Below are positions 1 through 64,000 of a stretch of 64,000 nt of DNA, one piece after another; the stretch's first letter is position 1, and every line of letters starts with the position of its first letter. The DNA comes from Sulfitobacter sp. 20_GPM-1509m (GTDB taxonomy: Bacteria; Pseudomonadota; Alphaproteobacteria; Rhodobacterales; Rhodobacteraceae): contig NZ_JIBC01000004.1 in the NCBI RefSeq assembly GCF_000620505.1, positions 310,001 through 374,000 on the forward strand, read 5' to 3'. Made by a program: the position numbers and the translations under genes. Under the pieces are notes generated by a model, which worked only from the letters and a program-made list of their open reading frames with translations, was not told where the DNA came from and ran no database searches.

Positions 1-555
1 GGTCGCCCCGATCTCGGGCGTCGGCAATGTCCAGACCTGCAGGGACCGGTCGGCAGGCACGTCGATCTGGGCCACGAAACGCACCGTCGCGGTGTCGTTG
101 CCATAATCCTCGACCACGGCCTGCGGCACGCCCTGATCGTCCAGCAGCACGGCAACAACCTGCGGTTCGGGCAGTGGTCGCAGCCCGCCGGCACCAAAGC
201 CTACGGCAATTCCGACCAAAGCCGCCGCCGCCAGCCCGGTCATCCGTCCGAAAGGCGCGCGCGTGATATTTGCCGGGCGCGGTGGCCTGGGCTCTGACGG
301 GACGGGTGCAGCCGGTCCGTCCGCCACATCCGTTTGCAACAGCGCCCGGGTGCTATCGGCGAAACCTTCGGACAGGTCGCGCGGGGTGGCGGACAGGTCC
401 AGCGGCAGCAAGCTGTCGCGCAGGCCGCCCACGTGACGCGCAAGATCCGGATCGCGCTGGATAAGCTCTTCGAACAGGCGCATCTCGCCCTCTGGCATAA
501 GCCCCAGGACATAATCCGAAGCAAGGTCGCGGATATCGTCGGATAGACCGGTCAT
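1..555 (-). CDS. RskA-type anti-sigma factor (3' end outside window)
   Basis: Only the first 185 codons are inside the window; the C-terminus lies beyond the left edge. The N-terminus (MTGLSDDIRDLASDY...) resembles the cytoplasmic sigma-binding zinc-finger-like region of anti-sigma factors. One membrane segment follows at about residues 106-124 (GLAAAALVGIAVGFGAG). The start of a periplasmic anti-sigma-K (RskA) domain comes next, with the characteristic LQVWTLPTPE stretch. The ATG at 555 overlaps the stop of the ECF sigma gene (ATGA), so the two are translationally coupled. By family it should hold the sigma factor at the membrane until a periplasmic signal triggers release. The signal cannot be read from the sequence. 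Confidence 0.8.
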   Translation of the reverse strand, partial: MTGLSDDIRDLASDYVLGLMPEGEMRLFEELIQRDPDLARHVGGLRDSLLPLDLSATPRDLSEGFADSTRALLQTDVADGPAAPVPSEPRPPRPANITRAPFGRMTGLAAAALVGIAVGFGAGGLRPLPEPQVVAVLLDDQGVPQAVVEDYGNDTATVRFVAQIDVPADRSLQVWTLPTPEIGAT

Positions 556-1121
556 GACAGACACTCCTTCAAGGCACTCAGCCCTCTGCGGATCAGGGAT
601 TTGGCCGTCCCCAGCGGCATGTTCTGACGTGCCGCGATCTCGCCGTGGCTGAAGCCTGCCACATAGGCCAGCAGGATAACCTGACGGCCCGGCGCGTCCA
701 GCCCATCAAGGCAGGTGCGCAGCTTTTCGGAACCGGCGAGGATTTCCCAGCCTTCGGTCGGGACGATCTGCTGGCGGGCTTCCTGCACAAGCGCGAGGTC
801 GGCGGGGGCCAGCGTGCTGAGCCGTTTGCCGTCGCGCAAAATGTTCAGACAGCGGTTGCGCAGGATCGCATAGATCCAGCCGCGTGCCGATCCGCTGTCA
901 GCGCGTTGGGTGCCCGCCTTGCGCCAGACCTGCACCATCGCATCCTGAAGCGCCTCTTCGGCGAGGTCGTGACGTTGCAACATGCGATAGGCCACGCCCA
1001 ACAGCTGTCGCCCCTCGATGTCGAGGATCGCGGCAATGCCGCTGTCATCACCGCCGGCGCACTGTTCCAGAGCCTGCCGCAGCCGCGCAGAGCGATCATC
1101 TGCGGTTTGCTGGTCTCTCAT
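552..1121 (-). CDS. ECF-type RNA polymerase sigma factor
   Basis: A 189-residue protein with sigma-70 region 2 (ILDIEGRQLLGVAYRML...LAEEALQDAMVQVW) and a C-terminal region 4 helix-turn-helix (GFSHGEIAARQNMPLGTAKSLIRRGL). The size is typical of ECF sigma factors paired with RskA-type anti-sigma factors. The ATG at 1121 is preceded by GGGGAG about nine bases away. An in-frame ATG at 1226 preceded by AAAGG is a real alternative and would add 35 residues that do not look like the family. The gene is followed by its anti-sigma gene with an ATGA overlap. A candidate self-recognised promoter sits at 1247-1275. Confidence 0.88.
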   Translation of the reverse strand: MRDQQTADDRSARLRQALEQCAGGDDSGIAAILDIEGRQLLGVAYRMLQRHDLAEEALQDAMVQVWRKAGTQRADSGSARGWIYAILRNRCLNILRDGKRLSTLAPADLALVQEARQQIVPTEGWEILAGSEKLRTCLDGLDAPGRQVILLAYVAGFSHGEIAARQNMPLGTAKSLIRRGLSALKECLS

Positions 1122-1246
1122 ACGCCGTATCTCCCCAAGCCGACAAAGCTGCGCTGAAGCACCATGGCGCGTGTTCATCGCCTGGGCCGCACTGTTCCCG
1201 TCTTTAACAAACCCCTGATGCATCATTTTGGTGCCTTTCAAAAGCA

Positions 1247-1275
1247 AAGACACGGCACGTCGGCAAACGGATGCA
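1247..1275 (-). promoter_or_regulatory. Candidate ECF promoter for the sigma/anti-sigma operon
   Basis: Read on the minus strand: TGCATCC (1275-1269), 14 bases, CGTGTCTT (1254-1247). The identical two boxes with identical spacing occur on the plus strand at 1293-1321. ECF sigma factors usually recognise their own promoter, so a duplicated divergent element next to an ECF gene is a strong candidate. Promoter activity is inferred. Confidence 0.6.
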
Positions 1276-1292
1276 ATTTTTTTTGCGCGTCC

Positions 1293-1321
1293 TGCATCCA
1301 ATTGCGCGTCTGTCGTGTCTT
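1293..1321 (+). promoter_or_regulatory. Candidate ECF promoter for the DUF4394 gene
   Basis: TGCATCC (1293-1299), a 14-base spacer, then CGTGTCTT (1314-1321), the same as the element facing the opposite way at 1247-1275. The start codon of the DUF4394 gene is about 60 bases downstream, leaving a normal 5' leader. This places the DUF4394 gene in the sigma factor's regulon (inference). Confidence 0.6.
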
Positions 1322-1380
1322 CGGGGTATGGACGGCGAATGGCGCCGTACCGCTGCAAACCGAAACAAAGGAAATTTCTC

Positions 1381-2163
1381 ATGCTCCGTACTGCTGTCTA
1401 TGCAACCACCGCCCTTGGTCTTTCCTTCTCCGCAGCCGTCGCAGCCCCTGCTGTCGGCCTTGTCGGGGACAAGACACTGGTCATGTTCGACACCGAAACG
1501 CTTGCCGTTTCGGGCACGATGGATGTGTCCGGTGTCGACAGCCTGCTTGGTATCGACCTGCGTCCCTCGAATGGCACGCTGGTTGGCGTGACACCCGACA
1601 TGAGCATCGTCAGCATCGACACTGCCAGCGGGGAAGCCACGGAAATGGCCAAGATGGACACCGCGCTGCCGCTGGGTGACACGCCGGTGATCGTGGACTT
1701 TAACCCGGCCGCGGACAAGCTGCGGTTCATGACCGGCACCACCAACCACCGCGTCGATGTCGACACCGGTGCCGTGACCGTGGATGGCAGCCTGAACTGG
1801 CAGGAAGGCGACATGCACGTCGGTGAGGAAACCGCCATCGTGGCCGCTGCCTATATCAACAGCTACGGCAAGCCCGAAGCGACCAAGATGTATGACATCG
1901 ACGCGACCATCGTCGCCGTGATCCAGCAGGTATCGCCCAATGATGGCACGCTGAGCGCAATCGGCAAGCTGGGCATCGACGATCCGGCAGACACCTATGC
2001 CTTTGACGTGCAGACCAACGAGGCGATGGAGAACATGGCCTGGCTGGTAAACGGCAACATGCTGTATTCGGTCGATCTGGAAACCGGTGCGGCCACAGGT
2101 GTCGGCATGATCGAAGGTGTCGATGGCGACATTCGCGACATCACGATCCTGCCCGCGATGTAA
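1381..2163 (+). CDS. Secreted DUF4394 domain protein
   Basis: 260 residues with a Sec signal peptide (MLRTAVYATTALGLSFSAAVAA, cleavage near residue 22). The rest is one DUF4394-like domain with repeated short beta-propeller-like motifs (TLVMFDTETLAV, DMSIVSIDTASGEA, MLYSVDLETGAA). The start ATG at 1381 follows AAAGGAAA. It is predicted to be periplasmic and has no known enzymatic role. It is divergent from the ECF sigma/anti-sigma pair and shares its promoter element, so it is probably an output of that stress or envelope response. The family is often found beside ECF sigma genes in proteobacteria. Confidence 0.82.
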   Translation: MLRTAVYATTALGLSFSAAVAAPAVGLVGDKTLVMFDTETLAVSGTMDVSGVDSLLGIDLRPSNGTLVGVTPDMSIVSIDTASGEATEMAKMDTALPLGDTPVIVDFNPAADKLRFMTGTTNHRVDVDTGAVTVDGSLNWQEGDMHVGEETAIVAAAYINSYGKPEATKMYDIDATIVAVIQQVSPNDGTLSAIGKLGIDDPADTYAFDVQTNEAMENMAWLVNGNMLYSVDLETGAATGVGMIEGVDGDIRDITILPAM

Positions 2164-2179
2164 GCGGAACTGAAAACCG

Positions 2180-2210
2180 GCCCGGTGCGGCGGCCTTTGC
2201 CGCACCGGGC
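2180..2210. terminator. Hairpin between DUF4394 gene and small ORF
   Basis: A perfect 12-bp inverted repeat (GCCCGGTGCGGC / GCCGCACCGGGC) with a 7-base loop, just after the DUF4394 stop. No long T-run follows on either strand, so it may be a bidirectional, weak or Rho-assisted terminator. Confidence 0.6.
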
Positions 2211-2211
2211 A

Positions 2212-2373
2212 TCAGCAGACCCGCGGCGTGCGTGGTTTCATGGGCCAGCGCACCGATTTCAGAGGCGCGGGGTCGATCAGCGGTGTCAACGCGATCGTTC
2301 CCGGAAACGCCCCGTCGTCGCTGTCCAGAGCAAGGACGGTTGGCGGGGCCTGTTCCCACGCCAGACAGGCCAT
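2212..2373 (-). CDS. Possible small protein, 53 residues, function unknown
   Basis: An ATG at 2373 is preceded by GAGG about 12 bases upstream, and the frame runs to a TGA at 2212. Third codon positions are mostly G or C, as in the neighbouring genes, which favours real coding. The product begins MACLAWEQAPPTVLALDSDD and has no signal peptide, membrane segment or motif I recognise. It ends two bases from a strong hairpin that could terminate it. It may equally be the remnant of a longer gene, because nothing coding is visible upstream. Confidence 0.3.
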   Translation of the reverse strand: MACLAWEQAPPTVLALDSDDGAFPGTIALTPLIDPAPLKSVRWPMKPRTPRVC

Positions 2374-2711
2374 TGCCCGAGATGTCCTCACGCCGGTATC
2401 CCCTTAAAGTAATTATATATTTTTGGCCTGGTGGGAGAACTCCATCGCTGCCTGCGCCTTCTCCTGGTGAAACCTTCAGGACATTCTGGGCCGTTTCCCC
2501 GGACCAATCGTCCACCGGGACGGAGCCTTGTGAATTTGCCGCCGCCCCTGCCCGGTCGATGCACATTCGTGCCGCCCGAATCCCGGAGCCGCGTGGGCGT
2601 GATCCGGTCGGAAGCGACCTGTGCTCCCGATAAAATCTGCTGCCCGTCTTTTCCGCATTTGTTTTGGTCGCAAACATCCCTTCACGAAACATGCACCCCG
2701 CATATCAACAC
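2374..2711. other. Non-coding stretch upstream of the first cobalamin riboswitch
   Basis: No convincing gene. An AT-rich block at about 2406-2427 could hold promoters for the small leftward ORF or for the rightward riboswitch transcript. Open frames on both strands here show no family resemblance or ribosome binding sites. Confidence 0.4.
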
Positions 2712-2885
2712 GGTGCAAGGTGCGGGCTTTGGTCCGAGAATTGGGAAGCCGGCGAAAATCCGGCACTGCCCCCGCAACGGTAAGATCGTGATGGGGCGCA
2801 ACAGCGGCCACTGGGCAGGAGGAGCCCGGGAAGGCGTTGCGCTGGGGCCCGGACGGGCCGCGATCAAGTCCGGAAACCAGCCTTG
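2712..2885 (+). promoter_or_regulatory. Cobalamin (B12) riboswitch upstream of gbcA
   Basis: The conserved aptamer core is clear: GGGAAGCCGGCGAAAATCC at 2743-2761, the B12 box GGCACTGCCCCCGCAACGG at 2762-2780, and the 3' core AAGTCCGGAAACCAGCC at 2866-2882. P1 can form between GGC..GGT (2725-2733) and ACC.GCC (2876-2882). The next recognisable gene is gbcA at 3020. No poly-U terminator is evident between, so control may be by ribosome access or Rho. A 20-codon leader frame (2915-2977) lies between and is not supported as a gene. Confidence 0.9.
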
Positions 2886-2977
2886 GCAAAGATGTTCAAC
2901 CGCGGGTGGCGGTCATGACGCTGGAACGGCACGCGGCACCTCCTTGCACTGCGGGCTATCAGCGTCTTGTGCCGTGA

Positions 2978-4246
<1,269 letters not shown>

Positions 4247-4250
4247 GGCG

Positions 4251-5324
4251 ATGAAAGACATCATCAATCCGGCCGGTGTTTTCTGGCAGAGCGACGAGCC
4301 GCTGGAATGCGTGTCGGTCATTCCCGAACTGGCCAACACCGCCACGTTTACCTTTCGCGCGCCCTCGGGTGCGCTGTTCGACTTTCGGCCCGGCCAGTTC
4401 CTGACGCTGGAACTGCCGGTGCCGGGGGGCACCGTGCACCGCACCTATACGATTTCATCGTCACCCTCGCGGCCGCGGTCCATTTCGGTCACGGTCAAGG
4501 CGCAGGCCGACAGCATCGGCACACGCTGGATGCTGGATCACCTTGTGCCCGGCACGCAGCTGAAAGCGACAGGGCCTGCGGGCTGGTTCACCCATACGGA
4601 TTTCCCGGCGGACAAATACCTGTTCATTTCCGCCGGATCGGGCATCACGCCGATGATGTCGATGACCACATGGATGTTCGATCTGGGCACCGAGCCTGAC
4701 ATCGTCTTTGTCAATTGCGCGCGCCGCCCGTCCGAGATCATCTTTCGCCAGCGGTTGGAACATATGGCCAGCCGTGTGCCGGGCATCGACCTGCACTGGA
4801 TCGTGGAATCCGCCGACCGCTATGCGCCCTGGACGGGATATCGCGGCCAGATTAACCAGCTGATGCTGGGTCTGATGGCGCCCGATTACCTGGAACGCGA
4901 AGTGTTCTGCTGTGGCCCTGCCCCGTTCATGCAGGCCGTGCGCGAGGCGCTTCAGGGTCTGGGCTATGATATGGACCGCTACCATCAGGAGGATTTCCAG
5001 GCCCCGACCCCGAACGAGGCCGAAGCCCCCGCGCTGGACGACATCGTGCCCGACGAGGACACCAGCGCCGAGATCACCTTTGCCACCTCGGGCGTCACGG
5101 CCAAGGTTGCGCAAACCGACACCGTCCTGGCGGCGGCCAAGGCCAGCGGGCTGAACATCCCGTCGGGCTGTACCTTCGGGATCTGCGGCACCTGCAAGAT
5201 CCGCAAGACGGCGGGCGAGGTTCACATGGTCCACAATGGCGGGATATCAGAGGATGATATCGCGGATGGCTATATCCTTGCCTGTTGCTCCAATCCGATC
5301 GGCAAGGTTGTCGTCGAAGTTTAA
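4251..5324 (+). CDS. gbcB: Reductase component of the betaine monooxygenase (FAD, NAD, [2Fe-2S])
   Basis: 357 residues. Domains in order: ferredoxin-reductase-type FAD-binding barrel (residues about 15-115, with RTYTISSSPS), NAD-binding domain (FISAGSGITPMMSM, then FCCGPAPFMQAV), and a C-terminal plant-type ferredoxin (about 270-357) whose cysteines are in CTFGICGTC and the later ACCSN. It passes electrons from NAD(P)H to the Rieske centre of the oxygenase encoded four bases upstream. A strong terminator follows at 5402-5429, closing a two-gene riboswitch-led operon. Confidence 0.85.
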   Translation: MKDIINPAGVFWQSDEPLECVSVIPELANTATFTFRAPSGALFDFRPGQFLTLELPVPGGTVHRTYTISSSPSRPRSISVTVKAQADSIGTRWMLDHLVPGTQLKATGPAGWFTHTDFPADKYLFISAGSGITPMMSMTTWMFDLGTEPDIVFVNCARRPSEIIFRQRLEHMASRVPGIDLHWIVESADRYAPWTGYRGQINQLMLGLMAPDYLEREVFCCGPAPFMQAVREALQGLGYDMDRYHQEDFQAPTPNEAEAPALDDIVPDEDTSAEITFATSGVTAKVAQTDTVLAAAKASGLNIPSGCTFGICGTCKIRKTAGEVHMVHNGGISEDDIADGYILACCSNPIGKVVVEV

Positions 5325-5401
5325 CGGGCCCAAACCCGCCAACGCATTGCGCCGGGACGCGAAAGGTTTACGCCAGACGGCTATGGACGCCGCTTGAAAA
5401 G

Positions 5402-5429
5402 AAAAGGCCCGCGCGCGGCGGGCCTTTTT
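5402..5429 (+). terminator. Rho-independent terminator of gbcAB
   Basis: An 11-bp stem (AAAAGGCCCGC at 5402-5412, GCGGGCCTTTT at 5418-5428) with a 5-base loop, ending in a T-run. A classical intrinsic terminator that also has an A-run for the opposite direction. Confidence 0.92.
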
Positions 5430-5519
5430 CACGGGGCGATGGCAAGTGACCTGCGTTCAACACGCTGTAGGGCTGTCACGCAGGTCTGCACGCGGTGTTG
5501 CACCCCAACGGCAGGAAAA

Positions 5520-5580
5520 CCTGCGCCTGCCGCGACCGTCTTTTCAATGTCTGGTCTTTTCAATGTCTGGCAGGCGCAGG
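5520..5580 (-). terminator. Terminator hairpin of the tad operon with a duplicated loop
   Basis: A perfect 12-bp inverted repeat (CCTGCGCCTGCC at 5520-5531, GGCAGGCGCAGG at 5569-5580) encloses two exact tandem copies of a 16-bp unit (GTCTTTTCAATGTCTG at 5538-5553 and 5554-5569). On the minus strand the stem is followed by a short T-run, so it probably ends the tad transcript after tadD. Confidence 0.65.
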
Positions 5581-5591
5581 GACATTCGAAA

Positions 5592-6398
5592 TCAGGCGAA
5601 CACCAGCGATCCGATGGGATTTCCGTCCTGCATCATCCGGCGCAATGCGGCATAGATCGCGATGTTTTCTTCTATTTCCTGTGCATTCATATCCAGCGAG
5701 AGCGTCGCCCTTGCCTCGTTTTCCAGACCAGCGAGACCATAGACCAGCGCCAAGTTGTCCCGGACATGGGGGGCGGCATTCGGGTCGCGCACCAGTTCCT
5801 GAAGGATGCTGATCCCCTTGGCCGAGTTGCCGGTCAACGCCAGAGACAGCGCGTAGTTGCTGCGCAGGATGAAGTTGGCGGGATAGATCGACAGGCCATC
5901 CTCGTAGACCTTTTGCGCCTTCAGGTGCTGGGACATCGTGTCGAGGGCGACCCCCTTGCCGGTGATGGCCGAGATGTTCTTGCGGTTGATGCGCAAAGCC
6001 TTGTCGTAATATTTCAGCGCCTCATCCGGGCGTTTCTGCGAGAGGTTCACGCGACCCAGAATGTTCAGCACGTCGTCATTTCCGGGCGCCAGTTCATGCG
6101 CGCGCAACAACACGGTTTCGGCCCGGCCATGCTGTCCCATCCGTGAATAGCTGTCGCCTGCCCCCTTCAGCGCGGCCACGGAATCAGGATCGCTTGCCAG
6201 TACCTTTTCGTACAGGCGGGCCGCATTCACATGATCGCCCGACTCTGCGGTGGCCTGCGCCAGACGCAGCGTGCTCGAGACCGCTTCGGGGCGGTTGTTC
6301 GGATTGCCTTCCTGAGCGGTCGGCACCGAGCAGGCAGAGAGGCTGACAACGGCAACCAGCAAGCAGGCGCGACGGATGTGGGAAAGCAGAGGGGTCAA
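5592..6398 (-). CDS. tadD: TadD-like TPR lipoprotein
   Basis: 268 residues with a lipoprotein signal (LLVAVVSLSACS; cysteine at about 23) followed by several tetratricopeptide repeats (AARLYEKVLASDPDSVAALKG, ALKYYDKALRINRKN, and others). TadD proteins are pilotin- or scaffold-like lipoproteins needed for assembly of the Tad secretion and pilus apparatus at the outer membrane. It is the last gene of the leftward tad operon, 46 bases after tadG, and is followed by the hairpin at 5520-5580. Confidence 0.85.
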   Translation of the reverse strand: MTPLLSHIRRACLLVAVVSLSACSVPTAQEGNPNNRPEAVSSTLRLAQATAESGDHVNAARLYEKVLASDPDSVAALKGAGDSYSRMGQHGRAETVLLRAHELAPGNDDVLNILGRVNLSQKRPDEALKYYDKALRINRKNISAITGKGVALDTMSQHLKAQKVYEDGLSIYPANFILRSNYALSLALTGNSAKGISILQELVRDPNAAPHVRDNLALVYGLAGLENEARATLSLDMNAQEIEENIAIYAALRRMMQDGNPIGSLVFA

Positions 6399-6444
6399 TT
6401 TAGGCTCCGTTCAGAATGTGTGGGGGAGTATACAGGCAGCGGGG

Positions 6445-8223
6445 TCATCGAACCAGTACGATCCGCCCGCAGTGGGCTTTGTGAAGGGTCAGGTCCGCCT
6501 CGCCGACACCGATGCCCAGCATGTCCAGGACCCCGTCCAGCAGGGTATCAACCGGGGTCAGGAGTGCCGCGAGGATGGGCGCCAGCAGGGTCGTGACAAT
6601 GGACAGCACGCTGTCCAGCACGGCGACGACAGTGCCCAAAAGCAGATTGACCACGCCCGCCTTGGGCGCGAGGCGGATATCTGCATTGGCGACAAGCGTG
6701 CTGACGGTCGAGTTCAGCAGCCCGCCGGAGCCGTAATTCTTGGTCGTGCCTTCTTCGGTGCGGGTGAAGGTGGTTTGCGACGATTCCGACACGCCAACGG
6801 ATGCGTGGGATTTCACCATGACGTCCGTGCCAAGATTGATCGGAAGGCCCAGGAGGTTCGTCACGACGACGTTCAGCCCCAGCAGCTTGGCGTCTGTCAG
6901 GTCGTTCTGATCCAGCGGCGTGGTGTTGTCCTCGAACGTGGGGGCGGGAAAGTTGCCCAGGAACAGTTCGGCCACGTGGGTTCCCGTGACCCCCGTCAAC
7001 GGGTCGGTGCCGGTGTCAAAGGTGACCAGCGGTTCAGCGTCGCCTGCCCCGCAGTCCAGTCCTGTCAGGGTTGCCGTCGCGCCGGCCACCTCGAGGTAGA
7101 GGGGCAATTCGACAGACAGGATGTTCAGTGACGGCGCAATGCCCGACAGAATTCCGGTATCAAAGGTCAGGTCCAGCTTGAGCCGTGCCTGCGCCGTGTG
7201 GGCTGTGGCGCCTTTTTCGGCAAAGGTGATCCAGGCGGGGCGTTCGCCGACAATCAGTTGCAGGTTGGTAGAGGTCAGATCCGGAATGCCCAGATCAAGC
7301 TGTGTTTCGATAAAGTGGTTGGCGGTGACCACATCGACCGCTGACATCAGCACATCCAGTGCCGAAACCGTAACCGTGGGCAACACATCATCCAGTTGAA
7401 TGCCCACGTCATCACCGGCAATCGCGATCAGCCGTTCGGCATCGACCGTCGCCCCGGTGAGCGAGGCCAGGATCGCGTCCAGAACCGCGGTTGATCCCTG
7501 AACGGCACCGGTGTCCAGAAGCGCGCCAGCAATGTCGAGCAGTTCGATGTCGCTGGACAGCAGCTCTTCGTAGGTCAGCGCGGTCAGATCGGCGCGGGTG
7601 GCCAGCGCGTCCGAAAACGTCAGAAGATCGACGTCCGCATTTGCCAATGCTTCATAATCCAGCACCGAGAGGGCGATCATGCTGCCGGTGGCCTCGGACA
7701 GCAGGGCGTTCAGCAGGCCGCTGTCCAGCGAAAGCAGGCGCGACCCCAGGCTGAAAGACGCCAGATCGAACCGCGCCGCCGTCGCCGTGGCACCCAGTTG
7801 CGTTGTCTCCTGCTGCAGGAAGGTGCGTGCGAAATACAGCGGGGCGGCTTCCTGCAACCGGACGGTCGCGGCGTTCACGTCCGGCGCGGTCAGTTCGCGG
7901 TCGGTCAGCCGGTCATCAATCGGGACCGAGATGTCGCGTTGATAGTGGCCGAAGGTCACGCTGGTCATCGCGCCCGCGTCCAGCCCGTTGCCCAGAACCG
8001 TCACAAGGGCACGGTCGGCGGGTTGATCGCTCAGGTTGTTCACCGCGCTGATCGCGGCAAGGTCCGCGCGGGTTTGCAGTGTTTTCTGCTGGAAATAGAG
8101 CGAGCCAAGATCGACGCCCAGGGCGACAAAGCCCAGCATGACGGTCAGCACCAGCGCAAAGATGATGATGACGGCGCCCCGCTCGTCGGCCCAGAATTCT
8201 CGTAACTGCCGTTTAATACGCAA
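6445..8223 (-). CDS. tadG: TadG-like pilus assembly protein
   Basis: 592 residues. The N-terminus (ADERGAVIIIFALVLTVMLG) is the TadE/TadG-type hydrophobic anchor. A long extracytoplasmic region follows, rich in Leu, Asp and Thr, with segments such as LLSLDSGLLNALL and LLGTVVAVLDSVL. Length and composition fit the large TadG family proteins that act with minor pseudopilins in the Tad machine. It overlaps tadE by 11 bases. The central region is poorly conserved in the family, so no catalytic role is assigned. Confidence 0.82.
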   Translation of the reverse strand: MRIKRQLREFWADERGAVIIIFALVLTVMLGFVALGVDLGSLYFQQKTLQTRADLAAISAVNNLSDQPADRALVTVLGNGLDAGAMTSVTFGHYQRDISVPIDDRLTDRELTAPDVNAATVRLQEAAPLYFARTFLQQETTQLGATATAARFDLASFSLGSRLLSLDSGLLNALLSEATGSMIALSVLDYEALANADVDLLTFSDALATRADLTALTYEELLSSDIELLDIAGALLDTGAVQGSTAVLDAILASLTGATVDAERLIAIAGDDVGIQLDDVLPTVTVSALDVLMSAVDVVTANHFIETQLDLGIPDLTSTNLQLIVGERPAWITFAEKGATAHTAQARLKLDLTFDTGILSGIAPSLNILSVELPLYLEVAGATATLTGLDCGAGDAEPLVTFDTGTDPLTGVTGTHVAELFLGNFPAPTFEDNTTPLDQNDLTDAKLLGLNVVVTNLLGLPINLGTDVMVKSHASVGVSESSQTTFTRTEEGTTKNYGSGGLLNSTVSTLVANADIRLAPKAGVVNLLLGTVVAVLDSVLSIVTTLLAPILAALLTPVDTLLDGVLDMLGIGVGEADLTLHKAHCGRIVLVR

Positions 8224-8635
8224 GGTAGCTGCTCCGCGTCAGGGTCGAGACGTCGAGCCCGATGAACCCGCCCGCCAGGTCCACGGCAGATCCTTGCAGG
8301 TCGTAGGACAGCGACACCTGGATGCCGTGCGGCTCTGTCTCTGACAGCATCGTGACGGTGGGAACCACCTTGTCCGGCCCCAGAAAGGTAAAACGCGCCC
8401 CTGCATTGGTGATGAAAGAGGTGGCCAGCGTCTGGCGTTCGATCGTGCTGATCCCCATGGCGGACGACCGCGCCGCCTCGGCGGCCAGTTGTTGCAGGCT
8501 GTTGGCGATGGCAAAGTATTGGCCGAAACAGATGATGCCAAAGATCATCGACAGCAGTATCGGCAGGACCAGCACAAACTCGACCGCCGTGGCACCGCTT
8601 TCGTCCCGGATGAATGTGCAGGTCGGGCGTTTCAT
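8213..8635 (-). CDS. tadE: TadE-like minor pseudopilin
   Basis: 140 residues with a TadE-like domain. The N-terminus has a charged leader and the processing-type motif RDESGATAVEFVLVLPILLS, so a prepilin peptidase would cut after the glycine, leaving a hydrophobic pilin-like helix. The ATG at 8635 overlaps the tadC stop (ATGA). It works with Flp and TadG in Tad pilus biogenesis. A separate TadF is not seen; this operon has only the TadE and TadG types. Confidence 0.85.
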   Translation of the reverse strand: MKRPTCTFIRDESGATAVEFVLVLPILLSMIFGIICFGQYFAIANSLQQLAAEAARSSAMGISTIERQTLATSFITNAGARFTFLGPDKVVPTVTMLSETEPHGIQVSLSYDLQGSAVDLAGGFIGLDVSTLTRSSYLAY

Positions 8636-9591
8636 CCAAAGCCCCCATCCATGATGTTGTCGAGGATGCTTAGGACCGCCGGGCCGACCAGAACGATGAA
8701 CAGCGGGGGCATGATGAACAGGATCAGCGGTACGGTCATCAGGGCGGGCGCACGGCCGGCCTGTTCCTCGATCTTCAGCAACCGGCCCGCGCGTTCGTCG
8801 CGCATCAGCGTGCGCATGGCGCCGGCAAAGGGGGTGCCATAGCGTTCGGCCTGCATCAGCGCGTTGGAAAAGATGGTGATTTCGCTCATCGGCAGGCGTT
8901 CGCTGAAATTGCGCCATGCGGTTTCCCGGCTGGGCAGGATGCTCAGCTCGATCACCAGCTGCTGCAACTCGCTGGCCAGCGGCGGACAGAAGGCCCGGAT
9001 TTCGGTTGCGACACGGCTGAGCGAGGGATTGGCGCTTAGGCCGGATTCGCTGGCGATCACCAACAGCTCCAGCATGTCGGGAAAACTGCGCCGCACCTGT
9101 TTGAAACGCCGGTTGCGCAGATGGGTCAGGATGAGGTCAGGCGCCATGGAGAACCCGAGGGCCACGCCACAGGACCAGATCATGATCACCCACAGGCGTG
9201 TCGCATCATCGCGGGCGATGACGAACCACAAGATCGTCAAAAGCAGGCCGGCGACCGGCAGGACCAGCTTGAGAAACGCATGGATCAACACCGCGTCGCG
9301 GCTGCGAAATCCTGCCGTGCGCAGCAGGGCGGCAGAGGCTTCGGCCTCGCCTCCGCGCATGACCGAGACACGTTCCAGCGTCATCTGCGCAATGCGGCGG
9401 AAGATCCGGGTGATGCGTTCGGTCACGCTCCGGCGGGCGGCGGCGCTGCGCACGGGCAAGCGTCCCAGCGTCCGTCCGATCCGTGCCGCACGGGCATTGC
9501 GGTCGATCAGGTTCAGCACAAGCAGCTGAAGCGCGGTCAGCACCGGTACGGCAAGGGCGATCTGCAAAAGGAGGGGGGGAATATCAAACAT
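8632..9591 (-). CDS. tadC: TadC inner-membrane pilus platform protein
   Basis: 319 residues of the type II secretion F (GspF/PilC) superfamily. It has an N-terminal membrane helix, a pair of membrane segments around residues 110-160, the conserved cytoplasmic F domain (FPDMLELLVIASESGLS...PFAGAMRTLMRDER), and a C-terminal membrane hairpin (LILFIMPPLFIVLVGPAVLSIL). It pairs with TadB to form the platform on which the TadA ATPase acts. The start overlaps tadB by eight bases. Confidence 0.9.
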   Translation of the reverse strand: MFDIPPLLLQIALAVPVLTALQLLVLNLIDRNARAARIGRTLGRLPVRSAAARRSVTERITRIFRRIAQMTLERVSVMRGGEAEASAALLRTAGFRSRDAVLIHAFLKLVLPVAGLLLTILWFVIARDDATRLWVIMIWSCGVALGFSMAPDLILTHLRNRRFKQVRRSFPDMLELLVIASESGLSANPSLSRVATEIRAFCPPLASELQQLVIELSILPSRETAWRNFSERLPMSEITIFSNALMQAERYGTPFAGAMRTLMRDERAGRLLKIEEQAGRAPALMTVPLILFIMPPLFIVLVGPAVLSILDNIMDGGFG

Positions 9592-10552
9592 CGATGCGCG
9601 ACAGCCTATACATGCTGAAAATGCCCATACCCAGGCTGGCCACGGCCGCCATCGCCATGATCTGTCCGCGCGGGTCCGTGATCAGCGGGTTCAGATACCC
9701 GGGGTTCATGAAATAAAGCGTGACAGCGACCACGAAGGGCAGGCTGGACAGGATCACCGCGCTGACGCGTATCTCGGCGGTCAGTGCGGCGGCCTTCTTG
9801 CGCAGCTTTTTGCGCTCGCGCAGCAGTTCGGCGAGGTTTTCCAGTGTCTCAACCAGATTGCCGCCTGTTTCGGCCTGCAGGCTGGTGGCGACAGTGACGA
9901 AATGCGCCTCGGGCGAGCCAATCCGCTCTGCCATGCCGGTCAGCGCGCGGATCAGCGGCACACCCAGCTTCAGCTCTTCGCAGCAGCGCCTGAATTCGTC
10001 CTGCGCGATTCCGGTGGCGTGTTGGGCCACAACGCTCAGCGCTGCAGGGATCGGCTGGCCCGCGCGCAGGCCGCGTGCCAGAATGTCCAGACAGTCGGGC
10101 AAGGCTTCGTTGAAGCGGCGCACGCGCCGCGCGCTCAGGATGTCGAGAAAGACGTTAAAGACGAACCAGCCGGAACCGCCCCCCACGACCAGGGCCAGCG
10201 GCGGGGGCAGCAGCCCGATGCGCCAGACGCCCAAGGCCACACCCGCCGCGATCAGCACCATCAAACCGATGGCTGCGGCTGGCGTGATCTCGACCCCGGC
10301 TTCTTGCAGCCGCACCTCGAGCAGACCCATGATCCCGCCCCGCTTGCGGCGCAGTCCGCCCTTTTCGGCGGCTTGCGCGGCTTCGATCCGGCGCATCACC
10401 CGTGCAGAGGGCCTGCCGGGGTGATCGGTGCTGAACCGCACCAGCCGCGCGCGCCGGATGCGGCGGGACCGGTCGAGCAGGAGAAGGCCGGTGAACCCCA
10501 GACTGGTGCAGATCAGAAAGGTCAGCACGAAATATAGGGTGACGGGGCTCAT
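9584..10552 (-). CDS. tadB: TadB inner-membrane pilus platform protein
   Basis: 322 residues, also a type II secretion F protein. An N-terminal helix ([17 protein letters not shown]) precedes a basic linker, two membrane segments (about 95-140), the F domain with [19 protein letters not shown], and C-terminal helices ([20 protein letters not shown]). Adjacent TadB and TadC are the hallmark of Tad rather than type IV pilus systems, which have a single larger platform protein. ATGA overlap with tadA. Confidence 0.9.
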
Positions 10553-12093
10553 CCGTTGCCCACCAGAATGTCGCGAATTGCGTCGTCCAGACCGTGCTCT
10601 TTGGCGCGGTCGATAAAATGCGGCATGGTGCGGGTGCTCTGGAATTCTCCGACGATGTCTTCACCCACCCGCCCGTTGGCGCGTTTGAACACGAACAGTT
10701 CCTGCATGCTGATGGTGTTGCCTTCCATGCCCACGACTTCTGCAATCGAGGTCACCCGCCGCACCCCGTCGTGCATCCGCGAAATCTGGACAACCAGGTG
10801 CAGCGCCTCTTTCAGCTGGTCACGGACGAAGTCGGTCGACAGTTGCACCCCCGACATCGCGATCAGGTTCTCCATCCGCGTCAGCGCCTCGCGCGGGGTG
10901 TTGGCGTGCAGCGTGCTCATTGACCCGTCGTGGCCGGTGTTCATCGCTTGCAGCATGTCCAGCGCCTCGTCGCTGCGGACCTCGCCGATGATGATCCGGT
11001 CGGGCCGCATCCGCAGGGCGTTGCGGAACAGGTGCCGCATGGTGATCTCGCCCGTGCCTTCCAGCGTGGGCGGGCGCGTTTCCAGCCGCACGACGTGAGG
11101 CTGCTGCAAGCGCAGTTCGGCGGCGTCCTCGATGGTCACAATCCGCTCGTTCGCCGGAATTTCGCGCGACACGGCGTTCAGCATCGTCGTCTTGCCGGCC
11201 CCTGTGCCGCCCGAGAACAGGATGTTCAGCCGCAGATAGGCGGCAATCCTCAGCAGCTCGGCCATCTGCGGCGACAGGGTGTTGCGGCTGGCCAGATCGG
11301 CGAGCGTCAGGTCCTCTTTGGGGAACTTGCGGATCGTGATGGTCGGCCCGTCAACGGCGAGCGGCGGAATGGTCACGTTGATCCGGCTGCCATCCGCCAG
11401 GCGCGTATCGACCAGCGGCGTGCTTTCGTCGACGCGGCGCCCGGCGGCGGACACGATCCGGCTGGCGATGTTCATCACGTGCTGGTCGTCGCGGAACGAC
11501 ACGTCCGTCAGCTCAAGCTTGCCGCCGCGTTCGACATAGACCTTTTGCGGCCCGTTCACGAGGATGTCCGAAACATCATCATCCGCCAGCAGACGCTCCA
11601 GCGGGCCGAACCCCATCATGTCGTCGACCACATAGCCCACCAGATCGGCACTTTCCGCGCCGTTCAGTTCCAGCTTTTGCCGGGCGCAGATGCTGAGAAC
11701 CGCGTCGCGGATGGTGTCGCGCTGCGCCTCGTGGGGCAGTGCGGACAGGGCCTGAAGGTCCAGCAACGTCAGGGCTTCGGGCAGGATCAGGCGGCTGAGC
11801 GCGTTCAGACGCTTGGCAAATCCCGGCATATAGCTGGTCTTGGCAATGCGTTCGTTCGTGAGTGGTGGCGCCAGCGCCCCGGCCTGTGTCGAGGGTGCGA
11901 AATGCTGCAAGAGTTCGCGCTGCATCTCGCGCGGTACGGTTTGGCCGGTCTGGGTTTCGTACCAGTCAATTGCGCTGCTGATCTCGTGAAGCCCCACAGG
12001 TCCGCCACCCAGCGCAAGCTGGGACAGCCGCTCTTCGATGCTCGTGCGCAGACGGCTTGGGCTGATCAGGGGCAGGACCACGCTTTCAGGCAT
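10549..12093 (-). CDS. tadA: TadA/CpaF pilus assembly ATPase
   Basis: 514 residues. It has an N-terminal regulatory domain followed by a secretion ATPase core with Walker [10 protein letters not shown] (about residues 293-301), Walker B within [11 protein letters not shown], and the His-box-like [13 protein letters not shown]. It is a hexameric cytoplasmic motor that drives Flp pilin assembly and probably retraction through TadB and TadC. It overlaps tadZ by eight bases and tadB by four. Confidence 0.93.
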
Positions 12094-13327
12094 CCCGGCT
12101 CACCTTTTTCCTGCGCCAGAAGCCGCGCCTGGTTTCGGTGGGCTGGGACGCGGGCGTCTCCAGCCGCGTCAGCAGCTTTGCGACCGTTCGGGCATAGCTG
12201 CCACGGGCCGAGAGCCTTTGCAGCGGCTTGCCCTTGACCGAAGCGCGCGCCAGATCGGCGGCGCAATCCGGCAGCACCAGGTCGATCTCTCTGCCAAGTG
12301 CGGTGGAAATCTCGGATTTGCGCAGGCCCGCGTCACGGCGCGTCTGGGACATCACGCAGGACATACGCGGACCGTCGGCGCTGTCTCCGACGCGGTGCAT
12401 CAGCCTGCTGCCGCTGCGGATCGAGCCAAAGCCCGGACCCAAAACCAGAACCAGTTCGTCCAGACCGTCCGTCAGCCCCGGATTTTGCGCCAGAACCGTG
12501 CGGGGCAGGTCGATGATCACGGTGGGATAGTCTGCCCTGATCTTTTGCAGCAAGGCAGGCAGGCCCGCCTCGTAGGTCGGGATGCGCCCCGCTTCGCTGG
12601 CTTCGGCGGAATAGACCGACAGCCCCATCAGCGGCAGGGCCATCGTTGCGTTCAGAAACGTGTGGTCCACCCGCTCGGGCGCCAGCAGCGCCTCGAGCAG
12701 CCCCGGCGTGGTGTCGATGTCGAGATCAACCGCCAGAGAGCCAAAACCCAAGTCCGCATCTATCAACGCGACGTTGCCGTGAGTGTCGCGCGCCAAGGTG
12801 CCCGCAGCGGCGCGGTCCAGATAGCTGACCGCAAGATTGGTGGCCAGAACACTGGCCCCCACCCCGCCCGAAACCCCGCACACACCGATCACCCGCGAAC
12901 TGGCCACCGTCGGTGTGCGCGCCGCCTGGGTTTGTCCCAGCCCGAGGGCCACCTGTGTGTCCGCCTCGACCGGCAACACCAGATAATCGCGCGCCCCTGC
13001 CCCGATGTAACTTCTGTAGGTCTCGACGTCGTTCTGGCGCCCCAACAGGATCAGCCGGACCCCTTCGGCGGTCAACTCGGTGATCCCCGCCAGATTGGCC
13101 GCCTTGTCCTCGGACCCCAGCTCTGCCACCAGAATATCGCCAAAGCCCGTCATCCCCGCCAGCCGCGCCGCCGTGGCCAGCGTGCCGGAATGGCAGTTGA
13201 CGAAACAGTCGCGCCCGAGCTGGCGCTGGATCAGGTCCAGCGCCGCCTTGGCTTCTGTGGAACTGATGAAAGCCTCGACCTTGGTGGCGCTGTTGTGGGT
13301 GAGAACTGTGGTCAGGGGGCGGTTCAC
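12086..13327 (-). CDS. tadZ: TadZ/CpaE pilus localisation protein (MinD/ParA-like)
   Basis: 413 residues. The N-terminal 140 residues form a receiver-like domain lacking an obvious phospho-acceptor arrangement. The rest is a MinD/ParA-like domain. The P-loop is atypical: GVCGVSGGVGASVLATNLAV lacks the lysines of a normal KGGxGKT motif, a known feature of TadZ proteins. It is expected to bring the pilus machine to the cell pole. It follows cpaD after 21 bases. Confidence 0.88.
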   Translation of the reverse strand: MNRPLTTVLTHNSATKVEAFISSTEAKAALDLIQRQLGRDCFVNCHSGTLATAARLAGMTGFGDILVAELGSEDKAANLAGITELTAEGVRLILLGRQNDVETYRSYIGAGARDYLVLPVEADTQVALGLGQTQAARTPTVASSRVIGVCGVSGGVGASVLATNLAVSYLDRAAAGTLARDTHGNVALIDADLGFGSLAVDLDIDTTPGLLEALLAPERVDHTFLNATMALPLMGLSVYSAEASEAGRIPTYEAGLPALLQKIRADYPTVIIDLPRTVLAQNPGLTDGLDELVLVLGPGFGSIRSGSRLMHRVGDSADGPRMSCVMSQTRRDAGLRKSEISTALGREIDLVLPDCAADLARASVKGKPLQRLSARGSYARTVAKLLTRLETPASQPTETRRGFWRRKKVSRDA

Positions 13328-13348
13328 ATCACTCTCCTTGCTCGGGCG

Positions 13349-13894
13349 TCATTGCGGCGCAAGTCTGGCGGTTTCCGCCGGGGCCAGGACATCGCCCGGC
13401 TCGTGGATCATCACCGCAAGGTTGATCGCGTTCGCACAGCCCAGATCCTCGACACCCGGCTGGCACGCGACGCGGACCCCTTTGGCACGGACCACACGGA
13501 TCAGGCCGGTTTGCTGCCGCACGGTCGGATGTGTCGAAAAACTCTGGTCCATGCCGATGCGGATACGCGACGGAACGCGCGCAAAGACGGCGTGCATCGT
13601 CTGGACGCGTCCCGCATCGGTCTTGGGCGATCCGCTGGTGGGAATGGTCACGATCACCGCGTCCCCCCCGCGCAAGGCATTGCGGGACAGAAAGCTGTTG
13701 ATGGCGGCGCGTTCCGATCCCGACAGGGACGCGGATTTGGCGGCAAAGCGGTATTGATGCTGCGCCTCGACATAGGGGGCGGACAACCTGTCAACGACAC
13801 CGACACTTGGCTGGGGCGTGCTGCACGCCGACAGGACGGTGTTTGCGGCCAAGAGGGCGATTGCGACGCCGCGGGATGAAAATTGCATGATCAT
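13349..13894 (-). CDS. cpaD: CpaD-type pilus lipoprotein
   Basis: 181 residues with a lipoprotein signal (VAIALLAANTVLSACS). The body resembles CpaD (SGSERAAINSFLSRNALRGGD, and the CQPGVEDLGCANAINLAVMI region with paired cysteines). By family it is an outer-membrane pilus biogenesis protein acting with the CpaC secretin. The ATG at 13894 overlaps the cpaC stop; an ATG at 13888 is also possible. No Shine-Dalgarno is visible, so translation probably depends on coupling to cpaC. Confidence 0.85.
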   Translation of the reverse strand: MIMQFSSRGVAIALLAANTVLSACSTPQPSVGVVDRLSAPYVEAQHQYRFAAKSASLSGSERAAINSFLSRNALRGGDAVIVTIPTSGSPKTDAGRVQTMHAVFARVPSRIRIGMDQSFSTHPTVRQQTGLIRVVRAKGVRVACQPGVEDLGCANAINLAVMIHEPGDVLAPAETARLAPQ

Positions 13895-15246
13895 TGAAGG
13901 AGAAGCCCCGCTTTGCCGTTGATGCCCTTGACCGAAACCGACCCACGACCATCGTCAGGCGCACCAAAGGTCAGCTCGCCCCCGATGGTGCGGCTTACCC
14001 GGTCTGCGGGTGCGAATTTGTCCAGCGGTGTCTTGAACTTGCCCGGCGCGCCGGGGGTGACCAGATAGGGGGTGACGATGATGACAAGCTCGGTCTCTCC
14101 CTTTTGAAAGCTGGTGGACCGGAACAGCGCGCCCAAGAGGGGAATTTCGCCCAGACCGGGGATCTGCTTGATGTTCTGCTGCGACGTGGCCTTGAACAGG
14201 CCCGCAATCGCAAAGCTCTGGCCGCTGCTGACCTCGATCGTCGTGGCGGCGCTGCGTTCAAGGATCAGGGGCAGGTTCTGCAGGTCGGTCGTGCTGCCCT
14301 TGGAGAAGTCCAGTTCGCGAATCTTGGTGTTCACGACCAGCTTGATCTTGTCCGAGCGCTGCACTTCCGGCTCGAAGTCCAGTTCGACGCCGAAAGGTTC
14401 AAAGACCACGCGCACCTCGCCGTCGCCCGACTGGGTTTGATAGGGAAAGCGCCCGCCGGCCAGGAACGACGCCTTGTCACCGGAGCGCGCGGTCAGGTTC
14501 GGCTCGGACAGGATGGTCACCAGCCCCTCGTTCATCAGCGCCTCGAGCGTCACCCCCTGAAGCGAGCTGCCCACGGTGAACTGCGACGCCAGCGAATAGC
14601 CCCCCGCGACCGACGTGCCGCCCGTCAGCCCGTTGCCCGACAGCGATGTCCAGTCGGTGCCAAGATCCTCGGTCACGGTGCGCGACACCTCGGCAATCTT
14701 GACCTGAAGGTTGACCTGGGGCGGCGTGTTCAGCGAAAGGCCGTTGACGACCGGCACAGCATCGCCTGCCAGCCGTTGCACCACGTTCTGAACCTGTTCC
14801 GCATCGCTGATGGTGCCGACACGACCGGTCAGGACCAATGCGCCGTCGACCTCGACAACGGAAAAGGCCCCCCCCTGAACCGACGCGTGGGCGGCACTGT
14901 TCAACGCTTTGACATTTGTCGAGACCTTGACCGAACTGGCGACCGACACCTCGTCATTGTCGTCGATGACGAACAAGGTCGTCTCGCCCATGGCCTTGCC
15001 GTAGATATACAGCAGGTTGGACGACTTGATCTCGACATCTGCGATCTCGGGGTCGGCCAGGAACACGGTTTGCGACGGTGTATCAAGCTTTAGCAGCTTG
15101 CCCTCGCCCGCAAACAGGCTGACCGGGCGGCCGGTGGCTTCGATCAGGGTCTGGGCGGGCATTGCGGTGGGCAGAGCAAGGGCACCGGACCCCAAAAGGA
15201 AAATCGTTAAAAACTTGGCGGGTGTGGGCAGCACTCGTGACAGCAT
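13891..15246 (-). CDS. cpaC: CpaC/RcpA outer-membrane secretin of the Tad pilus
   Basis: 451 residues with a signal peptide (FLLGSGALALPTAMPAQ). Next are a pilus formation N-terminal domain (GEGKLLKLDTPSQTVFLADPEIADVEI), a BON-like segment (about 125-170) and a C-terminal secretin barrel domain (VNLQVKIAEVSR, VTILSEPNLTARSG, TELVIIVTPYLV). It forms the outer-membrane channel through which Flp pili leave the cell. Confidence 0.92.
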   Translation of the reverse strand: MLSRVLPTPAKFLTIFLLGSGALALPTAMPAQTLIEATGRPVSLFAGEGKLLKLDTPSQTVFLADPEIADVEIKSSNLLYIYGKAMGETTLFVIDDNDEVSVASSVKVSTNVKALNSAAHASVQGGAFSVVEVDGALVLTGRVGTISDAEQVQNVVQRLAGDAVPVVNGLSLNTPPQVNLQVKIAEVSRTVTEDLGTDWTSLSGNGLTGGTSVAGGYSLASQFTVGSSLQGVTLEALMNEGLVTILSEPNLTARSGDKASFLAGGRFPYQTQSGDGEVRVVFEPFGVELDFEPEVQRSDKIKLVVNTKIRELDFSKGSTTDLQNLPLILERSAATTIEVSSGQSFAIAGLFKATSQQNIKQIPGLGEIPLLGALFRSTSFQKGETELVIIVTPYLVTPGAPGKFKTPLDKFAPADRVSRTIGGELTFGAPDDGRGSVSVKGINGKAGLLLQ

Positions 15247-15266
15247 GGGGGTCCTAGTGAATTTAG

Positions 15267-16187
15267 CTACGGATCTGTACCCGCAGCAGCTGGGGGGAGG
15301 TTTTGCGGGACGGGTTCCTGCATCGAAATGATCTGGTCCTTGCGCCCCGAACTGCCGCGGATGATACGGACGCTGGGCGGCGCGGGTGGCGGTGCAGCGC
15401 GTTGCGCCGGAAGGCCGGAAATCTGTGTGGACAGCATGGGCGCATCGTCGACGATCATCGGCATGTCGTCGTTGCTCTGATCGCTGAGCACCAGGATGAG
15501 ATCACCGGTGTGTCTGGCCAAAGTCAGCATTTTTGCGCCCTCGGGGTGCAGCTCCAGCGTGATCGCACGCGGCAGGGCGGCGTTGGATTGTCCTGCCGGC
15601 TGGTCTGTTCCGATCACGCGCACATTGCGCAAAACCGTGCGGACGGCGCGGACCCCGTCAGAGCTGTTGTAGGACACCATCACGTCAATCTTGTCCTGCA
15701 CGCCAATCAGCCCGGCAACGGCCGTTTCGCCGGTCAATGGCAGAGCAATCGCGCGCATGCCCGGTCGAAGCGATTCTGACGGGCCAGTGGGCTCAATCGT
15801 GGGTATGACTTGTTCCTGCACAACCTCAGGGTGTTTTTCTTCTTTAACGAGAAGATCCGCTTTGACGAATGGTGTGCCGCCGGGAATGGTCCTATTGGTG
15901 GAAACCTTCACCAAAGCCTCGCGGTTTTCTGGCGTGTCCGCAATAAGGTCTTTTCCGGCCTGATCTATTTCCATTTTAACAGGTATTAAAATATCTGCGG
16001 AAATAGACGCCCCCAATTCTATTGTTTGATTTGAGAACAAATAGGCCTCTTTCGGCACAACAGGAACAACCGTTGCAGCGACCGCCCTTGGGGGCGTTGG
16101 TTCAGGCGTATTGTTCGCCTGAACGCCGACCCATGCGACACCGGATGCAAGCACCAAGGAGATCAATATCACAGTAAACGTGCGCAT
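15267..16187 (-). CDS. cpaB: CpaB/RcpC pilus assembly protein
   Basis: 306 residues with an N-terminal membrane anchor (FTVILISLVLASGVAWVGV), a Pro/Thr-rich linker and a SAF/CpaB domain (AYLFSNQTIELGASISADILIPV...). The domain includes MRAIALPLTGETAVAGLIGVQDKIDVMVSY, typical of Flp pilus CpaB. It is periplasmic and probably contacts the secretin. It sits between flp and cpaC with a 20-base gap to cpaC. Confidence 0.9.
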   Translation of the reverse strand: MRTFTVILISLVLASGVAWVGVQANNTPEPTPPRAVAATVVPVVPKEAYLFSNQTIELGASISADILIPVKMEIDQAGKDLIADTPENREALVKVSTNRTIPGGTPFVKADLLVKEEKHPEVVQEQVIPTIEPTGPSESLRPGMRAIALPLTGETAVAGLIGVQDKIDVMVSYNSSDGVRAVRTVLRNVRVIGTDQPAGQSNAALPRAITLELHPEGAKMLTLARHTGDLILVLSDQSNDDMPMIVDDAPMLSTQISGLPAQRAAPPPAPPSVRIIRGSSGRKDQIISMQEPVPQNLPPAAAGTDP

Positions 16188-16211
16188 TTAGATCACCAAA
16201 GTTGTTGAGGT

Positions 16212-16406
16212 TTACTCCGGGGCAACGATCCCGGCACCTGTCAGCGAAGTGCTTACAGTTGTAAACCCAGTGTTAACCTGGCCACCAAGTGTCGCAATTG
16301 TGGCAACGATAACCGCCGCAATCAAAGCAGCGAACAGACCGTATTCAATTGCTGTTGCGCCATCTTCGTCGCGTGCGAACTTTTTGATAAACTTAAAAGC
16401 CGTCAT
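16212..16406 (-). CDS. flp: Flp/Fap-type major pilin
   Basis: 64 residues. After a short basic leader (MTAFKFIKKFARDEDG) comes the Flp motif G16/ATAIEY, with cleavage after Gly16 and Glu and Tyr at mature positions 5 and 6. The hydrophobic helix GLFAALIAAVIVATIATLG follows. The ATG at 16406 is chosen because GAGG lies nine bases upstream; ATGs at 16412 and 16430 lack a properly spaced site. It is the pilus subunit and heads the tad operon. Its prepilin peptidase (TadV/CpaA) is not in this window. Confidence 0.92.
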   Translation of the reverse strand: MTAFKFIKKFARDEDGATAIEYGLFAALIAAVIVATIATLGGQVNTGFTTVSTSLTGAGIVAPE

Positions 16407-16842
16407 GATCATTAACCTCACTTTTCTCATGTGTTCAGAAGCAGGAGGATACCAATTCGGATGCTTATTGCTTATCGGCAATTCCCCGCTCATCCAACTA
16501 AAGGCACAACTTAAACGGTATCGCAACAACTAATGTTGTCACAATCAAAAAAATACAGACTTTTGATTTCTTTTGCGCGTTTTTGCATCTACTTAATATA
16601 CTTAAGTATAATTGAGAATTATACTTAAGTATATTATATTATATCTAAAGAATTATCCTTTTTGAGCGCAATTCACTCATTCCAAGGATCTGCAGCGGAA
16701 ATAAACTGTGTCGCTTTCAAATTTCGTCTTGCCTGACCTTGCCAGATCCCGCTCCCCTGCCCTCGTGCGGCGGCGGTTGATAAGATGCGGAAGGGCGGAT
16801 TTTATGCGATCAAACGCCCCCATCCGCTTCCCTGAACGATGA
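16407..16842. other. AT-rich promoter region between flp and the glycosyltransferase operon
   Basis: 436 bases without a supported gene. The part next to flp (about 16500-16660) is far more AT-rich than the window and carries the double palindrome at 16594-16636. The part near 16660-16842 returns to normal composition and holds imperfect inverted repeats after the glycosyltransferase stop, which could end that leftward operon. A 60-codon frame at 16677-16859 overlaps the glycosyltransferase end and lacks support. Confidence 0.6.
16594..16636. promoter_or_regulatory. Nested double palindrome upstream of flp (candidate operator)
   Basis: Two copies of the perfect 14-bp palindrome TATACTTAAGTATA (16597-16610 and 16620-16633), centres 23 bp apart. 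They lie inside a larger inverted repeat with 20-bp arms (16594-16613 and 16617-16636) around GAG. Two helical turns between sites suggests cooperative binding of a dimeric regulator. The flp start is about 190 bp away. Confidence 0.6.
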
Positions 16843-17832
16843 TCAACCCAATCGGGCACGGTTCAGAAGAGCGATCCAGGCGGCTTCAAAGATATGCTCG
16901 GGCAACTCGGAAGTTGCCGCATTGGGCCGGTCGGTCGGTGCGTTCGCATCCGTCAGGTTTTCCAATGCCTCCTGCCAGCTCCGCAAATCTTGAACCGCAA
17001 CCTCCCGGGCTCCGTTCGGTATATGGTCTGACAGTCCGTCAATGCCGTTGACCAGCAGAGGCCGTTGCGCGGCAAGTGCCTCGATTGCGACCAGACCGTA
17101 GGCCTCCCAGCGCGAGGGCATGGCGACGGCGTCAACGGCGGTCATGGCGGCGACCGGGTCGGGCGCGAAGCCTTTGAACCGGATCCGCGAGTCGTCTTCA
17201 GCCAAAGCGCGCAGACTGCCCTCTTGCGCACCCTCACCGTAGATGTGCAGCGCGATGTCGGGGTTCGTTGTCCGGCGGAACGCCCGCACCAGAATGTCGA
17301 ACCCCTTTTGATCGTCCAGCCGGCCAATCGCGCCGATCACGCGCACAGGGCCCGCAGGCGCCGCCAATGCGCGAAAGGCGGACAGGTCCACGCAGGACTG
17401 GATCACAGACAAGGCGGCAGGTTTGACCGCGCCGGTTCCCACCAGCCATGCGCCCTGGGCGTGGCTGACGGCAACCACGTGGTTGAACAGCGCATAGGCG
17501 GTGCGCAGCAGCGTTGCAAAGCGGCCCTTGCGGGTCACGTTGTGACGGGTGAAATGGTCGGTATAGCTGTGCTCGACATGGATCAGCGGGGTGCGCGGAT
17601 GCATCAGGCGCAAGGCCACCAGCATGGGCAGCGCACGCCAGCTGATAGCCAGATGCGACACGATCACATCGGCATCCAGACGCGCGGACAGCAGGCTGCC
17701 GCGTTTGACGCAGCGCAGGCTGTGGTCTGCCTGTTCTGCCAAGGCGGGTGCGGTCAGGATGTGGTCCAGAACGCGCATCACCCCGCCGGCCGTGGTATCA
17801 TCCACCAGATGCAGAACCCGCAGCCGGGTCAT
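16843..17832 (-). CDS. Glycosyltransferase family 4 protein
   Basis: 329 residues, GT-B fold. The C-terminal GT4 domain has GAIGRLDDQKGFDILVRAF, the donor-site LHIYGEGAQEGSL and the E-x7-E type motif PSRWEAYGLVAIEALAAQ. The N-terminal domain (HLVDDTTAGGVMRVLDHIL) is the acceptor side. It is cytoplasmic and adds a sugar to the growing lipid-linked polysaccharide repeat unit. ATGA overlap with the upstream GT2 gene. Donor and acceptor sugars are unknown. Confidence 0.85.
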   Translation of the reverse strand: MTRLRVLHLVDDTTAGGVMRVLDHILTAPALAEQADHSLRCVKRGSLLSARLDADVIVSHLAISWRALPMLVALRLMHPRTPLIHVEHSYTDHFTRHNVTRKGRFATLLRTAYALFNHVVAVSHAQGAWLVGTGAVKPAALSVIQSCVDLSAFRALAAPAGPVRVIGAIGRLDDQKGFDILVRAFRRTTNPDIALHIYGEGAQEGSLRALAEDDSRIRFKGFAPDPVAAMTAVDAVAMPSRWEAYGLVAIEALAAQRPLLVNGIDGLSDHIPNGAREVAVQDLRSWQEALENLTDANAPTDRPNAATSELPEHIFEAAWIALLNRARLG

Positions 17833-18827
17833 TGAACCGCGCCTGTCGGGCGCAGCCTGCGCGCCAGCGTCATTGCGTTGCGCAGCGCGGTGCCGCCAAA
17901 GGCGGACAGTGCCGCGCTGGCCGCGAGGGTGACAACGGATTTCACCGGCTCTTCGACCAGCGGCAGGCGGGACTGTGCGACCCAGGCGCGGCTGAGGGTC
18001 TGCGCGCGCGGCGCGTCCAGATCGCTGATCGCGCGGCGGCACAGATAGCGCAACTGGTAGGCGCGGGCGGCGGGCGTGTTGACGGTGAAAAAGGCCGGGT
18101 TCAGCGGCGTCAGCTTCTCTACCATCCGTTCCCATGCAGCAAGCTGACGGTCGGTGGCCGCAGACAGACCGCCTGCGTTGATGCGGTAGCGGGTCAACAG
18201 GCCCGGCACGCCCTCGAACGCCCAGTCGGTGGTCAGCGCGATGCGCAGCCAGCATTCGATGTCTTCGGACTGGCGAAAGGTTTCGTCAAAGTACCAGTCG
18301 CGCACTGTCTCGTGACGCGGGCGATAGGCGATTTGGTCCAGCACCGAGCGACGGATCACCGGGGCCGAGCCGTTGCCGATGGGGTTCCGCTTGAAGATAT
18401 GGCTGGCGGTGACATCGTGCAGGCGCGGGCGCTGTGCCTGACCGGTCAGCGCACCGTTGTCGTCCATCAGGGCCGAGCCGGAGTAGCTGATGCCGACCTG
18501 AGGGTTGGCCTGAAGATGCGCCACGTGGCGGGCCAGTTTCTGCGGTTCCCACAGATCGTCGGCGTCGCAAAAGCCGATGACGTCGCCGCGTGCTGCGGCA
18601 ATGCCGGTGTTGCGCGCACCTGCAAGGCCGCGATTGGCCTGACGTATCACGCGGACACGCGGGTCGGCGGCAAATTGGGCGGCAATTCCGGGTGTGCAGT
18701 CGGTCGAACCGTCATCGACGATGATGACTTCGTAGCTGGCGTAGGTCTGTGCCAGCAGCGCTGCCAGTGTTTCGCGCATGGTCGACTGCACGTTGAAGGC
18801 GGGCATGATGATGGATGCAAAGGTCAT
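17829..18827 (-). CDS. Glycosyltransferase family 2 protein
   Basis: 332 residues. The GT-A fold is clear: SIIMPAFNVQSTMRETLAAL at the N-terminus, VIIVDDGSTDCTPGIAA, and the metal-binding GFCDADDLWEPQKLA. The C-terminal third is variable. It is in the same leftward operon as the second GT2, the flippase and the GT4, so it probably builds the exopolysaccharide repeat unit. Confidence 0.85.
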   Translation of the reverse strand: MTFASIIMPAFNVQSTMRETLAALLAQTYASYEVIIVDDGSTDCTPGIAAQFAADPRVRVIRQANRGLAGARNTGIAAARGDVIGFCDADDLWEPQKLARHVAHLQANPQVGISYSGSALMDDNGALTGQAQRPRLHDVTASHIFKRNPIGNGSAPVIRRSVLDQIAYRPRHETVRDWYFDETFRQSEDIECWLRIALTTDWAFEGVPGLLTRYRINAGGLSAATDRQLAAWERMVEKLTPLNPAFFTVNTPAARAYQLRYLCRRAISDLDAPRAQTLSRAWVAQSRLPLVEEPVKSVVTLAASAALSAFGGTALRNAMTLARRLRPTGAVQ

Positions 18828-18848
18828 GGCAGGGCTTTCGGATGAATT

Positions 18849-19769
18849 TCAGGAAAACAGGTAAAGGCGCAATTTGCGGGGCAGGATGGTCGCCGCGATG
18901 GCGGCACCCAGCGTCATCACTCCGCGACTGGCGGGCGACATGAAGCCTGCGGGGGAATGGGCAAGACCGATCAGCGCGTGGCGCAGCGCCTTGCCGCGTC
19001 CGCGATCGACGCGCAGGGCGCGGCGTGCAAGATAGCGGTGGTGCACGGCGTGGTTGACGGCGCTGGGACGCACCCCGAACCTTGCCGCGGTGGTGATGGC
19101 CTGTCTGCGGCCCATCAGCATCGCGTCCAGATCGGTGGACAGCCCGCCGATGCTGGTGCGATACCAGGTCTGCAACAGCGGTGTCGGAACCACGCGTGCA
19201 CCGCAGCCCACCAGACGGATCAGGAATTCAAGATCCTCGTTGTGGACGATGCGCGTATCAAAGCCGCCACAGCGCACAAAGGCGGACTTGCGCACGGTCA
19301 GGTTGGACATGGTGCAGACGGGGTTTTCGCCCAGCAGTGTCTTGATCGACAGATCCTGGCTGGGCACGGTGGACATCGCCTGTGCGTCCGACGGCACGTT
19401 CCGGAAGAACCCGACCTGCCCATAGACCCCGTCAATGCTTGGATCAGAGAAGATCAAGGCCAGTTCGGTCAGCTTGTGCGGTTGCCACAGGTCATCGGCG
19501 TCACAAAAGGCGATCAGCCCGGCATTTGCATGGTCGTCCACGCCGGCGTTGCGCGCCGCACTGGGGCCTTTGCCGGTGTTGCGTGCCAGACGGAAGCGCG
19601 CATCCTGACGCGCCGCCGCTTCGATCAACGCGACGGTGGCATCGGTCGAGCCGTCGTCGATGCAGATGGCTTCCCAGTCGGGAAAGCTTTGCATGGTCAG
19701 GCTGGCCAGCGTCTGGGCGATGGTAGCTTCTGCGTTAAAGCAAGGGATGATGATGGAAAAAAGGGGCAT
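18849..19769 (-). CDS. Glycosyltransferase family 2 protein
   Basis: 306 residues, related to the following GT2 gene: SIIIPCFNAEATIAQTLASL, AICIDDGSTDATVALIE, AFCDADDLWQPHKLTELA. The shared architecture suggests an old duplication that diverged in specificity. It lies three bases after the flippase stop and 21 bases before the next GT2. Confidence 0.85.
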   Translation of the reverse strand: MPLFSIIIPCFNAEATIAQTLASLTMQSFPDWEAICIDDGSTDATVALIEAAARQDARFRLARNTGKGPSAARNAGVDDHANAGLIAFCDADDLWQPHKLTELALIFSDPSIDGVYGQVGFFRNVPSDAQAMSTVPSQDLSIKTLLGENPVCTMSNLTVRKSAFVRCGGFDTRIVHNEDLEFLIRLVGCGARVVPTPLLQTWYRTSIGGLSTDLDAMLMGRRQAITTAARFGVRPSAVNHAVHHRYLARRALRVDRGRGKALRHALIGLAHSPAGFMSPASRGVMTLGAAIAATILPRKLRLYLFS

Positions 19770-19772
19770 GGA

Positions 19773-21011
19773 TCAAGCCTTTGCAAGTTGGGGGCCGAAG
19801 GCCTGTGAGAGGGCGGGAAGCGAGGCGCCGACCATCAGGATGGTCGCGGTGATGGCATAGCCGGTGGCCACGGCGACAAGGCCGAAGGGCGCGAGGGCTG
19901 CGGTGTTCAGCATCAGGGCGGCGGTCATGGCGGCCGTGACCCAGAATTCGCGGTGGGCACGGCCCGTGGCGCGCAGCCAGCCTGCGGTGGCGGACCACAG
20001 GGTTGTGGGGATCGCCACCAGACAGAGGATCGACACGATGTCGTCGATGCCCGACCAGCCTGCGCCAAAGAGGACCGGCACGTAATAGGGCGCCAGCAAG
20101 GCCTGGGCGACGACGGCGGGCGTGATCAGCCCCATGGCCAGCAGGATGCTTTGACGCAAGGCCGCGTTCTTGTCCGCGCTGGCACACAGATGCGGGAACA
20201 GCACGGTGGAAAAGGCGACCGAGAAGGAATTGGCCAGGCTGAGGCCCGCGTTGAAGGCCATGAAATACAGGCCCAGTGCCTCGGCCCCCATCAGCGTGCC
20301 GACGATCAGCTTGTCGGCTTGCAGGCGCAGTGCCTTGACCAGTTCCACCCCCAGCACGGCCCAGCCGAAGCTGAGGAAAGGGCGCAGCGGCGCGCGGCCT
20401 TGCGACAGGTCCAGCGTCCAGGGGTGCAGGCGGCGCATGGCGATCAGCCAGAACGGAGCGGTCAGCAGACGCGGCAGGATCAGCGCCAGCGCCGAGGGCC
20501 AGACCAGCGCCAGCAGCGCGGACAGGATGTTCGCCCCCACGATCTGCGCGCCCGAGATCGCCGCCGTCTGGCGCAGCTTGCCTGCACGCATCGCCAGCGC
20601 GGTTTGCACCAGCCCTGCGGGCATGAACAGGTATTCGCCCGCCAGCAGCAGGATCAGCGCCAGCAGGACCGCGTTGCCGTTGGCGGCGTAAAGCGCAAAG
20701 CCGATGGCGGATTGTGCCACAAAGAGGCCCACACACCAGACCCAGAAGATGCGGTGCGCGGTGGCGCAGGTTTGCGGCAGCTCGGCTTCGGGGGCCGCGA
20801 TGATCTTTTGGCCCACACCGTTTTCGGTCAGCGCCTTGAGGATGTCAGCCGCCGCCAATGCCGCCGCCGCCAGGCCGATCTGGGCCAGGTCCAGCGACCG
20901 GGCCACTGCCACGACAACCAGCAACCGCGACGCCTTGGCCGCCACTTCGGAGGCGCCATAGGCAAAAAGGTTCTGTGCCATGCGGGAAGTCTTGTGGATT
21001 GCTGCGGGCAT
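19773..21011 (-). CDS. Wzx-like polysaccharide flippase
   Basis: 412 residues from the ATG at 21011; a TTG at 21023 would add four. About twelve hydrophobic segments with the MATE/MOP-type polysaccharide_synt pattern, including AAALAAADILKALTENGVGQKII and SFGWAVLGVELVKALRLQADKLIVGTLMG. It should move undecaprenyl-linked repeat units across the inner membrane for polymerisation by the ligase/polymerase-like protein at 30374. It is the first gene of the leftward transferase operon and divergent from the Wza-like gene. A candidate operator lies between at 21111-21128. Confidence 0.82.
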   Translation of the reverse strand: MPAAIHKTSRMAQNLFAYGASEVAAKASRLLVVVAVARSLDLAQIGLAAAALAAADILKALTENGVGQKIIAAPEAELPQTCATAHRIFWVWCVGLFVAQSAIGFALYAANGNAVLLALILLLAGEYLFMPAGLVQTALAMRAGKLRQTAAISGAQIVGANILSALLALVWPSALALILPRLLTAPFWLIAMRRLHPWTLDLSQGRAPLRPFLSFGWAVLGVELVKALRLQADKLIVGTLMGAEALGLYFMAFNAGLSLANSFSVAFSTVLFPHLCASADKNAALRQSILLAMGLITPAVVAQALLAPYYVPVLFGAGWSGIDDIVSILCLVAIPTTLWSATAGWLRATGRAHREFWVTAAMTAALMLNTAALAPFGLVAVATGYAITATILMVGASLPALSQAFGPQLAKA

Positions 21012-21110
21012 TTCGGGGTCCAATCAAATCTGTTGAACCCTTTGTATCGTTGGCGATTGCCCGCTGTCTTGGACGCCACAGGAGAGGAAAAGGGCGCAAC
21101 AGAATGGCAT

Positions 21111-21128
21111 CATATCCGAAAGGATAGG
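21111..21128. promoter_or_regulatory. EPS-box copy 1 (flippase / Wza divergent promoter)
   Basis: CATATCC-GAAA-GGATAGG, a copy of the palindrome CCTATCC-N4-GGATAGG with one mismatch. It lies about 86-100 bp from both divergent start codons. Two direct copies of CAAGGATAGTG (21189-21199 and 21202-21212) also carry GGATAG half-sites, and the second contains the likely ribosome binding site of the Wza-like gene. Confidence 0.65.
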
Positions 21129-21213
21129 TGCGTGGACGCCAACGCACCCTCGACCCGTTGACGCGAAGTGCATAACAATGATTCAACTCAAGGATAGTGC
21201 CCAAGGATAGTGA

Positions 21214-22422
21214 TTGAGCGTGATGATGAAAAAGAGCTTCGGATTTGGATCGGTTCTGATGGCCACGATGGCTCTGGGCAATTGCGCGGGCCTGGACACG
21301 CCGGACAACCTTGAGCCGATTGCCGCAGGCGACGGCTATCAGGCACAGTACCGCGCGCCCGATGTCAGTCGCGGCAATGCGCAATTCCTGCGATCCGAGG
21401 CGATCAACGCGCAGAAGTGCCGCCCGCCCAAGGGCGGCATTGCGGGCAAGGGATCGGGGCTGGCGGCCAATGCGCTGCGCGGCGAGCGGGTGACGCGCAA
21501 CGATCTGGTCGATGTGCGCATCGGCGACGATGACACGTTCAACGGCGATTACGTGGTGTCCCGTGACGGCACGATCAAGCTGCCGTTCCTGCCGCCGATC
21601 CGCGCGCAGGGGCGCCTGACCAGCGAGATTGAAAGCGACATTGCAAGCCAGTTGATCGCCGGGGATTTCTTTGTGGACCGCCCGCGCATTTCGGTGCGGG
21701 TGGCTGATTTCGCCTCTGTTACCGTCGGCGTGTCCGGTGCCGTGTTCGAGCCGCGCACCGTCGAGATCGGCGGCGTGCCCGGCGATCAGGTGGACAGCCG
21801 CCGTCAGGGGGCCTTGGGGGCCTCGACCGAAGCGCGCAACCTGTCGGCGGCCTTGCGGGCGGCGGGCGGCGTGCGGCCCGATGCGGATATTTCCGCGGTC
21901 GAGGTGCGGCGCGGCGGGCAAATGTACGTGCTGGACATGCGCGGCGTGTTCGAGGGGCAGAATGCCGTCGACATCATGCTGTTGACCGGCGACGAAGTGT
22001 CCGTGCCCAGCCGCGGGTGTTTCCAGGAGGACCTGATGCGCCCCAGCCCGATCAGCCCACCGGGGGTTTCACTGTTCCTGTCGAACCTGACCCAGCCTGC
22101 TGCGGGCAATGCCCTGTCCGCCGTGGGGCGCGATGTGCGCGAGATCCCTTATGGCACGCGCTATCTGCAGGCGGTCATCAACACCAACTGTGTGGGCGGC
22201 GCGCGGGCGACCAGCGCGCACCGGTCGTCGGTGCTGTTCTCGCGCAATCCGGTGACGGGGGTGTCGGTGGTGATTGAACGCGACATCGAGAACCTGCTGC
22301 GGCGCGCGGATCGGGATGACTATGACCCCTACCTGCTGCCGGGGGATTCCATCGCCTGCTATGACAGCACGATCACCAACATCGGTGAGGTTGGCAGGGT
22401 TCTGGGACAGCTCGCGCTGTAA
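21214..22422 (+). CDS. Wza-like polysaccharide export protein
   Basis: 402 residues. Signal peptide followed by NCAG, so probably a lipoprotein although the lipobox is not ideal. A poly_export domain (residues about 95-180, VSRDGTIKLPFLPPIRAQGRL) is followed by SLBB-like segments. It should form the outer-membrane export channel for the polysaccharide. The TTG at 21214 is chosen because AGGA is six bases upstream; in-frame ATGs at 21223 and 21226 are alternatives. It stands alone in the plus direction and meets the histidine kinase gene tail to tail after eight bases. Confidence 0.83.
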   Translation: MSVMMKKSFGFGSVLMATMALGNCAGLDTPDNLEPIAAGDGYQAQYRAPDVSRGNAQFLRSEAINAQKCRPPKGGIAGKGSGLAANALRGERVTRNDLVDVRIGDDDTFNGDYVVSRDGTIKLPFLPPIRAQGRLTSEIESDIASQLIAGDFFVDRPRISVRVADFASVTVGVSGAVFEPRTVEIGGVPGDQVDSRRQGALGASTEARNLSAALRAAGGVRPDADISAVEVRRGGQMYVLDMRGVFEGQNAVDIMLLTGDEVSVPSRGCFQEDLMRPSPISPPGVSLFLSNLTQPAAGNALSAVGRDVREIPYGTRYLQAVINTNCVGGARATSAHRSSVLFSRNPVTGVSVVIERDIENLLRRADRDDYDPYLLPGDSIACYDSTITNIGEVGRVLGQLAL

Positions 22423-22430
22423 CGCGGGCT

Positions 22431-24938
22431 TTAGCTCTCGCGCGTGCTGCCGCGCCGCTCGGCGCTCATCTGCGGGCGAGTCGCGGACCAGACGGCAGGC
22501 AGCTGGTCGATGGCCTGAACCATCTTCGCGGTGTCGTCTGCCTTGGCGGCGGTTTCGACCGCGATCAGCGCCGCACGCAGATCAACCGCACCCAAAGCCG
22601 CAGAGCTGCCGGCGATGCGGTGGGCGCGTTGGGCGATTTCCTCGGTCGTGTGATGCGCGTGGTCTTGCAGATAGGCAATGGTGTCCGCGACCTCGGTGGC
22701 ATAGCGCGCCAGCAGTTTGGCCAGCGCGTCGACCCCCAGCGTGTCGCGCAGATCGTCCAGATAGGCAAAGGCGACAGCGCCTGCCCCCTCACCCGCCGCA
22801 CCGGAGGTTTGCTTGCCGGAGACCACCTGATTGGCGATAACGCGCATCAACCCCTCGCGGCTCAGCGGTTTGGTCAGGATGTCGTTCATGCCATCCGACA
22901 GGAAGGCCTCTTGCTCGTCGGCCATGGCATTGGCGGTCAGGGCGACAATCGGGGTGCTGGCGCTGGCACCTGTGCCTGTGCGAATGGCGCGGGTGGCGCC
23001 GCGTCCGTCCAGCACCGGCATACTGATGTCCATCAGGATCAGATCGAACCGGTGCCCCTGTGCCAGATCGACGGCAATCTGGCCGTTGTGCGCCTCGGTC
23101 ACCTTGTGCCCTGCTGACAGAAGCATCTCGCGGGCGACCACGCGGTTGATTTCATTGTCTTCCACCAGAAGGATGTCGCTGGGGCGGGCATTTGCCTGTG
23201 TCGCACGCTGGTCCTGAACCGCTGTGGGTGGTGCCACGGGTTCGATCGGCAGGTGGATGGCAAAAGTGCTGCCCTTGCCCTTTTCGCTTTCCACGGTGAT
23301 CGTGCCGCCCAGCGCCTTGACGAAGCGTTGCGCGATGCCCAGCCCCAGCCCTGTGCCGCCCACGTCGCGGTCATAAGAACTGTCACCGGTCATGAAATCG
23401 TCGAAGATCTGCGCTTGCAGGTTGGCATCCATGCCGATGCCCGTATCGCTGACGGTGATCTGCAGGATCGGTCCGACGGCCGGGTCGTTCGCAACCTCGG
23501 TGTTCACCAGAACACGGCCATTGCGGGTGAATTTGACCGCGTTGCCGATCACGTTCATCAGGATATGCTGAATGCGGTCGCGGTCGGCGCGTATCCAATC
23601 GGTCCGGTCCCCCGTCCAGCCCCATTCCAGCGTGGTGTCATTGGCCAATGCCGCGCCGCTTTGGTTGTCGATGATGTCTTGCAGAAGATCGCTGAAATTC
23701 ATCACCACGGGCCGCAGGCGCAACTTGCCCGCGTCGTATTTGGTGATGTCCAGAACATCCGAGATATGGCTCATCAGCAGCTTGCCCGAGGTGTCCATAT
23801 TCTTGATATAGCGTGCCTGTTTCGCGCTCAGTCGGGTGTCGCGCAACAGGGTCAGGTTGCCCAGAAGGCCGTTCAGGGGCGTGCGGATTTCGTGGCTCAT
23901 GGTGGCCAGAAAATCCGTCTTGGCCTTTTCGCCGGCCAATGCGCGGTCGCGGGCGACGACCAGTTCGCGTTCGGACAACACCCGTTGGGAAATGTCGCGC
24001 AGGAATGCGATGAAAATTTCACCCTCGTCCGTGCTGGCCGCCTGGATTGCGAATTCGACCGGGAAAATATCACCGTTGGCGCGTTTCGCTTCCAGCTTGA
24101 TGCGCCCCTTTCCTACCACGTTGCGCGGACCACCTGTGCGCACGCGCTGCATACCCGCCTCGTGGGCTGCGAGGTGATGGTCGGGCACGATCAATTGGCC
24201 CAGATCGCTGCCGATGGCATCTTCGGATTTGTGACCGAACATCTGCTCGGCCGCCGCGTTGAACACCAGAATACGCCCCTGCGCGTCGCTGACGATGACC
24301 GCATCAAGCGCCGTATCGGTGACGATGTTCATACGCGCGCCCGCCTCTATCGCCTCGGCGCGGCGTTTGACGTTCTGGGCGTTCAAGCGCCCCAGGTAGG
24401 CGGCAAGAAAGACCAGGACCAGCATGAGAAAGGTCACGCCTGCGGCCAGTTGCGTCAGGGTGACCGAGATGCTGCTGCGGCGTTGGTCGGAATCCAGGGC
24501 AAAGTAGTTCAGACCCGAATTCGCGAGCTTGCGCACGTTGGGCCGCACTGCGTTCGTCCGTTCCAGCAGATCGGGCAGCGCAAGGATCAGGTCCGGGTCG
24601 CTGGCGTCGATGGCGCTGATCGAGCGGTCCAGAAAGGTCTGCACGATGCGCAGGTTGCGGGAAAATTCGGGCAGGTCCCGCAGGCTGGCATAGATCGAGG
24701 CCTGTCCCAGCGTGTTGATCCGGCTGTAGAAGATATCGAACTCGCGCCGCAATACCTTGAGGTCCGGCACGGGTTCGGTGGTGGATTCGGACAGGTGCAT
24801 CTGGAATTCGAGGAATTCCACCTCGGCCTGCGAGAGGGTCCATTGCACGTTGTCCGAGCTGGCCGAGTTCAGCAGCTTCAGGTCGCGGGTGACATTGCTG
24901 GACAACAAGACGATACCGGCAAGGCCAATCGCCCCCAA
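22431..24938 (-). CDS. Hybrid histidine kinase (HK-REC-HPt)
   Basis: At least 835 residues. In order: a membrane helix at the extreme N-terminus, a helical periplasmic sensor (about 20-155), a second membrane helix (161-184), a PAS domain (about 200-320), HisKA with His349 (ATMSHEIRTPLNG), an ATPase domain (MNVIGNAVKFTRNG, GIGMD, GGTGLGLGI), a receiver (LLVEDNEINRVV...LILMDISMP) and a C-terminal HPt domain (AQRAHRIAGSSAALGA). The start is odd. The listed TTG cuts into the first membrane helix, and the frame stays open upstream to about 25037, encoding RARLIAFLLL, without ATG, GTG or TTG. It likely feeds the NarL-type regulator at 28211. Confidence 0.85.
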   Translation of the reverse strand: MGAIGLAGIVLLSSNVTRDLKLLNSASSDNVQWTLSQAEVEFLEFQMHLSESTTEPVPDLKVLRREFDIFYSRINTLGQASIYASLRDLPEFSRNLRIVQTFLDRSISAIDASDPDLILALPDLLERTNAVRPNVRKLANSGLNYFALDSDQRRSSISVTLTQLAAGVTFLMLVLVFLAAYLGRLNAQNVKRRAEAIEAGARMNIVTDTALDAVIVSDAQGRILVFNAAAEQMFGHKSEDAIGSDLGQLIVPDHHLAAHEAGMQRVRTGGPRNVVGKGRIKLEAKRANGDIFPVEFAIQAASTDEGEIFIAFLRDISQRVLSERELVVARDRALAGEKAKTDFLATMSHEIRTPLNGLLGNLTLLRDTRLSAKQARYIKNMDTSGKLLMSHISDVLDITKYDAGKLRLRPVVMNFSDLLQDIIDNQSGAALANDTTLEWGWTGDRTDWIRADRDRIQHILMNVIGNAVKFTRNGRVLVNTEVANDPAVGPILQITVSDTGIGMDANLQAQIFDDFMTGDSSYDRDVGGTGLGLGIAQRFVKALGGTITVESEKGKGSTFAIHLPIEPVAPPTAVQDQRATQANARPSDILLVEDNEINRVVAREMLLSAGHKVTEAHNGQIAVDLAQGHRFDLILMDISMPVLDGRGATRAIRTGTGASASTPIVALTANAMADEQEAFLSDGMNDILTKPLSREGLMRVIANQVVSGKQTSGAAGEGAGAVAFAYLDDLRDTLGVDALAKLLARYATEVADTIAYLQDHAHHTTEEIAQRAHRIAGSSAALGAVDLRAALIAVETAAKADDTAKMVQAIDQLPAVWSATRPQMSAERRGSTRES

Positions 24939-25048
24939 GAGGAGGAAGGCGATCAGCCGCGCGCGGTATCCCTTGTTGTTCGAGAGGTGCAGAGCAATGT
25001 TCCCGTTGTTGGAGGTCGTCAGAGTGCAACGCGCCGGTTAAGGCAAGT

Positions 25049-25555
25049 CTAGTCCAATGCCTCGATCCGGTCGAGTTGCCAGATGCTGCGCGAATAGATC
25101 ACTTCCGAGCGGTAGGCCGCATCGCTGTCATAGGGGTAGACGATCCACAGCGGCCCCTTGTCGCGCACCGACATCGTGGCGTCGTCCATCTTGTAGGCGA
25201 CGATCGGGCCGCCCTCGACAGCGTCGGTCAGCGGAATGTCCACGGCATAGTCGTTGATTGCCGTGGCGCGCAGGGTCTCGCCCGTGATCCCCAGACGGTC
25301 GGCCAGCACCTTGAGCGACACCCCCTGGAATGTGTGGGTGCCTTCGCTCCAGATGGTCGAGGTCTCGAACGTGGTGGCGTCGAGCTCTTCCAGCATATCC
25401 AGGTCGAATTGCGCGGTGTTGTCCACGTTGGTGGTGGCGATCTGGCCCGACACGGTCAAGATCACATCGCCCTCGGGCGCTGCAAGGTCTTGCGCGAAAA
25501 GCGGCAGCGCACTGAGGGCGAGGGCGGCTGTGGCGTGAGTGAGGTGGCGAAGCAT
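25049..25555 (-). CDS. Small periplasmic protein with molybdopterin-oxidoreductase-like fold
   Basis: 168 residues with a signal peptide (ATAALALSALPLFAQ). The remainder resembles the oxidoreductase molybdopterin-binding (YedY/sulfite oxidase) fold: VILTVSGQIATTN, WSEGTHTFQGVSLKVLADRLG, YAVDIPL and GPLWIVYPYD. It is much shorter than catalytic family members and has no cysteine in the mature part to hold molybdenum. It is probably a ligand-binding derivative. It lies directly upstream of the hybrid kinase, in the same direction, and has a candidate operator 79 bp before its start, so it may be the kinase's periplasmic sensing partner (inference). Confidence 0.72.
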   Translation of the reverse strand: MLRHLTHATAALALSALPLFAQDLAAPEGDVILTVSGQIATTNVDNTAQFDLDMLEELDATTFETSTIWSEGTHTFQGVSLKVLADRLGITGETLRATAINDYAVDIPLTDAVEGGPIVAYKMDDATMSVRDKGPLWIVYPYDSDAAYRSEVIYSRSIWQLDRIEALD

Positions 25556-25633
25556 GATTAACGTCCCATGAGTGGTGTTGGGACCTGTATGACGGAAAAC
25601 TGCGCCGTCCGCATCAGGTCAGAGGGATAGGCA

Positions 25634-25651
25634 CCTATCCGAAGGGATAGG
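25634..25651. promoter_or_regulatory. EPS-box copy 2 (upstream of the periplasmic protein and kinase genes)
   Basis: A perfect CCTATCC-GAAG-GGATAGG palindrome, with an extra GGATAGG half-site at 25625-25631 so that three heptamers alternate in orientation. It is 79 bp upstream of the start at 25555, and the galU stop lies on the other side, so it acts on the sensor/kinase unit. Confidence 0.7.
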
Positions 25652-25658
25652 TGTCGGT

Positions 25659-26546
25659 TCAGGCAGCGTAGGACATCGGTGCGGTGCAGTCGTTCAGAAA
25701 CACGCCCAGTTCGCTTTGCAGTTCAGGCCGGTCCAGCGCAAAGGCAACGGTGGCCTGCACAAAGCCCTGCACGGAGCCGCAATCGAATCGCGTACCGTCA
25801 AAGCGGAACCCGGTGACGCCGGTGCGGTCCAGATCCGCGCTGATCGCATCGGTCAGTTGCAGTTCCCCGCCCGCACCCGGACCGATGTCGGCCAGACGGT
25901 CGAAGATCGACGGCTCAAGGATATAGCGGCCCACGATGGCGCTGGTCGAGGGGGCATTTTCGGGGCGTGGCTTTTCCACCAGACCGCGTGCCATCGCCAG
26001 ACGCCCCTGGGACCGGGCGACATCGAGGATGCCATAGGACGAGGTCGCAGCACGGGGCACCTCCATCGTGGCGACCATGTGCCCGCGATGCTCTGCATGG
26101 GCTGCCACCATCTGGCTCAGCGCGCCCTGGGGGCTGCGGATCACGTCATCGGGCAGCAGCACGGCAAAGGGTTCGTTCCCGATCAGACGCGCAGCCAGAC
26201 GGACGGCGTGGCCCAGACCCAGCGGATTGTTCTGACGGACAAAGGACAGTGCCCCTTCGGGCATGCGGGTGCGTTCGAGAGCCGCAAGTGCCGAGGTCTT
26301 GCCATTCGCGGTCAGGCGCTGCTCAAGAGCGGCGGCTGTGTCGAAATAGTCTTCCAACGCGCCCTTGCCTGCGGCGGTGACAAAAATGAACTCTTCGATC
26401 CCTGCGGCGCGGGCTTCGTCCACGGCGTATTGGATCAGCGGGCGATCGACCAGCGGCAGCATTTCCTTTGGGATGGATTTGGTGGCGGGCAGGAAACGGG
26501 TGCCCATACCTGCGACGGGGAAGACGGCTTTGCGAATATGTGTCAT
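25659..26546 (-). CDS. galU: UTP-glucose-1-phosphate uridylyltransferase
   Basis: 295 residues, standard GalU length. The nucleotidyltransferase signature MGTRFLPATKSIPKEMLPL at the N-terminus is followed by FILLP-type substrate motifs (FAVLLPDDVI) and VEKPRPENAPS. It makes UDP-glucose, the activated sugar for polysaccharide synthesis. It lies 27 bases after the fused transferase gene in a leftward operon. Confidence 0.92.
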   Translation of the reverse strand: MTHIRKAVFPVAGMGTRFLPATKSIPKEMLPLVDRPLIQYAVDEARAAGIEEFIFVTAAGKGALEDYFDTAAALEQRLTANGKTSALAALERTRMPEGALSFVRQNNPLGLGHAVRLAARLIGNEPFAVLLPDDVIRSPQGALSQMVAAHAEHRGHMVATMEVPRAATSSYGILDVARSQGRLAMARGLVEKPRPENAPSTSAIVGRYILEPSIFDRLADIGPGAGGELQLTDAISADLDRTGVTGFRFDGTRFDCGSVQGFVQATVAFALDRPELQSELGVFLNDCTAPMSYAA

Positions 26547-26573
26547 GGTTTTGGTCCTTTTGGTTGGGGTGAG

Positions 26574-27965
26574 TCAGTAGGCGCCACGGCCGGAGGTGAC
26601 CGCGCCAAAGGTTTTCAGGATGAGGATGAAATCGAGCATCAGGGTGCGGCTGTCGGCATAGGACAGGTCCATTTCGACCATCTGGTCAAAGCCGATGGTG
26701 GCGCGGCCCGACACTTGCCAGACACCGGTGATGCCGGGTTTGACCGCCAGACGGCCCAACGCGCGGGCCGGATAGGCCGCCACTTCGCACGGCAGTGCGG
26801 GGCGCGGGCCGACGATGGCCATCTCGCCGCGCAGCACGTTCAGGATCTGCGGCAGCTCGTCGATGGAAAAGCGGCGGATGAAGCGCCCGACACTTGTGAC
26901 GCGGGGATCGTGGCGGGATTTGAAGCACACGCCCTCGCGGTCGGACGAGGCCAGCAGTGCGTCGCGGCGTGTTTCGGCGTCGGTGGTCATCGAGCGGAAC
27001 TTGAAAATGCGGAACTCTTTGCCATCGCGGCCCACGCGGGTCTGGCTGAACAGGACCGGGCCACGGCTGTCGACCTTGATCGCCAGCGCCGTCAGGGCCA
27101 GCAGCGGCGACAACAGCACCAGCGCGCTGCCTGCGACGGTCACATCCAGGAACCGGCGTTGCACATCGGCCACGGGCAATTGGCCCAGGGCCTTGATGCC
27201 GGCGTGTGCCAGAAAGCTGGTGTTGCCTGCGAGATAGCGTTTGGCCATGCGGCGCGGTTCCTGCGCCAGACGCCAGACCCATTCAAGACGCGCGCGGCGG
27301 ACCGCCTTGGGGGCGCGCGACACGGTACCTGCGAGAAAGTCGAAGAGCGCGCCCACAGCCAGCGTCAGCGGTGCGTCGATCCGGTGGGCGTTTGCGTGCA
27401 GCCACAGCTCTTGCATCGGCACACCCAGCGCCACCAGCACGATGTCGGCGCCGCTGTCGTTGATGTCATGGATCACTGCGTCGGTGTCCGCGGCGCCGGC
27501 GAAACCATCGCGGGTGCCGGCGATGCGCAGACCGGGAATGGTGTTGGCCAGACGGTTGGCGGCCGCCTGTGCCGTGCCGGGGGTGCCGCCGAACAGATAG
27601 ACAGATTTGCCCATGCTGGCGGCCTGTGCCAGCAACGCGGGCACCAGATCGGTGCCGTTCAGATTTGCCGTCAGCCGTTTGCCGGTCATGCGGCCCGCCA
27701 GCTCAACCCCGATGCCGTCGGGCAACAGCATATCGGCGGTGGCCACCGCTTCCGCATAAGCTGCATCCCGGCGGTGGATATTGCAGCAGTGCGCGTTCAT
27801 GAAATAGGCGCGGCGACGGCCCGGAGCCAGCAGCGCCGCGATGGCCTGCGCCTGGGTCGCGTCGACCAGATCCAACCCCAAGGCGGACAGGTGCGTGGTC
27901 TTCAAAGAGGCCAGAGCGGCGGGCATGTAAAGCGATGTGTCGGTGGTAAAGGCAGCGTGTTTCAT
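26574..27965 (-). CDS. Fused WecG/TagA-type glycosyltransferase and undecaprenyl-phosphate sugar transferase
   Basis: 463 residues with two enzymes in one chain. Residues about 15-230 are a GT26 (WecB/TagA/CpsF) domain: AYFMNAHCCNIHRRD, MLLPDGIGVELAGR, VYLFGGTPGTAQ, DIVLVALGVPMQELW. Residues about 255-463 are a bacterial sugar transferase (WbaP/GumD catalytic part): a membrane helix, GPVLFSQTRVGRDGKEF, KFRSM, IRRFSIDELPQI and GPRPALPCEV. The C-terminal half attaches the first sugar phosphate to undecaprenyl phosphate; the N-terminal half could add the second sugar. The ATG at 27965 has AAGGA nine bases upstream. Confidence 0.88.
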   Translation of the reverse strand: MKHAAFTTDTSLYMPAALASLKTTHLSALGLDLVDATQAQAIAALLAPGRRRAYFMNAHCCNIHRRDAAYAEAVATADMLLPDGIGVELAGRMTGKRLTANLNGTDLVPALLAQAASMGKSVYLFGGTPGTAQAAANRLANTIPGLRIAGTRDGFAGAADTDAVIHDINDSGADIVLVALGVPMQELWLHANAHRIDAPLTLAVGALFDFLAGTVSRAPKAVRRARLEWVWRLAQEPRRMAKRYLAGNTSFLAHAGIKALGQLPVADVQRRFLDVTVAGSALVLLSPLLALTALAIKVDSRGPVLFSQTRVGRDGKEFRIFKFRSMTTDAETRRDALLASSDREGVCFKSRHDPRVTSVGRFIRRFSIDELPQILNVLRGEMAIVGPRPALPCEVAAYPARALGRLAVKPGITGVWQVSGRATIGFDQMVEMDLSYADSRTLMLDFILILKTFGAVTSGRGAY

Positions 27966-28059
27966 CGGGCAAGTCCTTGAGGTTGCAGAAGTTGCCTCAA
28001 GGTGACCGATGCCGGTTTTTCGCTCAACGGAGCGGACGGACAGTCGCACGCCACTTTGG

Positions 28060-28074
28060 TTAACGAACCGTTAC
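28060..28074. promoter_or_regulatory. Possible CtrA-type site, imperfect
   Basis: TTAA-N7-TTAC in the divergent region between the fused transferase and response-regulator genes. CtrA full sites are TTAA-N7-TTAA, so this is one base off. Supported only by the better site at 28896-28910 in the same locus. Confidence 0.3.
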
Positions 28075-28088
28075 AAGTGGAGTTAACG

Positions 28089-28106
28089 CCTATCCGGTCG
28101 GACAGG
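28089..28106. promoter_or_regulatory. EPS-box copy 3 (transferase / response regulator divergent promoter)
   Basis: CCTATCC-GGTC-GGACAGG, one mismatch to the palindrome. It lies 124 bp from the fused transferase start at 27965 and 105 bp from the response regulator start at 28211, so it could control both and give autoregulation. Confidence 0.6.
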
Positions 28107-28210
28107 GTGATATCCTGATGGGACCTGCATCCGCCACAAATATGCCTGAATTTCAGCGTGCAAGGTCCGCAATACATGTTTAGACATTGTGCTACTTAAA
28201 GGAGAACGAC

Positions 28211-28825
28211 ATGCGTGTTTTGATTGCGGACGACCACGACTTGCTGCGCGATACACTTGTGCTGTTTCTCGAAGCGCAAGGCGACATCGAAACCCGCACG
28301 GCGGCGGACCTTGCGGGCGCCTGCAAGCTGATCAAGGACGAGGACCGTTTTGATCTGGTGCTGCTGGATCTGAACATGCCCGGCATGAACGGGCTGGACG
28401 GGTTGAAACACGCGCTGGCGCTGGATGGCGGGCAACGTGTGGCGCTGCTGTCGGGCGAGGCGACGCGCGACATCGCCGAACAGGCGCTGGAGGCCGGTGC
28501 CGCCGGTTTCGTGCCCAAGACGCTGCCGGCCAAATCCATGATCAACGCGGTCAAGTTCATGGCCATGGGCGAACAATACGCGCCCATCGACTTTATGACC
28601 GCCGTCGACGAAACCGCCAAACATCCGCTGGCCGAAAAACTGTCGCCGCGCGAGTTGCAGGTGTTGAAAGGGTTGACCGAGGGCAAGTCGAACAAGGAAA
28701 TCGCCCGCGATCTGGACATCACCGAACCCACGGTGAAGCTGCATATGAAGACGCTGTACCGCAAGGTCGGGGCCGCCAACCGCACGCAGGCGGCGCTGAT
28801 CGCGCGCGAGGCGGGGCTGTACTGA
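28211..28825 (+). CDS. NarL/FixJ-family response regulator
   Basis: 204 residues. Receiver domain with acidic pocket ADDHD at residues 6-10, phospho-acceptor Asp53 (LLDLNMPGMNG) and the conserved lysine in GFVPKTLP. The C-terminal LuxR-type helix-turn-helix is LSPRELQVLKGLTEGKSNKEIARDLDITEPTVKLHMKTLYRK. The ATG at 28211 is preceded by AAAGGAG seven bases upstream. No kinase is adjacent; the HK-REC-HPt kinase 3 kb away is the obvious phosphodonor. It is the best candidate to bind the CCTATCC-N4-GGATAGG boxes, because NarL-type regulators bind inverted heptamers. Confidence 0.9.
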   Translation: MRVLIADDHDLLRDTLVLFLEAQGDIETRTAADLAGACKLIKDEDRFDLVLLDLNMPGMNGLDGLKHALALDGGQRVALLSGEATRDIAEQALEAGAAGFVPKTLPAKSMINAVKFMAMGEQYAPIDFMTAVDETAKHPLAEKLSPRELQVLKGLTEGKSNKEIARDLDITEPTVKLHMKTLYRKVGAANRTQAALIAREAGLY

Positions 28826-28843
28826 CCTATCCCGACGGATAGG
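28826..28843. promoter_or_regulatory. EPS-box copy 4 (upstream of the chain-length gene)
   Basis: A perfect CCTATCC-CGAC-GGATAGG palindrome beginning one base after the stop of the response regulator gene and 92 bp before the chain-length protein start at 28935. Confidence 0.7.
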
Positions 28844-28895
28844 GCCTGTGCCCCCAATGCCCCCGCGCCCAGCCAAGCGCGTGCGCGCGTTAACG

Positions 28896-28910
28896 TTAAA
28901 ACTTGGTTAA
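28896..28910. promoter_or_regulatory. CtrA-type site upstream of the chain-length gene
   Basis: TTAA-AACTTGG-TTAA matches the alphaproteobacterial CtrA full-site pattern TTAA-N7-TTAA and is preceded by another TTAAC (28890-28894). It is 25 bp upstream of the start codon, suggesting repression or cell-cycle gating. Confidence 0.45.
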
Positions 28911-28934
28911 TGTCACGGGCAAAGGAGACGCCCG

Positions 28935-30377
28935 ATGACACATCAAGACGCCACAGCATTCGCCCCCCCTGCCCCCGCCAAACGCCGCATTTCGATGCGC
29001 CGTATCCTGTTGGGGGGCCGTGTCAGCGACCTGGGTCGTTTCCCGCGCTACCTGGCCTTTGCGCTGATGGGCGGCACGCTGATCTGGGCGCCGATCACCG
29101 GCTATCTGCGCACCGCGCCGTTGTCGTTCAAATCGCAGACCTCGCTGATCCTGCCCGGCTCGGGCGCGTCGGCTTCGCTTAACCTGAACGGTATCGGACA
29201 GGCGTCGTCCTATGCCAACTCGGCCTTTTCCAGCAACTCGGTCAGCCCGACCGAGACCTACAAGCGGTTGATCGGGGCGGATCGTATTCTGGAGGCGGCG
29301 GCAACCTCGATGGGGCTGAGCCGTCAGGCCTTTGGCAAGCCGCGCATCAATCTGGTGGACCAGACCAGCCTGATCCATCTGGAAATGACCGGCGGCAGTG
29401 CCGAAGATGCACAGGCGCGCGGCGATGCCTTGCTGGCGGCGTTCTTTGCCGAGCTGGATGCACTGCGGGCCGATGAGCAGAACACCCGCGAAGACAGCGG
29501 TCTGGCCGCCATCGCGGATTACCGCAATTCGGTTGCCGCCACCCGTGCGGATATCGCGCGGTTGCAGGATGAAACGGGGCTGGTGTCCAGCGAGCAATAT
29601 GATGCCATGGTCGAGACCACCCGCCTGTTGCAAAGCCGCGTGCAGGATCTGGCGGCGACGCTGAGCGAAAAGACCCAAAGCGTGGCGTCGCTGGAGGCAA
29701 CTCTGGGCCTGTCGGCCAGTGCCGCTGCCGCCACGTTGAAGGTCTATGCCGATGCGCAGTTCCTGACGCTGACCGAAGAAGTGGGCACGCAGGCCGCAAA
29801 GCTGTCCGAGGCGCGGTCCCTGTTCGGGGAAGGTCACCCGAAGGTACAGGATGCCCGCGCAGCCCATGCCGCAGCCACGGCGGCCGCGTTGCGGCAGGCG
29901 ATTGCCGTGACCGGGCTGGATCAGAGCCAACTGAGCGGGCTGGATCTGGCCCCCGCAGGCGCGCGGGCTGAATTGCTGGCGCAATTGGTGCGGATGGATG
30001 CGGAGCGCGCAGGCATCGTGCAACAGCACGCGACCCTTTCGGCACGGCTGGCCGAAGATCTGACGAAACAACAGACCCTTGCCGCCGCCGCTGCACGGCT
30101 GCAGGACCTGCAACGCGATTTCTCGGTGGCCGAGGCGGTCTTTGCCACCGCCATCGCGCGCACCCAGTCGACCAAATCCGATGTCTACGCGTCCTATCCG
30201 CTGGTGCAGGTGCTGGAGAACCCGTCCCTGCCCGACCGCCCGTCGTCGCCCAACCGCAAGCTGGCAGTGGCTGCAGGCGGGGCTGCAACGATGATGATGT
30301 TGCTGGGCCTGATGCTGGGCTGGATGCGTTCGGCGCTGATCGGGCGGCTGGTCGGCCTGCGCAAGGCCGCAGCATGA
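28935..30377 (+). CDS. Wzz/GumC-like polysaccharide chain-length protein
   Basis: 480 residues. A cytoplasmic N-terminus is followed by a first membrane helix (about 40-55, LAFALMGGTLIWAPITGYL). A large periplasmic region with long coiled coils follows, including SRVQDLAATLSEKTQSVASL and EAVFATAIARTQSTKSD. A C-terminal membrane helix follows the proline-rich LENPSLPDRPSSPNRKL, the typical Wzz/GNVR exit motif. No tyrosine-kinase domain is fused. It should set polysaccharide length with the Wza-like protein. AAAGGAG precedes the ATG. Confidence 0.85.
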   Translation: MTHQDATAFAPPAPAKRRISMRRILLGGRVSDLGRFPRYLAFALMGGTLIWAPITGYLRTAPLSFKSQTSLILPGSGASASLNLNGIGQASSYANSAFSSNSVSPTETYKRLIGADRILEAAATSMGLSRQAFGKPRINLVDQTSLIHLEMTGGSAEDAQARGDALLAAFFAELDALRADEQNTREDSGLAAIADYRNSVAATRADIARLQDETGLVSSEQYDAMVETTRLLQSRVQDLAATLSEKTQSVASLEATLGLSASAAAATLKVYADAQFLTLTEEVGTQAAKLSEARSLFGEGHPKVQDARAAHAAATAAALRQAIAVTGLDQSQLSGLDLAPAGARAELLAQLVRMDAERAGIVQQHATLSARLAEDLTKQQTLAAAAARLQDLQRDFSVAEAVFATAIARTQSTKSDVYASYPLVQVLENPSLPDRPSSPNRKLAVAAGGAATMMMLLGLMLGWMRSALIGRLVGLRKAAA

Positions 30378-31663
30378 CACCGCAGAACGCCGCCGAGCGC
30401 ATGGTGTACCGCGCGATGGTCTACACCTGGCCGCTGTACGCCGTGGGCGCGCTGTATGTGGTCGGGCCGGTGCTGGCCTGGGTGCTGGGCGGCATGGCGG
30501 CGCTGGCGCTGTACCTGGGGCCTGCCATGCGCGCGGACCTGCGTGCGACGGGATCGGTGCCGCCGCTGGTCTGGTGCTGGTTCATCGGCATGTTCGTGAT
30601 GCTGGTGGCCCTGTGGGTGGGGCATCTGGACTGGGGGCTGGGGCTGAAACAGACGATCAAGTCGTCGATCGGCTGGGCCAAGGGCTGGGCCTTGCTGGCG
30701 CTGTTCCCGTTGGTGGGCGCTGTGCTGCCGATCCGGCGGTCGCTGTTGATCCGGGGGCAATGCGTGATCGGCGCGTGGACGCTCGCGCTGGCACCGCTGT
30801 TGCTGATCGCGCCCTATATCGGCCTGCCCGAGCGCATTTTTACCTCGCCGCTCAAGGCTGTTGGCGGGCCGGGGCCTGAGTATTTCTCGGTGTTCCTGTT
30901 CACTTACGATCCGGCCAGCTGGACACCACGGTGGCAGTTCTATGCGCCTTGGTCGCCCTTTGCCGCGCTGCTGGGCGTTGTCATGGTGCTTTTTGCGCTG
31001 GAGGAGAAAGACCGCAAATGGATGCTGGCCGGTGTGGGTGCGGGTATCCTGATGATCCTTGCGTCCAAGTCGCGGATGGGTCTGGTCGGGCTGGTGGCCT
31101 GCACCATCGCGCCGCGCATGATGCCGCTGCTGCTGAAAGGCTGGGCGTGGCACGTGACCGCCACCCTGACCGCATCGCTGGCGGTGCTGGGCACGGCGCT
31201 GGTTGCATTGGCCAAAGACGCGGTCGCCACATTCAAGGGCGCGCGCGCCGACAGCACCCGGGTGCGTGAAACCCTGCAACGCATCGCCTATGAACGCTGG
31301 CAGAACGAGGCAGTGTGGTTCGGTCATGGCACCATCCACCCCGGATCGCACGCGGTGGAATATATGCCCATCGGCAGCCATCACACATGGTATGGGTTGT
31401 TGTTCGTCAAGGGACTGGTGGGGTTTGCCGCACTTCTGGTGCCGATGGTCTGGCACACCTGTTTTGCGATGCTCGACGCCGCCCGCCACCCGCGTGGGCG
31501 GTTGCCGATGGGTATTCTGATGACCATCGTGCTGCTGTCCTTTGGCGAGAACCTGGAGATTGAGGCCTATATGCTCTGGCCCGGGCTGACGCTGCTGGGC
31601 GTGCATCTGCGCGAAGTGGCCCGGGACATCGAGGGCGAACCGGACGTGCAGCCGGAGCAATGA
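30374..31663 (+). CDS. O-antigen ligase / polymerase-like membrane protein
   Basis: 429 residues with about ten or more hydrophobic segments and a periplasmic loop containing WFGHGTIHPG and SHHTWYGLLFVKGLVGF, as in the Wzy_C/WaaL family. It polymerises or ligates lipid-linked polysaccharide at the periplasmic face. It overlaps the chain-length gene by four bases (ATGA), consistent with a Wzx/Wzy-type assembly pathway. Whether it is a polymerase (Wzy) or a ligase cannot be told from sequence. Confidence 0.82.
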   Translation: MTPQNAAERMVYRAMVYTWPLYAVGALYVVGPVLAWVLGGMAALALYLGPAMRADLRATGSVPPLVWCWFIGMFVMLVALWVGHLDWGLGLKQTIKSSIGWAKGWALLALFPLVGAVLPIRRSLLIRGQCVIGAWTLALAPLLLIAPYIGLPERIFTSPLKAVGGPGPEYFSVFLFTYDPASWTPRWQFYAPWSPFAALLGVVMVLFALEEKDRKWMLAGVGAGILMILASKSRMGLVGLVACTIAPRMMPLLLKGWAWHVTATLTASLAVLGTALVALAKDAVATFKGARADSTRVRETLQRIAYERWQNEAVWFGHGTIHPGSHAVEYMPIGSHHTWYGLLFVKGLVGFAALLVPMVWHTCFAMLDAARHPRGRLPMGILMTIVLLSFGENLEIEAYMLWPGLTLLGVHLREVARDIEGEPDVQPEQ

Positions 31664-31689
31664 TGGCCCTGCGCCACATCGGGTCCAGA

Positions 31690-31713
31690 GCCTGAATGGC
31701 TTCAGGCATTCTT
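31690..31713 (+). terminator. Small terminator between convergent genes
   Basis: GCCTGAA (31690-31696), four-base loop, TTCAGGC (31701-31707), followed by ATTCTTT. It overlaps the stop of the convergent arsR-type gene and could end the rightward ligase transcript. Confidence 0.45.
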
Positions 31714-32064
31714 TACCGCGACGGGCGCCTGCGCTGATGCATCGGGCGCGGCAAGTGCCTCCAGCTCTCCCAGCATCGAAATCGCATGCGCGGCATATGG
31801 CCCGATCCAGCGTTTCTGGACGTCATATATCGGGAGCGCGTCAAGGTGGTTCCAACGCTCCCGGCCGCGCCGCTCGACAACCACCAGACCCGCTTTTTCG
31901 AGCACCGAAAGATGCTGCATCACCGTGCAGCGATCAATATCCGTCATCACCGCGCACAGCGCACCGGTCGTCTTTGGCTGATCCTTGATAATATCAAGGA
32001 TCCGGCGCCGCACTCGATGGCCCAGCGCCTTGAACAGGGCATCATATCTATCTTCATTTGACAT
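31702..32064 (-). CDS. ArsR-family transcriptional regulator
   Basis: 120 residues with a winged helix: LFKALGHRVRRRILDIIK, then CAVMTDIDRCTVMQHLSVLEKAGLVVVERRGRERWNHLD. This is the ArsR type common beside SRPBCC (AHSA1) genes, without an obvious metal site in helix alpha-3. The start at 32064 directly abuts a palindrome (32065-32080) and has no Shine-Dalgarno. A TATAAT 17-22 bases upstream implies a very short or absent leader. It probably represses itself and the divergent SRPBCC/VOC genes. Confidence 0.85.
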   Translation of the reverse strand: MSNEDRYDALFKALGHRVRRRILDIIKDQPKTTGALCAVMTDIDRCTVMQHLSVLEKAGLVVVERRGRERWNHLDALPIYDVQKRWIGPYAAHAISMLGELEALAAPDASAQAPVAVKNA

Positions 32065-32080
32065 GTTATAATTTTATAAC
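32065..32080. promoter_or_regulatory. ArsR operator overlapping divergent promoters
   Basis: GTTATAA-TT-TTATAAC, 7-bp arms with a 2-base centre, in an AT-rich block between the divergent arsR-type and SRPBCC genes. Position and symmetry fit an autoregulatory ArsR operator. Confidence 0.65.
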
Positions 32081-32113
32081 ATTATAGAGTGCAACGCAAA
32101 GGAGATTCGCATC

Positions 32114-32560
32114 ATGGAGTTAAAATTCTCAGTGGCGGGGCGCATATCCAAACCGGTCGATGAAGTCTTTGAAGCCGTGGTCTCTCCTGACAGCCTGTCG
32201 CAGTACTTCACCACCGGTGGTGCAAAGGGGCGCCTGCAAACCGGTGCCGAAGTGACATGGGATTTCCACGACTTTCCCGGTGCCTTTCCCGTTCTCGTGC
32301 AGGAAGTCGTGCAGAACGAAAAAATCGTGCTGCAATGGGAGGCGGACCGCAAAACCGCCACATGGACAACCGTGACCATGGAATTCACCCCGCTGGACGC
32401 GAACCGCACCTTGGTACGGATCAGCGAGCTTGGTTGGCCGGACACAGAGGCGGGTCTGACCTCGTGTCTGGGAAATTGCGAAGGCTGGACCGGGATGCTG
32501 TGCGCCATGAAGGTCTGGATGGAGCACGGGATCAAACTGCGCGACGGGTTCTACAAATAA
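32114..32560 (+). CDS. SRPBCC (AHSA1/START-like) family protein
   Basis: 148 residues of one SRPBCC fold: ISKPVDEVFEAVVSPDSLSQYF at the N-terminus, ADRKTATWTTVTMEFTPLDANRTLVRI in the sheet, and a C-terminal helix (GNCEGWTGMLCAMKVWMEHGI). A hydrophobic-cavity protein that binds small ligands; exact role unknown. AAAGGAG precedes the ATG. Divergent from the ArsR regulator, a conserved pairing in many bacteria. Confidence 0.85.
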   Translation: MELKFSVAGRISKPVDEVFEAVVSPDSLSQYFTTGGAKGRLQTGAEVTWDFHDFPGAFPVLVQEVVQNEKIVLQWEADRKTATWTTVTMEFTPLDANRTLVRISELGWPDTEAGLTSCLGNCEGWTGMLCAMKVWMEHGIKLRDGFYK

Positions 32561-32589
32561 TTCAAACACCCCAGAAGGAGCGCCATCAC

Positions 32590-32928
32590 ATGCAACCGGG
32601 TAAAAACATCGCCATCAAGGTGCCTTTGCATCGCTGGGAAGAGACCGTGGCCTTTTATCGCGACAAGGTGGGCCTGAGTGTCAGCCGCGAGCTGGACAAC
32701 AGCACGGGCTTTGACTTTGGCAGCATGACGCTGTGGATCGACCGCGTGCCACAGCAAAGCCAGACGGATGTGTGGATCGAGCTGTTCGACGACGATCCGA
32801 CAGCCGCGCTGTCGCGCCTTGGCAGCCCCCGCCGGGATGAGCTGGAACCGCTGACCGACGTGACCGGCCACTGGACATCAGACCCGGCAGGCACTGTAAT
32901 CTTGCTGCGTCGCGAACAGATCGGATGA
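32590..32928 (+). CDS. VOC (glyoxalase/bleomycin-resistance-like) family protein
   Basis: 112 residues with the VOC pattern HRWEETVAFYRDKVGLSVSREL, DFGSMTLWIDRV and a C-terminal strand. A single VOC module normally dimerises to form a metal or ligand site. It lies 29 bases after the SRPBCC gene with AAGGAG upstream. No substrate can be named. Confidence 0.8.
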   Translation: MQPGKNIAIKVPLHRWEETVAFYRDKVGLSVSRELDNSTGFDFGSMTLWIDRVPQQSQTDVWIELFDDDPTAALSRLGSPRRDELEPLTDVTGHWTSDPAGTVILLRREQIG

Positions 32929-32955
32929 ACTGAACCCTCAGCAAGGAGACAGCCA

Positions 32956-33099
32956 ATGACCCGAAACAAGGCCGCTGTATTTCTCTGGTTCGACTCCGAT
33001 GCCGAAGCCGCGGCAAACTTTTATGCCGAGACCTTCCCCGACAGCCATTTCGACAAGATCATCCGCATCCGCGAGGGCGTTTCGGGCGCCCCGACATGA
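32956..33099 (+). pseudogene. Truncated PhnB-like VOC gene
   Basis: A good ribosome binding site (AAGGAG) and ATG at 32956 start a 47-residue frame that matches only the N-terminal third of PhnB-like VOC proteins (FLWFDSDAEAAANFYAETFP). After SHFDKIIRIREG it turns to VSGAPT and stops. Family members are about 140-160 residues. The missing part is not found in other frames downstream. The stop overlaps the ATG of the next gene, so a deletion seems to have joined the two. Confidence 0.7.
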
Positions 33100-33464
33100 G
33101 CCGACAACGCGTGCAAATCATCGAAAGCGCGGACTGTGGGAATTCTCCGAAGAACGCGTTTGTGCAGACCATCGCGATTGCACTCGAGACCGGCGAGGCC
33201 GACCCGGAAAGCTTTGCTCCGACGGTAACCTGGGACACATCCGCGACCGACCGGATCGAAGGGCGAACGGCGTTGATCGAGGCGCTTGAGGCAAGGGCGA
33301 TGCCGACGAAGGTTGTGATCGAACATGCCATTTCACACGGGCGGGCTGGAACCGCGACCGGAGAAACGATCATGGCGAACGGCCATCGGCGCCGCTTCAG
33401 CCACGTGCTGACCTTTACAAACAACAAGGCCACAACTGTGGCCACCCTCAAGAGCTTTAGCTGA
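33096..33464 (+). CDS. SnoaL-like / NTF2-fold protein
   Basis: 122 residues, with features of the SnoaL-like/NTF2 superfamily: ALETGEADPESFAPTVTWDT (helix-strand of the cone) and AISHGRAGTATGETIMANGHRRRFSHVLTF. The ATG at 33096 overlaps the stop of the truncated VOC gene and has no strong binding site, so its translation probably depends on that fragment. Small ligand-binding or isomerase-like role; function unknown. Confidence 0.65.
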   Translation: MSRQRVQIIESADCGNSPKNAFVQTIAIALETGEADPESFAPTVTWDTSATDRIEGRTALIEALEARAMPTKVVIEHAISHGRAGTATGETIMANGHRRRFSHVLTFTNNKATTVATLKSFS

Positions 33465-33726
33465 CCTCCCAACCGCAGCGTTGCTTGCGACATGCGACCG
33501 GCGGCTGGCGGCCTGACTTCTTGAGAGACGTTCCATTTTCCGCCGAAACCGCCCGAAAGTGCGCGAAATCTCGCCAGCGGAACAAACCCGCCCATTGACG
33601 GCGAAGGCTTGCCGGTGCGCGCCGCAAAGACAAATACCTGTGGCGCACTCGGGCAGCATCCGTAGAAGCAAGACAAAAACAGCAGGCTTGAACGCAATAC
33701 TCAAAGAGCAGGAGTGCAGTTTTTCT

Positions 33727-34473
33727 GTGCAGGATAATGACGCAAGGCATTTGCCTACAGGTGGCCCGGTGCGAGCAGAGCCCATTCAGGTGCGCGGTCG
33801 CTTTCTTACGGCAATCGCGATCCGGATCGAAGTCGACACCCCGGACGCAAGCTTTTTTGCGGCGCTGGATGAAAAGATCAGAAGTGCAGCCAATCTCATG
33901 GTGGGGGCCCCGATCCTGCTGGATTTCGAAAAGGTACCGGGATTCGCAAGCCGGGGTCATCTGGGCGAACTGGTCAGGGCAATCCGCGCAAAGGGGCTTT
34001 TGCTGTTCGGGGTGCAAAACGCCACCCCGGAACAACAGGCTCTGGCAGAAGAATTTGGCCTGATCCAGGTTCTGGTCGGCCGGGACACGCCCGTCCAACA
34101 GGCGCGCGCCACCTCGCCCCGGCGGTCGCGCCTTGTGGCACAGCCGGAAAACAAGGTCATACACAGGCATGTCCGTTCCGGTCAGTTGGTCGTGGCGGAA
34201 CGCGGTGATCTTACGATTATCGGGTCGGTTGCCTCGGGTGCAGAAGTCCTCGCCTCTGGCAACATCCACATCTATGGCACCCTGCGTGGCCGTGCCATGG
34301 CAGGCGTGGAAGGCGATACGAGCGCCCGGATTTTCTGCAGCAAGCTCGAGGCAGAGCTTCTTGCCATCGCGGGGCTCTTCAAGACGAGCGAGACGATCCA
34401 CCCGGACCTGCGCCGTTGCAATGTTCAGGCCTTTCTCGAAGACGAAACACTCCACATTGAGAGACTTGTATGA
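33727..34473 (+). CDS. minC: Septum-site protein MinC
   Basis: 248 residues. The N-terminal domain (VRGRFLTAIAIRIEV...ADEKI) is weakly conserved as usual. The C-terminal beta-helix MinC domain is clear: IHRHVRSGQLVVAERGDLTIIGSV, GAEVLASGNIHIYGTLRGRAMAG and SKLEAELLAIAGLF. It inhibits FtsZ polymerisation away from midcell together with MinD. No ATG exists near; the GTG at 33727 follows GGAG by 12 bases and is the best start. ATGA overlap with minD. Confidence 0.88.
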   Translation: MQDNDARHLPTGGPVRAEPIQVRGRFLTAIAIRIEVDTPDASFFAALDEKIRSAANLMVGAPILLDFEKVPGFASRGHLGELVRAIRAKGLLLFGVQNATPEQQALAEEFGLIQVLVGRDTPVQQARATSPRRSRLVAQPENKVIHRHVRSGQLVVAERGDLTIIGSVASGAEVLASGNIHIYGTLRGRAMAGVEGDTSARIFCSKLEAELLAIAGLFKTSETIHPDLRRCNVQAFLEDETLHIERLV

Positions 34474-35312
34474 CACAGCTGAAAGACAAAGCGCCCCTTG
34501 GCAAAGTGATCGTCATCACTTCGGGCAAGGGTGGCGTAGGCAAGACAACCTCTGCTGCGGCGATTGCCGCAGCATTGGCAAAACGCGATTTCAAGACAGT
34601 CGTGATCGATTTTGACGTGGGCCTGCGCAATCTCGACATGATCATGGGCTGCGAGCGCCGGGTCGTCTTTGACTTTATCAATGTCATTCAGGGCGAAGCG
34701 CGCCTGAAACAGGCGCTGATCCGGGACAAACGGCTTGATACGCTTTGGATACTGCCAACCTCGCAAACCCGCGACAAGGATGCCTTGACCAAGGAAGGTG
34801 TCGAGAAGGTTCTGAACGAGCTGAAAGAGCAGTTCGATTACATCATTTGCGACAGCCCCGCAGGGATCGAACGCGGCGCGCAGCTGGCGATGTATTTTGC
34901 CGACGAAGCCGTTGTGGTGACCAACCCCGAAGTGTCGTCCGTGCGTGACAGCGACCGGGTTCTGGGCCTTTTGGCAAGCAAGACCAAACGCGCCGAAGAC
35001 GAGGGCGCAGAGGTCAAGGCGCAAGTGCTTGTGACCCGTCTTGACCAGCGCCGGATTGACGCTGGCGAAATGATGACGATCGACGATGTGCTGGAAATCC
35101 TGGCCGTGCCGTTGCTGGGTGTCATTCCAGAAAGCACGGCGGTCTTGCGCGCCTCGAACGTCGGCATGCCCATCGTGCTGGACGAACCCTCTGCCGCAAG
35201 CCGGGGCTACGAGGCCGCCGTGGCGCGCCTGCTGGGCGAAGAGGTCGACACGCAGACAGAGCGGGACAAGAAACCCGGCTTCTTCAGCCGCCTCTTTGGA
35301 GCGCCAGCATGA
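34470..35312 (+). CDS. minD: Septum-site ATPase MinD
   Basis: 280 residues with the deviant Walker A SGKGGVGKTT near residue 18, Walker B-type VIDFDVGLRNLD, and a C-terminal amphipathic helix (KKPGFFSRLFGA) for membrane binding. It recruits MinC and is stimulated by MinE in pole-to-pole oscillation. Middle gene of minCDE with four-base overlaps on both sides. Confidence 0.95.
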   Translation: MTQLKDKAPLGKVIVITSGKGGVGKTTSAAAIAAALAKRDFKTVVIDFDVGLRNLDMIMGCERRVVFDFINVIQGEARLKQALIRDKRLDTLWILPTSQTRDKDALTKEGVEKVLNELKEQFDYIICDSPAGIERGAQLAMYFADEAVVVTNPEVSSVRDSDRVLGLLASKTKRAEDEGAEVKAQVLVTRLDQRRIDAGEMMTIDDVLEILAVPLLGVIPESTAVLRASNVGMPIVLDEPSAASRGYEAAVARLLGEEVDTQTERDKKPGFFSRLFGAPA

Positions 35313-35620
35313 GCCTGTTTGGATTCTCGTTCAGACCGCGCCGCGCCAAATCCGCAAAGACCGCGAAGGACAGGCTGCAGATCCTGCTTGCCCACGAGCG
35401 CAGCGATGGGTCGGCGGGGCCGGATTACCTGCCGTTGCTGCAGGCCGATATTCTCGCGGTTATCCGCAAGTACATGGAAATCAAGGAAGACGAAGTCGAC
35501 ATCCAGATGGAGCGAAACGACGACGTATCCAGCCTTGAGATCAATATCGAGATACCGTCGCCCGGCCCTGACAAATCTGTCGCCTCCACGCCGCTGCGCA
35601 AAAGAGCCGGGTTGGGGTGA
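35309..35620 (+). CDS. minE: Cell-division topological specificity factor MinE
   Basis: 103 residues. N-terminal amphipathic stretch (MSLFGFSFRP), the MinD-interacting helix (AKDRLQILLAHERS) and a dimerisation domain ending ERNDDVSSLEINIEIP. It stimulates MinD ATPase. A 12-bp hairpin at 35689-35720 lies downstream between minE and the convergent tctA. Confidence 0.92.
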   Translation: MSLFGFSFRPRRAKSAKTAKDRLQILLAHERSDGSAGPDYLPLLQADILAVIRKYMEIKEDEVDIQMERNDDVSSLEINIEIPSPGPDKSVASTPLRKRAGLG

Positions 35621-35688
35621 TCAAAACCGCTTTGGCCGCGAGAGGCGCGGCACTCTTGTCTGGGCAGGCCTGACCAAATGACACAGGA

Positions 35689-35720
35689 CCGGCCACCGCG
35701 ATAGGGTTCGCGGTGGCCGG
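35689..35720. terminator. Bidirectional terminator between minE and tctA
   Basis: A perfect 12-bp stem (CCGGCCACCGCG / CGCGGTGGCCGG) with an 8-base loop between convergent genes. No long T-run follows. Confidence 0.6.
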
Positions 35721-35783
35721 CCCTTGATCCGTTATCGGATGACGGTGACCGGGCGAAGGCCTTGCAGCGGCGATGCACCCGCC

Positions 35784-37280
35784 TCAGTGTTCAACGGGTT
35801 TCCGACGGCGGCGCGCCATTTTGACCAGCGGCCATACAATCACCAGCACAGTCACCGCGGCCAGAACGGCAGAGATCGGGCGCGTCACCAGTTCGGTGAC
35901 GTCACCGCGGCTGATGAGCAGCGCACGTCGCACGCTTTGCTCGGCCATGGGCCCAAGGATCATTCCCAGAATGACGGGCGCCAGCGGAAAGTTGACCTTT
36001 TCGAGAAAGTAGCCGGCAAAGCCCGCGGCCAGCATCACCCACAGGTCAATCGCACGACCATTGATGACGTAAACGCCAACACACATCAGGATCAGGATCG
36101 TCGGTACCAAAAGAACGCCCGGCAACCGCTGGAACTGCGCGAAAACGCGTGTCGCCACGGCACCGCCAAGCGCGAAGATCAGGACCGAGGTGATCAGCAT
36201 CTCCATCATGAAGCCACCGACAAGGGTCGGGTTCTGGTGGAACAGTTGCGGGCCGGGTTGCAGGCCGTGGATGGTCAGCGCGCTGAGCACCAGCGCCGCG
36301 ACCACGTTGCCGGGAATGCCCAAAGCCAGTGCCGGGATCATCGACGCCGCGTTGTCTGCATTGTTGCCGCATTCGGCGGCGGCAACGCCCTGGGGGTTGC
36401 CCTTGCCAAAGCTTGAGGGGTCGTCCGAGGCATTCTTGGCCGCGTTATAGCTGAGGAACGCGGCGATATTTCCCCCCGCCCCCGGCAGGATGCCAACGCC
36501 GATGCCGATGCCAGAGGCACGCAGCCACGTCGGGATCAGTCCGCGGATTTCCCCCTTTTTGAAGGGAACGTCAGCCAGCTTCAGCTGCGCCGCCGAAAGC
36601 CCCCTGAGATCGCATTTCTCTGCCAGTTGCAAAACGGGAGGCAGCGCATAGAGACCGACAAGCACGACGATCAGGTCAAGACCGCCCAAAAGCCATGTCT
36701 GCCCAAAGGTGAACCGCGCCTGCCCCGACAGGTTGTCGATCCCGATTGTGCCGATCAACAGGCCCAGCACGGCGGCCATGATGCCCTTGACCGGATCGGA
36801 ACCGACCATGACGGCCACAGATGCCATGCCGAAAATCGCGATCCAGAAATACTCGGCCGGTCCAAAGAACAGGGTCACCCGCGCCAGCATCGGTCCCATC
36901 GTCATCAGGGCAATGGCGCTTGCGATACCGCCGATGGCGGAGGACCAGCAGGCAATTTTCAACGCTTTCGAGGCCTCGCCACGGTCGGCCATGGGAAAGC
37001 CGTCAAAGGTGGTGGCGATAGAGGCCGGCGTTCCGGGAATGCGCAGCAGGATCGCGGGAATTGCGCCACCGTACATCGATCCGTTGTAGATGCCTGCAAC
37101 CATGGCCAGCGCAACCAACGGGTCCATCGAATAGGTCAGCGGCAACAGCAGCGCGATGGCCATGACCGGGTTCAAGCCGGGCAACGCACCGATGAACACG
37201 CCCAACAGCGTGGCCCCGATCATCGCCGTCAGCGGGCCGAAGGTCAGGACGTGGGACAGCGCATTGGTATAAAACTCCAT
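35784..37280 (-). CDS. tctA: Tripartite tricarboxylate transporter large membrane subunit TctA
   Basis: 498 residues, about twelve membrane segments, with the TctA signature regions LPGLNPVMAIALLLPLTY, GIYNGSMYGGAIPAILLRIPGTPAS and GILPGAGGNIAAFLSY. It is the permease of a secondary tripartite transporter that takes up a carboxylate delivered by TctC. It starts one base after the tctB stop. Confidence 0.92.
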   Translation of the reverse strand: MEFYTNALSHVLTFGPLTAMIGATLLGVFIGALPGLNPVMAIALLLPLTYSMDPLVALAMVAGIYNGSMYGGAIPAILLRIPGTPASIATTFDGFPMADRGEASKALKIACWSSAIGGIASAIALMTMGPMLARVTLFFGPAEYFWIAIFGMASVAVMVGSDPVKGIMAAVLGLLIGTIGIDNLSGQARFTFGQTWLLGGLDLIVVLVGLYALPPVLQLAEKCDLRGLSAAQLKLADVPFKKGEIRGLIPTWLRASGIGIGVGILPGAGGNIAAFLSYNAAKNASDDPSSFGKGNPQGVAAAECGNNADNAASMIPALALGIPGNVVAALVLSALTIHGLQPGPQLFHQNPTLVGGFMMEMLITSVLIFALGGAVATRVFAQFQRLPGVLLVPTILILMCVGVYVINGRAIDLWVMLAAGFAGYFLEKVNFPLAPVILGMILGPMAEQSVRRALLISRGDVTELVTRPISAVLAAVTVLVIVWPLVKMARRRRKPVEH

Positions 37281-37281
37281 C

Positions 37282-37731
37282 TCAGCCTCCCACGGCGTTC
37301 AGGGAAAGGATCAATTCACGCGGCAACGGTTTCTCAAGCAGGACCGAGAAAACGAGATAGATAAGCGACATGAACACCACCGCGACAGTGAGCGCATAGA
37401 CCAGACGCCGGAACCCCAGCGCCAGCGGCATGGCCAGCACCAAAAGAAAAGACGCGGTGTAAAACCCCAAGGGGATCACCAACGCCACGTAGATCGTGGA
37501 AACCAGCGCAGCGGTAACCAGTTTCGCAGGCGCGTTGACCAAGGCACGCGGCTGGTCCGTGGGTTGCCGCAGCGCCTTGATCGAAACAGTTGCACCAAGG
37601 AGCGTCAGGACAAGGCCAAGCACCATCGGATAGGTTCCGCTTGCCCCCTTGTAGCTCGTTGCCATCCAGGCCGCAAAAATGCCGATGCCGACAAAGATCA
37701 ACCCAAGCACGATGTCCTGACGCTTTTCCAT
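37282..37731 (-). CDS. tctB: Tripartite tricarboxylate transporter small membrane subunit TctB
   Basis: 149 residues with four membrane segments (ASFLLVLAMPLALGFRRL and others), the usual TctB size and topology. It joins TctA in the membrane complex. Three bases separate it from tctC. Confidence 0.88.
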   Translation of the reverse strand: MEKRQDIVLGLIFVGIGIFAAWMATSYKGASGTYPMVLGLVLTLLGATVSIKALRQPTDQPRALVNAPAKLVTAALVSTIYVALVIPLGFYTASFLLVLAMPLALGFRRLVYALTVAVVFMSLIYLVFSVLLEKPLPRELILSLNAVGG

Positions 37732-37734
37732 TGG

Positions 37735-38685
37735 TTACAGGCCCAGAGCCTTGGACACTTCGGCAAGTGCGTCATATTCCGACTGAAGCCGCGCACCGAG
37801 CGCGTCGCCCTTCACGACATTCGGCACTTCGCCCTTTGTCGCGAGAAATTCGACATAGCTGGGATCATTGACGGCCTCGTCGATGACATTCGCCAGCATC
37901 TCGACAACGGCCGGGTCCATGCCTTTCGGGCCAAGGATCGCACGCCACAGCAAGGTTTCCTTGTCGGCCAGTCCAAGAGCCTCGAGGCCGGATGCGCCTT
38001 CAAGTGCCGGAACGTCCGCAGCCGATGTCACGATAGGGCACTTGGCCTCGCCGCTTTCGACATAGGGCAGCACGGTCGAGATCGACCCGCCGTAGATGTC
38101 CACGTGACCACCCAGGAAGTTCTGCAGGGTTTCACCCGCGCCGCCGAAAGGAATGGCAACGGCGTCGATGCCCTTGGCCTGGAAGATACGTTCGGCTGCC
38201 AGCTGCATGGTGCCGCCGATCCCGTCATTGCCATAGGTGTACTTGCCGGGATTGGCTTCGAGCTCGGCCAGGAATTCGGCACCGGTGGTCGCGGGGAAAT
38301 CGGTCTTGACGCAAAGCGTATAGGCGGTTTCCGAAGTCGACGCGATCGGTGTGAAACTGTCGAGCGAATAGGCCACGTCCTGCACTTGCGGTACGGTGGT
38401 CAACGGGCTGTTCCATGTGGCAAACAACGAATAACCGTCCGGTTTGGCCTGCATGAACTGTGATGCGCCGACCGAACCACCGCCGCCACCGACGTTCAGA
38501 ATGGCGATGGACGTGCCCAGCTTTTCTTCGAGCAGCAGCGCCAGCTTGCGTGCGCTGGTGTCGGTGCCACCGCCCGCTCCTGCCGGAATGGTCAATTCGA
38601 TGGTGCGGTCGGGGTATTCCGCAAAGGCGGGTGCCGCCATTGCCGCTGCGGCCGTCAAGCCGATGAAAGTTGCCTTAAGTGTCAT
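37735..38685 (-). CDS. tctC: Tripartite tricarboxylate transporter substrate-binding protein TctC
   Basis: 316 residues with a Sec signal peptide (FIGLTAAAAMAAPAFA) and the Bug/TctC fold: YPDRTIELTIPAGAGGGTD at the mature N-terminus and GANQF-like MQAKPDGYSLFATWNS. It captures the substrate in the periplasm. The ATG at 38685 is chosen because it begins the signal peptide. The substrate is not deducible; the divergent amidohydrolase suggests a carboxylated degradation intermediate. Confidence 0.9.
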   Translation of the reverse strand: MTLKATFIGLTAAAAMAAPAFAEYPDRTIELTIPAGAGGGTDTSARKLALLLEEKLGTSIAILNVGGGGGSVGASQFMQAKPDGYSLFATWNSPLTTVPQVQDVAYSLDSFTPIASTSETAYTLCVKTDFPATTGAEFLAELEANPGKYTYGNDGIGGTMQLAAERIFQAKGIDAVAIPFGGAGETLQNFLGGHVDIYGGSISTVLPYVESGEAKCPIVTSAADVPALEGASGLEALGLADKETLLWRAILGPKGMDPAVVEMLANVIDEAVNDPSYVEFLATKGEVPNVVKGDALGARLQSEYDALAEVSKALGL

Positions 38686-38711
38686 AGTCTCTCTCCCTGT
38701 GATTTGATCTG

Positions 38712-39443
38712 TCAGTTGATTTCGCTGCGATAGCGGAACCCGGTGGCGCTGCCGCTGGCGATACGCCATTCGACCGGTTTGCCTTCGACGTCGAAGGCCG
38801 TTCTGCGGATCACCGCAAGCGGGTCATTGATGGTGATGCCAAGCTGTTTCGCGATGGCCTCGGACGCTTGCCCGAAGGACACCTCGTCCACGGCGCGTTT
38901 GACCATGACCCCGAACCGTTCAAAATAGACGGGGTACAGCAACGGACCAAAGGCCGTGTCGGGCAGTTGTTCGAAGCCCGCGAATCTGGACGTGGGAATA
39001 TAGATTTCTTCGGACAGAACCGGCTGGTCCGAGAGGCTGCGCAAGCGAACGATCTTGATCGTGCTGTCGGTGCCCAAAGCGTCTGCCGCTTCTTTGGGGG
39101 CCTTGGCGATGCTGCGCAGGATCACGTTGCTGGACGGGATCGAAGGACGTGCCCCATCTGACTCGCGGATCGCGAAGAACCGGAACAGCGTCGCATTAAA
39201 CGAAGGTGCGCGCACAAATGTGCCGGACCCCTGCCGCCGCTCCAACAAACCCTCGTCGACAAGGCCATCTACCGCCTTGCGAACCGTGCCGACGGACACG
39301 TCGAATTCGGCAGCAAGGCGTGCCTCGGACGGAATCGGCTGGTCGGGCGTCCAGTCCCCCGCACCAATGCGTGCCGTCAGCGTATCCCGCAGGCGGACAT
39401 AGGCCGGAAGCCTGGAATCAGTTGTCGCGTAACTGTTGGTCAT
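38712..39443 (-). CDS. GntR/HutC-family transcriptional regulator
   Basis: 243 residues. An N-terminal GntR winged helix (RLRDTLTARIGAGDWTPDQPIPSEARLAAEFDVSVGTVRKAVDGL) and a C-terminal UTRA effector domain (FFAIRESDGARPS...VDEVSFGQASEAIAKQLGI). It lies 26 bases upstream of tctC in the same direction and is divergent from the amidohydrolase gene. It probably controls both sides in response to the transported substrate. Confidence 0.9.
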   Translation of the reverse strand: MTNSYATTDSRLPAYVRLRDTLTARIGAGDWTPDQPIPSEARLAAEFDVSVGTVRKAVDGLVDEGLLERRQGSGTFVRAPSFNATLFRFFAIRESDGARPSIPSSNVILRSIAKAPKEAADALGTDSTIKIVRLRSLSDQPVLSEEIYIPTSRFAGFEQLPDTAFGPLLYPVYFERFGVMVKRAVDEVSFGQASEAIAKQLGITINDPLAVIRRTAFDVEGKPVEWRIASGSATGFRYRSEIN

Positions 39444-39484
39444 TTCGTCCTCCCGTTATGAGTCCTAAAGCATATTGACCCATT

Positions 39485-39510
39485 TAGTCAACTAGTCATA
39501 TATATGAATT
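39485..39510. promoter_or_regulatory. Candidate GntR operator
   Basis: TAGTCAACTAGTCA (39485-39498): two TAGTCA copies eight bases apart around the palindrome ACTAGT, then an AT-rich TATATATG. It lies between the divergent GntR and amidohydrolase start codons. Confidence 0.4.
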
Positions 39511-39524
39511 AACGAGGAGGCCCC

Positions 39525-40301
39525 ATGATAGAGTTCGACTGTCACGCGCATGTCTACGAAACGGTGACGCCAGTTGACGGCGCGCGTTATGTTCCCGGGG
39601 CGCCCGCGCCTCTGGCGGATTGGCTGGCCCTTCAGGCGGCACAGGGTTTGCGCGGCGGTGTGATCGTGCAGGTCAGCTTTCTGGGCGCGGACAATTCGCA
39701 AATGTGCGCTGCCCTGTCCCAGCTGGACAGCAGCCGTTTCGCGGGCGTCGGCGTGGTGCCAATTGACGTGGACGATGCAGAACTGGACCGGCTGGTCCGC
39801 TCCGGGATGCGCGGTGTCCGCTGGAACCTGGTGCGCGGGGCGGCAGTGCCCGACCTGGGCACAGAGCCGGTTCAACGCTTTCTCGGCAAACTGCGGGACA
39901 GGGGCTTGCACCTTGAAGTTCACCTGGAAGGCCCGCGCCTTGCACCATTGCTGTTCGCGTTGACGGATCAGGGGATCAATCTGGTGATTGATCATTTCGG
40001 CCTACCCTCCGAACCGCAACCACAGAACGATCCGATGATCCGAGCAGTCCGCGGACTGTCCGATCGCAGCGCCCTGTTTTTCAAGTTCGCGGCCCATTAC
40101 CGCGTGCCGTTTGACGTCCAGCCGCACGCGCAAGAGCTAATGACTCTGCTGGACGACAACCACGTCGTATGGGGCAGCGATTGGCCACACACGCAACATG
40201 AAACCTGCGCCAGTTACGACAGCGTTCATGCGCTCAGCACGCACTGGGCAAAGATGTCGGATCGCGAAGCGGTAAAGCGCTTGTACGGCCTCAAAGGATA
40301 A
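39525..40301 (+). CDS. Amidohydrolase-2 family hydrolase (LigI/lactonase-like)
   Basis: 258 residues of the amidohydrolase superfamily: an N-terminal D-x-H-x-H-type motif (FDCHAHVYE), GMRGVRWNLVRG, VIDHFGLP and a C-terminal VVWGSDWPHTQHE. These match the cog3618 group, which contains 2-pyrone-4,6-dicarboxylate lactonase and sugar lactonases. It probably hydrolyses a lactone or cyclic carboxylate. GAGGAGG precedes the ATG. Divergent from gntR-tctCBA, it likely processes what that transporter imports (inference). Confidence 0.78.
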   Translation: MIEFDCHAHVYETVTPVDGARYVPGAPAPLADWLALQAAQGLRGGVIVQVSFLGADNSQMCAALSQLDSSRFAGVGVVPIDVDDAELDRLVRSGMRGVRWNLVRGAAVPDLGTEPVQRFLGKLRDRGLHLEVHLEGPRLAPLLFALTDQGINLVIDHFGLPSEPQPQNDPMIRAVRGLSDRSALFFKFAAHYRVPFDVQPHAQELMTLLDDNHVVWGSDWPHTQHETCASYDSVHALSTHWAKMSDREAVKRLYGLKG

Positions 40302-40696
40302 TTGGCGGGCCCACCTGCCGAGTGTCACCGAGCGGACGACAGCGACGGCATTGCGGATCGTGGAAACTTCGATGCCGACCGGGTTGCCCCGGACAGCTCC
40401 GCAGCTGTGCCAGATGAGGCGGGCGGCACACGAAGTCTTTCCTGGCTGAAAGGAATGTCCGCTCCTCCGAGGTGAACTCCGCGGTTCGCATCTGCAGCGA
40501 ATGACGGCCTCCCGCCGCGTCGATGCTCTCCTGCTTCTCAAGTCGAGCCCTATCGCCGTTCCCCAGTCCCCACCACAGATGCAAACGGCCCCGGGTTGCT
40601 CCGAGGCCGCTTTCTCACCATCTCAGCCAAAATGACCTTTTGAGACGTTCAGGTCATGCCGTGTGACACGCTACACAAACGCGTCCGCGACAAACC
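40302..40696. other. Non-coding region between amidohydrolase gene and nrdJ
   Basis: About 395 bases with no gene I can support. Several short frames are open on the minus strand but lack binding sites and family resemblance. Composition is GC-rich like coding DNA, so this may be a decayed gene or element remnant. An imperfect hairpin with a T-run is at 40586-40615. Confidence 0.5.
40586..40615 (+). terminator. Imperfect terminator hairpin
   Basis: CGGCC-C-CGG pairs with CCG-A-GGCCG around a six-base loop with one mismatch, followed by CTTTCTC. It may end transcripts from the amidohydrolase gene, though it is 285 bases from its stop. Confidence 0.4.
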
Positions 40697-42991
40697 TCAC
40701 CCGCACTTGCTGTATCCACAGGACGCGCAGGTCATGCAGCCCTCGACCATGCGCAACTCGTAGCTGCCGCAGGAGGAACATGCCTTGCCGCGTGGGGCTG
40801 CGTTTTCCAGTTCGACCACTTTCGCGGTCGGGTCGGATTTCAAGCCCATCCCTTCGCCCGCAATAAAGCCAGTGACGATCATGTGCTGTTCGATCACGCC
40901 ACCAATCGCGGCCAGGATCGACGGGATGTATTTGCCGCGCATCCATGCACCACCGCGCGGGTCAAAGACCGCCTTCAGCTCTTCGACCACAAAGGACACA
41001 TCGCCACCGCGCCGGAATACGGCCGAGATCATCCGCGTCAGCGCCACGGTCCAGGCGAAATGCTCCATGTTCTTCGAGTTGATGAACACTTCGAAGGGAC
41101 GGCGGCGGCCACCGATCACAACGTCGTTGATGGTGATGTAAATCGCATGCTCGCTGTCGGGCCATTTGACCTTGTAGGTGTTGCCCTCCAGCGTTTCGGG
41201 GCGGTCCAGCGGATCGGCCATATAGATCACGTCGCCATGCGGCTGCATCGGCTCGGCGTCGGAATTGGCGATGACCTCGGGGGCGGCTTGCTTGTCTTCC
41301 GACACGCTCAGCACGCTGCCGGTCACGTCGTTGGGGCGGTAGGTTGTGCAGCCTTTGCAGCCGGTGTCCCAGGCCTGCATGTAGACATCCTTGAACGCGT
41401 CAAAGCTGATGTCGGCGGGGCAGTTGATGGTTTTGGAAATCGAACTGTCGATCCATTTCTGCGCCGCGGCCTGCATCTTGACGTGATCCGCAGGGGCCAG
41501 CGTCTGGGCGTTCACGAAATAGTCGGGCAGTTCGGCATCGCCTTTCAGGTCGCGCCACATCTGGACGGCATAGTCGACCACCTCTTCCTCGGTGCGCGAT
41601 CCGTCCTTTTGCAGCACCTTGCGGGTGTAGGCATAGGCAAAGACCGGCTCGATCCCCGAGCTGACGTTGCCCGCGTACAGCGAGATGGTGCCGGTGGGCG
41701 CAATCGAGGTCAGCAGGGCGTTGCGGATGCCGTGGGTGCGGATTGCCTCGCGCACGTCGTCGTCCATGTTCATCATGTTGCCGGATGCCAGATAGGCGTC
41801 GGCGTCGAACAGCGGGAAGGCGCCCTTTTCCTTGGCCAGGTCGACCGAGGCCAGATAGGAGGCCCGTGCAATCGCCTTCAGCCAGGCTTCGGTCTGGGCC
41901 GCAGCCTCGTCCGAGCCATAGCGCAGGCCGACCATCAGCAGCGCGTCGGCCAGACCGGTGACGCCCAGACCGATACGACGCTTTTGCTGCGCCTCGCGTT
42001 CCTGTTCGGGCAGCGGAAACTTCGACGTGTCTACCACGTTGTCCATCATGCGGATGGCGGTGGCGACAAGGCGGGTCATCTTGTCTTCGTCCAGACCGGC
42101 GTTTGCGCCGAACGGATCGGCCACCAGCCGTGCCATGTTGATCGAGCCCAACAGGCAGGCGCCATAGGGCGGCAGGGGCTGTTCGCCGCACGGGTTGGTG
42201 GCGGCGATGGTTTCGCAATAGCTCAGGTTGTTGGCGGCGTTGATCCGGTCGATAAAGATCACGCCCGGCTCGGCATAGTCATAGGTCGCCTGCATGATCT
42301 GGTTCCACAGGTCCAGCGCCTGCACGGTCTTGTAGACCTTGCCATCGAACACCAGATCCCAGGACGCATCGGCCTTTACGGCCTCCATGAACGCGTCGGT
42401 GATCAGGACGCTGACGTTGAACATGCGCAGACGGGCGGCGTCGGATTTGGCTGTGATGAAATCGCCGATATCTGGGTGGTCGCAGCGCATGGTGGCCATC
42501 ATCGCACCGCGGCGGCTGCCTGCGGACATGATGGTGCGGCACATGGCGTCCCAGACGTCCATGAACGACAGCGGGCCGGACGCATCTGCGGCCACGCCGT
42601 GCACATCCGCGCCCTTGGGGCGGATGGTGCTGAAATCATAGCCGATGCCGCCGCCCTGCTGCATGGTCAGCGCGGCCTCTTTCAGCATATCGAAAATGCC
42701 GCCCATGCTGTCGGGGACCGTGCCCATGACAAAGCAGTTGAACAAGGTGACCTTGCGCGCGGTGCCAGCCCCTGCGGTGATCCGGCCGGCGGGCAGGTAC
42801 TGGAAATCCTCCAGCGCGCCATAGAAATTCTCTTCCCATGTGGCCGGATCCGCCTCGACCTGCGCCAGATCACGGGCGATGCGGCGCCAGGTGTCTTCGA
42901 CCGTCACGTCCTTGGGCGTGCCATCGGCTGCCTTGAACCGGTATTTCATATCCCAAATTTGTTCTGCGATCGGGGCAGCAAAGCGTGTCAT
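40697..42991 (-). CDS. nrdJ: Adenosylcobalamin-dependent (class II) ribonucleotide reductase
   Basis: 764 residues. It contains the class II core (LPAGRITAGAG, FNCFVMGTVPDS, NPCGEQPLPPYGACLLGSIN with the active-site Asn-Cys-Glu, and SIAPTGTISLYAGNVSSGIEP). A C-terminal extension ends in a zinc-ribbon-like CSSCG...CMTCASCGYSKCG that carries the reducing cysteines. It makes deoxynucleotides with AdoCbl and needs no oxygen. The ATG at 42991 is chosen because it begins the conserved protein; a longer start at 43036 exists. Divergent from the DUF1489 gene. Confidence 0.93.
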   Translation of the reverse strand: MTRFAAPIAEQIWDMKYRFKAADGTPKDVTVEDTWRRIARDLAQVEADPATWEENFYGALEDFQYLPAGRITAGAGTARKVTLFNCFVMGTVPDSMGGIFDMLKEAALTMQQGGGIGYDFSTIRPKGADVHGVAADASGPLSFMDVWDAMCRTIMSAGSRRGAMMATMRCDHPDIGDFITAKSDAARLRMFNVSVLITDAFMEAVKADASWDLVFDGKVYKTVQALDLWNQIMQATYDYAEPGVIFIDRINAANNLSYCETIAATNPCGEQPLPPYGACLLGSINMARLVADPFGANAGLDEDKMTRLVATAIRMMDNVVDTSKFPLPEQEREAQQKRRIGLGVTGLADALLMVGLRYGSDEAAAQTEAWLKAIARASYLASVDLAKEKGAFPLFDADAYLASGNMMNMDDDVREAIRTHGIRNALLTSIAPTGTISLYAGNVSSGIEPVFAYAYTRKVLQKDGSRTEEEVVDYAVQMWRDLKGDAELPDYFVNAQTLAPADHVKMQAAAQKWIDSSISKTINCPADISFDAFKDVYMQAWDTGCKGCTTYRPNDVTGSVLSVSEDKQAAPEVIANSDAEPMQPHGDVIYMADPLDRPETLEGNTYKVKWPDSEHAIYITINDVVIGGRRRPFEVFINSKNMEHFAWTVALTRMISAVFRRGGDVSFVVEELKAVFDPRGGAWMRGKYIPSILAAIGGVIEQHMIVTGFIAGEGMGLKSDPTAKVVELENAAPRGKACSSCGSYELRMVEGCMTCASCGYSKCG

Positions 42992-43134
42992 GGCGTCGAT
43001 TCTCTGGCTGGTGGAAAGATGACCAAGATGACGCAACCGTCCTCAAATCACAACCATTGATCTGCCAGCAAACCACTACCCATTGAAGTCCGCGCGACAA
43101 GCGCCACATCATAGAGTGTGGGAGAGATGATTCT

Positions 43135-43581
43135 GTGGGTAAACCTGTGAACAAACCGTGTGTAAACCTGATCAAGCTCAGCGTCGGCACCGAAAACGTT
43201 GACGATCTGGCCAACTGGCAGGTCGGAAAACGGGCGCAAACCTCGGATGGTTTGCCCCGCCACGTGACCCGCATGTTTCCCAAACGTGTCGACGAAATCC
43301 TGAACGGCGGATCGATCTATTGGGTGATCAAGGGCGTCATTCAGGCCCGCCAACGCATCCTGCGTCTGGACGAGGTCATGGGCGGCGACGGCATCCGCCG
43401 CTGCGCCATCGTGCTGGACCCAGAACTGATCCGCACCCAGACCAGCCTGCGCCGCCCCTTTCAGGGCTGGCGTTACCTGACGCCCGCCGACGCACCGCCC
43501 GACTTGCCCAAGGGCCGCGAGTCGGAAGAGCCTCTGCCCGTCGAGCTGAATCGCGCCCTTGCCGAAATCGGCGTGCTGTAA
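43135..43581 (+). CDS. DUF1489 family protein
   Basis: 148 residues matching the alphaproteobacterial DUF1489 family: NLIKLSVGTENVDDLANWQ, RHVTRMFPKRVDEIL, GSIYWVIKGVIQARQRIL and RRPFQGWRYLTP. Function unknown; cytoplasmic. The GTG at 43135 has GGGAGAG eight bases upstream. A dispersed repeat begins seven bases after its stop. Confidence 0.85.
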   Translation: MGKPVNKPCVNLIKLSVGTENVDDLANWQVGKRAQTSDGLPRHVTRMFPKRVDEILNGGSIYWVIKGVIQARQRILRLDEVMGGDGIRRCAIVLDPELIRTQTSLRRPFQGWRYLTPADAPPDLPKGRESEEPLPVELNRALAEIGVL

Positions 43582-43587
43582 CCGGCT

Positions 43588-43632
43588 TTCTTTTGGCGAA
43601 AAATATCCCCGCCGGAGGCTCCTGCCCCCGGC
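43588..43632 (+). repeat. Dispersed palindrome-type repeat A, copy 1 (intergenic)
   Basis: Begins TTCTTTTGGCGAAAAATATC and continues through AAATATCCCCGCCGGAGGC (43601-43619). The latter 19 bases recur exactly, in reverse, inside xdhB (54717-54735). A third copy is inside xdhA. This copy lies between the convergent DUF1489 and hisG genes. Confidence 0.75.
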
Positions 43633-43646
43633 AAAGCGCGCAAGCC

Positions 43647-44333
43647 TCAGCCCAGGCGCGCCAATATCTCGGCCATTGCCGCACGGTCCTCATCCGCCAC
43701 ATCGGCCACCCGCGACCGCCACAGCGTCGCCTGCGACCTCAGGATCAACCCGTCGGACAGAACCTTCAGGTGGTTCGCCCGCAGCGTCTCGCCGCTGGAT
43801 GTGATGTCGGCAATCGCCTCGGCGGTCTCGTTGGCGACGGTGCCTTCGGTGGCACCCTGGCTGTCGACGATGGCATAATCGGCCACGCCTGCGTCGCGCA
43901 GGAATTCGCGCACCAGACGGTGATACTTTGTGGCAATCCGCAGCCGGTGGCCATGGGTGGCACGAAAGGCCGCCGCCGCCGCATCCAGATCGTCCAGCGT
44001 GTCCACGTCGACCCAGGCCTGCGGCACCGCGACGATCAGGTCCGCTTCGCCAAAGCCCATTTCTTCCAGCGGTTCGACCTGCTGTTCCCACAGCGGCAGC
44101 TTGTCCTGCACCAGATCGGTGCCGGTCACGCCCAGATGGATGCGCCCCGCTGCCAGTTCGCGCGGGATCTCGCCCGCGCTCAGCAACACCAGCGACACGC
44201 CGTCGATGCCGGTCACGGCGCCTGCGTATTCGCGGTCCGAGCCGGTGCGGCTCAGCCGGATGTTGTGGGCGGCAAACCAGTCGAATGTCTTTTCCATCAG
44301 CCGCCCTTTGGACGGCACACCCAGTTTGATCAT
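43647..44333 (-). CDS. hisG: ATP phosphoribosyltransferase, short form
   Basis: 228 residues, the short HisG that lacks the C-terminal regulatory domain: KLGVPSKGRLMEKT, VTGTDLVQDKL, RIATKYHRLVREFL and TVANETAEAIADITSSGETL. It catalyses the first step of histidine synthesis and needs HisZ, encoded directly upstream with a four-base overlap. Confidence 0.93.
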   Translation of the reverse strand: MIKLGVPSKGRLMEKTFDWFAAHNIRLSRTGSDREYAGAVTGIDGVSLVLLSAGEIPRELAAGRIHLGVTGTDLVQDKLPLWEQQVEPLEEMGFGEADLIVAVPQAWVDVDTLDDLDAAAAAFRATHGHRLRIATKYHRLVREFLRDAGVADYAIVDSQGATEGTVANETAEAIADITSSGETLRANHLKVLSDGLILRSQATLWRSRVADVADEDRAAMAEILARLG

Positions 44334-45412
44334 GCGCCTGCCTCCAGTTCGGCCATCAGGCCGGGGCGCAGCACCGCCCCCACCGCCGGAATTTCCGCGC
44401 CGCCGCCCAGCCTGCGGGTCAGTGCGTCATAGCGCCCCCCGCTGACAACGGCAGGCAGATCGGCCCGGCCTGCGGCATAAAAGCCAAAGACGAAACCGTC
44501 ATAATATTCCATTGACGTGCGGCCATAGCTGGCCTCGAAATCCAGCGTGTCCACGTCCACGCCCCGCGCCACCAACGCGTCGGAGCGCGCGGCCAGCCCT
44601 TCGACAGCGTCTGAAATCGACGGCATGTCCACGGTCAGATCGCGCAGGTGCGACAGCGCAAAGGGCACGGTTTCACGCACGTTCAGCAGCGTATCCAGCA
44701 GGTCCATCTCGCCGTCACTGATTGGCTTGGCGGCAGCATCAGCGTGCAGCGCGCTGATGCGCGCCTCGATCTCATCATCGGTGCGCAGACCGATCAGCGG
44801 CGCCGATCCCAGACGCGGCTGCGGGTTGGCCAGCAGCGCCTTGCGGCTGGCGGGCACGGGCGTGCGCCCCGCGAACCGGTCCAAGAGCGCGCGGAACCGG
44901 CGCGGCCGCCAGATGTGGCGCAGCAGGGCGGCGCGCCGTGCCTCGGTGGTGCGCAGGCCGTTGACCGCCGCGGTCAGAATACCGATATCACCGGTGGCCG
45001 CGCGCAGGTTCAGCCCCGCCACGGCCTCGGCCATCAGGGCGAACACTTCCGCATCTGCCGCCGCCGGATCGGCACGGTCGAACACCTCGAACCCCACTTG
45101 CAGGAATTCGTTGGCGCGGTCCGGGTCGTCCTCTTGCCGGCGAAACACCTCGCCCGCGTAGGTATAGCGCGCGGGGTCTGCCCCATGCGCCATGTGCATC
45201 TGCACGACCGGCACCGTGAAATCGGGGCGCAACATCTGCTCGCCGCGCAATGCATCGCTTGTGACATAGGCCCGCGCGCGGATGTCCTCGCCGTAGAGGT
45301 CCAGCAGCAACTCGGCGCTTTGCAGCATCGGCGGCTCGACCACCTGCGCGCCTGCGGCCTCGAAACGGTCACGCAACGCGAGCGCCTTGGCGCGGCCTTC
45401 GCGGGTGATCAT
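44330..45412 (-). CDS. hisZ: HisZ, regulatory subunit of ATP phosphoribosyltransferase
   Basis: 360 residues of a HisRS-like fold without tRNA-synthetase function. It retains class II motifs in degenerate form ([48 protein letters not shown]). HisZ and short HisG form the active hetero-octamer. Four-base overlaps with hisS and hisG show one operon. Confidence 0.92.
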
Positions 45413-46920
45413 GTGTCTTGTCCTTCAAGAATTTCGCGCACCTTGGCCAGCATCTGGTCACGGGGCACTTCGAACTGGCTGGGCCGGTCCTTCCATTCCT
45501 CGTGGGTGGCGGTTTCGGCAATTTTCGCGCCAAGGATCAGGTCCTTGATCTGCACCACGCCACGCTCTTTTTCGTCGCCACCTTCGATGATGGCTACGGG
45601 GCTGCCGCGTTTGTCGGCGTATTTCAACTGGTTGCCAAAGTTCTTGGGGTTGCCCAGGTAGACCTCGGCGCGGATACCTGCCTGCCGCAGTTCGGCCACC
45701 ATGGCCTGATAATCGGCCATCCGCGCGCGGTCCATCACGGTGACGACCACGGGGCCTTGCACGTCGCGTTCCATCCGTCCCTTGGCGGTCAGGGCGGCCA
45801 GCAAACGGTCGACGCCAATCGACACGCCCGTCGCGGGCACTTCCTGTCCGGTGAAGCGCTTGACCAGATCGTCATAGCGCCCGCCGCCCGCGACCGACCC
45901 GAACTGCCGCTTGCGGCCCTTCTCGTCGAAAATCTCGAAGGTCAACTCGGCCTCGTAGACGGGGCCGGTGTAGTAGCCAAGGCCGCGCACGACCGAGGGA
46001 TCAATCTCGATCCGGTCGGGACCATAGCCGCCCGCCGCCAGCAGCGCCGCGATCTCTTCCAGCTCGTCCACGCCGGCCTCGCCGGTTTGTGATCCCGCAA
46101 CCAGTTCACGCAGCCGCGCCACGGTGGCGGCACCGCTGTCGCGCTTGGCCTCCATGAAGCCCATGACCACGTCGGCCTGTGCATCGCTCAGCCCCGCGCC
46201 ATCGGTGAAATCGCCGCTGTCATCCTTGCGCCCTGCCCCCAACAGCGCACGCACGCCGCCCACGCCCAGACGGTCCAGCTTGTCGATAGCGCGCAGCACG
46301 ATGCCGCGCTCGTGTTCCATCGCGTCGGGGTTGGCGGGGTCCAGCACGCCCGCGACCTCCATCACGCCGTTCAACACTTTGCGGTTGTTGACGCGAATGA
46401 TGTAGTCGCCGCGCGGGATGCCGACCTGTTCCAGCGTGTCGGCCAGCATCGCGCAAATCTCGGCATCTGCGCCCATGCTGGCGCTGCCGACGGTGTCGGC
46501 GTCGCATTGGTAGAACTGGCGGAACCGGCCCGGCCCCGGCTTTTCATTGCGCCAGACGGGGCCCATTGCATAACGGCGATAGGGGTTGGGCAAATCGTTG
46601 CGGTGCTGGGCATAGACCCGTGCCAGCGGTGCCGTCATGTCATAGCGCAGCGCCAGCCAGTCGCCGGGCTTGTCGCCCTCGCCGTCCTCTTGCCAGCCGA
46701 AGACGCCCGCGTTGGGGCGGTCCACGTCGGGCAGGAACTTGCCCAGCGCCTCGACCGTCTCGACCGCGCTGGTTTCCAGCGCGTCAAAGCCATAGCGATG
46801 ATAGACCCCGGCAATCGCCTGAAGCATCTCGGTCCGGGTGGTCACCTCGGCTCCGAAATAGTCGCGGAAGCCCTTGGGCGTTTCCGCCTTGGGGCGTGGG
46901 GTCTTTTTGGGCTTTGCCAT
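45409..46920 (-). CDS. hisS: Histidyl-tRNA synthetase
   Basis: 503 residues, the longer alphaproteobacterial form. Class II motifs are present: [55 protein letters not shown], the histidine loop [13 protein letters not shown], and [14 protein letters not shown]. The C-terminal anticodon-binding domain starts near residue 400. It charges tRNA-His and heads the hisS-hisZ-hisG operon. Confidence 0.94.
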
Positions 46921-47046
46921 GACAGGCTCCGATCGGGTCAGCGTTCGCGCATGGGCTTACGATATGGGCCAGATGGGGGCAAGCACCTCGCGCCCCATTG
47001 CAAGCAGTGGCAGTATGGCCCACATGGGCACCAAAGGAGATCCCGC

Positions 47047-47241
47047 ATGGAACAGCTCGAAGAACAGATCGCCCACCTGATCCGCACCGTCGACGATCTG
47101 TCGGATGTCGTCGCCCGCCAGGAAGGCGAGATCGCCACGCTGACCCGCCGCGTTCACATGCTGATGCAGCGCGAGGGCGAACGCGAATCCCAGACCACTG
47201 GCGGCACCGTCATCGGCGACGAACGCCCGCCGCATTACTGA
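47047..47241 (+). CDS. slyX: SlyX family protein
   Basis: 64 residues, mostly one coiled coil (LEEQIAHLIRTVDDLSDVVARQEGEIATL), ending in the family's short ERPPHY tail. The start at 47047 follows AAAGGAG. Function unknown. Divergent from hisS. Confidence 0.82.
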   Translation: MEQLEEQIAHLIRTVDDLSDVVARQEGEIATLTRRVHMLMQREGERESQTTGGTVIGDERPPHY

Positions 47242-47266
47242 GCGCTTCGGCCCAGTGGCGGCCCGA

Positions 47267-47298
47267 CCCTTCGGGGAGAGTTTATCGGGCAAGATGAA
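47267..47298 (+). repeat. Dispersed repeat B, copy 1
   Basis: A 32-base block starting CCCTTCGGGGAGAGTTTATC and ending GCAAGATGAA, 29 of 32 identical to 58361-58392. It lies just after slyX. Confidence 0.7.
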
Positions 47299-47383
47299 GC
47301 AAGGGCTGCGCGTGCAAGTACCGCTTCATGGCTGCTCTGGTTTTTAAAAAATCCGCCCGGAGTGTCGGCTGGCGCCAAGCCGC

Positions 47384-48379
47384 TCAGGGCGTTTTGATCG
47401 CCGCCGCCATCACCTGACCATCATGCAACAGAATGTCGGACCAGCGGGCGTTGTTGCCGAAGTGTTCGTAAGTGCTGATAAACACCGTGTCCCGTTCCAG
47501 TCGGCTGATGGCGCTGCCGCAGGGTTTGCGTTTGCCGACGCGGCACACTTGCGATTTGACCTTTTCATAGGCCTTGTCGGTGTCGCTGTAGGGGTATTCA
47601 TCCGAAGGCTGCCCATAGCGCAGTTGCTCGTGCATCGACGGCGCGCCGAACATGGCCAGTGCGGCGGTGAACTGGCGCGGGCAGCCGTCGGAAAATCCGG
47701 TGACATAGAACGTGCGTGCCGCGGTGCTTTGCGGGTCGCTGTCATAGAGCGTGAAACCATTGCCCCGCGCAGGAGCCTTGTCGATCCTGGTGCCCAGCTG
47801 TTTGGGGTTCGCGTCACACACCCGTGCGATGGTGCCATATGGCAGAACCGCGCCCAGCGGCACATCCATCTGGTCCGGGCCGGACGCGCGCCCCCCGCCG
47901 AACAGTCCGTGACGCTTTTCCGGAGAGACCCGTGCTTGCGGGGCAGCCTCGGGAACCTCCGCTGACAGCGATGCGGTTTGCACCTGAGCCTGATCGGCGT
48001 TGTCTTGCGGCGCGGACCCTGCGCGGAACAGGCCAAACACCCCACGGCGTTTTTCCGGCTCGACCGCTGGCGCTGCTTGCGTTGTTTCGGCCTCGGCGGC
48101 CTGGGCTTCGGTTTCAGCGATTGGCGGCTCATCGCCGGAACCATCTTCGGCACTCATGTTTTCAGCAGGGACCTCTTCCGGCGCAGCGGTGTCTTTCGCC
48201 TTGAACAGTCCCGCGAAAATGCCACCCTCACGGGCCAGTTCTTCGGGCGAGGGCAAGGCGGCAGCGGTGGCCTGATCATCGGCCAGTTCCACGTCGCCGA
48301 TGTGTTCGACCTTGTCCAGCGGATCACCGCAGCCTGTCATAGCAAGCGTTATCGCCAATCCTGTCAAAGCCTTGCGCAC
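47384..48379 (-). CDS. Putative lipoprotein of unknown function
   Basis: 331 residues. The GTG at 48379 (AGGAGG eight bases upstream) gives a lipoprotein signal KALTGLAITLAMTGCG. The first half is low-complexity, Ala/Glu/Pro-rich, with three degenerate copies of a basic Gly-Phe motif: GGIFAGLFKA, KRRGVFGLFRA and KRHGLFGGGRA. The second half (about 180-331) looks folded and has four cysteines (ARVCDANP, DGCPRQF, KSQVCRVGKRKPCGS). Probably an outer-membrane or periplasmic protein kept within Rhodobacteraceae. No enzyme motif seen. Confidence 0.75.
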   Translation of the reverse strand: MRKALTGLAITLAMTGCGDPLDKVEHIGDVELADDQATAAALPSPEELAREGGIFAGLFKAKDTAAPEEVPAENMSAEDGSGDEPPIAETEAQAAEAETTQAAPAVEPEKRRGVFGLFRAGSAPQDNADQAQVQTASLSAEVPEAAPQARVSPEKRHGLFGGGRASGPDQMDVPLGAVLPYGTIARVCDANPKQLGTRIDKAPARGNGFTLYDSDPQSTAARTFYVTGFSDGCPRQFTAALAMFGAPSMHEQLRYGQPSDEYPYSDTDKAYEKVKSQVCRVGKRKPCGSAISRLERDTVFISTYEHFGNNARWSDILLHDGQVMAAAIKTP

Positions 48380-48467
48380 GCCGCACCTCCTGCATCTGCG
48401 TGCGCAAGTGGTAACGCAAGGGTTGCGCTTCTGTCCACCAATTCGCCGGAACCCGGCAATTGCGTGT

Positions 48468-51400
48468 CTAGATTTCCTCGACCGAGACCACGCCACCGAG
48501 GCTCTTGATCGCGCCCTTGATCTGCGGGTTCACCGGGAAATCATCGCCCAGTTCCACGTCAACCTCGCCGTTCAGCCCCGCGCCCATCAGGCACAGTTGC
48601 ACCGGCCCGCGCCCGATGGAACGCTGGCTTTGCGCGGCCCCTTCCAGCACCGTGGCAATCGAGCCGACCGCGCCTGCGTCGTTGATGAAAACACGCAGCC
48701 CCATGCCGCCCACGTCCGCCACCACGGCATCAATCGGGGCCACGGACCGCGCCAGCAGCTTCAACTGATCGCTTTCCATCGTCGCCTCGGCGGTGATGAT
48801 CACCTTGGCCCCAGTCACCAGAAAGTCCTGCGATTTTTCCAAGGCCTCGGAAAACAGTGTCACCTCGTAGGCGCCCGTCGTGTCCGACAGTTGCGCAAAG
48901 GCAAAGCGGTTGCCCTTGGCCGACTTGCGGATCTGACAGCCCGCAACCACGCCCGCCAGTTTGGCGTTCTTGGCGCCGCGCCGTTCCACATCGGCGATGA
49001 CCTCATCCAGCGTCTGCACGCCCTTGCGTTTCAGCGCACCGGCGTAATCGTCCAGCGGGTGACCCGACAGGTAAAAGCCCACGGCCTTGAACTCTTCGCT
49101 CAGCCGTTCGGCGGGCATGTAGTCGTCACCCGGCATCATCCGTGGTTCGGGCAGGTCGTCGCCCGCCTCGCCGAACAGCGACACCTGATTGGAATTCTTC
49201 TGATCGTGGATCGCGGCGGAATATTGCACCAGTGCGTCCAGCGCATCGAACACCCGACGGCGGTTGTTGTCGAGCTGGTCGAACGCCCCCGAGCGCGCCA
49301 GCATTTCCAGCGGACGCTTGCCCACACGTTTCAGATCAACGCGGCGCGCCAGATCGAACAGCGTGGCAAAGGGCTTGTCCACGCCGTCCACCTTGCGCCC
49401 TTCGGTCACCAGCTTCATCGCCTCGACACCCACATTTTTCAGCGCGCCCAGCGCATAGACCAGCGCGCCGTCGACCACTTTGAACGTCGCATCAGAGCGG
49501 TTCACGCAAGGCGGCACCCACGGCAGGCCCATCGCCTTGCGGACCTCTTCGAAATAAATCGCCAGCTTGTCGGTCAGGTGGATATCGCAGTTCATCACAC
49601 CGGCCATGAACTCGACCGGGTGGTTCGCCTTGAGCCATGCGGTCTGATAGCTGACGACCGCATAGGCCGCCGCGTGGGATTTGTTGAAACCGTAGTTGGC
49701 GAATTTGTCCAACAGGTTCCAGACCTCCATCGCCTTGTCCTTGTCGACGCCGTTGGCCTTGGACCCTTCGAGAAACTTGGGCCGCTCGGCGTCCATCGCT
49801 TCCTGAATTTTCTTACCCATCGCACGGCGCAACAGGTCAGCGCCGCCAAGGCTGTAGCCCGCCATTTCCTGCGCGATCTGCATCACCTGTTCCTGGTAAA
49901 CGATGATGCCCTGGGTCTCGTCCAGAATGTGGTCGATGGTCGGGTGCAGGTTCTCGCGTTCGCGTTGGCCGTTCTTGACCTCGCAATAGGTCGGGATGTT
50001 TTCCATTGGGCCGGGACGGTAGAGCGCCACAAGGGCCACGATGTCCTCGATACAGGTCGGCTTCATCCGTTTCAGCGCGTCCATCATGCCGCTGGATTCC
50101 ACCTGAAACACGGCGACCGTCTTGGCGGCGGCATAAAGCTTGTACGAGGCTTCGTCGTCCAGCGGGATGGCGTTGATGTCGTTCTCCGTCCCCGGCGCGG
50201 GTTCATATAGCTGCGTGCCGTCGGCCGAGGTGTGCAGGTCGCGCCCGGCGCCACGGATCTGGTCCACGGCGTTCTGGATCACGGTCAGGGTTTTCAGGCC
50301 CAGAAAGTCGAACTTGACCAGACCGGCCTGTTCGACCCACTTCATGTTGAATTGCGTTGCGGGCATGTCCGAACGCGGGTCCTGATAGAGCGGCACCAGC
50401 GCGTCCAGCGGACGGTCCCCGATCACAACACCGGCGGCGTGGGTCGATGCGTTGCGCAACAATCCCTCGACCTGCTGGCCGTAATCCAGCAGCCGTTTGA
50501 CCACCTCTTCGTTGCGCGCCTCGTCGCGCAGGCGCGGCTCGTCGATCAGCGCCTTGGCGATGCTGACGGGTTTGACGCCTTCGACCGGGATCAGCTTGGA
50601 CAGCCGATCGACCTGCCCATAAGGCATCTGCAGCACCCGCCCGATGTCGCGCACCGCCGCCTTTGACAACAGCGCGCCAAAGGTGATGATCTGCCCCACC
50701 TTGTCGCGGCCGTATTTCCTTTGCACATAGCGGATCACCTCTTCGCGGCGGTCCATGCAAAAGTCGATGTCAAAGTCAGGCATGCTGACCCGTTCGGGGT
50801 TCAGGAACCGCTCGAACAGCAGCGCATAGCGCAGCGGGTCAAGGTCGGTGATGGTCAGCGCATAGGCCACAAGGCTGCCCGCCCCAGACCCACGGCCCGG
50901 GCCTACGGGGATATTCTCGTCCTTGGCCCATTTGATGAAATCGGCAACGATCAGGAAATAGCCGGGGAACCCCATGCCCTCGATGATATCCAGCTCGAAA
51001 TCCAGCCGTTTCTGGTAGTCTTCGACCGAGGCCGCGTGCGGGATCACCGCCAGCCGCGCTTGCAGGCCCTCATTGGCCTGACGGCGCAGTTCGACCACCT
51101 CGTCGTCGGCGAACTTCGGCAGAATCGGATCGCGGCGATAGGCCATGAAGGCGCAGCGTTTGGCGATTTCCACGGTGTTCTGAACCGCCTCGGGCAGGTC
51201 GGCAAACAGCGTCACCATCTCGGATTGCGATTTGAAATAGTGCTGGTTGGTCAGGCGGCGGCGGTCCTGCTGTTGGTCGACATAGGCGCCCTCGGCGATA
51301 CAGATCAGCGCGTCGTGCGCCTCGTACATATCGGCGGCAGGGAAATAAACGTCGTTGGTGGCGACCAACGGCAACTCCATCGCATAGGCCATCTCGACAA

Positions 51401-51983
51401 AGGGCCGCTCGGTCAGTTTCTCGGCGTCGGGCTGGCCATCCGGTCCGGGATGGCGCTGCAATTCGACGTACAGTCGCTGGGGAAAGGCCGCGGCCAGCCG
51501 GTCCATCATCGCCTGCGCCGCAGGGGTCTGGCCCGCGCGCAAAAGCTGGCCCACGGGTCCCTCCGGCCCCCCAGTCAGACAGATCAGCCCCCCTGACAAT
51601 GCCTCAAGCTCGTCCAGCGTCACCTGCGGCAGTTGCCCGTCGCCTTTCAGGTACAGGCACGAGTTCAGCTTCATCAGGTTTTCGTAACCCGTCTCGTTCT
51701 GCGCCAGCAGCACCAGCCCAGCAGGCAGGCGCGGACGGTCGCCGGGGCGGGTCTCGACCCAAGTCACATCCACCTGACAGCCGATGATCGGCTGAATGCC
51801 CGCACCCGACAGGGTCACGGAATATTCCAGCGCCGCGAACATATTGTTGGTGTCGGTCAGCGCCAGCGCGGGCATGTCGTGCTTTTTGCACAGGTCAGGC
51901 AGCTTTTTCAGCCGCAGCGCGCCTTCCAGCAGGGAATACTCGGAATGGGTGCGCAGGTGAATGAATCGGGGATCATTTGACAT
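48468..51983 (-). CDS. dnaE: DNA polymerase III alpha subunit
   Basis: 1171 residues, full DnaE1 length. N-terminal PHP domain (FIHLRTHSEYSLLEGALRL), the palm with catalytic acidic motif SMPDFDIDFCMDRRE, the fingers (GRGSGAGSLVAYAL, SKLIPVEGV), a helix-hairpin-helix region and a C-terminal OB-fold (GVVAGCQIRKSAKGNRFAFAQLSD). It is the replicative polymerase. Single gene transcribed leftward, divergent from xdhA. Confidence 0.95.
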   Translation of the reverse strand: MSNDPRFIHLRTHSEYSLLEGALRLKKLPDLCKKHDMPALALTDTNNMFAALEYSVTLSGAGIQPIIGCQVDVTWVETRPGDRPRLPAGLVLLAQNETGYENLMKLNSCLYLKGDGQLPQVTLDELEALSGGLICLTGGPEGPVGQLLRAGQTPAAQAMMDRLAAAFPQRLYVELQRHPGPDGQPDAEKLTERPFVEMAYAMELPLVATNDVYFPAADMYEAHDALICIAEGAYVDQQQDRRRLTNQHYFKSQSEMVTLFADLPEAVQNTVEIAKRCAFMAYRRDPILPKFADDEVVELRRQANEGLQARLAVIPHAASVEDYQKRLDFELDIIEGMGFPGYFLIVADFIKWAKDENIPVGPGRGSGAGSLVAYALTITDLDPLRYALLFERFLNPERVSMPDFDIDFCMDRREEVIRYVQRKYGRDKVGQIITFGALLSKAAVRDIGRVLQMPYGQVDRLSKLIPVEGVKPVSIAKALIDEPRLRDEARNEEVVKRLLDYGQQVEGLLRNASTHAAGVVIGDRPLDALVPLYQDPRSDMPATQFNMKWVEQAGLVKFDFLGLKTLTVIQNAVDQIRGAGRDLHTSADGTQLYEPAPGTENDINAIPLDDEASYKLYAAAKTVAVFQVESSGMMDALKRMKPTCIEDIVALVALYRPGPMENIPTYCEVKNGQRERENLHPTIDHILDETQGIIVYQEQVMQIAQEMAGYSLGGADLLRRAMGKKIQEAMDAERPKFLEGSKANGVDKDKAMEVWNLLDKFANYGFNKSHAAAYAVVSYQTAWLKANHPVEFMAGVMNCDIHLTDKLAIYFEEVRKAMGLPWVPPCVNRSDATFKVVDGALVYALGALKNVGVEAMKLVTEGRKVDGVDKPFATLFDLARRVDLKRVGKRPLEMLARSGAFDQLDNNRRRVFDALDALVQYSAAIHDQKNSNQVSLFGEAGDDLPEPRMMPGDDYMPAERLSEEFKAVGFYLSGHPLDDYAGALKRKGVQTLDEVIADVERRGAKNAKLAGVVAGCQIRKSAKGNRFAFAQLSDTTGAYEVTLFSEALEKSQDFLVTGAKVIITAEATMESDQLKLLARSVAPIDAVVADVGGMGLRVFINDAGAVGSIATVLEGAAQSQRSIGRGPVQLCLMGAGLNGEVDVELGDDFPVNPQIKGAIKSLGGVVSVEEI

Positions 51984-52193
51984 GGCGCAACCCTAACCCC
52001 GCCCTGCATCCCCTGCCAGAGCGATGACGCATTTTGCGTCACTTTACGGCACCTGTTTCAGGGTCCTGCGCCAAAACTCTTGCAATGCAAGGCTTTGCCC
52101 GCCTAGGCTGATCGTCAACACGCCCGCGCGCCGTCTACGCCACATCGACGTCGCGCCTTGTCGGGCATTGGTAGGGTGGCAGGTCAGAACCAC

Positions 52194-53585
52194 ATGAACG
52201 TGTCTTTTCGTCTGAACGGAGAGGACGTCACGGCGACAGATGTCTCCCCCACGACGACACTTCTCGACTGGCTGCGCGAAACGCGCGGCCTGACCGGCAC
52301 CAAGGAAGGCTGCAACGAGGGCGATTGCGGGGCCTGTTCGGTCATCGTGACGGATGACAGCGGCGCCCGTCCGCTGAACGCCTGCATCCTGTTCCTGCCA
52401 CAACTGCACGGCAAGGCCATTCGCACCGTCGAAGGTATCAGCGCCCCCGATGGCACCCTGCATCCGGTGCAACAGGCGATGATCGACCACCACGGATCAC
52501 AATGCGGATTCTGCACGCCCGGATTTATCACTACGATGGCGGCCAACCACCTGAACGGCCGCACCGACCATGACACCGCGCTGGCGGGCAACCTGTGCCG
52601 CTGCACCGGCTATGCCCCGATCATCCGCGCGGCCCAAGCGGCGCAAGACGCGCCCGTCCCCGACCACATGCACGACACCCCGCTTCTTTTGGCCAAAAAT
52701 ATCCCGGGGGAGCCGCAGGCGGGGGCAGAGCCCCCAAGCCACCCCACAACCCTCGACGCCTTTGCCGACTGGTACGCCGCGCACCCCGACACCACGCTGA
52801 TCGCGGGTGCCACGGATGTGGGCCTGTGGGTGACCAAGCAAATGCGTAATCTGGGGCAGACCGCGTTCCTGACCCATGTGGACGGCCTGCGCGGTGTGAC
52901 GGTGGGCGATGACACCATCACCATCGGCGCAATGACCACACTATCGGACCTGCACCCCGTCATGGCCGAACACCACCCCGCCTTTGCCGAACTGATCCGC
53001 CGCTATGGGTCGGCACAGGTGCGCAACGCCGCAACCATTGGCGGCAACGTGGCCAACGGTTCGCCCATCGGGGACGGGCCGCCCGCGTTGATCGCGCTGG
53101 ACGCCACGCTGCACCTGCGATGCGGGTCTGACACCCGCAGCCTGCCCATCGCGGATTTCTTCATCGACTACGGCAAACAGGACCGCCAAAAGGGCGAATT
53201 CCTGACGCATATCACCCTGCTACGGGGTGCAGACCACCTGCGGTGCTACAAGCTGTCGAAACGGTTTGATCAGGACATTTCGGCAGTCTGCGGGTGCTTC
53301 TGGATCGAGGTTGCAGATGGCACGGTCAAGACAGCCCGCCTTGCCTTTGGCGGCATGGCCGCAACCCCGAAACGCGCGCACAAGGCCGAAGCGGCGCTGA
53401 CCGGCCAGCCGTGGAGCCACGACACTGTCCGCGACGCAATGGCCGCACTGACGCAAGACTTTACCCCCCTCTCCGACATGCGCGCCAGTGCCGCCTACCG
53501 GATGGAGGCCGCGCAGAACATGCTGCTGCGGGCATGGTCCGAAGACCAAGGCGCGCCAACATCGGTGCTGGAGGTCCGCGCATGA
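52194..53585 (+). CDS. xdhA: Xanthine dehydrogenase small subunit (2Fe-2S, FAD)
   Basis: 463 residues. Two [2Fe-2S] clusters ([11 protein letters not shown] with the later C, and CGFCTPG with CRCTGY), then an FAD domain ([40 protein letters not shown]). Residues 164-181 ([18 protein letters not shown]), in the linker between the two halves, are encoded by a dispersed nucleotide repeat. It passes electrons from the molybdenum subunit to NAD. The ATG at 52194 begins the ferredoxin domain. ATGA overlap with xdhB. Confidence 0.93.
52684..52735 (+). repeat. Dispersed repeat A, copy 2, in frame within xdhA
   Basis: TTCTTTTGGCCAAAAATATC, then CCGGGGGAGCC and a GC-rich inverted repeat (GGGGGC..GCCCCC). 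The first 22 bases differ at one position from the intergenic copy at 43588. It encodes xdhA residues 164-181, a linker. Confidence 0.72.
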
Positions 53586-55879
53586 GTGTCGCACAACCCC
53601 TGCCCCACGACGCCGCCCGCCTGCATGTGACGGGGGCCGCCCGCTATGTCGATGACATCCCCACGCCGCGCGGCACGCTGCACCTGGCCTTTGGCACCAG
53701 CCCTGCCGCTGCCGGAACGCTGACTGCGCTGGACCTTGACGCGGTGCGCGAAAGCCCCGGTGTGGTTGCGGTGATGACGGCAGCCGATCTGCCCTTTGAC
53801 AACGATGTGTCGCCGTCAAACCATGACGAGCCGCTGCTGGCGACGGATGCTGTGCATTACCTCGGGCAACCGCTGTTTCTGGTTGTCGCGACCAGCCACG
53901 GTGCCGCCCGCCGTGCGGCGCGGCTGGGCCGTGCGACGATTGAAAAGTCCACGCCGATCCTGACCATCGCACAGGCCGAGGCCGCCGACAGCCGGTTCGA
54001 GGATGGCCCGCGCGTCTATGCGCGTGGCGATGTGGACGCGGGCTTTGCCGACGCCCCGCACCGTCTGTCGGGGGTGATGGAGATCGGCGGGCAGGAACAT
54101 TTTTACCTCGAAGGGCAAGCCGCCCTTGCCCTGCCCGGAGACAACGGCGACATGCATGTGCATTCATCCACCCAGCACCCGTCGGAAATCCAGCACAAGG
54201 TGGCTGAGGCCATCGGCCAGCACATGCACGCCGTACGGGTCGAGACGCGGCGCATGGGCGGCGGGTTTGGGGGCAAGGAAAGCCAGGGCAACGCGTTGGC
54301 CGTGGCCTGTGCCATTGCTGCCCGCGCGACGGGCCGCCCCTGCAAGATGCGCTATGACAGGGATGATGACATGATCATCACCGGCAAGCGCCACGATTTC
54401 CGCATCACCTATGACGTGGCCTATGACGACGCGGGGCGCATTCTGGCGCTGGACGTGCGCCATGACACCCGCTGCGGCTGGGCGATGGACCTGTCGCTGC
54501 CGGTGGCCGACCGCGCGATGCTGCATGCCGACAATGCCTATCACCTGCCTGCGGTGCGCATCACCAGTCACCGCTGGAAAACCAACCACCAGTCCGCCAC
54601 CGCCTTTCGCGGCTTTGGCGGCCCGCAGGGCATGCTGGGGATGGAGCGGATCGTCGATCACGTGGCCCATGCCCTGCGCGCCGATCCGACGGCGGTGCGG
54701 CGGGCAAACTTTTATGCCTCCGGCGGGGATATTTCCGGCCAAAAGATACAGACCACTCCCTATGGGCAAGAGGTGGACGATTTCATTGGCCACGAGATGC
54801 TGGCGCGGCTGGAAGAGACTGCGGACTATGCGGCGCGGCGGGCGGCGGTGGATGAATGGAACGCGCGCGGCGGTGTGATCCGCAAGGGGCTGGCGCTGAC
54901 GCCGGTGAAGTTCGGGATTTCATTCACGCTGACGCACCTCAATCAGGCGGGGGCGCTTGTCCATGTCTATGCCGACGGGTCGATCCATCTGAACCACGGC
55001 GGGACCGAAATGGGTCAGGGCCTGTTCCAGAAGGTGGCGCAGGTGGCGGCCAGCCGGTTCGGGGTGCCGATGGAGGCTGTGCGCATCACGGCGACGGACA
55101 CGGCCAAGGTGCCCAACACATCCGCCACGGCGGCGTCGTCGGGGTCTGACCTGAACGGGATGGCGGTGCGCAATGCCTGCGACACCATACGGGAGCGTAT
55201 TGAACTGCATCTGGCACAGTTGCATCAATGCAGGCCCGCCGATGTGGTGTTCAAGAATGGGCGGGTGACGGCGGGTGGCGCCGACTACAGCTTTGCCGAG
55301 GTGGCGGCACTGGCCCATCAGGCGCGGATCAGCCTGTCGTCGACCGGCTTTTACAAGACGCCCGAGATTTCGTGGGACCGGATCAAGGGACATGGCCGCC
55401 CGTTCTTTTACTTTGCTTACGGCGTTGCAGCGGTCGAGGTGGCGGTGGACACGCTGACCGGCGAGAACCGGATGCTGCGGGCCGATATTCTGCATGATGC
55501 CGGTGCCTCGCTGAACCCCGCGCTGGACATCGGACAGGTCGAAGGCGGGTTCATTCAGGGCGCGGGCTGGCTGACGACCGAGGAACTGGTTTGGAACGAC
55601 AAGGGCGCGCTGCGCACCCATGCGCCGTCGACCTACAAGATCCCCGCCTGCGGCGACCGGCCCGAGGTGTTCAATGTCGCACTTTGGGACGGCGAGAACC
55701 GCGCCGATACGATCTACAAATCGAAAGCAGTGGGCGAGCCGCCGTTGATGCTGGGCATCGCCACTTTGATGGCACTGTCGGATGCGGTGGCCTCTTGTGG
55801 CGAGGCCTATCCCGATCTGCACGCGCCCGCCACCGCCGAACAGGTTCTGGCGGCCATTCACCGGGCGCGCGGCGCATGA
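53582..55879 (+). CDS. xdhB: Xanthine dehydrogenase large subunit (molybdopterin)
   Basis: 765 residues. The aldehyde oxidase/xanthine dehydrogenase a/b hammerhead domain ([20 protein letters not shown]) is followed by the molybdenum-binding domain ([24 protein letters not shown], the GGTEMGQG loop, and catalytic Glu in [10 protein letters not shown]). Residues about 379-389 ([11 protein letters not shown]) are encoded by a reverse copy of dispersed repeat A. It hydroxylates xanthine to urate. ATGA overlaps on both sides. Confidence 0.93.
54717..54748 (-). repeat. Dispersed repeat A, copy 3, in frame within xdhB
   Basis: On the minus strand ATCTTTTGGCCGGAAATATC then CCCGCCGGAGGC. Bases 54717-54735 are the exact complement of 43601-43619 (19 bases). 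It encodes [11 protein letters not shown] of XdhB in the opposite orientation to copies 1 and 2. Confidence 0.72.
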
Positions 55880-56826
55880 TGGATATGGACGCTCTGGGCA
55901 CAGCGATCGAGGCGCAGGGCCGCGTCGTGCGGATCGTGCTGGCCGAGGTGCGCGGCTCGGCTCCGCGGACACCGGGCACGTCAATGCTGGTCTGGGCGGA
56001 CGGAATATCCGGCACCATCGGCGGCGGACGGCTGGAGTTGGAAGCGATCCGCCATGCACGCGCAATGCTGGAACAGGACGCCCCGCCCGCGCGGGTTGAA
56101 AAGCTGGCGCTGGGGCCAACGCTGAACCAATGCTGCGGCGGGGCCGTGGTGATTGTGCTGGAATGGTTTGACGCGGCACGCTTTCAGGCCATTGGGACCG
56201 ATTATGCAGGCGTCTGGGCACGGCGCGTCGCTGGCGCCGAGGACATGCCTGCACCGATGCAACGCGCCTGTGCGCGGGCCGCTGACGGCGGCGCGCCGCT
56301 GCGTGCGATCTATCAGGGCGGCTGGATGGCGGAATCCCTGTGGCAAGAGCGCCAGCAGGTGGTGATTTACGGCGCGGGTCATGTCGGACGGGCGCTGGCG
56401 GGCGTGCTGAACCCCTTGCCGCAATATGATGTGCTGGTCAGCGATGTGCGTGCCGGGGAACTGGCGCAATTGCCCGATGCGATTGCCCGCACCGATGCCG
56501 CGCCCACCGAGGTGCTGGCCACTGCTGATGACAGCGCGGCGCATTACATCATGACGCCCGAGCACGACTATGATCTGGAGCTGTGCCACCACCTGCTGAA
56601 CCGCAACTTTGCCTTTGCGGGCCTGATCGGGTCGGCCACCAAATGGGCACGGTTTCGCAGCCGTCTGGCGGCGTTGGGACATTCACCTGCCCGAATTGAG
56701 CACATCACCTGCCCGATTGGCGATCCGGCCCTTGGAAAACATCCGCAAGCCATTGCCGTTGGCGTGGCCGCACAGCTACTAATGTTGCGCAAGCCCTTGC
56801 CAGCCCTGACGAAAGAGACCGCATGA
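55876..56826 (+). CDS. xdhC: Xanthine dehydrogenase accessory protein XdhC
   Basis: 316 residues. The N-terminal XdhC/CoxI domain (VLAEVRGSAPRTPGTSMLVWADGISGTIGGGRLE) and a C-terminal Rossmann domain (VVIYGAGHVGRALAGVL, GLIGSATKWARFRSRLAALG). It binds and sulfurates the molybdenum cofactor and inserts it into XdhB. ATGA overlaps with xdhB and the ABC ATPase gene. Confidence 0.92.
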   Translation: MMDMDALGTAIEAQGRVVRIVLAEVRGSAPRTPGTSMLVWADGISGTIGGGRLELEAIRHARAMLEQDAPPARVEKLALGPTLNQCCGGAVVIVLEWFDAARFQAIGTDYAGVWARRVAGAEDMPAPMQRACARAADGGAPLRAIYQGGWMAESLWQERQQVVIYGAGHVGRALAGVLNPLPQYDVLVSDVRAGELAQLPDAIARTDAAPTEVLATADDSAAHYIMTPEHDYDLELCHHLLNRNFAFAGLIGSATKWARFRSRLAALGHSPARIEHITCPIGDPALGKHPQAIAVGVAAQLLMLRKPLPALTKETA

Positions 56827-58337
56827 CTGCCCTTTTGGACCTTTCCGGCGTGACCAAAGCCTATCCGGGCGTGGTGGCCAATGACAACGTCAGCCTGACC
56901 ATCCAACCGGGTGAAGTCCACGCACTGCTGGGCGAAAACGGCGCGGGGAAATCGACGCTGGTCAAGATGATTTACGGGCTGGTGAAACCGGACGCGGGGC
57001 AGATGTCGCTGAACGGCGCGGGCTATGCTCCTGCGGACCCACGCGCTGCACGGGCGGCAGGGATCGGCATGGTGTTTCAGCACTTTTCGCTGTTCGACGC
57101 GCTGACCGTGGCCGAGAACATCGCGCTGGGAATGGAGAACGCCCCGCCGATGCGCCAACTGGCGGCACAGATCAAGGCGGTGTCGGAAACCTATGGCCTG
57201 CCGCTGGCGCCGCACCGGCTGGTGGGCGATCTGTCAGCGGGCGAACGGCAGCGGGTCGAGATCATTCGTTGCCTGCTGCAAGAGCCCAAGTTGCTGATCA
57301 TGGACGAACCCACCAGCGTGCTGACCCCGCAAGAGGTAGAGATCCTGTTCAAGACCCTGCGCAAGCTGTCCGCCGAAGGCACGGCGATCCTGTATATCTC
57401 GCACAAGCTGGAAGAAATCCGCAGCCTGTGCGACGCCGCCACGATCCTGCGGCTGGGCAAGGTGGTGGGCCATTGCATTCCGCGTGACACCTCGGCCGCC
57501 GAGATGGCGGAAATGATGGTGGGCAGCGCGTTGAAACCACCGCAAAAGGCGGCGGGTCCGGTGGGCGATGTGCTGCTGGAACTGCGCGGACTGTCCTTGC
57601 CGCCCGCGTCGGCCTTCGGGATGCCGCTGCGCGACATTTCTGTATCGGTGCGCGCGGGCGAGGTTCTGGGCATCGGCGGCGTGGCAGGCAACGGACAGGA
57701 CGAGCTGTTGTCGGCCCTGTCGGGCGAGGCTCAGGTTCCCGCAGCCACGGTTTTCCTCAAGGGCGCCGACGTCGGCCGGTTGGGTCCGAACGCGCGCCGC
57801 GTGGCGGGGTTGCTGACCGCGCCAGAGGAAAGGCTGGGCCATGCCGCCGCCCCCGACATGTCGCTGACCGAAAACGCGATGCTGACCGGTGCCGCGCGTC
57901 AGGGGCTGGAGCGCAACGGGCTGCTGAACTGGGGGGCAGCGCGCAGCTTTGCCAACCAGATTATCGCCGATTTCGACGTGCGCACGCCGGGACCGGGCAA
58001 TGCGGCGCGGTCGCTGTCGGGGGGCAACCTACAGAAGTTCGTGATCGGGCGCGAGATATTGCAACGCCCCGAAGTGCTGGTGGTGAACCAACCGACATGG
58101 GGCGTCGACGCCTCTGCCGCCGCCGCAATCCGGCAGGCGCTGCTGGATCTGGCCGAACACGGGGCGGCGGTCATCGTGATTTCGCAGGATCTGGACGAGC
58201 TGATGGAGATTTCAGACAACTTTGCGGCCCTGAACGAAGGGCGGCTGAGTGCGGTGCGCCCCGCGGCAGGGCTGACGGTGGCCGAGATCGGTCAGATGAT
58301 GGGCGGCGCGCATGGGATGGAGGTGGCCCATGTGTGA
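56823..58337 (+). CDS. ABC importer ATPase with two nucleotide-binding domains (nucleoside/purine, BMP-type)
   Basis: 504 residues with two ABC domains. The first has Walker A LGENGAGKSTL, signature LSAGERQRVEI and Walker B LLIMDEP. The second is degenerate (GGVAGNGQDEL, SLSGGNLQKFVIGREI), as in RbsA/NupA-type proteins. It powers the two permeases downstream and the BMP binding protein. A dispersed repeat separates it from the first permease. It starts inside the xdhC stop (ATGA), tying transport to xanthine oxidation. Confidence 0.9.
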   Translation: MTALLDLSGVTKAYPGVVANDNVSLTIQPGEVHALLGENGAGKSTLVKMIYGLVKPDAGQMSLNGAGYAPADPRAARAAGIGMVFQHFSLFDALTVAENIALGMENAPPMRQLAAQIKAVSETYGLPLAPHRLVGDLSAGERQRVEIIRCLLQEPKLLIMDEPTSVLTPQEVEILFKTLRKLSAEGTAILYISHKLEEIRSLCDAATILRLGKVVGHCIPRDTSAAEMAEMMVGSALKPPQKAAGPVGDVLLELRGLSLPPASAFGMPLRDISVSVRAGEVLGIGGVAGNGQDELLSALSGEAQVPAATVFLKGADVGRLGPNARRVAGLLTAPEERLGHAAAPDMSLTENAMLTGAARQGLERNGLLNWGAARSFANQIIADFDVRTPGPGNAARSLSGGNLQKFVIGREILQRPEVLVVNQPTWGVDASAAAAIRQALLDLAEHGAAVIVISQDLDELMEISDNFAALNEGRLSAVRPAAGLTVAEIGQMMGGAHGMEVAHV

Positions 58338-58360
58338 GCTTTGGAAATGTGGCAAGCCGG

Positions 58361-58392
58361 CCCTTCGGGGAGAGTTTGTCTTGCAAGATGAA
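58361..58392 (+). repeat. Dispersed repeat B, copy 2
   Basis: CCCTTCGGGGAGAGTTTGTC through TTGCAAGATGAA, 29 of 32 identical to 47267-47298. It lies between the ATPase stop and the permease start in the same operon. Confidence 0.7.
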
Positions 58393-58406
58393 ATTGGGGG
58401 CAGCCA

Positions 58407-59489
58407 ATGATCCGGCTTGAGAAACGGCCACAACCCAGCCGACAGATGGCGCTGGCCACACCGCTGCTGGCGGTGCTGGCGACGATGGTGTTCGGCGGGC
58501 TGCTGTTCGCCGTGCTGGGCAAGGACCCGGTGCAATCGATCCTGACGATTTTCTGGCAGCCGCTGTTTGGCGAATTCGCGTTCTATTACCGACCGCAACT
58601 GCTGGTCAAAGGTGCGCCGCTGGTGCTGATCGCCATGGGTCTGGCGCTGGGGTTTCGCGCGGGCATCTGGAACATCGGGGCAGAAGGGCAATACATCATG
58701 GGGGCCATCTGCGGTGCCGCCGTGGCGCTGGCGTTCTATCCGCTGGACGCGTGGTGGATTTTCCCACTGATGGTCATTTGTGGCGGTCTGGGCGGGTTTC
58801 TGTGGGCGATGATACCGGGGCTGTTGAAAGTGAAATTCGGCACCAATGAAATTCTGGTCAGCCTGATGCTGGTCTATGTGGCCGAGCAGTTCCTGTCCTC
58901 GATGTCGCTGGGGCTGCTCAAGAACCCCGAAGGCTACGGCTTTCCCGGCTCGCGGAACCTGCAACAATATGCGTCCGCCCATAACGCCGAGATCATTGCC
59001 GGATCGGGAATGCATTGGGGCGTGGTGGCTGCGCTGATTGCGGTGATATTTGCCTATGTGCTGCTGACGCGGCACCGGTTGGGCTTTGCCATTCGGGTCA
59101 CGGGCGAGGCTCCGCGTGCCGCGCGGTTCGGCGGTGTGAACCCGGCGCGGCTGGTGCTGTTTTGTCTGGGGGCATCGGGAATGCTGGCGGGGCTTGCGGG
59201 CATGTTCGAAGTGGCAGGCCCTGCGGGGCAGATCACCATCGACTTTAACGTGGGCTACGGGTTCACCGCGATCATCGTGGCGTTTCTGGGCCGGTTGCAT
59301 CCCATTGGCATTCTGCTGGCCGGTGCACTGATGGCGCTGACCTATATCGGCGGCGACATCGCGCAATCGCAGCTTGGACTGCCCGCCGCCGCGATTCAGG
59401 TGTTTCAGGGCATGTTGTTGTTTTTCCTGTTGGCGCTGGACGTGCTGACCAATTACAGGCTGCGTTTCGGCGCGGCAGAGGTGGCGTGA
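58407..59489 (+). CDS. ABC importer permease, BMP/nucleoside type (first)
   Basis: 360 residues, about ten membrane segments, of the branched-chain/ribose/nucleoside permease family: GLALGFRAGIWNIGAEGQYIMGA, PGLLKVKFGTNEILVSLML and VGYGFTAIIVAFLGRLHPIGILLAGALMA. One of two permeases forming the pore. The stop overlaps the ATG of the next permease. Confidence 0.9.
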   Translation: MIRLEKRPQPSRQMALATPLLAVLATMVFGGLLFAVLGKDPVQSILTIFWQPLFGEFAFYYRPQLLVKGAPLVLIAMGLALGFRAGIWNIGAEGQYIMGAICGAAVALAFYPLDAWWIFPLMVICGGLGGFLWAMIPGLLKVKFGTNEILVSLMLVYVAEQFLSSMSLGLLKNPEGYGFPGSRNLQQYASAHNAEIIAGSGMHWGVVAALIAVIFAYVLLTRHRLGFAIRVTGEAPRAARFGGVNPARLVLFCLGASGMLAGLAGMFEVAGPAGQITIDFNVGYGFTAIIVAFLGRLHPIGILLAGALMALTYIGGDIAQSQLGLPAAAIQVFQGMLLFFLLALDVLTNYRLRFGAAEVA

Positions 59490-60409
59490 TGGACCTGTCT
59501 GTTATCAATCCGATCCTTTTGCTGGCCGCCCTGATGAGTGCGGCCACCCCGATCCTTCTGGCCGCCACGGGCGAGCTGGTGGTGGAACGTGCAGGGGTTC
59601 TGAACCTGGGCGTCGAAGGCATGATGATCGTCGGCGCAATCGCGGGCTTTATCGTGGCCGTGAACACCGGATCGCCCGCGCTGGGGTTCATCGGGGCGGC
59701 GGCTGGCGGTGCGGTGCTGTCGCTGTTGTTCGTGTTCCTGACACAGGTGGCGCTGGCCAATCAGGTGGCCTCGGGCCTTGGGCTGACGCTGTTCGGGCTG
59801 GGGCTGTCGGCGCTGATGGGGCAAAGCTATGTGGGGGTGAAACCGCCGCGTATGGCGGATCTGGACCTTGGTCCGCTCAGCGATATTCCGGTGCTGGGCC
59901 GCATCCTGTTCAGCCACGATGCCATGGTCTATATCGGCCTGCTGATCGTGCTGGGCGTCTGGGCGGGATTGAAATTCACCCGCGCCGGTCTGGTCCTGCG
60001 CGCCGTGGGGGAAAACCACGATGCCGCACATGCGCTGGGCTACAAGGTCAAACGCATCCGCACGCTTGCGATCCTGTTCGGCGGTGCCTGCGCGGGGATG
60101 GGCGGGGCCTATATTTCCCTGATCCGTGTACCGCAATGGACCGAAGGCATGACCGCCGGTGTCGGCTGGATCGCTCTGGCGCTGGTTGTCTTTGCCTCGT
60201 GGAAGCCCTGGCGGGTCCTGCTGGGCGCCTATCTTTTCGGCGGCATCACCCAGCTTCAGCTGAATCTGCAAGGCGCGGGCGTTGCCATACCGGTCGAGTA
60301 TCTGGCAATGTCACCTTACATCGTAACGATCATCGTTCTGGTGATCCTGTCTGCTGACAAATCCCGCGCACCGGGTTCTCTGGGGCGCATTTTCCATGCC
60401 TCGCATTGA
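59489..60409 (+). CDS. ABC importer permease, BMP/nucleoside type (second)
   Basis: 306 residues with about eight to nine membrane segments: GELVVERAGVLNLGVEGMMIVGA, ANQVASGLGLTLFGLGLSALMG and GENHDAAHALGYKVKRIRTLAILFGGACAGMGG. Forms a heterodimer with the preceding permease. The ATG at 59489 is used because it overlaps the preceding stop; a GTG at 59486 is also possible. Confidence 0.9.
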   Translation: MDLSVINPILLLAALMSAATPILLAATGELVVERAGVLNLGVEGMMIVGAIAGFIVAVNTGSPALGFIGAAAGGAVLSLLFVFLTQVALANQVASGLGLTLFGLGLSALMGQSYVGVKPPRMADLDLGPLSDIPVLGRILFSHDAMVYIGLLIVLGVWAGLKFTRAGLVLRAVGENHDAAHALGYKVKRIRTLAILFGGACAGMGGAYISLIRVPQWTEGMTAGVGWIALALVVFASWKPWRVLLGAYLFGGITQLQLNLQGAGVAIPVEYLAMSPYIVTIIVLVILSADKSRAPGSLGRIFHASH

Positions 60410-60437
60410 GGCCAATAAACCGGGGAGTATAACACTC

Positions 60438-61511
60438 ATGACCTTCACCAAACTGATGGCCACGGCGGCATTGACGCTGGGCCTTGCCACGGGCGCCTTT
60501 GCCCAGGACAAGACCAAGGTTGGCTTTGTCTTTGTCGGCCCCGTCGGCGACGGCGGCTGGACCTATGAGCACAACCAGGGCCGTCTGGCCGTGGAAAAAG
60601 AATTCGGCGACAAGGTCGAAACCGTATACGTGGAAAGCGTGGCCGAAGGCCCCGACAGCGAACGCGTGATGACACAGATGGCGCTGGACGGTGCCGATCT
60701 GATCTTTACCACTTCCTTCGGCTACATGGACCCGACCATCAACGTTGCGGCCAAATTCCCGAACGTGAAGTTCGAGCATGCCACCGGCTACAAGCGCGCA
60801 GACAACGTTTCGACCTACTCGGCCCGCTTCTATGAAGGCCGCGCCATTCAGGGGCACATCGCCGGTGCGATGACCAAATCGAACATCGTCGGTTATATCG
60901 GGTCGTTCCCGATCCCCGAAGTGATCCGTGGCATCAACTCGGCCTATATCCACGCCAAGAAGGTTAATCCTGACGTCCAGTTCAAGATCATCTGGGCCTA
61001 CACCTGGTTTGATCCGGCCAAGGAAGCCGACGCCGCCAAGGTTCTGATCGAACAGGGCGCCGACGTGATCCTGCAACACACCGACTCGACCGCCCCGCAG
61101 GCTGCCGCGCAAAAGGCAGGCAACGTGATCACCTTTGGTCAGGCATCCGACATGGCGCAATATGCACCCATGCCGCGCGTGTCCTCGATCATCGACAACT
61201 GGGCGCCCTATTACATCGCCCGCACCAAGGCCGTGATGGACGGCACTTGGGCGTCGACAGACACATGGGACGGTATTGGCCCGGGCATGGTTGGCATCGG
61301 CGAGATTTCGGACGCGGTTCCCGCCGAGGTCAAAGCCGAAGCGCTGGCGCTGAAAGACAAGATCGCATCGGGTGAATACCACCCCTTCACCGGCCCGCTG
61401 AAAAAGCAGGACGGCAGCGACTGGCTGGCCGAGGGCGAGACCGCCGATGACGGCACGCTGGCTGGCATGAACTTCTATGTCGAAGGCATCGAAGGCGACA
61501 TTCCGCAATAA
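60438..61511 (+). CDS. BMP-family periplasmic binding protein
   Basis: 357 residues with a signal peptide (LMATAALTLGLATGAFA) and a PnrA/BMP binding domain: KVGFVFVGPVGDGGWTYEHNQG, ADLIFTTSFGYMDPTINVAAKFP, and GSFPIPEVIRGINSAY. It is not a lipoprotein. The ATG at 60438 is 28 bases after the permease. BMP proteins bind nucleosides or purine-like ligands, which fits the linkage to xdhABC; xanthine, hypoxanthine or a nucleoside is likely. A terminator follows at 61536. Confidence 0.9.
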   Translation: MTFTKLMATAALTLGLATGAFAQDKTKVGFVFVGPVGDGGWTYEHNQGRLAVEKEFGDKVETVYVESVAEGPDSERVMTQMALDGADLIFTTSFGYMDPTINVAAKFPNVKFEHATGYKRADNVSTYSARFYEGRAIQGHIAGAMTKSNIVGYIGSFPIPEVIRGINSAYIHAKKVNPDVQFKIIWAYTWFDPAKEADAAKVLIEQGADVILQHTDSTAPQAAAQKAGNVITFGQASDMAQYAPMPRVSSIIDNWAPYYIARTKAVMDGTWASTDTWDGIGPGMVGIGEISDAVPAEVKAEALALKDKIASGEYHPFTGPLKKQDGSDWLAEGETADDGTLAGMNFYVEGIEGDIPQ

Positions 61512-61521
61512 GGCGCGCTGA

Positions 61522-62511
<990 letters not shown>

Positions 62512-62606
62512 AGGCATCCTAGCTCCACGGTCTGGTCCCCGCTCACGGTCTGGCGCCGCATTAATCGGGGCCGACGTGCCATCTTGCAGGAGCGGATAGA
62601 GCGATT

Positions 62607-62644
62607 GCCACATTGCCCCGCCAGCGTGTGCGGGGCGATGTGGC
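62607..62644. terminator. Hairpin between bluB and the beta-lactamase gene
   Basis: A 15-bp stem with one G-T pair (GCCACATTGCCCCGC / GCGGGGCGATGTGGC) and an 8-base loop between convergent genes. No strong T-run. Confidence 0.6.
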
Positions 62645-62710
62645 TGTATTCGTTACACTAATGTGTTTCACGGTTGTCACTGTGCGTATCTCGCCGATCC
62701 CTTTTGACCT

Positions 62711-63514
62711 TCATCCTTCGGGAAGCGTTTTCGCCAAATCGGGCCATCCCTTCAAGAACGCATCGCGCGTCAGGTTTCCGGGCGATCCGCCCTGTCGCTT
62801 GGTGGCCTGGGTCAGCGTCGCAAAGACCAGCACGCGGTCGCCCTGCTGTGCCCAGCCGACGAACCATCCCCAGCCCGCAGCACGGTCAAAGGACCGGTCC
62901 GCGCGGCGCGGGAAAGCGGTGCCGGTCTTACCCTTCACCCACCACGCGCCAACCTTGCGCGCTTCAACTGTATCGCGGGTCAACGCCATCGCGCGGGGCG
63001 CGGCGGGCAGCGTATCGGTCACCAATCGGCGCAGGAATGTCACCTGCTCACGCGGTGAAACCTTCAGCGAAGACGCGATCCACGCGCGTTCCAGCCCGTT
63101 GTCATAGCCCGCGTCCCCCGAGAAATCCCCGTTGCCGTAGCCATAAGCCAGCGCGAGATCGCGCAGCACATCCGCGCCCAGCGCCCGCGTGATCCGTTGC
63201 GAATACCAGACCACGGAATATTTCAGCCAACGCTCGGGCGTGGTGGGTTGCAGCCATGCGTCACCGCCCCAATCTGGATCGCCCTTTCGGGGCTTGAGCA
63301 CAGGTGTTTGCGTATCGGTCAAAAACCCCGTCTGGAACCCGATCAGCGCCAGCGGCACCTTGAACGTCGAGGCCGGCGTGACACGGCTGTCGCACTCGCC
63401 GCGCTCGAACAACACGGCACCGCTGTGCGCATCCGCAACCAGCGTGCAGACCTCGGCGGCTTGCGTCCCTGCTGCGCCCAGACACAGTGCCGCGATCAGC
63501 GCCAACCGCTTCAT
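62711..63514 (-). CDS. Class D (OXA-type) beta-lactamase family protein
   Basis: 267 residues with a signal peptide (LALIAALCLGAAGTQA). The class D motifs are complete: S49-T-F-K52 (active serine and carboxylated lysine), S100-V-V, Y126-G-N, Trp145 in the W154-like position and K196-T-G. It should be an active periplasmic serine beta-lactamase or a close penicillin-binding relative. It is chromosomal and without mobile-element signs. Four-base overlap with the upstream small gene. Confidence 0.88.
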   Translation of the reverse strand: MKRLALIAALCLGAAGTQAAEVCTLVADAHSGAVLFERGECDSRVTPASTFKVPLALIGFQTGFLTDTQTPVLKPRKGDPDWGGDAWLQPTTPERWLKYSVVWYSQRITRALGADVLRDLALAYGYGNGDFSGDAGYDNGLERAWIASSLKVSPREQVTFLRRLVTDTLPAAPRAMALTRDTVEARKVGAWWVKGKTGTAFPRRADRSFDRAAGWGWFVGWAQQGDRVLVFATLTQATKRQGGSPGNLTRDAFLKGWPDLAKTLPEG

Positions 63515-63831
63515 TCGGGCACCGCGCAGGAAAACGGCAGGAACGATCCGGCCATGCCCTCGGCCACGGCCATCAGCGCCAGCGTGTCTGCCAACCGGTA
63601 TTCCGCCTCGCTGACCGGACAGACCCTGCCCTGCAAACACCCCGAGGCCAGAAAGGCCGCGTGATCCTCCAGGAATTGCGTGCTGATACCGGTCATGTCA
63701 CCTGCGGTCATTTGCGCCCATGCCACCGAATAGCGGCTGCATTTCTCGGCGTTCCAACCGTCGGGCTGCACCTGCGCCGCCGCGGGTGCAGTCAGGAAAA
63801 GCGTGGGGATTAAGGCGAATAAGCGTTTCAT
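63511..63831 (-). CDS. Small secreted cysteine-containing protein
   Basis: 106 residues. Signal peptide (LFALIPTLFLTAPAAAQ) and a mature part of about 85 residues with four cysteines (EKCSRYS, ASGCLQGRVCP, PFSCAVP), probably two disulfides. Largely helical, with no family I recognise. The ATG at 63831 begins the signal peptide. It is translationally coupled to the beta-lactamase gene (ATGA), suggesting they act in the same envelope process. Confidence 0.72.
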   Translation of the reverse strand: MKRLFALIPTLFLTAPAAAQVQPDGWNAEKCSRYSVAWAQMTAGDMTGISTQFLEDHAAFLASGCLQGRVCPVSEAEYRLADTLALMAVAEGMAGSFLPFSCAVPE

Positions 63832-63942
63832 GGCGGTTCCTGTGCGGCGCGAACGCAGTTTCATAAACAGCAGCACCTGCGCTGCCAACCCTTCGCGCAA
63901 AACCGCTGGTGCTGCTGTGCATACTCCCGCTAGTCTGGCCGC

Positions 63943-64000
63943 ATGATCAGACTAACCTTCTGCCTTGCCCTTTTCAGTGGCCCCGCCCTTGCCGATCCTT
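63943..64000 (+). CDS. Start of a secreted protein (3' end outside window)
   Basis: The ATG at 63943 starts a signal peptide (MIRLTFCLALFSGPALA) cut off by the window end after 19 codons. Nothing can be said about the mature protein. It is divergent from the small secreted protein gene. Confidence 0.55.
   Translation, partial: MIRLTFCLALFSGPALADP

Follow-up and report, generated by a model that had tools for sequence, protein, structure and literature searches.

Known PruR-linked systems and the locus

The PruR-DcpA / PruA pathway of Agrobacterium tumefaciens has c-di-GMP turnover by DcpA as its output, and pterin-bound PruR lowers polysaccharide output in that bacterium (PMC13259868). The same 2026 review describes PruR-linked 'DTB' kinases, which carry the WX7E motif, as widespread. 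One example is Ruegeria pomeroyi, in which pruR lies directly upstream of a WX7E-PAS-HisKA-HATPase-REC kinase (PMC13259868). The term 'response regulator' is absent from this review, and its available part gives PruR-linked kinases neither a regulator of this kind nor targets or an operator. An account of regulons in Proteobacteria (PMC5343134) has no mention of exopolysaccharide, NarL or two-component. Among the papers listed, literature searches showed no response regulator for a PruR-kinase system, a result that does not establish its absence from print. A text search of the literature with both halves of the motif described below showed no such regulator by title among the matches listed.

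NarL/FixJ/GacA response regulators have inverted-repeat operators. The classical NarL operator consists of TACYYMT heptamers in a 7-2-7 layout. Systems of the TorT-TorS-TorR type combine a periplasmic protein and a hybrid kinase with an OmpR-type regulator.

The window, a 64,000-nucleotide stretch of the genome of Sulfitobacter sp. 20_GPM-1509m, contains an exopolysaccharide (EPS) locus (Table 1) that can be compared with each of these. As in Agrobacterium PruR-DcpA, a predicted periplasmic SUOX-fold pterin-binding protein has as its putative operon partner a membrane protein with a WX7E periplasmic domain, and the proposed EPS output has its counterpart there in an adhesive polysaccharide. 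In place of DcpA there is a hybrid kinase, and the proposed output is transcription via a NarL-type regulator. The pruR-kinase order and the PAS-HisKA-HATPase-REC layout are those of the Ruegeria system. The locus differs from the reviewed PruR-DTB systems in the Hpt domain that its kinase adds, and in having a proposed regulator with targets and an operator. The likeness to TorT-TorS-TorR consists of a separate periplasmic partner and a kinase whose best NCBIfam match is the TorS model (E 4.8e-109). The partner however is PruR-like, the regulator is NarL- and not OmpR-type, and the TorS score (366 bits) is below the cut-off of 676. PruR and the kinase type are already known, and the candidate new elements are a regulator, its targets and an operator for a PruR-linked kinase.

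Table 1. Features of the EPS locus in window coordinates
Feature	Position	Strand	Basis or remark
Flippase (Wzx-like)	19773..21023	-	Pfam Polysacc_synt_3 6e-28; ATG in frame at 21011
Palindrome CATATCC-GAAA-GGATAGG	21111..21128	.	1 mismatch; between divergent flippase and wza genes
Wza-like polysaccharide export protein	21223..22422	+	Pfam Poly_export 6.3e-12
Hybrid histidine kinase, DTB type (predicted)	22431..24938	-	Pfam and WX7E column
PruR-family periplasmic pterin-binding protein (predicted)	25049..25555	-	phmmer to PDB 7kos
Extra half-site, GGATAGG on + strand	25625..25631	.	Beside pruR palindrome
Palindrome CCTATCC-GAAG-GGATAGG	25634..25651	.	Perfect; upstream of pruR (minus strand)
Nucleotidyltransferase, presumably GalU-like; control gene	25659..26546	-	Orthologue mapping
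Fused WecG/TagA glycosyltransferase + Bac_transf phosphoglycosyltransferase	26574..27965	-	Pfam
Palindrome CCTATCC-GGTC-GGACAGG	28089..28106	.	1 mismatch; separates the transferase and regulator genes, which diverge
NarL/FixJ-type response regulator (receiver + LuxR-type HTH), proposed palindrome binder	28211..28825	+	Pfam
Palindrome CCTATCC-CGAC-GGATAGG	28826..28843	.	Perfect; between regulator stop codon and wzz
Wzz-like chain-length determinant	28935..30377	+	NCBIfam TIGR03007
Membrane protein of EPS cluster, presumably polymerase/ligase-like	30374..31663	+	Homologues in 7/31 family genomes

The palindrome in the window and its genome

The first-pass annotation had proposed that the palindrome CCTATCC-N4-GGATAGG marks the promoters of a polysaccharide regulon, in four copies confined to intergenic DNA of the EPS locus and 80-125 bp before the genes. 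All four copies are where it had placed them, two perfect and two with one mismatch, each between genes of the EPS cluster. Measured from palindrome centre to start codon, the distances are ~88 bp for pruR, ~100 bp for wzz, ~104 bp for wza, ~108 bp for the flippase ATG and ~114 bp for the regulator. The proposed spacing is about right for these five genes and falls short of the transferase (~132 bp).

The reversed pattern served as control. Six matches with three or fewer mismatches are found in the window against 1.2 expected, and none of 100 shuffles reached six. In the whole genome (4,740,410 bases in 23 contigs) no match with at most one mismatch exists besides the four copies, and the control has none. 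The annotation had named random occurrence elsewhere in the genome, combined with lack of conservation at orthologous EPS genes, as grounds for discarding the regulon, and the palindrome instead is confined to the EPS locus. An estimate from base composition, taken at GC 0.61 (the window has 0.63), gives ~0.86 such sites per genome and a Poisson probability of ~1e-12 for four of them in 13 kb.

At two or fewer mismatches the genome holds 14 matches against 10 for the control, and the ten weaker ones therefore look like background. A wider regulon in this genome was considered and rejected. On the site matrix the scores of the ten extra matches run from 5.5 to 17.8, short of the 19.3 that marks the 10% point for the 106 A sites described below, and nine of them lie inside mechanical frames of at least 60 aa.

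Conservation at related loci

Relatives of the locus were represented by 80 loci with regulator relatives, the best 80 of 508 confirmed. Their titles name Rhodobacteraceae genera or Rhodobacterales, save three metagenome-assembled genomes, two under the title Alphaproteobacteria (L085, L094) and one under Acetobacteraceae (L069). The closest among these best 80 of 508 is from Pseudosulfitobacter pseudonitzschiae, at 97% identity, and the roseobacter Ruegeria contributes L050 and L055. Over the 80 loci (1.50 Mb) the palindrome occurs 126 times with two or fewer mismatches, against 8 and 9 times for two control patterns. By regulator sequence, 57 of the loci resemble the window and were classed as A-type; the other 23 were classed as B-type.

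Gene mapping showed that the same gene slots recur from locus to locus. For each mapped gene the best site within 250 bp upstream was taken and counted at two or fewer mismatches. Among A-type loci pruR has such a site in 40 of 47, and one common site lies before wza (23 of 32) and the flippase (23 of 31). The transferase has a site in 19 of 33 and wzz in 21 of 32, rising to 31 of 32 when three mismatches are allowed. The control genes have few such sites: kinase 1/53, galU 3/22, waaL 0/32 and the glycosyltransferase genes gt2a 0/32 and gt2b 0/35, with a three-mismatch site before waaL in 7 of its 32 loci. The other half of the refuting outcome named in the annotation, lack of conservation at orthologous EPS genes, is thus contradicted by the retention of the palindrome upstream of the same genes in relatives. 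Upstream of the regulator the slot is filled in 27 of 57 A-type loci; 19 of the other 30 have no site there and 11 have one with three mismatches. Autoregulation, which the annotation had included, remains plausible and is not universal. In B-type loci the palindrome precedes pruR in 5 of 15.

The 106 A sites give the consensus CCTATCC-GWWC-GGATAGG. They were picked by two or fewer mismatches to the annotated pattern, which also fixes the N4 spacing. In the pruR slot the palindrome is followed by a third half-site: across 44 such sites the columns +22 to +26, counted from the start of the palindrome, have the consensus TATCC, at 61-81% each.

Because two copies directly follow stop codons, 25634 just beyond that of galU and 28826 abutting that of the regulator, the palindrome might act as RNA, in the form of a terminator, an attenuator or a protein-binding hairpin. 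The other two copies however sit between divergent genes, and in the 106 sites most changes confined to one arm disturb the pairing: 73 break a base pair and a further 20 give G-U. Two-sided changes number 11, near the 8.5 expected under independent arms, and only 4 of them keep a Watson-Crick pair. The hairpin reading was rejected as highly improbable, and the palindrome evolves as a DNA site. This mode of change and the narrow range of distances to start codons are as in an operator.

The candidate regulator

The protein encoded between the transferase and wzz genes has a receiver domain (Response_reg, 9e-22) followed by a LuxR-type HTH (GerE, 3.5e-21), the arrangement of NarL/FixJ regulators. 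Its best full-length solved matches are ChrA, VraR and NarL. It falls outside the NarL orthologue group (110 bits, NCBIfam cut-off 250), and the NCBIfam GacA model also matches far below cut-off. Inverted half-sites about one helical turn apart are shared with the operators of NarL/FixJ/GacA regulators. The annotation had noted that this family binds inverted heptamers. The sites do not follow the classical NarL layout: CCTATCC differs from TACYYMT, and N4 within an 18-bp site differs from its 2-bp spacing.

The pairing of regulator and palindrome was followed in 31 genomes of the family, where an A-type regulator was taken as one of at least 61% identity. Eight genomes have one, and the EPS ligase-like gene is present in seven, all with an A-type regulator (Fisher p 3e-6). 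The annotation had suggested a scan for the palindrome beside orthologues of the regulator. In all eight A-type genomes a copy with no more than one mismatch is found less than 2 kb from a regulator gene; eight of the nine regulator loci have one, G005:C11 being the exception. Counted at this stringency, the 31 genomes have 38 sites against 5 for the control, and 18 further genomes picked through the loci have 36 against 2. Two genomes separate the elements. G006 has the trio of regulator, pruR and kinase genes on contig C38 and the EPS genes on C43, in both cases more than 50 kb from the nearer contig end. Palindromes are found at both, and C43 has no regulator homologue (E <= 1e-40). In G004, a draft of 1160 contigs, the regulator, the EPS genes and the palindrome are present with no PruR hit. 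Across 190 genomes sampled from the class, with up to 16 candidates scored in each, close regulator relatives (E <= 1e-60) were seen only in the Sulfitobacter genome itself and in one other of the family.

The B-type loci suggest that the site changes with the regulator. An above-shuffle match lies between pruR and the regulator in 12 of the 15 PruR-adjacent B-type loci. At site position 13, 103 of the 106 A sites have G, against 5 of these 12 B sites; since A and B sites were selected differently, the comparison is only indicative. At that strength, site and regulator subfamily appear to change together.

Linkage alone is no proof of binding, and another regulator, encoded elsewhere, might read the palindrome while the linked NarL-type protein has other targets. 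In keeping with this, 7 of the 23 family genomes that lack an A-type regulator have matches of at most one mismatch, 13 in all against 4 for the control. The palindrome however lies close to the regulator gene in every A-type genome, is kept in G004 without PruR and in G006 with the EPS genes on another contig, and seems to change along with the regulator subfamily. There is also no shared theme among the annotated neighbours of distant sites. A separate binder is therefore rather unlikely. The palindrome is most likely the landing site of the neighbouring regulator, and their pairing is well supported by these genome comparisons, as the annotation had proposed and as the two contigs of G006 illustrate.

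The excess in the 23 genomes comes mainly from G001 (5 sites) and G024 (3 sites) and is unexplained; one of the 13 sites, in G011, adjoins a B-type regulator. Ten distant stretches were annotated (L121, L125, L128, L134, L164-L168 and L172). Twenty proteins beside nine distant sites in other genomes had no common theme; the neighbours include an RTX/Hint protein (L128) and a pair of Tad pilus proteins (L166). Most distant matches fall inside mechanical open frames, which says little because the DNA is GC-rich and a true site in L127 does likewise.

PruR and the hybrid kinase

The gene product that had been noted simply as a periplasmic protein is, by family membership, a predicted PruR-type pterin-binding protein. 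It matches PDB 7kos, 'Pterin Binding Protein', with E 5.2e-38 over residues 23-163 of 168 (phmmer). 7kos is Agrobacterium PruR, whose pterin-site residues are N102, Y104 and W160 (PMC13259868). The corresponding residues in the window protein are N101, Y103 and W159. With 168 aa and an N-terminus that is hydrophobic by eye, the protein fits the ~170 aa and secretion signal of the family. A PruR homologue is found in 62 of the 80 loci. N is kept in 59 of these 62, Y in 60 and W in 59; the deviating relatives are L031 (N and W) and L057 and L072 (gaps). The remaining 18 loci, some of them cut by contig ends, show none.

The 31 family genomes have 25 PruR hits (E <= 1e-12), 18 of them with at least 44% identity. 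Compared by coordinates, a regulator homologue (E <= 1e-40) adjoins 16 of these 18 and none of the seven weaker hits.

The genes for PruR and the kinase follow one another on one strand, in the operon-like order of PruR-DTB systems. The kinase has a periplasmic domain with WX7E, followed according to Pfam by PAS, HisKA, HATPase, REC and Hpt (E 3.5e-6 for the last). The cytoplasmic domains of PruR-DTB kinases are thus all present, with Hpt in addition, and by family membership the protein is predicted to be of the PruR-linked DTB type. Its true start is probably upstream of 24938. The WX7E motif reads NVQW-TLSQAEV-E. Aligned with it, the kinases of 74 relatives, three of which (L046, L051, L069) are only 24-27% identical, have W and E in 67, W/D in 5, F/E in one and a gap in one; a stricter text pattern finds the motif in 45 of the 74. 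Judging from the predicted protein families, the regulator appears to be connected with a sensor that detects small pterins outside the cell.

The regulator may instead be wired to the kinase signal while PruR senses a ligand other than a pterin, or is a structural partner only. No ligand is given for any DTB system in the available part of the review (PMC13259868), and G004 keeps regulator and palindrome without a PruR hit. The three named site residues are however kept in 59-60 of the 62 relatives, and a candidate pteridine reductase is encoded in the same genome. Such a role for PruR is accordingly unlikely, if less so than a separate binder of the palindrome. As 18 of the 80 loci and G004 show no PruR homologue, the pterin input favoured here may not be obligatory.

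The reductase candidate was sought with TIGR02685 (pteridine reductase), a model that proved unspecific, with 45 matches, none over cut-off, and matches also in 13 of 14 control genomes. The 45 matches lie in 39 stretches, in which a six-frame search found TGX3RXG in four. L191 and L207, both from the genome of the window, have TGX3RXG near the N-terminus and YX3K further on, the motifs of a pteridine reductase. L191 (G000:C1:716200-716943) is the best TIGR02685 match in its own genome, which is that of the window, and is below cut-off. L207 is the weaker candidate of the two.

Genes beside the trio

Some EPS assignments are distant. The wzz product matches TIGR03007 with E 1.1e-12 and 47 bits, below the cut-off of 279, and the product of the gene that we take to be polymerase/ligase-like has no NCBIfam match. 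Fifteen genomes were chosen because neither wzz nor waaL was visible in their locus. Fourteen of these genomes lack the EPS ligase-like gene, and the single exception has a second, full trio-plus-EPS locus (L170). The trio therefore serves other purposes too, and only some members of the family combine this cassette with the EPS cluster. In L033 and L041 it lies beside DUF3131 and acyltransferase genes; apart from these, annotation of 20 proteins at 10 trio loci without the EPS cluster revealed no consistent cargo.

A TTAA-N7-TTAA sequence, which we take to be a CtrA-like site, lies before wzz in the window (28896-28910). Since it was seen in only one of 32 relatives (L015), it was dropped from the circuit.

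Proposed circuit and its meaning

In the proposed circuit a pterin signal would enter via the PruR-type periplasmic protein acting on the WX7E domain of the kinase. Phosphate would pass along a His-Asp-His(Hpt)-Asp path to the NarL-type regulator, whose operator would be the palindrome. A regulator dimer would read the two inverted half-sites about one helical turn apart. Between them the four sites would serve the flippase and wza genes, the pruR-kinase pair, the transferase gene together with that of the regulator, and wzz, six gene starts in all. Through this chain from pterin to palindrome, EPS transcription would therefore be tied to periplasmic reduced pterin. It is quite probable, judging from the gene and site comparisons, that pterin, PruR and kinase control the regulator, and that by binding the palindrome it controls the EPS operons and its own module. 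That the phosphorylated regulator activates EPS is a guess, held to be somewhat the likelier sign. The regulon reading of the first-pass annotation is supported by the comparison; what it missed is the input side, the PruR-type protein and the DTB-type kinase.

The locus supplies a concrete candidate regulator, target genes and operator for PruR-linked kinases, and the operator consensus allows candidate regulon members to be sought in related genomes. The Rhodobacteraceae are a group common in the sea. On balance, and with only slight preference, marine members would carry a complete transcriptional pterin circuit that switches the whole EPS set via one operator, the same sensor-kinase-regulator-operator cassette having been transferred to other sets of genes while its operator drifted in step with the regulator. 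If true, a redox-active metabolite would be linked to surface slime and, plausibly through it, to biofilm and attachment.

Conserved sequences around the palindromes

The region between the palindrome and the start of the flippase gene, in the window and its relatives, has a strongly conserved block that reads TGCGCC..CTCTCC..GGCGTCC.GGAC in the flippase orientation, with column identity reaching 96% across 26 loci. This block is not accounted for by the operator. On the other side of the same intergenic region, immediately ahead of wza, AAGGATAGTG forms two direct repeats that resemble the palindrome half-site, and these are also present in the relative's locus L015. Several relatives share with the window a conserved sequence, CTGTCCGTCCGCTCnGTTGAGCG, in the leader of the gene for the fused transferase; homologues of the fused transferase itself occur at many of the exopolysaccharide (EPS) loci. 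Ahead of wzz lies a CtrA-like TTAA-N7-TTAA motif, found in the window and in one of 32 relatives (L015).

Features in and near the EPS cluster
Feature	Window position	Strand	Location
Flp pilus assembly protein (RcpC/CpaB)	15267-16187		near EPS cluster
Conserved block	21060-21105		palindrome to flippase start
Direct repeats	21190-21212		before wza
Kinase frame lacking usual starts	24939-25030	minus	before first membrane helix
WecG/TagA-type glycosyltransferase fused to Bac_transf phosphoglycosyltransferase	26574-27965		
Conserved leader stretch	28021-28043	minus	transferase leader
TTAA-N7-TTAA	28896-28910		before wzz

Start codon of the kinase

ATG, GTG and TTG are all absent from the kinase frame ahead of the first membrane helix, and the start codon is likely ATT or CTG. 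The L015 kinase presents the same situation. A Met does stand close to the corresponding position in kinases of relatives, for example at loci L016 and L018.

Palindromes away from the locus

Two genomes without an A-type regulator (at least 61% identity to that of the window) contain palindromes with at most one mismatch, five in G001 and three in G024, and no regulator homologue lies beside any of them. Two distant sites occur in genomes that carry the regulator; the one at L128 4259 adjoins RTX/Hint proteins and the one at L166 5924 adjoins Tad pilus proteins. The genes beside these two sites are possible additional members of the regulon.
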